Below, in pieces: positions 1 through 32,772 of a stretch of DNA of 32,772 bases. Positions within the stretch are counted from its first letter, which is position 1; each line of letters opens with the position of its first letter. The position numbers and the translations under genes were made by a program. Source of the DNA: Pseudomonadota bacterium (GTDB lineage: Bacteria; Oederibacteriota; Muellerivitia; Muellerivitales; Muellerivitaceae); NCBI GenBank assembly GCA_021324075.1, contig JAJPJW010000189.1:1-32772 (forward strand), written 5' to 3'. The notes beneath the pieces were generated by a model. That model saw only the letters and a list, made by a program, of their open reading frames with translations. It was not told the origin of the DNA and searched no databases.

Positions 1-637
1 TGGCCGGAAAATAGTCCCCTTCTTCGGTGCCCGGCGGCAGGGGGTAATTGACGCAATTGGCCCGGGATTGCCGCCCCGTGCCCGGATAGGCCGGGAATTG
101 GTGCAGGGAGACGTACATCAACCCCTCCTTGCCCAGGCAGAAGTCCTCCGTGCCGTTGCCGTGGTGGCAGTCCAGGTCCAGCACCGCGACCCGCCGGGCC
201 AGCTTTTGCTGGATCAAATCCTGGATGGCCACCGCCATGGAATTGAAATAGCAAAACCCCATGCCGCTGCCGGGCGTGGCATGGTGGCCGGGGGGGCGCA
301 TGAGCGAAAAAACCTTCGTTCCCCCCAGGCTTTCAGCGGCGGCCTGCAGGGCCGCCCCCGCCGAGAGCAGGCTGCACTCGAGGACGCCCGGCGCCCCCGG
401 TGTATCCGGGTCGAAATAGCCTTCCTTCTGGACCACCTTGACCACCGCCTCGGTGTGGACCGCGCGGATTTTTTCCAATGGCGCGGCGGAAGGCTCCTCG
501 AAGGCGGAGGCCGGAAGGATGGCTTTGAGGTGCTCCAGCGAACGCAGGACCCTTAAAGGGTGCTCCGGATGACCGGGGATGTCATAGCCCCCGGCCTTGA
601 CCGTGGAGAGGATCTTGAGGGAGTTCTTCAAAGGCAT
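1..637 (-). CDS. Histone deacetylase family (class II-like/acetoin utilization type) enzyme, 3' end cut by window edge
   Basis: The frame is open from an ATG at 637 to the window edge (212 complete codons), so the C-terminus is missing. It shows the arginase-fold deacetylase signature: RPPGHHA with the His pair at residues 118-119, FNSMAVA, then LDLDCHHGNGTE, in which D156 and H158 match two of the three zinc ligands. The third zinc Asp would lie beyond the edge. Family members remove acetyl groups from lysines, polyamines or other acetylated amines in the cytoplasm; the substrate cannot be told here. The start codon follows the PilZ stop codon directly (TAA then ATG, no gap), so the two genes are probably translated together. 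The family call is firm; the substrate is unknown. Confidence 0.92.
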   Translation of the reverse strand, partial: MPLKNSLKILSTVKAGGYDIPGHPEHPLRVLRSLEHLKAILPASAFEEPSAAPLEKIRAVHTEAVVKVVQKEGYFDPDTPGAPGVLECSLLSAGAALQAAAESLGGTKVFSLMRPPGHHATPGSGMGFCYFNSMAVAIQDLIQQKLARRVAVLDLDCHHGNGTEDFCLGKEGLMYVSLHQFPAYPGTGRQSRANCVNYPLPPGTEEGDYFPA

Positions 638-1099
638 TTATTTTTTGGCGCCGCGCTGGCGGATCTTCTCGGCCAAAAGATACTTGTCGAGATGGACCAC
701 ATCCTTGCGGTTGACGGCGAGTATCTTGATGCCGGCCCGGTAGGTGGTGCCGTTCGAGCCGTTGGCGTCCACCTGGGCGCGGACCACCTCGGCGATCAGG
801 GTGATGGGGGTGGGGTAACCCGGCAGGTAAAGGTGGATCTGGAGGGCCGAATCGGCCGGGAAGGCCTGTTCCCCCACCAGGGCCATGCCTCCCATGGAGA
901 TGTCCCGGGTCACGGCGTGGAAGGTGGCCGACTTCTTGGAAAGCTCGGGCAGGTGGTCCGCCGAGGATTCCCGGTAGGACGGGTCGGAGAGGATTTGCAC
1001 CAGCTCCGCCTTGGGGATGAGGCAATAGGTGACTTTAATGGAAGCGTCGATGCGCTCGAACTGCCGTTTTTCCATCCACCCCGTGTGGATCGATGTCAT
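638..1099 (-). CDS. PilZ domain protein (putative cyclic di-GMP receptor)
   Basis: The protein has 153 residues. The PilZ motifs are present: R-x-x-x-R at residues 12-16 (in KRQFERID) and D-x-S-x-x-G at 66-71 (DISMGG), followed by beta-strand-rich sequence. In this family these residues bind cyclic di-GMP, and the protein usually acts as a small effector on motility, pili or enzymes. The start is supported by GAGGAG six bases before the ATG. No output domain is visible, so it is a stand-alone receptor. Its stop abuts the ATG of the deacetylase-family gene, suggesting co-translation and possibly cyclic di-GMP control of that enzyme (inference). A repeat element lies immediately upstream of its ribosome-binding site. 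Confidence 0.88.
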   Translation of the reverse strand: MTSIHTGWMEKRQFERIDASIKVTYCLIPKAELVQILSDPSYRESSADHLPELSKKSATFHAVTRDISMGGMALVGEQAFPADSALQIHLYLPGYPTPITLIAEVVRAQVDANGSNGTTYRAGIKILAVNRKDVVHLDKYLLAEKIRQRGAKK

Positions 1100-1116
1100 A
1101 TAAAACTCCTCAAAGA

Positions 1117-1200
1117 TAGCTCACAGTTCGCGGTCCACAGTTCACAGGAATACCCGAAAGTTTTACCTGCCAACTGCGAACTGTCAGCTATGAGCTTGCC
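1117..1200. repeat. 7-base-phased AGT/ACT inverted repeat element (element 1)
   Basis: On the plus strand the left arm has AG/GG steps at 1118, 1125, 1132, 1139 and 1146. The right arm has ACT/GCT steps at 1173, 1180, 1187 and 1194. Every step is exactly 7 bases. The right arm resembles the reverse complement of the left arm, so the element can fold on itself. It begins one base after the ferredoxin stop codon. The same pattern recurs near 1427, 12584 and 18397. Confidence 0.75.
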
Positions 1201-1201
1201 G

Positions 1202-1411
1202 TTACTTTTTCCAATGGATGCAGGAAACCGGGCAGCTGTCCATGGCCGCCTGGATCTTATCTTCCGTGTCCCCCTGGGGGTTGAAAACTTCCGAAAGCCC
1301 GTCGGAGGTCATGCGGAAGACCTTGGGCGTTTCCACCACGCAGGCCTCGCAGCCCGTGCATTCGTTCTGGTCGACGAAAGAAATCCGGTTGAGTTTCTTG
1401 GTATCCGCCAT
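1202..1411 (-). CDS. Small [4Fe-4S] ferredoxin
   Basis: This is a 69-residue electron carrier. C18-x2-C21-x2-C24 plus the distant C60-P match the single-cluster bacterial ferredoxin pattern; an additional C64 follows. There is no second complete Cx2Cx2C set, so one cubane cluster is expected. I place the start at the ATG at 1411 because GAGG stands 8 bases before it; an in-frame TTG at 1423 overlaps that site and is unlikely. The product is soluble and cytoplasmic. No obvious redox partner is encoded next to it, so its pathway is open. Repeat elements flank it on both sides. Confidence 0.9.
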   Translation of the reverse strand: MADTKKLNRISFVDQNECTGCEACVVETPKVFRMTSDGLSEVFNPQGDTEDKIQAAMDSCPVSCIHWKK

Positions 1412-1426
1412 AATTAACCTCAAAAG

Positions 1427-1526
1427 TTTGGGTTCTGAGTTTTGGGTTTTGAGTTAATGAATGTTTTTGAACCCTTGGTTCAAAAACTTCCAAAACTCAC
1501 AACTCAACACTGAAAACTCAAAACTG
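1427..1526. repeat. 7-base-phased inverted repeat element with central hairpin (element 2)
   Basis: The left arm has GT steps at 1432, 1439, 1446 and 1453. The right arm has ACT steps at 1495, 1502, 1509, 1516 and 1523. Both are spaced exactly 7 bases. In the middle, 1463-1473 and 1477-1487 form a perfect 11-base-pair stem with a 3-base loop. The right arm overlaps the last codons and stop of the beta-barrel gene. The hairpin could also end transcription of that gene. Confidence 0.75.
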
Positions 1527-2507
1527 TACTCTAAAGCTCGTGCTGCCGGCGATGTCCGTGCCGTTGGACTCGCCGACCACCGCCCAGTGCAGCCCCTGCC
1601 CGAAGTCCAGTCCCAGCACGAATTTCGGTTCGAAGTAAACCGGGGCCGCGACGTTCGTTGCGGAAACGCTGACGGGGGTCGGCGTGTTGGAACCCGGGGA
1701 CGGTATGGTGAGGGTGCCGCTTCCCGTCATGGAAGAGGTGATACTGCCGGAGTTCCTCTGGAACCCTATGGCCGCAAAAGGGTAGACCACCTTCAGGTCC
1801 TTCCCCACCTGGACTTGGGCCCCGAAACTTTTGGTATTCCAGTTCAGGGTGTAGTTGTTGGTCCCGGTAAAAGTGATGTTGTTATAGGTGGTGGAGGTGC
1901 CGGGGTCGGTGTAGCTGGAAGTCTGGTTGATGGCGGTCCCCAGGGCGAAGTTGCCCTGCATCGAATCCAGGCTCACCCCCACCGTGACCGTAGGCAGGTA
2001 AACCCCGTCGAGCATCTTGTAGCGCAAGTCCAGGCCCCATCCCCAGAAATTGCCGGAAAAGTTGACGTCCGGCAGGGTGATGGTGGGAAGGTAGAGGAAC
2101 TTCACCCCGAAATCCAGGCCGTTCTCCAGGCCCACCCGGCCCGTAATGACCGGGAAGGGGAAGGGGATGGCCGAAGGAAGGTTGAAATTGGATCCCAGGT
2201 TGATGGCGCCCAGGGAAAGTTTGTTGAGGTCCGGCAGGCCCATCAGGTCCGCCCCGGCGCCCACCCCGATTTCCACGCGGGGGCCGCTGACGATGTCGAA
2301 CACGTCGGGAGGGGTGTTCCAACCCAGGGTCGTGATGAACCCCATGCTTTTGGCGAATTGGGCGTTCACGTAATTATCGATGCTTTGGTAGTCCGCTTGG
2401 GCTTGGTTCTGGAAATCCTGCTCAGGGCTGGCCCCGGCCTTTCCAAGGAATAGCAAACCCAGGGCAAGGACTAAGAAAAACCGCCGTAGGAGTTGGAGTA
2501 GAACCAT
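1518..2507 (-). CDS. Predicted outer-membrane beta-barrel protein, function unknown
   Basis: The protein has about 329 residues from the ATG at 2507, which opens directly into a signal peptide (hydrophobic stretch of VLALGLLFL ending near GKAGAS). An upstream in-frame start would put a non-signal segment in front and is less likely. The mature part is rich in alternating aromatic/hydrophobic and polar residues, with many Gly and Asn, and ends in Phe. A terminal aromatic residue is typical of proteins inserted by the BAM machinery. I recognise no specific family. The repeat array downstream overlaps the final codons, so the terminal Val-Gln-Phe and the stop are spelled by repeat sequence. Confidence 0.72.
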   Translation of the reverse strand: MVLLQLLRRFFLVLALGLLFLGKAGASPEQDFQNQAQADYQSIDNYVNAQFAKSMGFITTLGWNTPPDVFDIVSGPRVEIGVGAGADLMGLPDLNKLSLGAINLGSNFNLPSAIPFPFPVITGRVGLENGLDFGVKFLYLPTITLPDVNFSGNFWGWGLDLRYKMLDGVYLPTVTVGVSLDSMQGNFALGTAINQTSSYTDPGTSTTYNNITFTGTNNYTLNWNTKSFGAQVQVGKDLKVVYPFAAIGFQRNSGSITSSMTGSGTLTIPSPGSNTPTPVSVSATNVAAPVYFEPKFVLGLDFGQGLHWAVVGESNGTDIAGSTSFRVQF

Positions 2508-2542
2508 GGTTCCCTTTTCCACCGAAAGATGAGAAGCTTCAA

Positions 2543-2557
2543 GCCTTACTCTAAGGC
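2543..2557. promoter_or_regulatory. Short palindrome in divergent promoter region (candidate operator)
   Basis: GCCTTA-ctc-TAAGGC is a perfect 6-base inverted repeat with a 3-base centre. It lies in the 113-base gap between the divergent beta-barrel gene and sfsA. It could be an operator or a small leader hairpin. I see no convincing -35/-10 pair around it, so the role is a guess. Confidence 0.3.
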
Positions 2558-2620
2558 AAAACACTGCAATAAGTCACATTTTACCCCAAACCGGCGTGGA
2601 TTTTATCCTGGAAGGAAACT

Positions 2621-3337
2621 TTGGACTGGCCTGAGGCCCCCCTAATTTTAGGCAGTTTCGTCCAGCGGCTTCACCGGTTCGGCGCCAACGTCAAGGTTGC
2701 CGGGCGGAATGAGTATTGTCACGTGACCAACTCGGGCCGGCTTCGGGAGCTTCTTCGGCCCGGCGCCAAGGTGGCCTTGGTGGACCACGGCCGCCGCTCC
2801 CAACCCCTCCGCAAGACCCGTTACGCCGTCCGCCTGGCTTTTTACCGGGGCAAATGGGTTTGCATCGAGGCCAACATCGCCCCCAAATTATTGAAGGAAG
2901 CCTGGCAGTCAGGCCGGGTCGGTGACCTGCGGGATTACGACCGCCTGCGGGCCGAGGTTCCCTTGAACGCCCATACCCGGTTTGACTTCCTTGCCGAAAA
3001 TTCAAAGACCGGCAACCGGGCCTGGATCGAGGTGAAATGCGTGACCTTGGTGGATTCCAAGGGGCGCGGCTTTTTTCCCGACGCCCCTTCCGAACGCGCT
3101 TCCAAGCACCTGCGGGAGCTGATGGCCCTGGCGAAAAAACCGAAGACCAAATGTTTTGTTTATTTCGTCCTGCAGAACCCCTGGGGCAGGTCCATCAGCC
3201 CCAAGGAAGACACGGACCCCGTTTTTGCGCAAACCCTGCGGCAAGCGGGGCGGTCGAAAGTGGTTTTGCGGGCCTTGCGGACCCGGGTGGGGTTGAAGTC
3301 GTCGGAGGTTGAGAACCCGATTCCCGTTTTATTATGA
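2621..3337 (+). CDS. sfsA: SfsA family DNA/RNA nuclease-like protein (sugar fermentation stimulation protein homolog)
   Basis: The protein has 238 residues, the usual SfsA length. Recognisable blocks are HTRFDFL (118-124), IEVKCVTL (136-143) and FPDAPSERASKHLREL (152-167). D122, E137 and K139 fit the PD-(D/E)xK-like arrangement attributed to this family. E. coli SfsA was described as a DNA-binding protein affecting maltose genes; the true activity is poorly defined. The start codon is TTG, supported by GGAAGGA just upstream. This is the only plus-strand gene in the window. It converges on the zinc-finger gene at 3708, with an inverted repeat between the two 3' ends. Confidence 0.92.
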   Translation: MDWPEAPLILGSFVQRLHRFGANVKVAGRNEYCHVTNSGRLRELLRPGAKVALVDHGRRSQPLRKTRYAVRLAFYRGKWVCIEANIAPKLLKEAWQSGRVGDLRDYDRLRAEVPLNAHTRFDFLAENSKTGNRAWIEVKCVTLVDSKGRGFFPDAPSERASKHLRELMALAKKPKTKCFVYFVLQNPWGRSISPKEDTDPVFAQTLRQAGRSKVVLRALRTRVGLKSSEVENPIPVLL

Positions 3338-3355
3338 GAATGGAAGGCGAAAGCT

Positions 3356-3496
3356 TTTCGCCACAGATGCATGGGATTCAAGGGATGGCTTAAAAACAAT
3401 AAACAGACAAGATAGGGCCACTAATCCAAAACACGATAAAAGGAAATGTTTTATGTCTTTGGCTTATCCAATGAATCCCATGCATCTGTGGCGAAA
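3356..3496. repeat. Perfect 25-base terminal inverted repeats enclosing 91 bases
   Basis: Bases 3356-3380 and 3472-3496 are exact reverse complements over 25 positions, beginning TTTCGCCACAGATG and ending ATTCA. The 91 bases between them hold no open frame. No flanking direct repeat (target-site duplication) is visible. The element sits between the converging 3' ends of sfsA and the zinc-finger gene. It could be a non-autonomous MITE-like element or a bidirectional RNA hairpin. Confidence 0.8.
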
Positions 3497-3525
3497 TGAT
3501 TTTTGAAGTTGTCGGTAAAAAATGA

Positions 3526-3708
3526 TTAGAAGTTGGATCCTGCCGAATCGCCCATGGCTTCCTGGACGAAGAGCTTCCGGACGTTTTGGTCCAAAAGCTG
3601 GCAATCGGGGCATTCCTGGATGTGCTTGGAGATCCATTCCGCTTGGCTGGGGGGAAGTTTTCCCTGGAGATAAACGCTGTAAGCCTGGTGAACCTGTCGG
3701 CAATCCAT
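3526..3708 (-). CDS. Orphan zinc-finger protein of the anti-sigma (zf-HC2) type
   Basis: This is a 60-residue protein with C3 and then H29-x3-C33-x2-C36, the zinc pattern of ZAS/zf-HC2 anti-sigma domains; the flanking leucines and the spacing match. In that family the domain binds and holds an ECF sigma factor. Here there is no membrane segment after the domain and no sigma factor gene nearby, so it is an orphan or serves a sigma factor elsewhere. GAGG sits four bases before the ATG. A frameshifted longer version is not seen: the reading frame ends cleanly 24 residues after the zinc motif. Confidence 0.72.
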   Translation of the reverse strand: MDCRQVHQAYSVYLQGKLPPSQAEWISKHIQECPDCQLLDQNVRKLFVQEAMGDSAGSNF

Positions 3709-3746
3709 AAAGCCTCACAACAAATGAATGGTTTGAATAGGGTTTT

Positions 3747-3775
3747 ATTGTAATGGATTTCCTTGATAATAAAAG
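3747..3775 (-). promoter_or_regulatory. Possible promoter of the zinc-finger gene
   Basis: On the minus strand TACAAT (3752-3747) resembles a sigma-70 -10 box, 38 bases before the ATG. The -35 region (CTTTTA, 17 bases upstream) is poor. The surrounding sequence is AT-rich compared with the rest of the window. Confidence 0.3.
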
Positions 3776-3806
3776 CCGGGTAAAAAGCCCACCGTTTGGC
3801 CTTAAT

Positions 3807-3839
3807 AAAAAAGGGGACGGGGGTTCAAACCCCGTCCCC
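3807..3839 (-). terminator. Rho-independent terminator after the pilin gene
   Basis: GGGGACGGGG (3813-3822) pairs perfectly with CCCCGTCCCC (3830-3839) around a 7-base loop. Read on the minus strand the stem is followed by six U residues. It lies 17 bases beyond the pilin stop codon. Confidence 0.88.
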
Positions 3840-3855
3840 TTTTAAAATCGAAAAC

Positions 3856-4311
3856 TTATTCGAACCCGTAAAAAGAATAAGGCAGGCTCTTGGAATCTTT
3901 GACCGTGCTATTGACGTAGACGCTCCCGAAGGAGCTGTCGTAAAGCCACCCCGTCCCGCTGCCTGTCGGCACCGAGCTCATCGTGGTCATCGTGATCTTG
4001 GCCCCGGAAGGGCTGACGGCCCCCGATACAAAGGCGCCCGTCACTTTTACCGGCGAAACGTTGTCCAGGTAGCGGCTGAAACCATAGTTGCTGACGGAGT
4101 TCAGGGTTGTGGGCCAAATTCCCTGCGTGTCCCCGTAGTAAATGGAAGCGGCCGATTTGATGCTGCCCAGGTTGCCCTTGGTCGACCCTTCCCTTGATTT
4201 TTCCAGCATCTGGGCGAAGCGCGGAATCGCGATCGCCGCCAGGATTCCGATGATCGCCACAACGATCATCAGTTCGATGAGAGTGAACCCTTTTTGTTTT
4301 AGGCCTGTCAA
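3856..4311 (-). CDS. Type IV pilin-like / type II secretion pseudopilin
   Basis: The protein has 151 residues. The N-terminus KQKGFTLIELMIVVAIIG is a classic class III signal: prepilin peptidase should cut after G8, leaving F9 as residue 1 and E13 as the conserved Glu5. The hydrophobic helix runs to about residue 29. The globular part has a KGNLGSIKSAASIYYGD segment, as in many environmental pilins, and no cysteine pair. The start is TTG with GGAGG five bases upstream. It stands alone with its own strong terminator, as expected for a highly expressed major subunit. Major pilin and GspG-like pseudopilin cannot be separated here because no assembly genes are adjacent. Confidence 0.88.
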   Translation of the reverse strand: MTGLKQKGFTLIELMIVVAIIGILAAIAIPRFAQMLEKSREGSTKGNLGSIKSAASIYYGDTQGIWPTTLNSVSNYGFSRYLDNVSPVKVTGAFVSGAVSPSGAKITMTTMSSVPTGSGTGWLYDSSFGSVYVNSTVKDSKSLPYSFYGFE

Positions 4312-4474
4312 TTTGACCTCCCGGAATGGCGTCGGATCATCAAAAGACCAACGGCCTTATTTTTAGACCAAAGGCGCGGGCACAGGCGTAAAAAAGGCAT
4401 AAAAATTCCGCGCATGCGCATGGGGAAAGCATGCCGGGGGGACGGGCTGAAAAAAATTTATCTATTTTCTCAAG

Positions 4475-4951
4475 CTAGAGGGAGCTGCCCTTGGGGGGGG
4501 TGAAAACCAGCCGGTTGGCCTGGACGCCCAACAAGTCGAAGAATTGTTTGACTTCGTCGTTGTGGAGGCTCTTGAGGTAGGTGCCGTTGCTGCTGCTGAT
4601 CAGGAAGTTGGAGGATTTCATCAGGTACAGGTCGAACAATTCGGTGTCGGACCCGTAAAACTTGGTCATCACCACCGGCTCGGTGGGTGAATAAAGGAGG
4701 GGTTCCCACCCCTTCTTACGCTTGTCGATGAAATCGTAGATCCTTTGGATCTTCTGCGCGTCTTCGATGTAGGTGATTTGCTGGGCGCGCTGCTTGAAAT
4801 CGTTCTGGCACACTTCGATCTTCCGGATATTGATCCTGTTGGGGAGGGAAATATTCCGGTCGAAGCCCACGTACCAGACGGCCGCCAACAAAAACAGGAA
4901 TGCCGCGATCACTAAAATAATATTCCGAAGTCCTAAAACGATCCGAGCCAC
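4475..4951 (-). CDS. Membrane-anchored protein of unknown function
   Basis: This is a 158-residue protein starting with GTG. One N-terminal transmembrane helix (about residues 9-28) is followed by a soluble domain of about 125 residues, probably outside the cytoplasm. The domain contains several Tyr/Phe-rich strands and a single Cys near residue 48. I recognise no family. The ribosome-binding site is weak (GGGTGGG well upstream). A T-rich run follows the gene without a GC stem, so its transcription end is unclear. It lies alone between the pilin and the metal-binding protein. Confidence 0.6.
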   Translation of the reverse strand: MARIVLGLRNIILVIAAFLFLLAAVWYVGFDRNISLPNRINIRKIEVCQNDFKQRAQQITYIEDAQKIQRIYDFIDKRKKGWEPLLYSPTEPVVMTKFYGSDTELFDLYLMKSSNFLISSSNGTYLKSLHNDEVKQFFDLLGVQANRLVFTPPKGSSL

Positions 4952-5052
4952 TGTTTTGAACCCACCCGTCGGTAAATTGTGTCTTCGGCGCTATTTTATT
5001 ACGAATTCCCGCCATCTCCCAGTGTCTTTGAGGGCCGGGGGCGTAAAGGATG

Positions 5053-5077
5053 CCCGGCGGGCGGAAAACCCGCCGGG
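5053..5077 (-). terminator. Strong GC hairpin after the metal-binding protein gene
   Basis: CCCGGCGGG (5053-5061) pairs with CCCGCCGGG (5069-5077) around a 7-base loop, 13 bases past the stop codon. The following U-tract is weak (CATCCTTT on the minus strand), so it may work as a terminator or as a 3' stabilising hairpin. Confidence 0.6.
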
Positions 5078-5090
5078 AAATCGAACCAAC

Positions 5091-5378
5091 TTACTTCTTT
5101 TCGACCAAGTCCATGCCGCAAGTGGGGCACTTGCCGTCCTTGGTCTTGGGGCCCGAATAATCCCCCATGGGGCAGACCCAGGTGGCGGCCGTTTCTTTTT
5201 TAGCGGCCATCTTCTTGGCCTTTTTGGCCTTCTTCATCTTCATGGCCGGCGTGGAAGAAGCGGCCGGTTGGGAAACCGCCGCCGAACCCGCGGCCGGGGC
5301 CATGTCATCCGCCCAAACGGTGGTACCCGCCGCCATCCATGCCGCCAACATCATTCCGACTGCAACGATCTTTTTCAT
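5091..5378 (-). CDS. Small exported heavy-metal-binding-domain protein
   Basis: The protein has 95 residues. Residues 1-23 form a signal peptide ending VWA. An Ala/Pro and Lys-rich spacer follows (MKMKKAKKAKK near 46-56). The C-terminal 30 residues are a heavy-metal-binding domain: WVCPMGDY with C69 and M71, then KCPTCGMDLV with C84, C87 and M89. The same domain forms the N-terminus of the CusB encoded at 8716-9627. A free periplasmic copper/silver-binding domain next to cusCBA suggests metal buffering or delivery to the pump, as CusF does in E. coli, although the fold differs. A terminator-like hairpin separates it from cusA, so it may have its own promoter. Confidence 0.8.
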   Translation of the reverse strand: MKKIVAVGMMLAAWMAAGTTVWADDMAPAAGSAAVSQPAASSTPAMKMKKAKKAKKMAAKKETAATWVCPMGDYSGPKTKDGKCPTCGMDLVEKK

Positions 5379-5448
5379 CTGAGACTCCTTCTATCAAAAT
5401 TTTTCATCCGGGCTGAGACCCCTGAAACCTTGCAAAAAATGAAACCAG

Positions 5449-5486
5449 GGGGCTCGACCCCAAAGATTTCGCAGGAAATCGTGGGG
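5449..5486. other. Overlapping alternative stem-loops upstream of the metal-binding protein gene
   Basis: CCCC (5458-5461) can pair with GGGG at 5449-5452. Alternatively it can pair with GGGG at 5483-5486 as part of a longer hairpin whose inner stem is GATTTC (5465-5470) with GAAATC (5475-5480). The two folds exclude each other. This is reminiscent of an attenuator, but no antiterminator logic or leader peptide is evident. Confidence 0.3.
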
Positions 5487-5503
5487 CTACCTCAAATGCT
5501 TTT

Positions 5504-5534
5504 CTGAAAAAAGCGGTGAAGCCGATTTTTTCAG
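5504..5534 (-). terminator. Terminator after cusA
   Basis: CTGAAAAAAgCGG (5504-5516) pairs with CCGaTTTTTTCAG (5522-5534) with one internal mismatch and a 5-base loop. The A and U runs within the arms make it usable on either strand. It lies 26 bases beyond the cusA stop. Confidence 0.7.
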
Positions 5535-5560
5535 GGAGGTTGCAACTGGCCGGAATGAAT

Positions 5561-8500
5561 CTAACCGATCTTGGCCACCCATTTCCAGAGCCCCCGGGCC
5601 CGGTCCGGCCCCACCTCCGTATTCCATTTCCAGGCCAGGAAAAAAACGGGGTAAACCAACAACTCCAGGATAAAGGACGTCAGTACCCCCCCTACCATGG
5701 GCGCCGCGATACGCCGCATCACGTCGCTTCCGATGCCCGTGGAAAAAAGGATGGGCACCAGCCCGAACCAGGCCGTTCCCACGGTCATCAGCTTGGGCCT
5801 TATGCGTTGGACCGCCCCTTCCAGGATGGCCTCCTCCAGGTCCTTCCGGCTGCGCATCCGTCCCTGGCCCCTGCGGCTTTGGTAGGCCAGGTTCAAGTAC
5901 AGCATCATGACTACGCCCGTTTCGGCGTCGAGCCCGGCCAGGGCGATCATGCCCACCCACACCGCCACCGACAGGTTGTAGCCCAGCCCCCACAAGAGCC
6001 AGACCGCCCCCACCAGCGAAAAAGGCACGGCCCAGAGGATCAGGGACGTCTGGGTGACGGAACGGGTGTTGAGGTAGATCAACAGGAACACCAGGAGCAG
6101 GGCCAGGGGCACCATGATCTTGAGCCGCTGGGCGGCCAGCACCATGAATTCATACTGCCCGCTCCAAATAAGGGTTACACCCGGGGGCAGCTTTACCTTC
6201 TCCCCCACCGCCTTCTTGGCTTCCTCCACGTAACCGCCCGGGTCGCGGCCCGCCATGTCCACGAAAACATACCCGGCCAGGAAGCCGTTTTCGTCGCGGA
6301 TCATTCCCGGTCCCTGGCTGGTGGTGATATCCGCCAATTGGCCCAGTTGGACCTGGGTGCCGGCCGGGGTGGTCACGGGCAGGCGCTTGAGCTTCTCCAC
6401 GTCGTCCCGGAAATCCCGGGCGAACCGCACCGCCACCGGGTAACGGGCCCGGCCCTCCACTGTTTCGGTCACCTTGTCCCCGCCGACGCCCATTTCAATG
6501 ATCTCGTTGACATCCTCCACCTTCATGCCGAAGCGGGCCAGCTGGTCGCGGCGCGCCTTGATGTCCACGAAATAGCCGCCCGTCACGCGCTCGGCGAAGG
6601 CCGACCGGGTGCCCCGCACTTCCTTGAGGGCGGCTTCGATTTGTTCCCCGACCTTCTCGATGGTGCCGAAATCCTCCCCCAGGATCTTGATGCCCACGGG
6701 CGTGCGCACGCCGGTGGTGAGCATGTTGATGCGGTTGATGATGGGCATGGTCAGGGCGTTGGTCCATCCGGGGATCTGCAAAGCCTCGTTCATTTGGGCC
6801 ATGAGTTTTTCCCGGGTCACGCCTTGGGGCCATTGGCTCTCCGGCTTCAAAAGCACGGTGGTTTCCACCATCGAGAAAGGCGCCGGATCCAGCGGCGTTT
6901 CGGCCCGGCCGACCTTGCCGAAAACCCGCTCCACTTCCGGGAAGGTCTTGAGGACCTTATCCTGGTTCTGGAGGATCTTGGCGGCTTCCGTCACCGAGAT
7001 TCCGGGCAGGGTGATGGGCATGTAGAGGATGGTTCCTTCCCAAAGGTCGGGCATGAACTCCGACCCCAACCGGGAGGCGGGAAAAAGGGTGAGGAGCACC
7101 AGAAGGGTGGCGCCCCCCGCCACCTTGAGGCCGTGCCTCAAGGTCCAGCGGACCGCCGGTTCATAGGCCCTCTTCAGCCACCGGTTGAGGGGATGGCCTT
7201 CCTCGCCGCGGATCTTCCCCCTGAGGAAGACCACCATGAGGACGGGCGTCAGGGTCACCGCCAGGATGGCCGCGAAGAACATGGAGAAGGTCTTGGTGAA
7301 GGCCAGGGGCGAAAAAAGCTTGCCCGCCTGGCCCGTCAAAGCGAAAACCGGGATGAACCCCGCCGTGATGACCAGCAGGGTGTAGAACAACGACGGCCCC
7401 ACTTCCTGCGCCGCCCGGATGATGACCTCTTCCCTTCCGCCGTTCCGTTTTTGGCCCTTCCACTCTTCCAGCCGCTTCATGGCGTTCTCCACCATGATGA
7501 TGGAGGCATCCACCATGGCCCCGATGGCGATGGCGATGCCCCCCAGGCTCATGATGTTGGAGGAAATGCCCAGGCTCCGCATGCAGATGAAGGACAAGAG
7601 CACCGACAAGGGAAGGGTCAGGAGGATGACGATGGCCGAGGGGAGGTTCCAAAGGAACACCAAACAAACGAGGGAAACCGCCAAGGCCAGCTTGAGCAGT
7701 TCATGGGTCAGGGTTTCGACGGACTTTCCGATCAGTTCCGACCGGTCGTAAACCGGCACGATTTCCACGCCTTCCGGCAGCGAGGGTTTGATTTCCTCGA
7801 TTTTCTGCTTCACCCGGGCGATGACATTCAGGGCATTTTCCCCGTAACGGGCCGTCACGATGCCGCCCACCACCTCGCCCTGGCCGTCCAGTTCGGCCAC
7901 CCCGCGCCGCAAGGCCGGGCCGATCTCCACTTTGCCGATGTCGCGCACCAGGATAGGCACCCCCTGCTTATCCCGGCCCACCGCCGTCGTTTCTAAGTCC
8001 TGGACATTTTTAACGTAACCCAGGCCCCGCACCATGTATTCGGCGCCGTTCATTTCCAGAAGCCGCCCGCCCACGTCGCGGTTGGAGGCCCTTACAGCGG
8101 CGGTCACATCGCTGAAGGAAAGGCCGTAGGCTGAAAGGGCGTTGGGGTTCACTTCCACCTGGTACTCCTTCGTCATTCCGCCTACGGTGGAAACTTCCGC
8201 CACGCCCGGCACGCCCTGGAGCAGGTACTTCAAGGTCCAATCCTGGTAGCTCTTGAGCTCTTCCAGGTCGTGCCGGCCCGTCTTGTCCACCAGGGCATAT
8301 TGGTAAACCCAGCCCACGCCCGTGGCGTCCGGGCCTAATTGGAGTTTCACGCCTTCCGGAAGCGACCCCTGCACCTTGGAGAGGTATTCCAAGACCCGGC
8401 TGCGGGCCCAATAGACGTCCGTGCCGTCCTCGAAAAGGATGTAAACATAGGTGAACCCGAAGTCGGAAAAGGCCCGCACCGCCTTGACCTTGGGGGCTCC

Positions 8501-8719
8501 TAAGAGGGCCCGCACGATGGGGGTCGCCACCTGGTCTTCCAGTATGTCGGGACTTCTCATCCATTGGGCGTAGACCACCACCTGGGTGTCCGAGATGTCC
8601 GGGATGGCGTCCAAGGGGATGTTCTTCAGGGACCACCAGCCCCACCCGGCCAGGAAGGCCGTGGCCAGGACGACCAGGAAGCGGTTCTTCGCGCACCATC
8701 CGATGACCTTGGCGATCAT
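5561..8719 (-). CDS. cusA: CusA-type Cu(I)/Ag(I) efflux RND transporter
   Basis: The protein has 1052 residues, full length for the heavy-metal-efflux RND family, with 12 predicted inner-membrane helices and two large periplasmic loops. The three methionines that form the copper/silver site in E. coli CusA (M573, M623, M672) have counterparts at M567 (LYMPITLP), M617 (APFSMVETT) and M666 (NRINMLTTG). This favours monovalent copper/silver over the zinc/cobalt CzcA branch. Proton-relay residues are present as D404 (GAMVDAS), E933 (LDAETGVVM) and K976 (RPKLMTV). The start overlaps the cusB stop by four bases (ATGA). It exports metal using proton influx, together with CusB and CusC. Confidence 0.96.
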   Translation of the reverse strand: MIAKVIGWCAKNRFLVVLATAFLAGWGWWSLKNIPLDAIPDISDTQVVVYAQWMRSPDILEDQVATPIVRALLGAPKVKAVRAFSDFGFTYVYILFEDGTDVYWARSRVLEYLSKVQGSLPEGVKLQLGPDATGVGWVYQYALVDKTGRHDLEELKSYQDWTLKYLLQGVPGVAEVSTVGGMTKEYQVEVNPNALSAYGLSFSDVTAAVRASNRDVGGRLLEMNGAEYMVRGLGYVKNVQDLETTAVGRDKQGVPILVRDIGKVEIGPALRRGVAELDGQGEVVGGIVTARYGENALNVIARVKQKIEEIKPSLPEGVEIVPVYDRSELIGKSVETLTHELLKLALAVSLVCLVFLWNLPSAIVILLTLPLSVLLSFICMRSLGISSNIMSLGGIAIAIGAMVDASIIMVENAMKRLEEWKGQKRNGGREEVIIRAAQEVGPSLFYTLLVITAGFIPVFALTGQAGKLFSPLAFTKTFSMFFAAILAVTLTPVLMVVFLRGKIRGEEGHPLNRWLKRAYEPAVRWTLRHGLKVAGGATLLVLLTLFPASRLGSEFMPDLWEGTILYMPITLPGISVTEAAKILQNQDKVLKTFPEVERVFGKVGRAETPLDPAPFSMVETTVLLKPESQWPQGVTREKLMAQMNEALQIPGWTNALTMPIINRINMLTTGVRTPVGIKILGEDFGTIEKVGEQIEAALKEVRGTRSAFAERVTGGYFVDIKARRDQLARFGMKVEDVNEIIEMGVGGDKVTETVEGRARYPVAVRFARDFRDDVEKLKRLPVTTPAGTQVQLGQLADITTSQGPGMIRDENGFLAGYVFVDMAGRDPGGYVEEAKKAVGEKVKLPPGVTLIWSGQYEFMVLAAQRLKIMVPLALLLVFLLIYLNTRSVTQTSLILWAVPFSLVGAVWLLWGLGYNLSVAVWVGMIALAGLDAETGVVMMLYLNLAYQSRRGQGRMRSRKDLEEAILEGAVQRIRPKLMTVGTAWFGLVPILFSTGIGSDVMRRIAAPMVGGVLTSFILELLVYPVFFLAWKWNTEVGPDRARGLWKWVAKIG

Positions 8720-9627
8720 GGCTTGCCCTCCGGGGAAACGGCGTTGATATGGGCGTCGGCGTCCAGCATGAAGTTCCCGCCCCAGGCCACCTGGTCCCCG
8801 GCTTTGAGCCCCGAGGCGATCTCGCAGAGGTCGTCGCCCTGGAAGCCCACCACCACCGGCGTGGCTTGGAACTCACCGGGAGAGCGCTCGACAAAGACAT
8901 AAGCCCGGGTGCCCGTATGCAGCACCGCGTCCCGGGGCACCGCCATGCGGGCCGGGACCGTCGCTTCGATCTGCACATTGGCGAAAACTTCCTGGGACAG
9001 GGGCGCCCGGAGGTCGATCCTCACCCGCATCACGCGGGATTGGGTGCCGTCATAGGGGTAAAAACGGGCCACCCGGCCTTCCACCTTGAGCTCCGGATGG
9101 CTGAAGGGGGAAACCCAGGCCCTTTGCCCGGCCTTCACGAAGGGCTGGTCGAGCGCGTAAACGTCCGCGACCACATAGGCTTCTCCACCCGCGACGGTTC
9201 CCTGTCCGGTGAAATCCGCCGAGGCGGCCGCGAAATTTCCCGCGCCGCCCGCGAAACGGCCGACGGTGCGAATTTCCCGTACGACTTGGTCCGCCCGCAC
9301 CGGGGCAAGCCGCACGCCGATCATCTGCTCCTTGAAGGGGGTCAGCGTCACCGGCGCAAGGCCCTTCAGGACGTCGGGTTCAGGGGACCCAGCCGAAGCG
9401 GCGGTTTGCGCCTGGGCCTTGTCCTTTTTGACCGGCACCAAGTCCATCGAACAGATGGGACACTTGCCCGCCTCGTCCCGGTGGATGAAGGGGTGCATGA
9501 CACAGGTGTAATAAAGGACGTCGGAAGCGGGTTTGGAGGCCGCGGGGTTCATCGGCCGTCCCTTCCACAGGTAAATCCCCCCTCCCACAACCGCCAGCAA
9601 GACGATAAAGATGATGGACTTTTTCAT
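8716..9627 (-). CDS. cusB: CusB-type periplasmic adaptor, short form lacking the hairpin/lipoyl region
   Basis: The protein has 303 residues against about 400 in E. coli CusB. An N-terminal membrane anchor or signal (residues 4-20) precedes a heavy-metal-binding domain: C42, M44, H45, C56, C59 and M61 in YTCVMHP and GKCPICSMDLVP. A beta-barrel and membrane-proximal region follows (PVTLTPFKEQMIGVRLAPV; later RVMRVRIDL; MAVPRDAVLHTG). Around residues 137-147 the sequence passes directly from the first barrel strand to the segment matching the strand after the hairpin. About 90 residues that form the lipoyl halves and the alpha-helical hairpin are therefore absent. There is no sign of a frameshift. 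It is coupled by ATGA overlaps to cusC upstream and cusA downstream. Confidence 0.9.
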   Translation of the reverse strand: MKKSIIFIVLLAVVGGGIYLWKGRPMNPAASKPASDVLYYTCVMHPFIHRDEAGKCPICSMDLVPVKKDKAQAQTAASAGSPEPDVLKGLAPVTLTPFKEQMIGVRLAPVRADQVVREIRTVGRFAGGAGNFAAASADFTGQGTVAGGEAYVVADVYALDQPFVKAGQRAWVSPFSHPELKVEGRVARFYPYDGTQSRVMRVRIDLRAPLSQEVFANVQIEATVPARMAVPRDAVLHTGTRAYVFVERSPGEFQATPVVVGFQGDDLCEIASGLKAGDQVAWGGNFMLDADAHINAVSPEGKP

Positions 9628-10883
9628 TTGCTTTCTCCTTGGGCCGGCAGCACACCGGCTTCGTAATCCAGCTGGGCCAGGGCCTTCCCGTAATCGGCCT
9701 GGGCCTGGTAATAGTTCGTGACGGTTTCCAAATAGGTGTTGAAGTTCTCAACGAATTCCGAAAGGCCCATTTCTTCGTTGCGGTAGGAAAGCTGGGCGGC
9801 GGCCCAGGCCCTTTGGGTTTGCTGCAACAGCCCGCCTTGGTCATAAAGCTGGAGGATGCGCCAGTCCGACTCGGCGCTCACATAGGCGTCCTCCACCATG
9901 TGGATGACCTCGTTTTGCTTGCCCCGGAGGTCGTCCTTGGCGGCGGCGACTTCGTCGGAAGCCGCTCCCTCCTCCTGGCTTTGCTTGGCGGGAAAGAAAA
10001 TCGGGATGCTGACGCCCAACCGGTAGCCGTAATTGGAGAGGCCCCCGTTGGGGTCCTTGACCCCCGAAAACACCACGTCGAAATCGGGCAGGTAGTCCAG
10101 CGAGGCCATTTGGCGGCGGGCTTCCTGCGCTTCGATGGCCCTTTGGTAGACCGCGATTTCGGGGTTTCCTTGCAGGGCCCGGTTGACCCACTCCTCTTCC
10201 TTGCCGTCAAAAGCCGGAAAGGGGGGCTCCCCTTCCAGCACATAGGCCGTGAAATGCGGCAGGCTGAAGAGGTGGTTGAGGTTGAACTGGGAGATCTTGA
10301 GGGCCCGGCTGTTGGTGACCAGTTCGTTGAGGGCCTTGGCCGTTTCCATCTGGGTTTTGATGGCTTGAAGGGAAAGCCACTGGCCGCTGAGTTCCTTGGA
10401 CTGGACGGTCTGTCCCAGGGTGTTCCATCGCGCCTGGGCTTCCTGCAGCACCTTGTCCACCTTGCTGCGGTAATAAAAGTCCCAATAGGCCTGGCGGGCC
10501 TGAAGCACGATGGACCGACGGGTGTCTTGCGCCTCCGCATCGGTCTTTTTGGCCTCGGCGCCGGCCATGTCGGCCTTGGCGATCCCCTTGCCGGGGAATC
10601 CTAATTTTTCTTCCACTTGCCACATTTCCATCCCCGGAAAAGTGGTGTCCACCATGACCGTCGGATCATCGGGGAAAAGGGTGGGAAGGACCTGCTTGTC
10701 GGCCGCCCGGGTCCTTTCCTCCGCAGCGCGGATATGGGGGTTCCCCGAAAGCGCCAGTTCCTCGGCCTTTTGTAGGGTCAATTGAACGGTGGCCGAGGCC
10801 GAGCTGTCTTCTTGGGCCTGTGCGAGGCCGGTTAAAAAGAAGCCGGCCGCCAAAATGAGGTTAAAAACCTTTTGAAATTCCAC
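9624..10883 (-). CDS. cusC: TolC/CusC-family outer-membrane efflux protein
   Basis: The protein has 419 residues from a GTG at 10883, which has AAAGGAG nine bases upstream. An in-frame ATG at 10907 has no ribosome-binding site. A signal peptide (about 24 residues, ending AQA) is followed by two outer-membrane-efflux repeats of long helices rich in Ala, Gln and Glu. The first starts at TLQKAEELALSGNPHI and the second at VNRALQGNPEIAVYQ, both typical of the family. No lipobox Cys follows the signal, unlike E. coli CusC. It should form the trimeric exit duct for the CusBA pump. It is first in the operon, with its stop overlapping the cusB start. Confidence 0.9.
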   Translation of the reverse strand: MEFQKVFNLILAAGFFLTGLAQAQEDSSASATVQLTLQKAEELALSGNPHIRAAEERTRAADKQVLPTLFPDDPTVMVDTTFPGMEMWQVEEKLGFPGKGIAKADMAGAEAKKTDAEAQDTRRSIVLQARQAYWDFYYRSKVDKVLQEAQARWNTLGQTVQSKELSGQWLSLQAIKTQMETAKALNELVTNSRALKISQFNLNHLFSLPHFTAYVLEGEPPFPAFDGKEEEWVNRALQGNPEIAVYQRAIEAQEARRQMASLDYLPDFDVVFSGVKDPNGGLSNYGYRLGVSIPIFFPAKQSQEEGAASDEVAAAKDDLRGKQNEVIHMVEDAYVSAESDWRILQLYDQGGLLQQTQRAWAAAQLSYRNEEMGLSEFVENFNTYLETVTNYYQAQADYGKALAQLDYEAGVLPAQGESK

Positions 10884-10915
10884 TTGAATCACTCCTTTCG
10901 TTCGCATTGAAGGAA

Positions 10916-10943
10916 AAGCGGGGGAGCTTTCGCTCCCCCGCTT
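10916..10943 (-). terminator. Terminator-like hairpin between the YHS-like gene and cusC
   Basis: AAGCGGGGGAGC (10916-10927) pairs perfectly with GCTCCCCCGCTT (10932-10943) over 12 bases with a 4-base loop. On the minus strand it is followed by TTTTCCTTC. It ends only about 32 bases before the cusC GTG, so cusCBA transcription either reads through it or starts within or just after it. Confidence 0.8.
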
Positions 10944-10953
10944 CCCGGCGTTC

Positions 10954-11298
10954 TTAGAACATGTAGGTTTCGTACTTTGATAGGTCCTTCTCGACGTCCT
11001 GCTTGCAGGAAGGGCAGCAGACTTCCATCCCTTTCCCATTCGACAGGACGATCATGGCGTGGTGCTTTGACGTGATCCGGTGGTTCATGACCGGGCAAAT
11101 ACCGTTTCCGGTCTTGGCTACCACGATCCCGCCCTGGTAGGCCGGTTCTCCCTTATGCCAGGGGGTGACATCCACCGTGCCAGCGGTCACAGCCAATTGT
11201 CCCGCCGGGTAGGTCAAGGCGGGCTTGTTGCCTGCGAAGCTCAGGGTGGTGAAAGCCAGGGCGAAAGCGAAGGTCAAAACAAAAGTTAAAGTTTTCAT
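10954..11298 (-). CDS. Exported YHS/TRASH-like metal-binding protein
   Basis: The protein has 114 residues with a signal peptide of about 22 residues (ending SFA). The C-terminal half holds GICPVM (C68, M71), HH at 79-80 and VCCPSC (C94, C95, C98) followed by KDLSKYE. This matches the pattern of small YHS/TRASH-type domains, with CPVM at the start and CCxxC plus a Lys-rich helix at the end. Such domains bind copper or other soft metals. AAGGAG seven bases before the ATG supports the start. It lies between terminator-like hairpins and directly upstream of cusCBA. A role in periplasmic copper sequestration or delivery is inferred. Confidence 0.75.
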   Translation of the reverse strand: MKTLTFVLTFAFALAFTTLSFAGNKPALTYPAGQLAVTAGTVDVTPWHKGEPAYQGGIVVAKTGNGICPVMNHRITSKHHAMIVLSNGKGMEVCCPSCKQDVEKDLSKYETYMF

Positions 11299-11420
11299 GG
11301 GATTGCTCCTTAAGTTTTTTCAAAAAGTGGATAGGGCTCGAGCTGGGCTCTTGCCGGTTTTTGGGTATGCGGAAGGGAAAAACGGATTTTCGGGTGCCTT
11401 GAAAAGGCGCGCGAAAACGT

Positions 11421-11445
11421 CACAGGCCGTTCCACGGCGCCTGTG
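11421..11445 (-). terminator. Bulged hairpin terminator after the Cys-rich protein gene
   Basis: CACAG-GCCGT (11421-11430) pairs with ACGGC-GC-CTGTG (11434-11445), with a two-base bulge and a 3-base loop. On the minus strand ACGTTTTC follows it. It lies 18 bases past the stop codon of the gene ending at 11464. Confidence 0.6.
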
Positions 11446-11463
11446 GCTGTTTAGGAAAAAAAT

Positions 11464-11820
11464 TTAAATGCGGAGAATAAGCGGCTTGGGGGGGGAGGTA
11501 TCAAAAAGCGGTTGATGCGAAGCTTCCACCGTCCGAAGGACGGGCGTCACAGCTCCGGCAAAGGAAATAGCCGGAACAACGGCGGCGTAAAAATGGACCC
11601 CGGAAGCCTTGAGGGAGGATTGGTCCATCACCTTGCAAAGGGGACTCGGGCTCTTCTTGCCATGGCAGCAACCCATACCGTGGGCCGCGGAGCTCATATG
11701 GCAGGCTACCGTCTGGCTTCCCTGCGCCTCACCCTTTTGGCAGGCGTTGCAGGGCGTCAGGGCCACGAGGACCCCGAGGATGAGCATCATTCGGTTGAGG
11801 ATTTTGAATGCTTGGCGCAT
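11464..11820 (-). CDS. Small exported Cys/His/Met-rich protein near the cus genes
   Basis: The protein has 118 residues. An N-terminal hydrophobic helix (about 11-22) is followed by clustered soft-metal ligands: C24, C27, C40-H41-M42, H47, M49, C51-C52-H53, C62 and M65. The C-terminal half is hydrophobic and ends PPKPLILRI. Small proteins of this make-up are often found beside copper resistance genes, but I cannot assign a named family. LTPC after the helix is a poor lipobox, so lipidation is doubtful. The ribosome-binding site is weak (AAAGG 14 bases upstream), so the start is less certain than the frame. Confidence 0.68.
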   Translation of the reverse strand: MRQAFKILNRMMLILGVLVALTPCNACQKGEAQGSQTVACHMSSAAHGMGCCHGKKSPSPLCKVMDQSSLKASGVHFYAAVVPAISFAGAVTPVLRTVEASHQPLFDTSPPKPLILRI

Positions 11821-11854
11821 GGTTGAATACTACTGCCTTTCAGCCGGTGCCGTC

Positions 11855-11875
11855 AAACCCGGGTTTTGGAACCCC
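11855..11875. promoter_or_regulatory. Palindrome upstream of the Cys-rich gene (candidate metal-regulator operator)
   Basis: AAACCCGGGTTT (11855-11866) is a perfect 12-base palindrome. It is immediately followed by an overlapping GGGTTttggAACCC hairpin (11861-11874). It sits 35 bases before the ATG at 11820, where a repressor or activator of the copper genes might bind. No regulator gene is in the window, and I see no clear promoter boxes. Confidence 0.3.
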
Positions 11876-11953
11876 TAGGCAAGGACGGGCGGCCCTCCTG
11901 TAATACCAAGGATAGGGCCCGCAGGTTTCATCCAAATATGACCCGAATCAGCT

Positions 11954-12553
11954 TTAGCCTTTTTCCCGCCTTTGGGCGATCAGGGCCCCGGTGGCCGTAC
12001 CCAGGAAGGTGAGTCCCAGCCAGAGTAAAAGCCAATGGCTGTGCTCGGTTTGGACCGAGGGAAGCTTTTTGCTGAGAAACCAGCCCGTCTCATAGCCGAA
12101 AAAGCACCCCAATGCGGAGTAAAAGATCAGCCAAAAAAGCCCGCCCAAGGTCAGGTAATTTTTGCTGGTTCCCAGGAGGGGTTGGATCAGCGGGAAATAA
12201 ACGAAGGCGAAAAGGATCCCCAACGGAAGGAGGTGGGTGGTCATGGCGAAAAAAGTGGGGCTTCCGGTGATGAGAAGAAGATAAGCGATCCAAAGGTAAG
12301 CCGAAGCGCCCAGGCCCCAGGTGAGTACGAAACTAACGGGCCACATGAAGGTGGCCAGGCAGCCGTCGGTGAGCTTCCAGCGGTAGACATACAGGAGGGG
12401 ATAGGCCAAAAGGAAAAAGAGCGCGTTATAGAAAAAATTCAAGTTCCAAATGTGGTCGGCATAGGGATGAAGGCGGATGTAAACGAGCCCTGCCGCCGCC
12501 AATCCCTCCCAAAAGAGTAGGCGGATTAGGGAGCGGCCGGAATCTTTTGCCAT
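11954..12553 (-). CDS. Polytopic membrane protein, unknown function (paralog A)
   Basis: The protein has 199 residues with five to six predicted transmembrane helices, rich in Trp, Tyr and Phe (LLYVYRWKL; YLWIAYLLLI). The N-terminus MAKDSGRSLIRLLFWEGL parallels that of the neighbouring protein (MAKEQ...ARFILWEIL). Both share the FF-x-N-x-L-x-F...YP-x-LY-x-Y pattern, so they are distant paralogs. I recognise no family. A positively charged C-terminus (RREKG) suggests a cytoplasmic tail. A repeat element (element 3) and 65 bases separate it from its paralog upstream. Confidence 0.7.
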   Translation of the reverse strand: MAKDSGRSLIRLLFWEGLAAAGLVYIRLHPYADHIWNLNFFYNALFFLLAYPLLYVYRWKLTDGCLATFMWPVSFVLTWGLGASAYLWIAYLLLITGSPTFFAMTTHLLPLGILFAFVYFPLIQPLLGTSKNYLTLGGLFWLIFYSALGCFFGYETGWFLSKKLPSVQTEHSHWLLLWLGLTFLGTATGALIAQRREKG

Positions 12554-12583
12554 TGCCTTGCCTTGTTTTGAAGAGGTATTAAA

Positions 12584-12615
12584 CCTGCCGACAGCCGACT
12601 GCGAACTATTAACTG
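12584..12615. repeat. 7-base-phased repeat element, single arm (element 3)
   Basis: ACA/ACT steps at 12591, 12598, 12605 and 12612 are spaced exactly 7 bases. The sequence CGACTGCGAACT is shared with elements 1 and 5. It starts three bases after the stop codon of the membrane protein gene at 12619. No inverted second arm is obvious. Confidence 0.65.
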
Positions 12616-12618
12616 GTT

Positions 12619-13257
12619 TTAGCCGTGCCGGGTTTTATTGCCGAACCAAACCACCGCCGCCACACCGGTCAGGATGAACATGCTCCAGATAAGACCCTGG
12701 ACTTCCGGATCCCCGAAAAACATCCCCCATTTGGAAACCAATATCTGTCCCAATTTGAGCCCAGCCACCACACCCGATACCGAATCGGAGATCATGCCCA
12801 CCGAGGACCAGAAGGTGAAATTCACCCGGCTCAAGCCCCAAAGGTGCTCGAAGAAAAGGAAATAATCCAGCACATAAAAGGGCGCCAGGAACATCCAATA
12901 ATGCTTCACCACCATGAAACAGGAGGCTTGGCCCAGGAAAAATCCGGAGGCGTAGAGGATATAGGTGATCCAGTAAAAACTGCTGATCATCAGCAAAATC
13001 CTCAGGCTGACGCTCAGGGGCAGGATGAGGAACTTCAACACCACCGGAAGCTTCAGTTGGCTGTAAAAATAAAGGACCGGGTAAAGCACCACGAAGACCA
13101 GGGAGTTTCCCAGGAAGAAAAGGGGCGTGGGATCGTTGGCCGGGGCGTAAAAAAGGATGTGGAGGAACCCCACGATGCCCAGGATTTCCCAAAGGATGAA
13201 CCGGGCGAAGGACGGGGATTGGTTCAACGGCAGGGCGGCGGATTGCTCTTTTGCCAT
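12619..13257 (-). CDS. Polytopic membrane protein, unknown function (paralog B)
   Basis: The protein has 212 residues from the ATG at 13257, preceded by AAGG. An upstream in-frame GTG at 13278 has no ribosome-binding site, and the MAKEQ start matches the MAKDS start of the paralog. Five to six helices are predicted, very rich in Phe, Leu and Tyr. Conserved features shared with paralog A are the R-x2-x-WE-x-L start and YP-x-LY-x-Y. It probably forms an operon with the membrane zinc-ribbon and VOC genes upstream. The function is unknown. Confidence 0.7.
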   Translation of the reverse strand: MAKEQSAALPLNQSPSFARFILWEILGIVGFLHILFYAPANDPTPLFFLGNSLVFVVLYPVLYFYSQLKLPVVLKFLILPLSVSLRILLMISSFYWITYILYASGFFLGQASCFMVVKHYWMFLAPFYVLDYFLFFEHLWGLSRVNFTFWSSVGMISDSVSGVVAGLKLGQILVSKWGMFFGDPEVQGLIWSMFILTGVAAVVWFGNKTRHG

Positions 13258-13304
13258 TACGCTATTGCCTTTTTTCACGTTTTCAAACGCAAGTCTGTGG
13301 CCTT

Positions 13305-13336
13305 ACACTTTTAAACTTTTCACTTTTTAACTTTTT
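13305..13336. repeat. AT-rich ACTTTT repeat, possible relative of the 7-base elements (element 4)
   Basis: ACTTTT units start at 13307, 13315, 13322 and 13330, with spacings of 8, 7 and 8. It overlaps the last codons and the stop (13320-13322) of the zinc-ribbon gene. Composition and spacing differ from the other elements, so membership is uncertain. Confidence 0.45.
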
Positions 13337-13643
13337 CCGTGACCTGCCCGCATTTCTCGCAGCGGTAAACCAGCACCCAGGCCTTTTGGGCCTCGTCGAA
13401 CCGCATCGAACTGGCCCTTACCCTTGAGGCGCACCAGGCGCAATGGGCCTTCTGCCAGCGGGGCCGGGTGGTGCCCCACAAAATCCCCAGGGCTGCGGCC
13501 AAAACCAAAACGCCCACCGGCCCTAATATCTTCGGGGTAAAGCCGTAGTGCAACCACAAAAGGCTGGAACCCATGAGGATGGCCAGGAACCAGAGGAGGA
13601 AAAACTTTTCCCAGGGCACGCGTTGGAGGAAGGAAAGGAGCAT
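13320..13643 (-). CDS. Small membrane protein with C-terminal zinc ribbon
   Basis: The protein has 107 residues. Two transmembrane helices (about 15-31 and 38-56) are followed by a cytoplasmic segment with C68-x2-C71 and C95-x2-C98, a zinc-ribbon arrangement. I recognise no named family. Its start lies 7 bases after the VOC stop, so the pair is likely cotranscribed. The last residues (EKVKK) and the stop codon are spelled by repeat sequence, as at the end of the beta-barrel gene, so the natural C-terminus may have been altered by the repeat. Confidence 0.7.
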   Translation of the reverse strand: MLLSFLQRVPWEKFFLLWFLAILMGSSLLWLHYGFTPKILGPVGVLVLAAALGILWGTTRPRWQKAHCAWCASRVRASSMRFDEAQKAWVLVYRCEKCGQVTEKVKK

Positions 13644-13650
13644 TAAGGTT

Positions 13651-14004
13651 TTATTTCCACTTGCAGAATTCCAGCCGGTTCCCGTCCGGGTCGTGGAAGT
13701 GCCCGATGTCGCCCCAGTCGTAGGAATTGAATTCCACCTCGACGTCCTTGGCCCTTAAGTGCCACACGGCCTGTTGGACGTCGGGGACATTGATACGGAG
13801 GGTCAGCCCGCTCTTCTCGGGATGGCGCCCTCCGGGGGTCTTGTCATTGGCCTTCTCGACCAGCAAATAACCGTGGCCGAATTGGAAATTAGTCAGGTCG
13901 GGCTTCCGGAGACGGACCTTGAGTCCCAGGGCTTTTTCATAGAACTCGACGCAGGCTTGGTAATTTCGGACGTTCAGCAGAATACCCGTCTCTTCCGCTT
14001 TCAT
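13651..14004 (-). CDS. VOC family (glyoxalase/bleomycin-resistance fold) protein
   Basis: The protein has 117 residues, one pair of beta-alpha-beta-beta-beta modules. The family pattern is clear: NVRNYQACVEFYEKALGLKV at the start, LTLRINVPDVQQAVWHL in the middle and GHFHDPDGNRLEFCKW at the end, with a Glu (in RLEF) and His residues as possible metal ligands. The superfamily includes lyases, dioxygenases and antibiotic-binding proteins, so the substrate cannot be named. AAGGGGGG three bases before the ATG supports the start. It is the first gene of a likely four-gene unit with the membrane proteins downstream. Confidence 0.85.
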   Translation of the reverse strand: MKAEETGILLNVRNYQACVEFYEKALGLKVRLRKPDLTNFQFGHGYLLVEKANDKTPGGRHPEKSGLTLRINVPDVQQAVWHLRAKDVEVEFNSYDWGDIGHFHDPDGNRLEFCKWK

Positions 14005-14092
14005 CGGCCCCCCTTGGAAATCGGGTCTATGTTACCCAAAAGGAAGTGTAAAAAGCGAGAAACGCCGAAAGGAGGAAGTATTGGTTTTTCAA

Positions 14093-14219
14093 TGTCATTC
14101 CGAGGAGCAGAGCCGATAGGCTCGAATTGCGACGTGGGAATCCCAGGTTGTAAAAGGACCAAAACCTGAGATTGCCACGGCCCAAATCACCCCGATTGGG
14201 GTTGGGCCTCGCAATGACA
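14093..14219. repeat. Compound inverted repeat with 57-base arms, each containing its own hairpin
   Basis: Bases 14093-14149 and 14163-14219 are inverted copies of equal length; by hand about 41 of 57 positions agree. Both arms begin TGTCATTNCGAGG and end CGTGGNAATCNCAGGTT. In the middle of each arm there is a local stem-loop of different sequence: GAGCC/GGCTC on the left and CCCC/GGGG on the right. The structure is therefore conserved where the bases are not. The element starts three bases after the dinB stop codon. TGTCATTGCGAGG repeats of this kind occur in many environmental bacterial genomes. Confidence 0.8.
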
Positions 14220-14222
14220 ACT

Positions 14223-15485
14223 TTATTTAATCTTTGGCTTTTCGAACGGCGACGGCCCTTCCCTTTCGGCATCATGTTTTTCGTTGGGGTCCAAGGAAGA
14301 GGCCTTTTCCAGCTTATGGAAGCCGTATTTGCGTTTGATGCTATCCACGCTCTTGAAAAGCGCTTCCTTCCTCTTGGAACTCATCTCCGGGAAGAGCCAT
14401 TGGTCCTGCTCCTCACCCTTTTCGAATTTGGAGAGGGACACCCCTAGGAGCCTGATCTTGCGTTTGCGCACGTGGGATTCCTTGAACAACTCATAGGCCG
14501 TCTTCATGACCACCGCGTCGTCGTCGGTCTCAGGGATGGTCTTGGCGCGGGTGATGGTTTGGAAGTCGTCGTAGCGCAGCTTCAAGGTGATGGTGCGCGC
14601 CTTCTTGCCCGTGCGCCGCAGGCGGTAACAGCCTTTTTCCGAAAGCCAGGCCAGGGTCTGGTGGATCTGCTCAAGGTTGTCCGTGTCCTTCTCGAAGGTG
14701 GTCTCGTGCCCCACGCTCTTCGCGTCGTGGAAGGGATGCACTTCCGTGTCCCCCAGGCCCCGGGCGGCCTGGTGGAGCCATTCCCCAGCCGAGGGGCCGA
14801 AAGCCTTTTGCAGCTTGGGCAGGGGGATGGACAGGATGTCGCCGATCCGGTGGATGCGCATTTCCTTTAGGCGGGGCTGGGTCTTTTCTCCCGCCCCGTG
14901 CAGTCGCTCGATGGGCAGATGGGCCAGGAATTTCTGCTCCTCCCCCTCCGGCACCACGACGACCCCGGTGTTTTCCCCTACCTTCTTCCCCAGTGTGGCC
15001 GGGTCAGGCTTGACGGTCTTGCCCGCGATCTTGGCCACGTATTTGTTGGAAGCGATGGCAACCGTGCAGGAAAGTTGGGTGCGGTCGAAGACCGAATCCC
15101 TCACCTTGCGCGCCATGGCCCAACAGTCGTTTCCGTAAAGGGCCTCACAGCCGGTGAAATCCAGGTAGAACTCGTCGATGGAGGCGTATTCCACCAAGGG
15201 CGCGACGCGTCGGAGCAGTACGTAAACCTTACGGGAATATTTGGAATAAAGCCGGTGGTGTCCCGGCACGAAGAGGGCCTTGGGGCAGAGCTTCTCGGCG
15301 GTCATGAGGGGCATACCGCTCTTAATGCCGTATTTGCGCGCCTCGTAGGAGGCCGAAGCCACAACCCCGCGCTCCCCTTTGCGCCCGCCCACGATGACCG
15401 GCTTGCCGTTGAGGGACGGGTCCAGCAGACGCTCGCAGGACACGAAGAAGGAGTTCATGTCGATATGGGCGATGAGACGGTTCAT
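14223..15485 (-). CDS. dinB: DNA polymerase IV (Y-family translesion polymerase)
   Basis: The protein has 420 residues from the ATG at 15485; a second ATG at 15506 is possible and neither has a good ribosome-binding site. Catalytic carboxylates are D9 (AHIDMNSFF), D104 and E105 (YASIDEF). The steric-gate aromatic is at F13-F14. The helix-hairpin-helix and little-finger regions follow (MRIHRIGDILSIPLPKLQ; KKARTITLKLRYDDFQ). A degenerate sliding-clamp motif (DQWLF) sits where QLSLF is usual, followed by KRKEALFKSVDSIKRKYGF. An extra charged tail of about 25 residues closes the protein. It bypasses lesions at stalled forks. A damage-response operator is not convincingly visible upstream. Confidence 0.95.
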   Translation of the reverse strand: MNRLIAHIDMNSFFVSCERLLDPSLNGKPVIVGGRKGERGVVASASYEARKYGIKSGMPLMTAEKLCPKALFVPGHHRLYSKYSRKVYVLLRRVAPLVEYASIDEFYLDFTGCEALYGNDCWAMARKVRDSVFDRTQLSCTVAIASNKYVAKIAGKTVKPDPATLGKKVGENTGVVVVPEGEEQKFLAHLPIERLHGAGEKTQPRLKEMRIHRIGDILSIPLPKLQKAFGPSAGEWLHQAARGLGDTEVHPFHDAKSVGHETTFEKDTDNLEQIHQTLAWLSEKGCYRLRRTGKKARTITLKLRYDDFQTITRAKTIPETDDDAVVMKTAYELFKESHVRKRKIRLLGVSLSKFEKGEEQDQWLFPEMSSKRKEALFKSVDSIKRKYGFHKLEKASSLDPNEKHDAEREGPSPFEKPKIK

Positions 15486-15552
15486 AAGAATACAAGCGTA
15501 TACCATTCTTGAAGGTGATTCAACTGCTGAAAAGGCCTGCTATGTCTTCTCC

Positions 15553-17208
15553 TTAGTAAACGAGAATAAACTTATCCCGCTTTACCACGTTTCCATTCCT
15601 TATCACCGCGTAAAAGTAAATCCCCGGAGTTACGAAAGTTCCCTGCATATTGGTCCCATCCCAATTGAACTGCCCACTGGAAGCGTTGGTTTGAAATACC
15701 TTCTCCCCCGCCAGCGTATAAAGGGAAACCTGGTCGCCCGGCTGGAGGCAGTCCATCTTCAGGGTCCCGCCTACCGCGAGCTTAGGATTGAAAGGTACGG
15801 GCCAAATCTTGACCTCGCAGACTGGCGTGGGAGTCAAAGTGGGGATCGGGGTCGGGGTGATGGTGGGGCTGGGCGTGGGCGTCAGGGTGGGGAGGCTGGT
15901 GAAAACCAGGCCCCCCGGATAACCGTAGGCGTCGCGGACGTCGAAACCGTAGGACTCCACGCCGAAAGGCGCGGGCCCGGAAAGCTTGTGGTAGCCGGGG
16001 CCGATGGTCACCTGGGCCGCCGAATAGCCGCTGGCCCCCACCGCCGCAAAGCTGCCCGCGGGGACCGCGGACCCGTCCAATAGGATGGAACCCGCTTCCG
16101 TGCTGGGTGCGGACAAGTTCACGTAATTCATGGAAAAACCCGTGGCGGGCGCCGCCAATTGGTAGGCCGTGCCGTAATCCGTGATGGGCGACACCGTGAT
16201 CTGGCAGGGGTCCCCCATGGTCACGTTGTCGTAGCTGTGGCTGTTGGAATATTGCATGACCAGGATGGGCGCCGTAGAGGTGACATAGGAGGCCGTGGAA
16301 AGTATCTGTTCGAAAAACTGGCCCTGGTTCAGGGTGGTAACGGCCGTGCCGTTGACACTGACCACCGTACCGTTGGCCGAGGCCAGGTAGCGGAAACTGT
16401 CCGAGCTCCGGCTTGCCAGGGGCACGGTAACAAAGGAAGTACCCCAGGTGGCCAGGGGGATTTCCTGCTCCAAGACCAGGTTGCAGGTGACGAAACTGAT
16501 TGGTACGTCGGCACAGGCATTGGCGGAAAACAAGGCGATGGGAACGTTGGAGGCCACCTGGGTTCCGGTGAGGTCGCTGCCCAAGAGATCGTCCTGCAAT
16601 TGGTAGGCCTGGCCCCGGTTCAAGTTGACCGTATAGGGGACCCCCGCGGGGTGGGAACCCACGGTGACGGGGGGGGTAATGGTGACGCTGGTGGAATCCT
16701 GCGACGCGGCCAATGCGAACTCCGAGGTGCTGATCGTCGTCGTGGCGCTCTGGTTGACGTCCGCCGTGTAGCTGGCCACCCAGTATTGGGTGCCGATGGC
16801 CCCCACGGGCAGGGCCAGATAGCCGTCGGTGGCGAATTGTTCGTATTCGAGCCCGAAAACGGTGATGTCGTTGTCCGCCGTGACGTGGATGGCCAGGGAC
16901 TGCAGTCCATCCGCCGTCGAAAGCATGGCCGTCTCGGGCAGGACCACCGTCACGGCCGAGTTGGCCGCCACTGAGAAGGTCTGGCCGTAGGAAAGCCCGG
17001 TGATGGAAACCTGCCCCGAGGCCCCCGTCTGGGAAAGGACGAAAAGATCCAGGGCTTGGGCGTAGGAAGGCACCAGGTACTGGGTGGGGAAGGCCAGCCA
17101 AAATTCCGTGCCTTGGGACGAAACAGGCGCCGCCCAAAGGGGCGGGGCCAAAAGGAAACCAAGCCCCAAGACCCAGCGGTGGATTGGAAGTGCAGCCTTC
17201 ATCTTCAT
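15553..17208 (-). CDS. Large secreted protein: IgGFc-binding-like region, Thr-Pro linker, FlgD-like tail
   Basis: The protein has 551 residues from the ATG at 17208, which has GGAGG ten bases upstream. A signal peptide (ending LWAA) is followed by GTEFWLAFPTQY, a hallmark of the IgGFc-binding protein N-terminal domain, continuing with repeated beta-rich segments to about residue 440. A 22-residue linker of alternating Thr-Pro (441-462) leads to an 89-residue C-terminal module: WPVPFNP, SLYTLAGEKVF, WDGTN, GIYFYAVI. This resembles FlgD Ig-like and secretion-tail domains, which anchor or target proteins to the cell surface. It is probably a surface adhesin or structural protein. The ligand is unknown, and the vertebrate-derived domain name does not imply antibody binding. 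Confidence 0.8.
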   Translation of the reverse strand: MKMKAALPIHRWVLGLGFLLAPPLWAAPVSSQGTEFWLAFPTQYLVPSYAQALDLFVLSQTGASGQVSITGLSYGQTFSVAANSAVTVVLPETAMLSTADGLQSLAIHVTADNDITVFGLEYEQFATDGYLALPVGAIGTQYWVASYTADVNQSATTTISTSEFALAASQDSTSVTITPPVTVGSHPAGVPYTVNLNRGQAYQLQDDLLGSDLTGTQVASNVPIALFSANACADVPISFVTCNLVLEQEIPLATWGTSFVTVPLASRSSDSFRYLASANGTVVSVNGTAVTTLNQGQFFEQILSTASYVTSTAPILVMQYSNSHSYDNVTMGDPCQITVSPITDYGTAYQLAAPATGFSMNYVNLSAPSTEAGSILLDGSAVPAGSFAAVGASGYSAAQVTIGPGYHKLSGPAPFGVESYGFDVRDAYGYPGGLVFTSLPTLTPTPSPTITPTPIPTLTPTPVCEVKIWPVPFNPKLAVGGTLKMDCLQPGDQVSLYTLAGEKVFQTNASSGQFNWDGTNMQGTFVTPGIYFYAVIRNGNVVKRDKFILVY

Positions 17209-17242
17209 CTCGTCCGGCCCTCCGCCCATGGGCGGAAATTAA

Positions 17243-17272
17243 AAAGGACCACCCCATCTTGGGTGGTCCTTT
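17243..17272 (-). terminator. Rho-independent terminator after the glycosyltransferase gene
   Basis: AAAGGACCACCC (17243-17254) pairs perfectly with GGGTGGTCCTTT (17261-17272) over 12 bases with a 6-base loop. On the minus strand a TTTTTAATTT tract follows. It separates the glycosyltransferase from the secreted protein, whose ATG lies 35 bases further on. Confidence 0.88.
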
Positions 17273-17313
17273 GTTGAAACTTTACCCGCAACCGGCCGGT
17301 TTTTCCAGCCGCC

Positions 17314-18321
17314 TTATTTGACGCCGGACAGGCCCTTTTCGGCGATGAGCTTTTCGGCGATGCCGGCGTTGAACTTCCGGGCATTATCGATGCACATCTT
17401 GGCCAGGCCCATTTCGTTCTCGCGGAACATGGTGACCGCTTCCTTGACGTAGAATTTGGCCCGGATGTCGTTGGCCTTCTTCTCATCCAGCGCGCCGCGC
17501 TTGGTGGCCAGCTCAATGGCCTTTTCCACGCCCGCCGCGTCCACCCGGCACTTGGTCTCGTAGAACTTGGACTTGCCGCCTTCGCGGCTGCGGGAGGCCG
17601 ACCCCTGGGTGTTCTGGGGGATGCGGTAGTTGGTGGGCGTCAGTGGCGTAAAGGCGAATTCCGCGCCGCTGGCCGAGTAGCAAAGCCAGGCGTAATAATC
17701 CTCGCTGGCCTTCTCGCCCGGGAAGGGGATTTCCTTGGCGATGCCGGTCAAAACCGAGGTGGTGGAGGTCAGGTTGGTGTAGCCGGCCTCGGTGCAGATG
17801 TTAATCCAGGCGTCCTTGCCCTGGGGAGGGTTGCTGTGCGATTCCAGGATCTCGATGATCGACTGGGAACACTTGGCATAGGGCGTGGGCTGCCCGTGTT
17901 CGTTGATCACGTTGAAGGTGCTGTAAACCACTCCGGCGTTGGGATTACCCTTGAAGATGCTGCGCACCACTTCCACCCGCCAAGGGTGGGTCAGGTCGTC
18001 CGCGTCAATGAAGACGATGAAGGGGTATTTCTGATCATAGGCATATTTGATGCATTCGTTGCGGGCATGGCCCGGGCCGTCCGAATGGGTCATATAGATG
18101 ACCTTGAGTTTTCCCGCGTAGTCCTTTTCCAGCTTCTTCAGGTAGTCCTTGGCCTCAGCGGAGGGGGAATTGCCGTCCCCGATAAGGATCACCCAATTGG
18201 AGTCGGTCTGCTGTTTGATGCGCTCCAGGGTTTCATCCAGCCATTTGCGTTCCATTTCGGAACCTTGGCTCCAGTGGGGGATAACGAACGCGGCGGGACC
18301 GTCGAGATTGAACTTTTCCAT
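17314..18321 (-). CDS. Glycosyltransferase family 2 (GT-A fold)
   Basis: The protein has 335 residues. The GT-A core begins with AFVIPHWSQG and has the metal/nucleotide-sugar binding acidic motif DADD at 106-109 (FIDADDLTHPWR), preceded by GPGHARNECIKYA. A catalytic-region ED appears in KASEDYYAWL, and the ending helices carry RENEMGLAKMCIDNARKF. There are no transmembrane segments, so the enzyme is cytoplasmic and transfers a sugar from an NDP donor; acceptor and linkage are unknown. AGGTGG shortly before the ATG supports the start. It stands alone with its own terminator. Glycosylation of a surface protein such as its downstream neighbour is possible but unproven. Confidence 0.85.
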   Translation of the reverse strand: MEKFNLDGPAAFVIPHWSQGSEMERKWLDETLERIKQQTDSNWVILIGDGNSPSAEAKDYLKKLEKDYAGKLKVIYMTHSDGPGHARNECIKYAYDQKYPFIVFIDADDLTHPWRVEVVRSIFKGNPNAGVVYSTFNVINEHGQPTPYAKCSQSIIEILESHSNPPQGKDAWINICTEAGYTNLTSTTSVLTGIAKEIPFPGEKASEDYYAWLCYSASGAEFAFTPLTPTNYRIPQNTQGSASRSREGGKSKFYETKCRVDAAGVEKAIELATKRGALDEKKANDIRAKFYVKEAVTMFRENEMGLAKMCIDNARKFNAGIAEKLIAEKGLSGVK

Positions 18322-18396
18322 TTGCCACCTTTTCCTTGGGGTGATTGATGAAGGATGGATTTTAGCGGCTGGAATGGCCCGAGGCTACACCAAAAA

Positions 18397-18494
18397 GCAG
18401 CTCACGGTTGACAGCTCACTGTCCGCAGTTAGGCCGACAAGACTCAGATTTTAAGCTTTTACTGCGAACTGTGGACTGCCAGCTGTGAGCTGCC
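18397..18494. repeat. 7-base-phased inverted repeat element (element 5)
   Basis: The left arm has steps at 18399, 18406, 18413, 18420 and 18427. The right arm has ACT/GCT steps at 18461, 18468, 18475, 18482 and 18489. Both are spaced exactly 7 bases, and the arms are inverted copies in outline. The element begins three bases after the stop codon of the PilZ-like gene and shares ACTGCGAACTGT with element 1. Confidence 0.75.
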
Positions 18495-18496
18495 TT

Positions 18497-19000
18497 TTAG
18501 CCGCGTTTGAAGGTCAGGCGCATTGAATTGGGGGGAGGCGGCTCGCTTTTAACCTGGTGGGCGTTCTTAAAAGCGGTTTCTTCCCGCAGTCTTTGTTCCT
18601 CGAGGGATTTGATGTTCTCGAAATCGTGCTTGTTCACCGCCGCAAACTGCAGGTCGCCCCGGAAAAGGGGCCTCTTCAGTTCGTGGAAGGTCTCGGTTTT
18701 TTTGACCTTGGCTAAAAGCCGCAATTTGGCCTTGTGGCGGGATACGAATAGTTCTAATTCGATGATTTCGTTCTTGGAAAAGACGCTTCCGGCCGTCAGT
18801 TGCATTTCGCCGTAATTTGTACCCTTATCCAGGACATAGTAAAGGCTCTCGTCACGGTAGCCGCCGCTGGAGGTGGGTGGGGGTTGCCCCTTCTTTTTGC
18901 GCGCGGTTTTTCTGATCTTCACCCGGTGGTATTTCACCTCCACCATGGAGACCAAACGCCCTTTGTTGTGTTTTTCAAGCCAGCCGGTTTTTTCGCTCAC
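18497..19000 (-). CDS. PilZ-like domain protein with degenerate motifs
   Basis: The protein has 167 residues starting with GTG, with AGGA six bases upstream. The middle (about 60-115: GEMQLTAGSVFSKNEIIELELFVSRHKAKLRLLAKV) has the strand pattern of PilZ domains. However, the D/N-x-S-x-x-G motif is altered to QLTAGS, and a clear R-x-x-x-R is missing, although a basic KTARKKK precedes. It may therefore not bind cyclic di-GMP, or be only a structural relative. The C-terminal 50 residues are charged, with SLEEQRLREE and a Pro-rich stretch. The gene is flanked by a repeat at its 3' end and has no close neighbours upstream. Confidence 0.55.
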   Translation of the reverse strand: MSEKTGWLEKHNKGRLVSMVEVKYHRVKIRKTARKKKGQPPPTSSGGYRDESLYYVLDKGTNYGEMQLTAGSVFSKNEIIELELFVSRHKAKLRLLAKVKKTETFHELKRPLFRGDLQFAAVNKHDFENIKSLEEQRLREETAFKNAHQVKSEPPPPNSMRLTFKRG

Positions 19001-19141
19001 GGGTTTTCCTGTCAGGGACTTTCACCGCTACCCTCAAAAGATACCACCGAATTAACCTAACGTTAACTTTTGAAAGCGCCGAAGGGGGGCGGGAGGGTTT
19101 AACGGTTTAATGCCTTGGGTAACACTTTTCTCAAAACGGGT

Positions 19142-19768
19142 TCACGAAAATATTTTTGAGAGGCTCGGCAGGATGTTCTCCTGTGTCAACTCACGCACCT
19201 TCGTCCCCTTCCCTTCCCACTCCTTAAGGCGCTGCTGGTGCTCCTCGAGGATCGGCCGGACGGCGCTTTCGGCGTAAACCGCCTTTAAATGGAGGGACAT
19301 CTGCTCCTCGGACGGCCGGTTGGCGCCCGTTAAAAGCTTGGCCGCTCCGTCCTGCGCGCAGGCGGTGACGAGGAAGGAATTGCCGGTGAAGGAATAAAGC
19401 TCCAGGTTGCTGATGACCACCTTGCCCCCCTCCTTCCCTTCCACCCAATTCACCAGCAGCAGGGCGGATTTGTGGTCGGGCGAAAGATAGGTACGGGCCC
19501 AGAAAAAGAGGGTGGAAGCGTAGGAGTAATCGCCGATGAGCCGATAGCCTTCCTGCTCCAGCTTCTGGCAAAGCTCCCTCTGCCATTTGGGGGTCAGGCG
19601 CTCGGTCATTTCTTCCGGGGCTTTGACCAGTTGGACGGAAATTTTGGGAAGGCCGCTGAAAGGATTTTCCAAACCGGCGGGTTTTCCCGAAAAGGGCTTT
19701 TCAGTGGCGAGGATATAACCCACGATCGCCGCGAAAAGGACAAGGATGATGATCCCGCCGGTTCCCAA
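19142..19768 (-). CDS. Membrane-anchored protein of unknown function at the end of the LemA/TPM operon
   Basis: The protein has 208 residues, starting at a TTG with GAGGAG five bases upstream. An N-terminal transmembrane helix (4-21) is followed by a soluble alpha/beta domain of about 180 residues, with a WARTYLSPDHKSALLLVNW segment and a charged helical C-terminus (LEEHQQRLKEWEGKGTKV). I recognise no family. It begins 26 bases after LemA and is the last gene of the run, so it is probably part of the same membrane-associated system. It carries two Cys residues with no metal motif. Confidence 0.65.
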   Translation of the reverse strand: MGTGGIIILVLFAAIVGYILATEKPFSGKPAGLENPFSGLPKISVQLVKAPEEMTERLTPKWQRELCQKLEQEGYRLIGDYSYASTLFFWARTYLSPDHKSALLLVNWVEGKEGGKVVISNLELYSFTGNSFLVTACAQDGAAKLLTGANRPSEEQMSLHLKAVYAESAVRPILEEHQQRLKEWEGKGTKVRELTQENILPSLSKIFS

Positions 19769-19794
19769 GGAAGCTCCTCAAATCCAGCGCGGTC

Positions 19795-20358
19795 TTAAAA
19801 CTGCACTTTCGGCGCATCCTGGGCTTCGTCCTTGGCCTTGAAATAGGAATCCCTCACCTTGAACCCGCCGATGGAGGCCATCAGGTTGGAGGGAAAGCTT
19901 TGGACCTTCACGTTGTAGTCCTGCACCGCCTGGTTGTAGCGCATGCGGGCCACCGCGATGCGGTTTTCCGTTCCCGCCAGTTCGTCCTGCAGCCTCAGGA
20001 AATTCTCATTGGCCTTGAGGTCCGGGTATTTCTCCACCACCACCATCAGCCGGCCGATGGCATCCTCCAGGTTGTTGGCGGCCTTGACCTGCGCATCCGT
20101 ATTATGGGCCTCGCCCCATTGGCTGCGCAGCCGGGTGACTTCCTCCAGCACGCTGCTCTCATGTTTGGCATAGCCCTTCACGGTGTTGACCAGGTTGGGG
20201 ATCAGGTCGTACCGGCGTTGGAGGTCCGTTTGCACGTTGGCCCAGGCGTTATCCACTCCCTGGTTGGAGGACACCAAACCGTTGTAAGAACCCACCAGCG
20301 CCAATCCGAAAAGAACGACAAATCCCAGGATCGCCCACAACCAGACTTTCGAAGACAT
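19795..20358 (-). CDS. lemA: LemA family protein
   Basis: The protein has 187 residues, standard for the family. A transmembrane helix (5-23) is followed by the LemA signature YNGLVSSNQGVDNAWANVQ and QRRYDLIPNLVNTVKGYAKHE, then a coiled-coil helical bundle with NRIAVARMRYNQAVQDYNVKV. A strong GGAGGT precedes the ATG. LemA proteins are inner-membrane proteins with a helical domain outside the cytoplasm; their biochemical role is not settled. They commonly neighbour TPM-domain proteins, as here, which suggests a shared complex. The operon context adds PEBP and nucleotidyltransferase partners. Confidence 0.95.
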   Translation of the reverse strand: MSSKVWLWAILGFVVLFGLALVGSYNGLVSSNQGVDNAWANVQTDLQRRYDLIPNLVNTVKGYAKHESSVLEEVTRLRSQWGEAHNTDAQVKAANNLEDAIGRLMVVVEKYPDLKANENFLRLQDELAGTENRIAVARMRYNQAVQDYNVKVQSFPSNLMASIGGFKVRDSYFKAKDEAQDAPKVQF

Positions 20359-20380
20359 ATTGACCTCCGGTCCTGATTTA

Positions 20381-20941
20381 TTATTTTCCGTACAAGCCCA
20401 TGATCTGCGTCTGGGCCAGGATATGCCCCTTCATGGCCTTTTCCACCCGGCTCTTCAAGGCCCCGCCGGCCAGGGGGAGGAACCGGTCGAGGGCGTAAAG
20501 CTTGAAGTAATATCGGTGGTTTCCGCTGGGCGGGCAAGGCCCGTCATAGCCGATTTTTTGGAAGTCATTGGCCCCCTGCAGGATGCCCTTTTCCGTTCTC
20601 TCATCCCGGGGAAAACCCTCCACCAGCTCGAAGGCATTGGTGTCGGGGTCGGCGATGAGGGGGATGTTAAAGACCACCCAATGGGTGAAGTTGAGGGTGG
20701 AGGCGTCCGGGTCCTCCACGACCAGGGCGAAGCACTTGGTTTTGGGGGGCGCGCCGCTCCAGCTCAACTCCGGGGAAAGGTTCTGGCCGTCGCAGGTGCA
20801 TTGCACGGGGATGCTTTTTCCGTCGGCGAAGGATTTACTCTGCAGCTTTAAGGCGGTTTTTTTCTGGGCCCCCGCTACCGGCCCCGCCACCCAAGCCAGC
20901 ACGGCCGGTAAAAGAAAGATCCACCAGCGGTTTGGTGCCAT
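20381..20941 (-). CDS. Exported YbhB/YbcL-type phosphatidylethanolamine-binding (PEBP, Raf-kinase-inhibitor-like) protein
   Basis: The protein has 186 residues from the ATG at 20941, which has AGGAGG six bases upstream, overlapping the stop codon of the nucleotidyltransferase; longer in-frame starts lack this. A signal peptide (about 25 residues, ending AGA) sends it to the periplasm. PEBP motifs are DPDAS...HWVVFNIP and YDGPCPPSGNHRYYFKLYALD, which form the anion/phospho-ligand pocket. It carries Cys residues (QCTC; PC) not seen in its cytoplasmic partner at 24313. The bacterial family has no agreed function. Its place between nucleotidyltransferase and LemA suggests it acts with the membrane components. 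Confidence 0.92.
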   Translation of the reverse strand: MAPNRWWIFLLPAVLAWVAGPVAGAQKKTALKLQSKSFADGKSIPVQCTCDGQNLSPELSWSGAPPKTKCFALVVEDPDASTLNFTHWVVFNIPLIADPDTNAFELVEGFPRDERTEKGILQGANDFQKIGYDGPCPPSGNHRYYFKLYALDRFLPLAGGALKSRVEKAMKGHILAQTQIMGLYGK

Positions 20942-20951
20942 GGCCCGCCTC

Positions 20952-21650
20952 CTATTTGACATTATCAATGATGGCCTCGATGGAATTCAGGTACTTTTCA
21001 AAAAGCACCAGGACATTCAAATCCCTGATCTTTTCCCCGCGTTTCAGGCGGTCGACGGTCTCGAAAGGCTCTTCGTCGAAGGCGATATGCTCCTTGAGCG
21101 CCCGCAAGGATTCCATCTTGTGCGGGGAGGGTTTGATCCCGTAAAGCCAAAGCGCGCTTTTAAACAACACCAAAAAAGTGGAGAGCGATTCCACCATGAG
21201 TTTTTCCACCTGGGAGGGCCGGGCTTCGGTGAGCATGAACCGGGTCTTGAGCCGCGTGAGCTTTCCCCGGAACTCGTGTTCCAACTCCACGCGCAGGTCG
21301 CCATGGGAAACCTTAAGCCCTTTGACCGGGTCGGGCCCGTGAAGGACCTGGTGGTTGTGCTGGATATCCAGGATCTCAATGGGAAAGACGTCCGGCGCGT
21401 GCTTCACCTGTTTCTGGGTCAGGAAGAGGGGCGGGGGATTCCCCTGGCGGGTCCAAGGAACGACCGCTTTGGAAAGGGCCAGGAGTTCCCGGGGCATGAG
21501 GGTCTTGGTGACCACCAGGAGGTTGATATCGGAGTTCTTCCCGGCGTGGTCACCCGCCGCCGCCGATCCATAGAGCACCACCGATACCAACTGCCCCCCG
21601 AGGAGGGTCTTGAGTTCTTCCAGCATTTTTTCCGTCGTCCATTTGGCCAT
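20952..21650 (-). CDS. Nucleotidyltransferase-fold protein, copy 1, with altered catalytic D-x-N
   Basis: The protein has 232 residues. The N-terminal pol-beta-type domain shows GSAAAGDHAGKNSDINLLV: the GS motif is followed by SDIN, where active members have D-x-D or D-x-E. A later acidic strand (PIEILDIQ) could supply the third carboxylate. The C-terminal half is a helical bundle (LEHEFRGKLTRLKTRFMLTEARPSQVEKLMVESL) like those of HEPN/KNTase-type partners. It is colinear and clearly homologous with copy 2 at 22693. Related stand-alone proteins exist with unknown function. Loss of one metal ligand suggests weak or no transferase activity, or a sensing role (inference). GAGG sites just before the ATG support the start. 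Confidence 0.82.
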   Translation of the reverse strand: MAKWTTEKMLEELKTLLGGQLVSVVLYGSAAAGDHAGKNSDINLLVVTKTLMPRELLALSKAVVPWTRQGNPPPLFLTQKQVKHAPDVFPIEILDIQHNHQVLHGPDPVKGLKVSHGDLRVELEHEFRGKLTRLKTRFMLTEARPSQVEKLMVESLSTFLVLFKSALWLYGIKPSPHKMESLRALKEHIAFDEEPFETVDRLKRGEKIRDLNVLVLFEKYLNSIEAIIDNVK

Positions 21651-21668
21651 AGCCTCACCTCGACCTTT

Positions 21669-21893
21669 TTAGTGTCCACCGCCATCCGCGCCGCCCCCAC
21701 CCGATTCCCCGCCGCCGAAACCGTCGAATCCCCCGCCGTGGCCCCCGTCGTAGGAATGGCTGCTCCCGCCATCGTCAGCTGAACCGCCCCCGGAACGGTT
21801 GTCCGGCTTGATCCTTGCCCTCAAAAAATTCATGGCCAGGATCCAGACGATGAAAAAGGCGGTCAGCAACCCGAAGAAGAGAAGTTCGTGCAT
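21669..21893 (-). CDS. Gly-rich membrane miniprotein between TPM and nucleotidyltransferase
   Basis: The protein has 74 residues, with the ATG at 21893 one base after the TPM stop codon, so translational coupling is likely. One transmembrane helix (4-24) is followed by RARIKPDNR and then a Gly/Ser/Asp/His-rich tail (about 34-74) with GGHGGGFDGFGGGESG. The tail resembles the Gly-rich end of the adjacent TPM proteins, so the gene may be a split-off TPM tail or a small partner. The frame stays open upstream across the TPM gene, which hides it as a separate gene. Coding is supported by the sensible hydrophobic N-terminus and tight spacing on both sides. Confidence 0.62.
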   Translation of the reverse strand: MHELLFFGLLTAFFIVWILAMNFLRARIKPDNRSGGGSADDGGSSHSYDGGHGGGFDGFGGGESGGGGADGGGH

Positions 21894-21894
21894 T

Positions 21895-22614
21895 TCACCA
21901 ACCCCCGCTGGCGCCGCCGCCACCCGAACCGCCACCGCCGAAACCGCCGAATCCCCCGCCGCTACTGCCGCCGCCGAAGCCGCCACCGCCCCAGCCGCCG
22001 TAGAACCCGCCGCCCCACCAGCCCCCAAAACGGATGCGGAGATACAGGTAAACCAGGAGGACGATGATAATGAGGATGACCTTGAGGATTTCCCCAACAC
22101 CCGGTCCTTTGTCGCCCCCGCTTCCCTGGGCCTGCCCCTTCTGGCCCTCTTGGATGATCTGGGCCAGGGCCTGGGCCCCAGTGGCCAGGCCCTGGCCGTA
22201 TTGTTGTTGTTGGAAGGAAGGATAAACCTTTTGGCGGAGGACATCCCCCGCATCGGCGTCCGTGACCACCCCTTCCAGGCCGTAACCCACTTCAATGCGT
22301 ACCCGGCGGTCGTTGATGGAGGCCAGGATGAGGATGCCGTTGTCTTTCCCTTTTTGGCCGATCCCCCAGGCCTGGAAGAGATCGACCGCGGCCCGGTCCA
22401 CGTCCCCGCCTTCCACCGAGGGGAAGGTGGCCACCACAATGGCATTGCCGGTCTTTTGCTGGTAGTCGTCGAGGTAGTTTTCGAGCTGGACCGCCTCGCC
22501 GGCGGGGATCACATGGGCGAAGTCATTGACCGCGCCGGTGGGCGCGGGCCATGGGGCCCCAAAGGCGGGGACAGCCAGGGCGATTAGGAAGAAAAGGGCC
22601 AGGATTTTTTTCAT
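21895..22614 (-). CDS. TPM-domain (YgcG-type) membrane protein with Gly-rich tail, copy 1
   Basis: The protein has 239 residues: signal peptide (1-20), TPM domain (about 26-155), transmembrane helix (about 176-193) and a Gly-rich tail (197-239). The domain core GIGQKGKDNGILILASINDRRVRIEVGYGLEG...TDADAGD is typical of the family, whose plant member TLP18.3 is a photosystem repair phosphatase-like protein. Bacterial members are poorly characterised and often adjoin LemA. The domain should face the periplasm. It is homologous to the TPM protein at 23442. The upstream gap of 78 bases after the second nucleotidyltransferase holds no terminator, so one transcript is likely. Confidence 0.92.
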   Translation of the reverse strand: MKKILALFFLIALAVPAFGAPWPAPTGAVNDFAHVIPAGEAVQLENYLDDYQQKTGNAIVVATFPSVEGGDVDRAAVDLFQAWGIGQKGKDNGILILASINDRRVRIEVGYGLEGVVTDADAGDVLRQKVYPSFQQQQYGQGLATGAQALAQIIQEGQKGQAQGSGGDKGPGVGEILKVILIIIVLLVYLYLRIRFGGWWGGGFYGGWGGGGFGGGSSGGGFGGFGGGGSGGGGASGGW

Positions 22615-22692
22615 CGGATGACAGGCTTTCGGGGATTTATTTGCGCTTGGTCTTCCCCATTCACCGCGCTCGGCCCAGGAATTTTGGAGAAT

Positions 22693-23391
22693 TTAGGACA
22701 ATTTTTCGACGACCGTCTCGATGGCTTCGACATATTTCTCGAAGGTGGCGGTGATATCCAGGTCCCCGATCCTTTCCCCTTGCTTCAACCGGTGGAGCGT
22801 TTCGAAGGGTTTCGGGTCGAATTTGATGCGCTTGGCCAGCCGCCGGAGGGCCTCCATCTTTTTCAAGGGCGGCTTTTCCCCGTAAACGGACAGGACCCCC
22901 TTGAACAGGACCAGGAAGGAGGACAGGGAATCCACCATGAGCCTTTCGACCAGGCTGGGCCGGGCCTCGGTGAGGGCATAGCGCGTTCTGAGCCGGAGGA
23001 GTTTTCCGCAAATTTCGTGCTCCAGTTCGATCCGCAGGCGGGCCTTCTGCACCTTCAGGCGGGCAATGGGGTCCTTCCCGTAAAGGACCTTGTGGTTGTG
23101 CTGCATGTCCTGGATCTCAACCGGGAAAACGTCCGTCAGCTCCGTCAAATGGCCCTGGGCCATCAGGATGGGTGCCGCGTTGCCCTGCTTGACCCAGGGC
23201 ACCATGGCCTTAGAGAGCAACTGCAGGTCTTCGGCCTTGAGGGCCTTCGTTTCCACCAGCAAATTGACGTCGGAGTTTTTCCCCGAGTGGTCCCCGCCGG
23301 CCGCCGACCCGAAGAGGACCACCGACACCAGCCGTCCTCCCAGGTGTTTTTTAAGCTCTTCCAGCATTTCTTCAGTTGTCCAATTTCCCAT
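22693..23391 (-). CDS. Nucleotidyltransferase-fold protein, copy 2, with altered catalytic D-x-N
   Basis: The protein has 232 residues, exactly the length of copy 1, and aligns to it without gaps. In the first 60 positions about 42 match by eye. The motif reads GSAAGGDHSGKNSDVNLLV, again with Asn in place of the second catalytic acid. The shared blocks DVFP-x-EI, QHNH-x-VL, LEHE and TEARPS mark it as a recent duplicate rather than a chance neighbour. The conserved Asn suggests the change arose before the duplication and is functional. It follows TPM copy 2 by 50 bases and precedes TPM copy 1 by 78 bases. Confidence 0.85.
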   Translation of the reverse strand: MGNWTTEEMLEELKKHLGGRLVSVVLFGSAAGGDHSGKNSDVNLLVETKALKAEDLQLLSKAMVPWVKQGNAAPILMAQGHLTELTDVFPVEIQDMQHNHKVLYGKDPIARLKVQKARLRIELEHEICGKLLRLRTRYALTEARPSLVERLMVDSLSSFLVLFKGVLSVYGEKPPLKKMEALRRLAKRIKFDPKPFETLHRLKQGERIGDLDITATFEKYVEAIETVVEKLS

Positions 23392-23441
23392 GGCCTTTTC
23401 CTTTGTTGAAAACTTGGGGCTCCCGGCCCCGATCCGGTGTT

Positions 23442-24269
23442 TTACCAGCTTCCGGTGGCGCCACCGCCGCCCGACGAACCGCCGCCGCCGCTGAAACCGC
23501 CGCTACTGCCCGAACTGCTGGAGCTCCCGCCGGAGCTTCCGCCTCCCCAACTGCTTCCGCCCGAACCGCCGCCGCTCCCTCCACCCCAACTGCTTCCGCC
23601 CCAGTAGTGGTAGTTGTTGACGTAATAACCACGGCGGTATCCGCTTCCCGTCCCGGAATTGGACGCAATGGCGACGAAAACGACGACGAGCAGCACGACG
23701 ATTCCGACAAGGAAGATCATGGTCTGGAAGTCGTTACCGGTGTAGTTTGAGGAACCTGAGTAACTGTGGGTGGAGGCCGGGAGGCTGCCGTATTGGGTGA
23801 TACTGTCGCCGATGGCGTGGGCCGCCTTGGAAAGCCCCGTGCCGTAGTTCCCTTCCTTGAAGGAGGGGGCCATCTTATAGCGGATGATGTCGCCCGCGTC
23901 GCCGTCGGTGATGGTGCCTTCCATCCCATAGCCCACTTCGATGCGGACCTTCCGGTCCTTGATGGCGGCCAGGATCAGGACGCCGTTGTCTTTTCCCTTT
24001 TGGCCGATGCCCCATGTCTTGAAGAGGTCGGCCGCCGCCTCGTTGATGTCCCCGCCCTTGATGCGGGGAACGGTGACGACGACCACCTGGGCCGTGGTGC
24101 TTTTCTCAAGGTCCCGCAGGTAGCGGTTGATTTTTGCCGCCTGGGCTTGGGGAATGACCTCGGCGAAATCGTTGACGTAACCAACCGGTTTGGGCCAGTG
24201 GTGCTCGGCCGCCAGGGAGGCGAAGGAAAGCAGGAATAAGGCTGGAAGGAAAAAGAGGATTTTTTTCAT
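23442..24269 (-). CDS. TPM-domain (YgcG-type) membrane protein with Gly/Ser-rich tail, copy 2
   Basis: The protein has 275 residues: signal peptide (1-20), TPM domain (about 28-158), transmembrane helix (about 184-202), and a tail with a YRRGYYVNNYHYW segment followed by Gly/Ser-rich repeats to the C-terminal Trp. The core (GIGQKGKDNGVLILAAIKDRKVRIEVGYGMEG...TDGDAGD) closely matches copy 1. The linker before the helix is longer and Ser/Thr/Tyr-rich. Together with the nucleotidyltransferase after it, it forms the first copy of the repeated module. Confidence 0.92.
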   Translation of the reverse strand: MKKILFFLPALFLLSFASLAAEHHWPKPVGYVNDFAEVIPQAQAAKINRYLRDLEKSTTAQVVVVTVPRIKGGDINEAAADLFKTWGIGQKGKDNGVLILAAIKDRKVRIEVGYGMEGTITDGDAGDIIRYKMAPSFKEGNYGTGLSKAAHAIGDSITQYGSLPASTHSYSGSSNYTGNDFQTMIFLVGIVVLLVVVFVAIASNSGTGSGYRRGYYVNNYHYWGGSSWGGGSGGGSGGSSWGGGSSGGSSSSSGSSGGFSGGGGSSGGGGATGSW

Positions 24270-24312
24270 TCGGGAACCGCCTGAAAGAATGTCCGGCAGA
24301 TACGAACCACGG

Positions 24313-24777
24313 CTATTGCGCGCGCTGGTACTTTCCCATCAATTCGGCCTGCCCAATAATACGCCTTAGGAGCGATCTTTCCAATTGCGCCTTTTTGACA
24401 TCCCCCTCCAGGTCCAACACGGCGGTTAAGGCGAATAGCTTGAAATAATAGCGGTGGGTGCCGCCGGGCGGGGCCGGGCCCTGGTAGCCCGTACTGCCGA
24501 AATCATTGAGGCCCTGCCGGGTGCCGTTGGGGAGGGATTTCAAGGATGGGAAAGCCTCGGGGAATTGGGTCATGTTGGCGGGGACGTTGAAAATCACCCA
24601 ATGGGCGAAGCTTCCGCCGGGCGCGTCCGGGTCGTCACAAATGAGGGCGAAGGTCTTGGTGCCTTTGGGGGCGTCCTTCCATTCCAGGGGCGGGGAAACA
24701 TCCTCCCCGTCGGCGGTGTAATGGGGCGGGATCATTCCCCCATCCTTGAAAGCCCGGCTGGTCAGTTGGAAGGCCAC
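24313..24777 (-). CDS. Cytoplasmic YbhB/YbcL-type PEBP protein
   Basis: The protein has 154 residues. I place the start at the GTG at 24777 because GGAGG stands five bases before it; a TTG at 24792 would lie in front of its own ribosome-binding site. There is no signal peptide. Motifs are DPDAPGGSFAHWVIFNVP and GPAPPGGTHRYYFKLFALT, the ligand pocket of the family. It shares the fold with the exported PEBP at 20381, so the operon begins with a cytoplasmic and nearly ends with a periplasmic version. The gap to the TPM gene is 43 bases. The ligand is unknown. Confidence 0.92.
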   Translation of the reverse strand: MAFQLTSRAFKDGGMIPPHYTADGEDVSPPLEWKDAPKGTKTFALICDDPDAPGGSFAHWVIFNVPANMTQFPEAFPSLKSLPNGTRQGLNDFGSTGYQGPAPPGGTHRYYFKLFALTAVLDLEGDVKKAQLERSLLRRIIGQAELMGKYQRAQ

Positions 24778-24819
24778 GGTTCCCTCCTTCAAGAGGTGTG
24801 GCCCATTTTAAGACAAAGG

Positions 24820-24843
24820 CGGTGGAGGGGTTAGCACCCACCG
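24820..24843 (-). terminator. Weak terminator-like hairpin upstream of the PEBP/TPM/LemA operon
   Basis: CGGTGG (24820-24825) pairs with CCACCG (24838-24843) around a 12-base loop. On the minus strand it is followed by CCTTTGTCTTAAAAT. It lies just after the CoA-binding gene stop and may mark the upstream border of the operon. Confidence 0.4.
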
Positions 24844-24849
24844 GTAAAG

Positions 24850-25281
24850 TTATGGCCTAGGCCTCACCCGGGAGGCGATGACGCCCAGGCAGGCGTCCGA
24901 AACCACCTTAAATCCGGCCTTTTCCAACTTGGCCTCGGCCTCGGGATGGGTAATGCCGCTCTGGAGCCAGACCACCCCGGGGCGCTTCTCGGGCGGCAAG
25001 GCGATCAATTCCTCGGCCAGGGCGGGAATGGCGTTGGGCCGGCGGAAGACGTCCAAAATATCCACCTTCACCGGCAGGTCTTGAATGGCCGCATAGGCCT
25101 TTTCGCCCAGGGAGGATTGGATGTTCGGGTTCACGGGATAAATCTTGATGCCCCGCTCCTGGAGCATGGCGGGAATCTGGTAGGCGGGCCGGTCCCTTTT
25201 ATTTTCATCCTGCATTCCGACGACGGCGACGGTTTGCGCCTGTCGAGCGATTTCAAGTAGTTGGGAATCGGTCACGTTCAT
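24850..25281 (-). CDS. CoA-binding domain protein (YccU-like)
   Basis: The protein has 143 residues and consists of a single Rossmann-like CoA-binding domain: TVAVVGMQDENKRDRPAYQIP at the N-terminus, KIYPVNPN, DILDVFRRP, GVVWLQSGI and a late DACLGV. This is the arrangement of the small YccU/YneT group related to the CoA-ligase alpha subunit. It lacks the catalytic His domain of succinyl-CoA synthetase, so it probably binds CoA or a CoA ester as a regulator or carrier. A small hairpin (GGCCT/AGGCC, 25292-25305) lies just before its ribosome-binding site. It follows OsmC by 73 bases. Confidence 0.9.
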   Translation of the reverse strand: MNVTDSQLLEIARQAQTVAVVGMQDENKRDRPAYQIPAMLQERGIKIYPVNPNIQSSLGEKAYAAIQDLPVKVDILDVFRRPNAIPALAEELIALPPEKRPGVVWLQSGITHPEAEAKLEKAGFKVVSDACLGVIASRVRPRP

Positions 25282-25354
25282 GGGAACCCCCGGCCTGATG
25301 AGGCCAATCTAGGCTTTTCGCCCGGCTTTTGGAAGACCCCGGGGAAAGGGGATT

Positions 25355-25858
25355 TTAACGGCTGCCCGAAACCAGGATGGGAGGGGCGCTTCGCAGGGTT
25401 TGAAGCACCACGCAATAGCGCTCGGTGACCTTGATGACTTTTTCAAGTGTTTCGGCGGGTGCGTCCGTATCGACTTCAAAGCGCACCCTTATCTCCCGGA
25501 ACCCTACCGGACTATCCTTGGTGACGCCCAAGGTCCCCCGAAAATCCAGGTCCCCTTCCACCAGAACTTTCCCATCCTTTACTTTTATTCCGAAAGCCGT
25601 CGCGACGGCTTGGAAGGTCACGCCGGCGCAACCCGCCAGGGCCTGAAGCAGCATGTCGCCCGAACAGGCTTGGGAGCCGTTGCCCCCCGTTGCGGGATGC
25701 AATCCGGCCTCCACGAGGGCCTTCCCCGTATCGACGCTGCAAGCGATGCCCTCGGAAAGGTGTCCTTCCGCCTTCAGGGTGACCAAGGCCGTTTCCGGCT
25801 GGCTTCGGTATTTTTCTTTGATGGGTTCTTGGATCTGCTTCAATTGGTCGGAATTCAT
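25355..25858 (-). CDS. OsmC/Ohr family peroxiredoxin-like protein
   Basis: The protein has 167 residues. The OsmC fold motifs are present: GDMLLQALAGCAGVTFQAVA, with the first reactive Cys at C77, and ERYCVVLQTL, with the second at C149. A further Cys at 65 lies close by. Enzymes with this pair reduce organic hydroperoxides in the cytoplasm using a thiol or lipoyl reductant. The N-terminal extension QEPIKEKYRSQPETALVTLKAEG is typical of the YhfA-like branch, whose substrates are less certain. It begins 25 bases after the DUF420 gene and could be cotranscribed with the oxidase-assembly genes, fitting an oxidative-stress role. Confidence 0.88.
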   Translation of the reverse strand: MNSDQLKQIQEPIKEKYRSQPETALVTLKAEGHLSEGIACSVDTGKALVEAGLHPATGGNGSQACSGDMLLQALAGCAGVTFQAVATAFGIKVKDGKVLVEGDLDFRGTLGVTKDSPVGFREIRVRFEVDTDAPAETLEKVIKVTERYCVVLQTLRSAPPILVSGSR

Positions 25859-25883
25859 AAGCCCCCTTTCAGTCCCAGGCCTT

Positions 25884-26306
25884 TTATGACAAAAAACCCC
25901 GGTAAAGCATGAAATAAACCAGGACCCCGGTCACCGAAACGTAAAGCCAGATGGGGAAGGTAACCCGGGCGATCTTCCGGTGTTTTTCGAAGTCACCCTT
26001 GAGGGCCCGCCGGAGGGTGATCACCGCCAAAACCGGCACGGTAGCCGCCAGGATCGTATGCGTCGTCAAAACAAAGAAATAAAAACCCCTCACCCAGCCC
26101 TGGCCATGGTAAAGGACGATCCCCGCCAAGGCGTGGTGTACCAGGTAGGAGATAAGGAAGACCACCGAAACAGTAAAGGCCGAGACCATGCAGGCGCGGT
26201 GGGCCTGCCGGTTGCCCTGCCGGATGAAGCTGTAGCCCGTCAGGAGCAGGACGGCGCTCAAACCGTTCAGGCCCGCGTTGATCATCGGCAGGATGTTGAT
26301 GTTCAT
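25884..26306 (-). CDS. DUF420 membrane protein (oxidase-assembly associated)
   Basis: The protein has 140 residues with four transmembrane helices and conserved His residues in loops or helices (SYLVHHALAG; TTHTILAA; FEKHRKIAR), as in the DUF420 family. These proteins are regularly encoded with SCO, CtaA/CtaB and cytochrome oxidase genes, and are thought to help oxidase or heme-copper assembly; the mechanism is unknown. Its ATG overlaps the SCO stop by four bases (ATGA), giving strong translational coupling. It closes the assembly operon. Confidence 0.88.
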   Translation of the reverse strand: MNINILPMINAGLNGLSAVLLLTGYSFIRQGNRQAHRACMVSAFTVSVVFLISYLVHHALAGIVLYHGQGWVRGFYFFVLTTHTILAATVPVLAVITLRRALKGDFEKHRKIARVTFPIWLYVSVTGVLVYFMLYRGFLS

Positions 26307-26944
26307 GTGTGGGACCAGGAACCCAGGAGGTGTTTGATGTCCTGTTTGAGCTTCAAAACTTCCTCGTCGTTTTCCCCGTCATAGAGCCCGCGGATCTTCC
26401 CATCCCCGTCCACCAGGACCATGCGGGTGCTGTGAATGAACTCGAACCCCGGCCCGGCTTCGTAATCCCGGTCCGCGATTTCCTTGAAGCCGCCACGGAT
26501 GGTCTGGTAGAGATCGGCCTTGGTTCCGGTCAGGAAAAACCACTGGCTGGGGTCGGCGTGGTAATCGTCGGCGTATTGTTTCAGCGCCTCCACCGTGTCC
26601 CGCTCGGGGTCCACCGTAAAGGTGACCAGCTTGAAATCCTTGTTTCCCTTCCAGCTGTCCTGCAGACCCATCATCTTCTGGCTCAACATCGGGCAGGACC
26701 CGGCGCAATGGGAGAAGATGAAGTCCACCACCCAGACCTTCCCTTTCAACTCCGAGCTGGAAAAAAGGCGGCCGCTGCGGTCCATGAAGGAAAAACGGGG
26801 GACCGAATCCTCCGGGTTCAGGAACTTGTCCGTGGGGTGCAGGTCCCAGGACCGCCAGCCCAAAAAGGCCAGGGCGCCGATGGCGGCAAGGGCCAGGGCG
26901 GCCTTGGGAAGAGAAAAGGAGGGCGCTTTTTTACCTTTTTTCAT
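26303..26944 (-). CDS. SCO1/SenC family copper chaperone for cytochrome oxidase
   Basis: The protein has 213 residues from the ATG at 26944 (GGAGAAG upstream); a longer frame reading into the upstream gene is unlikely. An N-terminal membrane anchor (about 14-30) is followed by a thioredoxin-like domain. The copper ligands are C80-x3-C84 (SHCAGSCP) and H171 (FEFIHSTRM). SCO proteins deliver copper to the CuA site of oxidase subunit II or reduce its cysteines, outside the inner membrane. The gene overlaps the upstream ABC permease by 14 bases and DUF420 by 4. A source of excess copper handling, the cus genes, lies elsewhere in the window. Confidence 0.93.
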   Translation of the reverse strand: MKKGKKAPSFSLPKAALALAAIGALAFLGWRSWDLHPTDKFLNPEDSVPRFSFMDRSGRLFSSSELKGKVWVVDFIFSHCAGSCPMLSQKMMGLQDSWKGNKDFKLVTFTVDPERDTVEALKQYADDYHADPSQWFFLTGTKADLYQTIRGGFKEIADRDYEAGPGFEFIHSTRMVLVDGDGKIRGLYDGENDEEVLKLKQDIKHLLGSWSHT

Positions 26945-27677
26945 GGGTCTTCTCCACGGCCCAGGAAGAGAGGGCGTAAAAGAACAGCGAGACACCGGCT
27001 AAAACGGCCAGGCAGGTGGGTAAGTCGGGGATGGGGCCCAAATCCGTCCCTGCGAAAAGACCGCGCCGGACCCCTGCCACTCCGTAGGTAAAAGGGTTGA
27101 GTTTCATGACCGCCGCCATCCAGGGCGACCCGCTTCCGGCGAAGACCGCGCCCGAAGCCATCCAAAGGGGGAGGAGCACCATGTTCATGATGGTATGGAA
27201 TCCCGCGCGGGATTCGATCTTCCAGGCCAGCCAGAACCCCATGGCGTTGATGACGAAGGCGAGGAGGAAAAGTGAAAGGATCAGCCCCAGCAGGGGGAGG
27301 AATTGGAAGCCCGCACCCACCGACAGCGCCGCCGGGAGGAGGATCAGGCCCTGAAAGGTGGAAAGGGTGGCCCCGCCCAGGATCTTGCCCATGACGATGG
27401 CCGTCCGGGGCACGGGCGCCACCATGACGGACTGGAGGAACCCTTCCTGCCGGTCCTCGATAACCGAGGCGTTGGAAAAGATGCAGGCGAAAAGGACGCT
27501 CATGACCATGGTGCCGGGCAGGAAATAGGCCCGGTAATTGGCCACGGGAATGCCCGTCCCCAGCACCCCCCAAAAGAGCAGGGCGGTCCCGATGGACCCC
27601 ATCACCCAGCTGGGCTGGCGGTAGAACCGCACCAGTTCCCTCTGCCAGAGGGTGTAAACGGCCATCCAAAAGTTCAT
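26931..27677 (-). CDS. ABC-2 type transporter permease
   Basis: The protein has 248 residues with six transmembrane helices in the ABC-2 layout. Family motifs are YRAYFLPGTMVMSVLFACIF, VIEDRQEGFLQSVMVAPVPR and the late NPFTYGVAGVRR. It pairs with the ATPase upstream, with which it overlaps by four bases (ATGA). ABC-2 exporters of this type move lipids, polysaccharides, drugs or, in some cases, heme-related factors. The tight placement between heme synthesis genes and SCO suggests a role in oxidase biogenesis, but the substrate is not shown by sequence. Confidence 0.92.
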   Translation of the reverse strand: MNFWMAVYTLWQRELVRFYRQPSWVMGSIGTALLFWGVLGTGIPVANYRAYFLPGTMVMSVLFACIFSNASVIEDRQEGFLQSVMVAPVPRTAIVMGKILGGATLSTFQGLILLPAALSVGAGFQFLPLLGLILSLFLLAFVINAMGFWLAWKIESRAGFHTIMNMVLLPLWMASGAVFAGSGSPWMAAVMKLNPFTYGVAGVRRGLFAGTDLGPIPDLPTCLAVLAGVSLFFYALSSWAVEKTHEKR

Positions 27678-28606
27678 TCCTTCTCCTCCGTCAAACGGCG
27701 GCCCGTTTTATGGATGAAAACGTCTTCGAGGGTCGGCAAGCCGATGGTCAGGGAAAGGATTTCATTCGGAAAGGCTTCCAAGAGCGGCGCCACCAGGTTG
27801 TGGGCCTTGGGTTCCTCAATTTGGATCAGGCCGCTCAACAAAAGGGTCTTCACTTTCAAACGGGTTGCGATGGCTTGAGCCATGGCCTCCGGATCCCGGG
27901 TCTTCACCCGCAGCACTTCCCCTCCGATTTCGGCTTTCAATTCTTCTGGCTTCCCCAGGGCCACCTTTTGGCCCCTGTCCAGGATGAGCAGCCGGTCACA
28001 GCGGTCCGCTTCTTCCAGGTAGTGGGTCGTCACCAGGACCGTCATCCCCTGACCTTTGCGGAGGATTTCCAGGTGGTCCCAGAATTCCCTGCGGGCCGCC
28101 GGGTCCAGCCCCGTGGAGGGCTCGTCCAGGATCATGAGTTCGGGATTGTTGATGAGCGCCTTGGCCAGCTCCACCCGCCGTTGGAGGCCGCCCGACAAGG
28201 TTTTCACCTTGTCCTTGGACCGCTCCGTCAGGCTGACCCGGTCCAGGTCCCGTTCGATGCGTTTTTGCAGTTCGGCCCCGCCGATTCCGTAGAGATGGCC
28301 CTGATGTTCCATGTTCTCTCGGACGGTCAGTTGCTTGTCCAGGGCCGGCTTCTGGAACACGATGCCCATCTTGCGGCGGATGGCCATCTTGTCCTTGGAA
28401 AGGTCCAGGCCGAACATCTTCACCTGTCCCGGTCGGGAGGAAAAAAGGGTGGAGAGGACCTTGAAGGTGGTGGTCTTGCCCCCGCCGTTGGGGCCCAGGA
28501 AGCCGAAGATTTCGCCGCGGCCCACGGAAAAACTCAAACCCGCCAGGGCCGTCTTGGCGCCGTACTGGTAGGTGAGGTTGTCGACTTCGATCACGTTTTC
28601 CAACAC
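27674..28606 (-). CDS. ABC transporter ATP-binding protein
   Basis: The protein has 310 residues. Walker A is GPNGGGKTT (38-46), the signature is LSGGLQRR, Walker B is LMILDEPSTGLDP, and the H-loop is in TTHYLEE. The C-terminal extension of about 80 residues (VLRVKTRDPEAMAQAI onward) is typical of DrrA/CcmA-like ABC-2 exporters. The start is ambiguous: GTG at 28606 or TTG at 28603, both just after AAGGGG. It energises the permease whose ATG overlaps its stop. It follows heme O synthase by 22 bases. Confidence 0.94.
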   Translation of the reverse strand: MLENVIEVDNLTYQYGAKTALAGLSFSVGRGEIFGFLGPNGGGKTTTFKVLSTLFSSRPGQVKMFGLDLSKDKMAIRRKMGIVFQKPALDKQLTVRENMEHQGHLYGIGGAELQKRIERDLDRVSLTERSKDKVKTLSGGLQRRVELAKALINNPELMILDEPSTGLDPAARREFWDHLEILRKGQGMTVLVTTHYLEEADRCDRLLILDRGQKVALGKPEELKAEIGGEVLRVKTRDPEAMAQAIATRLKVKTLLLSGLIQIEEPKAHNLVAPLLEAFPNEILSLTIGLPTLEDVFIHKTGRRLTEEKE

Positions 28607-28628
28607 AACCCCTTGGTTGAATTGAGCC

Positions 28629-29483
28629 TCAGGCCTTGTCCAGCACCATCACCAGGAAGAGGATCGGCAGGTAGGTGATGGAAAACCAAAATAGCCCCCG
28701 GGCGTTGTAAAGGCTCCGGTTCAGGGCCATGCGGCAGCTGTAAAACAAGAAGGCAGAACTTAACACAAGGGCCGCCCAAAAATATACGTGCCCCGTCATA
28801 TGGAAATAGGCGGGCAGCAGGGAGGTGGGCAGGAGGGCCACCGCGTAGGCCACGGCCATGAGGCCCGTGGAGCCGCCCTTGGGGTCGACCACCGCCAGCA
28901 TGGGGAACCCCGCCCGGGCGTAATCGTCCCGGTACATCCAGCCGATGGCGAGGAAATGGGGCATTTGCCAGAAGAAGAGGATGGCGAAGAGGGTCCAGCC
29001 CGCGGGCCCGATGGCGTCTTTGGCCGCCGCCCAGCCCATGAGGGGTGGGATGGCGCCCGGGATGGCGCCTACCACCGTGCACAGGGAGCTGATTCTTTTC
29101 AGGGGGGTGTACATCACGATGTAGCTTACCAGGGCCGCCACCCCCAGGAAGGCCGCCAGGTCGTTGACGAAAAAGAAAAGGATGGCGGTCCCCAAGACCG
29201 AAAGGCCGGCGCCGAACCAAAGGGCCCGGTCCTTTTTCAGCCTTCCGGAGGGCAGGGGCCGCTTGCGGGTGCGGGCCATGCGGCCGTCCGCCTCCGCCTC
29301 CAGCCACTGGTTGAGGGTGCCGCAGCCCGCCGCCACGGCCGTGATCCCCAAAAGCACCCAAGCCATCAGCCCCCAGTTGAAGGGGCGGCCGCTGCCCATG
29401 CAAAAACCGATGACGGCCGTGAAAATGGCCTCGGAGTTGAGGCGCGGCTTGGTGAGGGAGATGTAATCCCTTAGGTTCTTCAA
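28629..29483 (-). CDS. ctaB: Protoheme IX farnesyltransferase (heme O synthase)
   Basis: The protein has 284 residues from a TTG at 29483, with AAGGGG eight bases upstream; the TTG overlaps the heme A synthase stop (TTGA). It is a UbiA-superfamily enzyme with about eight to nine helices. The first prenyl-binding motif is N58-x3-E62-x3-D66 in NQWLEAEADGRMARTRKRPLPSG. The second region is FWQMPHFLAIGWMYRDDYARAGFPML. It attaches a farnesyl group to heme B to make heme O, the precursor of heme A, in the inner membrane. The gene pairs with ctaA upstream, which implies an aa3-type (heme A) oxidase in this organism. Confidence 0.95.
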   Translation of the reverse strand: MKNLRDYISLTKPRLNSEAIFTAVIGFCMGSGRPFNWGLMAWVLLGITAVAAGCGTLNQWLEAEADGRMARTRKRPLPSGRLKKDRALWFGAGLSVLGTAILFFFVNDLAAFLGVAALVSYIVMYTPLKRISSLCTVVGAIPGAIPPLMGWAAAKDAIGPAGWTLFAILFFWQMPHFLAIGWMYRDDYARAGFPMLAVVDPKGGSTGLMAVAYAVALLPTSLLPAYFHMTGHVYFWAALVLSSAFLFYSCRMALNRSLYNARGLFWFSITYLPILFLVMVLDKA

Positions 29484-30415
29484 GAAACCGGCCCCTTTTT
29501 GAACAAGTGGTGGCTGTTGAGGGTGAGGACCATCAGGGAGGCCAGGGTGGCCGCGCCCACGATGACGTGCAGGGAGGTCGGCACCACGTCCTTGGAAGTG
29601 GCGATGACGATGAGCCCCAGGAAGCACTGGAGCCAGACCAAGAGCCCCGCCGCCGCCGCGGGCAGGCGCAGGGCGTCGACTTCCGGGTAATGGAGGCAGA
29701 CCCGGTAGGCCGTGTGGGTGATGAGGTAAAGCACGATGAAGGCGCCGATGCGGGTATGGCTGAATTGCAGGGCGATGGAGGCGGACCATTCGGGAGGAAG
29801 CAACTGCCCGAAGGAAAGGGGCCAGTCCGGAATGGCGAGGCCCGAGCCGCTGTGGCGCGTTACCGCGCCCACGAGGATCTGGAGGTAGGTGACGGCCGTC
29901 GTCAGGGTCGCCCAAAACCGGAGGGACGAGGGCCTATCGGCCAGCGAGTTAGGCCCGGCTTCGATCCAGCCTTGGGACGTCACCAGGGTGAGGCTGACAA
30001 TAAGGCAAAAGAAAATCTGGGCCAGGCCCGCATGCGCCACTGAAATTTGTGTGGGCAGGTGCAAAAGCACCGTGGCCCCGCCCAAAACCGCCTGGAGGAC
30101 GATGGCCCCCATCGCCACCCAGGCCAGCTTCTTCACCCAGGCGCGTTGCTCCATAACTTGGGTGGTAATGGCCAGGCCCAGCATGAGGATGGCCACCGTG
30201 CCCGCCACCATGCGGTGGCCGTGCTCGAAGAGGACGCCACCCTTCATTTCAGGGAAGAACTTGCCGAAGGAAAGGGGCCAATCCGGGACCGCCAGGCTGG
30301 AACCCGTGCTGGTCACCAAGGCGCCGGCCAGGAGCAGCAGGAAGGTGCATCCCGCCGTCACCAGGGCGTAGCGGTGGAGCGCGGGGTGGTAGGGGGCGGT
30401 TTCTCGGGGGCTCAT
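29480..30415 (-). CDS. ctaA: Heme A synthase (COX15/CtaA family)
   Basis: The protein has 311 residues, eight transmembrane helices in two related halves. Each half has the loop motif with PDWPLSFG (LAVPDWPLSFGKFFP and LAIPDWPLSFGQLLP). Four conserved His ligands appear in FEHGHRMVAG, SVAHAGLAQ, QFSHTRIGAF and PTSLHVIVGA. It oxidises the C8 methyl of heme O to a formyl, giving heme A, in the inner membrane. It is the first gene of the assembly operon, separated from the lipoprotein upstream by a terminator, so a promoter probably lies between 30416 and 30437 or read-through occurs. Confidence 0.95.
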   Translation of the reverse strand: MSPRETAPYHPALHRYALVTAGCTFLLLLAGALVTSTGSSLAVPDWPLSFGKFFPEMKGGVLFEHGHRMVAGTVAILMLGLAITTQVMEQRAWVKKLAWVAMGAIVLQAVLGGATVLLHLPTQISVAHAGLAQIFFCLIVSLTLVTSQGWIEAGPNSLADRPSSLRFWATLTTAVTYLQILVGAVTRHSGSGLAIPDWPLSFGQLLPPEWSASIALQFSHTRIGAFIVLYLITHTAYRVCLHYPEVDALRLPAAAAGLLVWLQCFLGLIVIATSKDVVPTSLHVIVGAATLASLMVLTLNSHHLFKKGPVS

Positions 30416-30437
30416 GGAAATCCTTTAAAAAAACAAA

Positions 30438-30459
30438 GCCCCGGGAATGATCCCGGGGC
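30438..30459 (-). terminator. Rho-independent terminator after the lipoprotein gene
   Basis: GCCCCGGGA (30438-30446) pairs perfectly with TCCCGGGGC (30451-30459) around a 4-base loop. On the minus strand it is followed by TTTGTTTTTTT. It lies 28 bases past the lipoprotein stop and 22 bases before the ctaA start. Confidence 0.88.
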
Positions 30460-30487
30460 CGGTCATCGTCGGATAAAAAGGTGCGGC

Positions 30488-31267
30488 TTACTGGGCGGCG
30501 AAGGTGAAGTTCACCGCCTGGCTGGCACCGTCCGCCAGGGTCACGGTCTGGGGCTGGGATTCACCGTACTTCTCATGCACGGCCACCAGCGTATAGGTGC
30601 CCTTCGGCAGCTGGGAGATCTTGTAGGCGCCGTCCGCCCCCGTCACCGAGAAGAAGGGGTTGGTGACCACGCCGGCGCAGCAATGCATCCAGCTGTGGAC
30701 GTCGCACTTGAATTTCACCAACACCTCGGGCTTGGAGAACTTTTTCTCCGTGGCCATGTTCTGGCTGGGCTGGCCCACGTTGAAGGCGTCGTTGGTGACG
30801 GCCATGCAATGGATGTTGTGCAAGGTGGGGTCGCCGTTGACGATCTCCAGGGGCTGGCCCACCTGGATGCCGAAGACGTGCGGGCTGTACATGCAGCCTT
30901 TTTGCAGCAGGGTCACCGGAGTGGCGGGAGCGGCGGTACTGCCGGCCCCGTCCTTCACGTAGACGAACACGTTGGCCAGGTTGCCCTTGGCGTCGGCCGT
31001 CACCAGCTCATCCTTCGGCGAAGTGGCGTGCTGGGACTTGCAGACCGGGTCCGCGTCCATGGCGATGACGGGGGCCGCCGGGGCCTTGCCGCTCAGGGTC
31101 ACCGTCCCGGTGATGGAGGCCGTACCCAAGGCCGTCGTGGCGGCCACGGTGTTGTTCCCGCCGCCCCCGCCCTGGCCGAAGCCCTCGTCCTCGTCCTTGC
31201 TGCCGCAGCCGGTGAAGGCCATCAGGCTGGCCGCCAGCAGGAATGCCGTTAATTTTCTCGAGTCCAT
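30488..31267 (-). CDS. Cupredoxin-like lipoprotein with carboxypeptidase-regulatory-type domain
   Basis: The protein has 259 residues from the ATG at 31267 (GGAGGAG five bases upstream). A lipoprotein signal ends FTGC with the lipid Cys at 21. A Gly/Asn linker follows, then a cupredoxin-like domain: QKGCMYSPHVFGIQVGQPLEIVN, LHNIHCMAV and FKCDVHSWMHCCAG, where His, Cys and Met could bind copper or cross-link. The C-terminus has FSVTGADGAYKISQLPKGTYTL, a carboxypeptidase-regulatory-like beta-sandwich. Similar proteins appear beside cytochrome c genes and may act as periplasmic electron carriers or copper stores (inference). It is read after the cytochrome c gene, with a terminator behind it. 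Confidence 0.82.
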   Translation of the reverse strand: MDSRKLTAFLLAASLMAFTGCGSKDEDEGFGQGGGGGNNTVAATTALGTASITGTVTLSGKAPAAPVIAMDADPVCKSQHATSPKDELVTADAKGNLANVFVYVKDGAGSTAAPATPVTLLQKGCMYSPHVFGIQVGQPLEIVNGDPTLHNIHCMAVTNDAFNVGQPSQNMATEKKFSKPEVLVKFKCDVHSWMHCCAGVVTNPFFSVTGADGAYKISQLPKGTYTLVAVHEKYGESQPQTVTLADGASQAVNFTFAAQ

Positions 31268-31342
31268 CGTGTCTCCTCCGTGGTTCAAATTTGGTCTTGG
31301 TGAAGAAAACCAATTTATCCGGATACCGGGGCCGAAAGCAAG

Positions 31343-32772
31343 TTAGGGGGTTGTATCGACGCTTTCGGTATTGCTGCCCCCGCCGCCAAGCATGAACAGG
31401 TAGTCCCGCAGGGCTTCCCGTTGTTTCGCCCCGTCCCCGCCGAAGGCCTTGGAAGGCGCGGGGGCGTCCGGGGGCCAGAAGCCGGGCATGCGGGTGTACT
31501 GGTCGCTCATGCCCTGGGGGTTCTTAAGCCATTGGATCACCCAATCGGGCTTCAGGCGCTGGTGGACCTTCAAGAGGTCCGGCGCGGCGCTGTTGAGGTC
31601 CTTGGGCATCTCGCTGCCCAGCACGTGGCAATGCTGGCACTGCAGTTGGGCGAAAAGCTGCTTGGCCTCGGAATAATCCTTGCCCGTCAGCCTGTCGGCC
31701 TTGTAGGTGGCGAAGGGGAAAAGCTGGTCGTCCTTCAGGTTGAAGTAAGTGATGACCTTGCTCACCTTCTCGTCGGTCCAGTGGAAGCTGGGCATGCGGA
31801 TGTGCAGCCAGGGCCGGATGGGATGGACGTTGAAGAAGAAGTCGTGCATCCACCCGATCTGCACCTTGGAGCCTTCGGCGTGCAGGTTCGGCGGGGCCAG
31901 CGAAAGGTCGATGCCGTCCTTGTTGTACATCTCGCGGATCCAGCCGCCCTGGTCCTCGATCAAGTGGCAGCCGCGGCAGTTGAAATCGTTGATGACCCGG
32001 CGCCCTTTTTCGAGGAGCGGGCCGTTGCCGTGGATGCCGGCGGTCATCTCATCCGGGATGTAAGCCTGGCTCAACCCCAGGACCGCGGTCATGATGGATT
32101 CCCGGTCCGCGTCCGAAAGGTAGAAGTTCGGCATCTTGAGCTTGTCCGCGAAAGCCACCACCTTGTCCTTGTCGAACTGGCGGGGGTTGGAGAGCTTGGC
32201 GGCCAGGAAGCCGTCGTGGGTCCGGGGGATCAGCTCGGGGTTGGAAAAGCCGAAGTCAATCTGGCCGAGGGGCTTTACCGCCCACTTGGAAAGTTCGGTA
32301 CCGATGCCCTGGGCCGTCTCGAAGCCCTTGATCATATGGCAGCCGAAGCATCCGTACTTGTTCAGGGTGCGTTCGCCCAGGTACATCTGGCGGTCGGTCT
32401 CGCTCATTTGCATCAGCTTGGCGTTGGCTCCGCCCTCGCCAAGTTGGATCTTGAGGTAATCCGTGATCAGCTGGTCCCGTACCGCCGGGTCAAACTGGGG
32501 CGCTTCGGCGGCCTCGAAATCCTTGTTGCGCTTGGACATCAGGTAGGCGGTGATGTCGGCCGCTTCCTTGTCCGAAAGGCGCAGGGAAGGCATTCGGGTG
32601 TCGGGGTTGAAATGCTGGGGGTTCTTCACCCAGCTGTAGATGAAGTTGGCGGTCAGTTTGCTTCCGACCGAGGAAAGGTCCGGCGCGAAATCCGCGTGGT
32701 GGCTGGTCACGTCGTCGATGCCGTGGCAGGCCATGCAGCCGACTTCCTTGAACAGCTTCTTGCCGGCGGAAA
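31343..32772 (-). CDS. Multi-module c-type cytochrome (5' end cut by window edge)
   Basis: The frame runs off the right edge; 475 residues are visible. Four CxxCH heme sites are seen: CMACH near 32737-32723, then CFGCH, CRGCH and CQHCH further along. Each is followed by a candidate distal Met in an MP motif (TRMPSL, KMPNFYL, RMPSFHW, TRMPGFW). The visible part therefore reads as four class I mono-heme cytochrome c modules in tandem. The N-terminal export signal must lie outside the window. It probably carries electrons in the periplasm toward a terminal oxidase. It precedes the cupredoxin-like lipoprotein by 75 bases. Confidence 0.9.
   Translation of the reverse strand, partial: SAGKKLFKEVGCMACHGIDDVTSHHADFAPDLSSVGSKLTANFIYSWVKNPQHFNPDTRMPSLRLSDKEAADITAYLMSKRNKDFEAAEAPQFDPAVRDQLITDYLKIQLGEGGANAKLMQMSETDRQMYLGERTLNKYGCFGCHMIKGFETAQGIGTELSKWAVKPLGQIDFGFSNPELIPRTHDGFLAAKLSNPRQFDKDKVVAFADKLKMPNFYLSDADRESIMTAVLGLSQAYIPDEMTAGIHGNGPLLEKGRRVINDFNCRGCHLIEDQGGWIREMYNKDGIDLSLAPPNLHAEGSKVQIGWMHDFFFNVHPIRPWLHIRMPSFHWTDEKVSKVITYFNLKDDQLFPFATYKADRLTGKDYSEAKQLFAQLQCQHCHVLGSEMPKDLNSAAPDLLKVHQRLKPDWVIQWLKNPQGMSDQYTRMPGFWPPDAPAPSKAFGGDGAKQREALRDYLFMLGGGGSNTESVDTTP

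Follow-up and report, generated by a model that had tools for sequence, protein, structure and literature searches.

A TPM-NT-LemA envelope cassette that appears to be an undescribed extension of LemA-TPM operons

Introduction

LemA and TPM proteins range from E. coli-like bacteria to chloroplasts. The window, meaning the whole 32,772-nucleotide stretch of DNA that was analysed, contains nine closely spaced genes. These encode two TPM proteins, two nucleotidyltransferase-like proteins (NT), two PEBP/YbhB-like proteins, a LemA protein, a Gly-rich miniprotein and a protein called the anchor. The window is one contig of a 3.57-Mb genome bin, and the nearest named relatives of this genome, in a scan of species genomes, are those of candidate division FCPU426.

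The original prediction took the array to be a candidate undescribed membrane system. Such a system apparently exists and NT is part of it, but membership of the PEBP proteins and of the doubled TPM-NT set is not supported. What remains is a three-gene envelope cassette, TPM-NT-LemA, which is real and which appears to be an undescribed extension of LemA-TPM operons. No description of the triad was found in a literature search of open-access papers.

The nine-gene array

All nine genes are on the minus strand and are arranged in the order PEBPc, TPM1, NT1, TPM2, Gly-rich miniprotein, NT2, PEBPx, LemA and anchor, with successive gaps of 43, 50, 78, 1, 18, 10, 22 and 26 bases. The co-directional order and the spacing of 1–78 bases agree with the original prediction. 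A promoter scan gave a signal that barely exceeds shuffled background and provided no operon limits.

The core components are TPM2 (21895–22614; Pfam TPM, 9.4e-39), NT2 (20952–21650) and LemA (19795–20358; Pfam LemA, 2e-61), and second copies of the first two are present as TPM1 (23442–24269; Pfam TPM, 1.4e-43) and NT1 (22693–23391, also recognised by alignment). NT1 and NT2 match Pfam NTP_transf_2 with 21.5 and 24.5 bits, respectively, and pass its cut-off of 21 bits only narrowly. Each TPM protein consists of a signal peptide, the TPM domain, a transmembrane helix and a Gly-rich tail, which ends in GGGGATGSW in TPM1 and GGGGASGGW in TPM2. The window LemA has a single N-terminal transmembrane helix and falls, in the LemA tree, into the group linked to TPM and NT. 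LemA and TPM both score over their Pfam cut-offs and share a strand, as in a LemA-TPM operon.

The conserved core of three genes

The nucleotidyltransferase was predicted to belong to the system and, far from being rarely found near LemA or TPM elsewhere, NT is strongly linked to both. A search with NT2 showed that NT is present in 30 of the 45 genomes of the window's phylum. There, LemA or TPM lies at most 4 kb, by coordinates, from 29 of 33 NT genes; the other four comprise two at contig ends and two that are divergent. Conversely, every one of the 22 LemA genes of this phylum with a confident TPM neighbour has NT too, 21 of them by coordinates and one (G018) with NT at a contig edge, as seen in locus L154. 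About 50 other LemA genes of the phylum have neither TPM nor NT. One exception to this pattern is family f5, where the gene for a divergent TPM-like protein is flanked by those for an M48 peptidase and LemA, and NT is absent. Over the 45 genomes, the co-occurrence of NT and TPM has a Fisher p of 5.6e-8 when kinship is ignored.

Further support came from a separate collection of 84,980 species genomes, in which 231 relatives were confirmed. When neighbours within 6 kb were clustered for the best 80 of the 231, NT was found in 79 loci, accompanied by TPM in 73 and LemA in 68 of these, always on the strand of NT. The next commonest neighbour cluster reaches just 10 loci.

In addition, three phyla were sampled, each represented by a named record. 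NT is present in about 26 of 150 genomes from the phylum of an Elusimicrobia record (a count restricted to matches over the full length that score 197 bits or more; the one after them scores 47 bits), in about 57 of 247 from that of a Terriglobia record and in about 52 of 193 from that of an Omnitrophota record. TPM adjoins NT in all 60 loci read from these phyla, and TPM and LemA are both present in 56. The gene order is TPM-NT-LemA in the first two phyla and NT-TPM-LemA in the third; across lineages LemA-TPM-NT is met as well. As the order varies between lineages, the linkage of the core is not one frozen arrangement. Where NT precedes TPM, the median spacing is −4 bases, that is, start and stop overlap; at the TPM-NT and NT-LemA junctions it is 21 bases each. 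The recurrence of TPM-NT-LemA in other phyla shows that the window cassette is not a product of chance.

The cassette can be placed firmly in four phyla and is likely to be present in more. By record title, further groups are Bipolaricaulota, Myxococcota, Gemmatimonadota, Methylomirabilota and Kiritimatiellia, but only four phyla are regarded as firm because titles and genome grouping do not always agree. One record entitled 'Spirochaetia' (L101), for example, shares its contig with G042, a member of the window's phylum. Plasmids searched with NT gave chance matches only. A search for natural fusions of NT turned up the long frames L059 and L061, which are without a Pfam domain and resemble upstream frame extensions.

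Local additions to the core

The tight, co-directional spacing of the nine genes suggests another reading, namely that the full array, with PEBP proteins on both sides of the membrane, is the functional unit. PEBPx and the anchor are indeed kept in the window's family. Against this, a genome of the same genus (G028, locus L034) lacks PEBPc, TPM1, NT1 and the miniprotein, and other lineages are without PEBP. These absences largely refute PEBPc and the duplication as parts, and make a nine-gene unit very improbable.

The PEBP proteins, originally predicted to be parts of the system, are not supported as such, since a position beside the cassette is confined to the window's family and one genome of its order. 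PEBPx (20381–20941; Pfam PBP, 9.7e-38) is exported, with a signal peptide and an ATG start after AGGAGG, and its gene lies between NT and LemA in the family relatives. PEBPc (24313–24777; Pfam PBP, 1e-40), which is cytoplasmic and has a GTG start with GGAGG upstream, is found at its position in the window's genome only, being missing upstream of TPM in L034 and L038. In the tree, the two are not sisters.

Two TPM-NT sets are present, as predicted, but they do not represent a tandem duplication of recent date. NT1 and NT2 are about 60% identical, and among the loci read the window genome alone has two NT genes in one cassette. In the trees, NT2 and TPM2 cluster with their single-copy counterparts from genomes of the same genus; NT2 is the ortholog of the NT there, and TPM2 and its counterpart are 73% identical. 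NT1 is not the sister of NT2 and joins sequences from other genera of the window's family (moderate support, 90/74), and TPM1 diverges below the remaining TPMs. This placement makes the second set an older paralog, or a copy that was acquired, and not a recent tandem duplication.

The remaining genes are the anchor and the miniprotein. The anchor (19142–19768; 208 residues) matched no Pfam family, has one N-terminal transmembrane helix and is conserved, at 62–82% identity, only in the window's family. Its predicted fold is of low confidence (pLDDT 71) and gave no structural match at E < 0.5. The miniprotein (21669–21893; 74 residues), identified from its sequence, combines a transmembrane helix with a TPM-like Gly-rich tail but lacks the TPM domain, and looks like a TPM remnant. 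It was sought in the TPM-NT gaps of relatives and not found there. Both PEBP genes, the anchor, the miniprotein and the TPM1-NT1 set are later local additions.

The predicted fold and altered active site of NT

NT is a protein of 232 residues whose AlphaFold2 model (pLDDT 94.9) has a nucleotidyltransferase fold with a near-invariant GS motif (G28, S29). The best Foldseek matches are AAD(9) and AadA, with E values from 5e-7 for AAD(9) to 6e-6 and a TM of about 0.6. The next matches are HalB (TM 0.49) and kanamycin nucleotidyltransferase, and MNT was matched as well. NT was also considered as an aminoglycoside resistance enzyme; this assignment was rejected, as model scores are far under the cut-offs and the D-x-D pair is absent.

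AadA coordinates its two Mg ions through D47, D49 and E87 (PMC6065190). The SDxD motif is replaced by SDVN in NT1 and by SDIN in NT2. In a profile comparison, SDINLLV of NT aligned to SDIDLLV of AadA sequences from plasmids, such that N43 of NT corresponds to D49. At this position, where the second Asp should bind metal, 82 of 84 NT sequences have Asn, as do 59 of the 62 rows of a second NT set, which includes the window reference. The first Asp (D41) is also Asn in 12 of these 62 rows. Columns 70–77 and the strand at 75–78 are without any acid; that this strand corresponds to the one with E87 is suggested by secondary structure and by a global alignment that is weak. Judging by these alignments, the altered site is a fixed feature of the family and not decay in one genome.

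Other positions are strictly kept. P74, P90, E92 and G105 are invariant (84 of 84), the motif DVFPhEFhD…G is nearly so, and S40, D41, N43 and E92 are near-invariant together with G28 and S29. A family-specific surface comprises P74, D87-F-P-x-E92, G105, R120 and E124. This pattern of loss and retention argues against ordinary two-metal nucleotide transfer and is compatible with ligand binding or unusual chemistry; D41, kept in most NT sequences, could provide residual metal binding.

Unusual chemistry would make NT an active transferase in which D-x-N acts with E92/D95 in a one-metal or otherwise different mechanism, and a nucleotide placed onto TPM, LemA or a lipid or sugar switches the complex. 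The pocket residues are kept and not drifting, and in the same superfamily MNT antitoxins AMPylate their partner proteins, according to the titles of PDB entries 7ae9 and 7aer. Yet two of the three two-metal ligands appear to be missing, where the E87 equivalence comes from secondary structure and the weak alignment, and in some lineages D41 has also become Asn. An active enzyme is therefore considered unlikely. Since the second Asp is replaced by Asn and the strand expected to carry the third acid is without one, NT is most likely a non-catalytic regulatory subunit.

A subunit of this kind could also act without any small-molecule ligand, as a pure structural adaptor on LemA or on the Gly-rich cytoplasmic tail of TPM. 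The overlap of the NT and TPM genes fits this, as do the invariant P90, E92 and G105, which lie outside the classical pocket. Against it stand the GS...S positions, which would contact nucleotide or phosphate and stay nearly invariant, and the occurrence of the TPM tail motif where NT is absent. For these reasons, a role confined to that of an adaptor seems improbable.

LemA and TPM partners with and without NT

A tree of 70 LemA proteins places those without TPM or NT on one side of a branch (98/98). The NT label can be fitted to this tree with only 4 changes, where shuffling gives 23.6. Two NT-linked LemAs (L115 and L127) sit within the LemA-TPM-TPM group and, therefore, the linkage to NT was probably gained or moved more than once.

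The 30 Acidobacteriota TPM loci that were read comprise 8 LemA-TPM-TPM loci, 10 LemA/TPM pairs, 9 loci containing NT and 3 others, so that LemA occurs without NT in 18 of the 30. As many LemA-TPM operons are without NT, it is not required for every LemA-TPM pair. No NT-specific change in the TPM tail was seen, and tails of the GGGGxxGxW type also occur without NT. The positive-inside rule gave no clear orientation for LemA (52 of 104). For the LemAs without TPM, 19 loci were read, and in 14 of them the partner is an M48 membrane peptidase.

HtpX-type M48 peptidases have a role in membrane protein quality control. This link of the other LemAs, together with the interpretation of the TPM domain as a chaperone-like or repair factor (PMC11237479), is the basis for proposing a role of the cassette in membrane-protein maintenance.

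A model for the cassette

In the proposed model, TPM is exported and anchored in the membrane, so that its TPM domain lies beyond the cytoplasmic membrane, and its Gly-rich tail follows the transmembrane helix; LemA is a membrane-anchored, helical protein. NT resides in the cytoplasm as a protein of AadA-type nucleotidyltransferase fold that has probably lost two of three metal-binding acids but still has the serines for phosphate binding, its first Asp and the family-specific surface. It would no longer transfer nucleotides, and instead would bind a nucleotide or similar ligand, or merely a protein partner. In a putative physical complex, it would regulate or scaffold the LemA-TPM assembly, which in turn would build, repair or clear membrane proteins under stress. 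This model of NT as a non-catalytic regulator or scaffold of a maintenance assembly is the one we prefer, although we give it somewhat less than an even chance of being correct as a whole.

A more specific and rather doubtful version is that the silenced adenylyltransferase fold is a cytoplasmic nucleotide or alarmone sensor, steering an extracytoplasmic LemA-TPM machine via the transmembrane segment and tail of TPM. The degenerate active site would be compatible with the nucleotide-type sensor of the original prediction.

A conserved cytoplasmic partner of known fold, present in several phyla, gives a handle on how LemA-TPM operons work. NT points to where cytoplasmic input may be sought and its invariant residues are available for mutation. 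If NT is in truth an enzyme-derived sensor, it would also offer a well-sampled example, from bacteria, of a nucleotidyltransferase that has become a regulator.

Comparison with known systems

AadA and AAD(9), which are Pol beta-type nucleotidyltransferases, share with NT a nucleotidyltransferase domain, a C-terminal helical domain and the GS...S-D motif. They are only 15–17% identical to NT, which has Asn for D49, no acid on the strand matched to E87 (by secondary structure and weak alignment) and a different conserved motif.

HalB of Hailong and MNT/MntA have a related fold and a small, two-gene context with another protein. The cassette was also considered as a defence or toxin–antitoxin system made of a nucleotidyltransferase and a membrane protein. 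The Foldseek matches to HalB and MNT favour this, as do weak PADLOC matches of NT to candidate nucleotidyltransferase families (best, 1.3e-8). HalB and MNT, however, have the canonical D-x-D, and NT is without the catalytic Asp pair. NT scores 18.8 bits with the HalB model, compared with a cut-off of 190, and at 232 residues with D-x-N it differs from the MNT of type VII MNT-HEPN systems, which has about 100 residues and D-x-D. Over the 79 loci the recurrent partners are TPM and LemA only, with no HalA or HEPN-like neighbour, and LemA and TPM have no PADLOC match. Moreover, the cassette is single copy and its spread through whole phyla looks vertical, which leaves a defence function scarcely credible.

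The PspA-TPM (ydjFGH-type) envelope stress operons join the gene of a TPM protein, read as chaperone-like, to that of a membrane-bound helical protein (PMC11237479). Here, LemA and NT are the partners instead, and PspA is missing from the recurrent neighbour clusters of the 79 loci. In the LemA-TPM operons (PF04011 and PF04536), a LemA of the TPM-linked group likewise stands beside an exported TPM protein with a Gly-rich tail. The other LemA-TPM loci of Acidobacteriota either include a second TPM or stop at two genes, whereas in the cassette described here the nucleotidyltransferase-like gene is the third conserved component.

Genes flanking the array

The array is flanked on its upstream side by a group of cytochrome oxidase assembly genes (25887–30415, minus strand), which lies on the same strand and encodes COX15/CtaA, a UbiA-type (CtaB-like) protein, an ABC transporter pair, SCO1/SenC and DUF420. 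When the neighbours of loci encoding the nucleotidyltransferase-like protein (NT) were clustered, this group was not a recurrent neighbour of the TPM–NT–LemA cassette in other phyla. Downstream of the anchor, the 208-residue protein encoded by the last gene of the array, is a gene for a 167-residue protein without a Pfam match (18497–19000), which is retained 3' of the anchor in the same-genus loci L034 and L039. Weak similarity to this protein is also seen in a frame at 641–1099. Further downstream, a 558-residue protein (15553–17229) combines an IgGFc_binding domain with a CHU_C-like C-terminal sorting domain.

Origin of NT-linked loci and LemA without NT

Within the window's phylum, genome G042 matches the contig of L101 and G036 that of L140; the record titles of these two loci (Spirochaetia and Methylomirabilis) conflict with this genome grouping. 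For L115 and L127, which come from records of Myxococcota and Gemmatimonadota, the LemA tree places the NT-linked LemAs within the LemA–TPM–TPM group, that of loci with two TPM genes; this placement suggests that NT was recruited separately or transferred in these loci.

Among the loci read in the window's phylum, LemA without NT is paired with an M48-family membrane peptidase gene in 14 of 19 (L146, L148–L153, L158–L163 and L165). In L148, L149, L151 and L152, a divergent TPM-like protein is encoded between the peptidase and LemA; that of L148 scores 20.4 bits against Pfam TPM, slightly under the cut-off.
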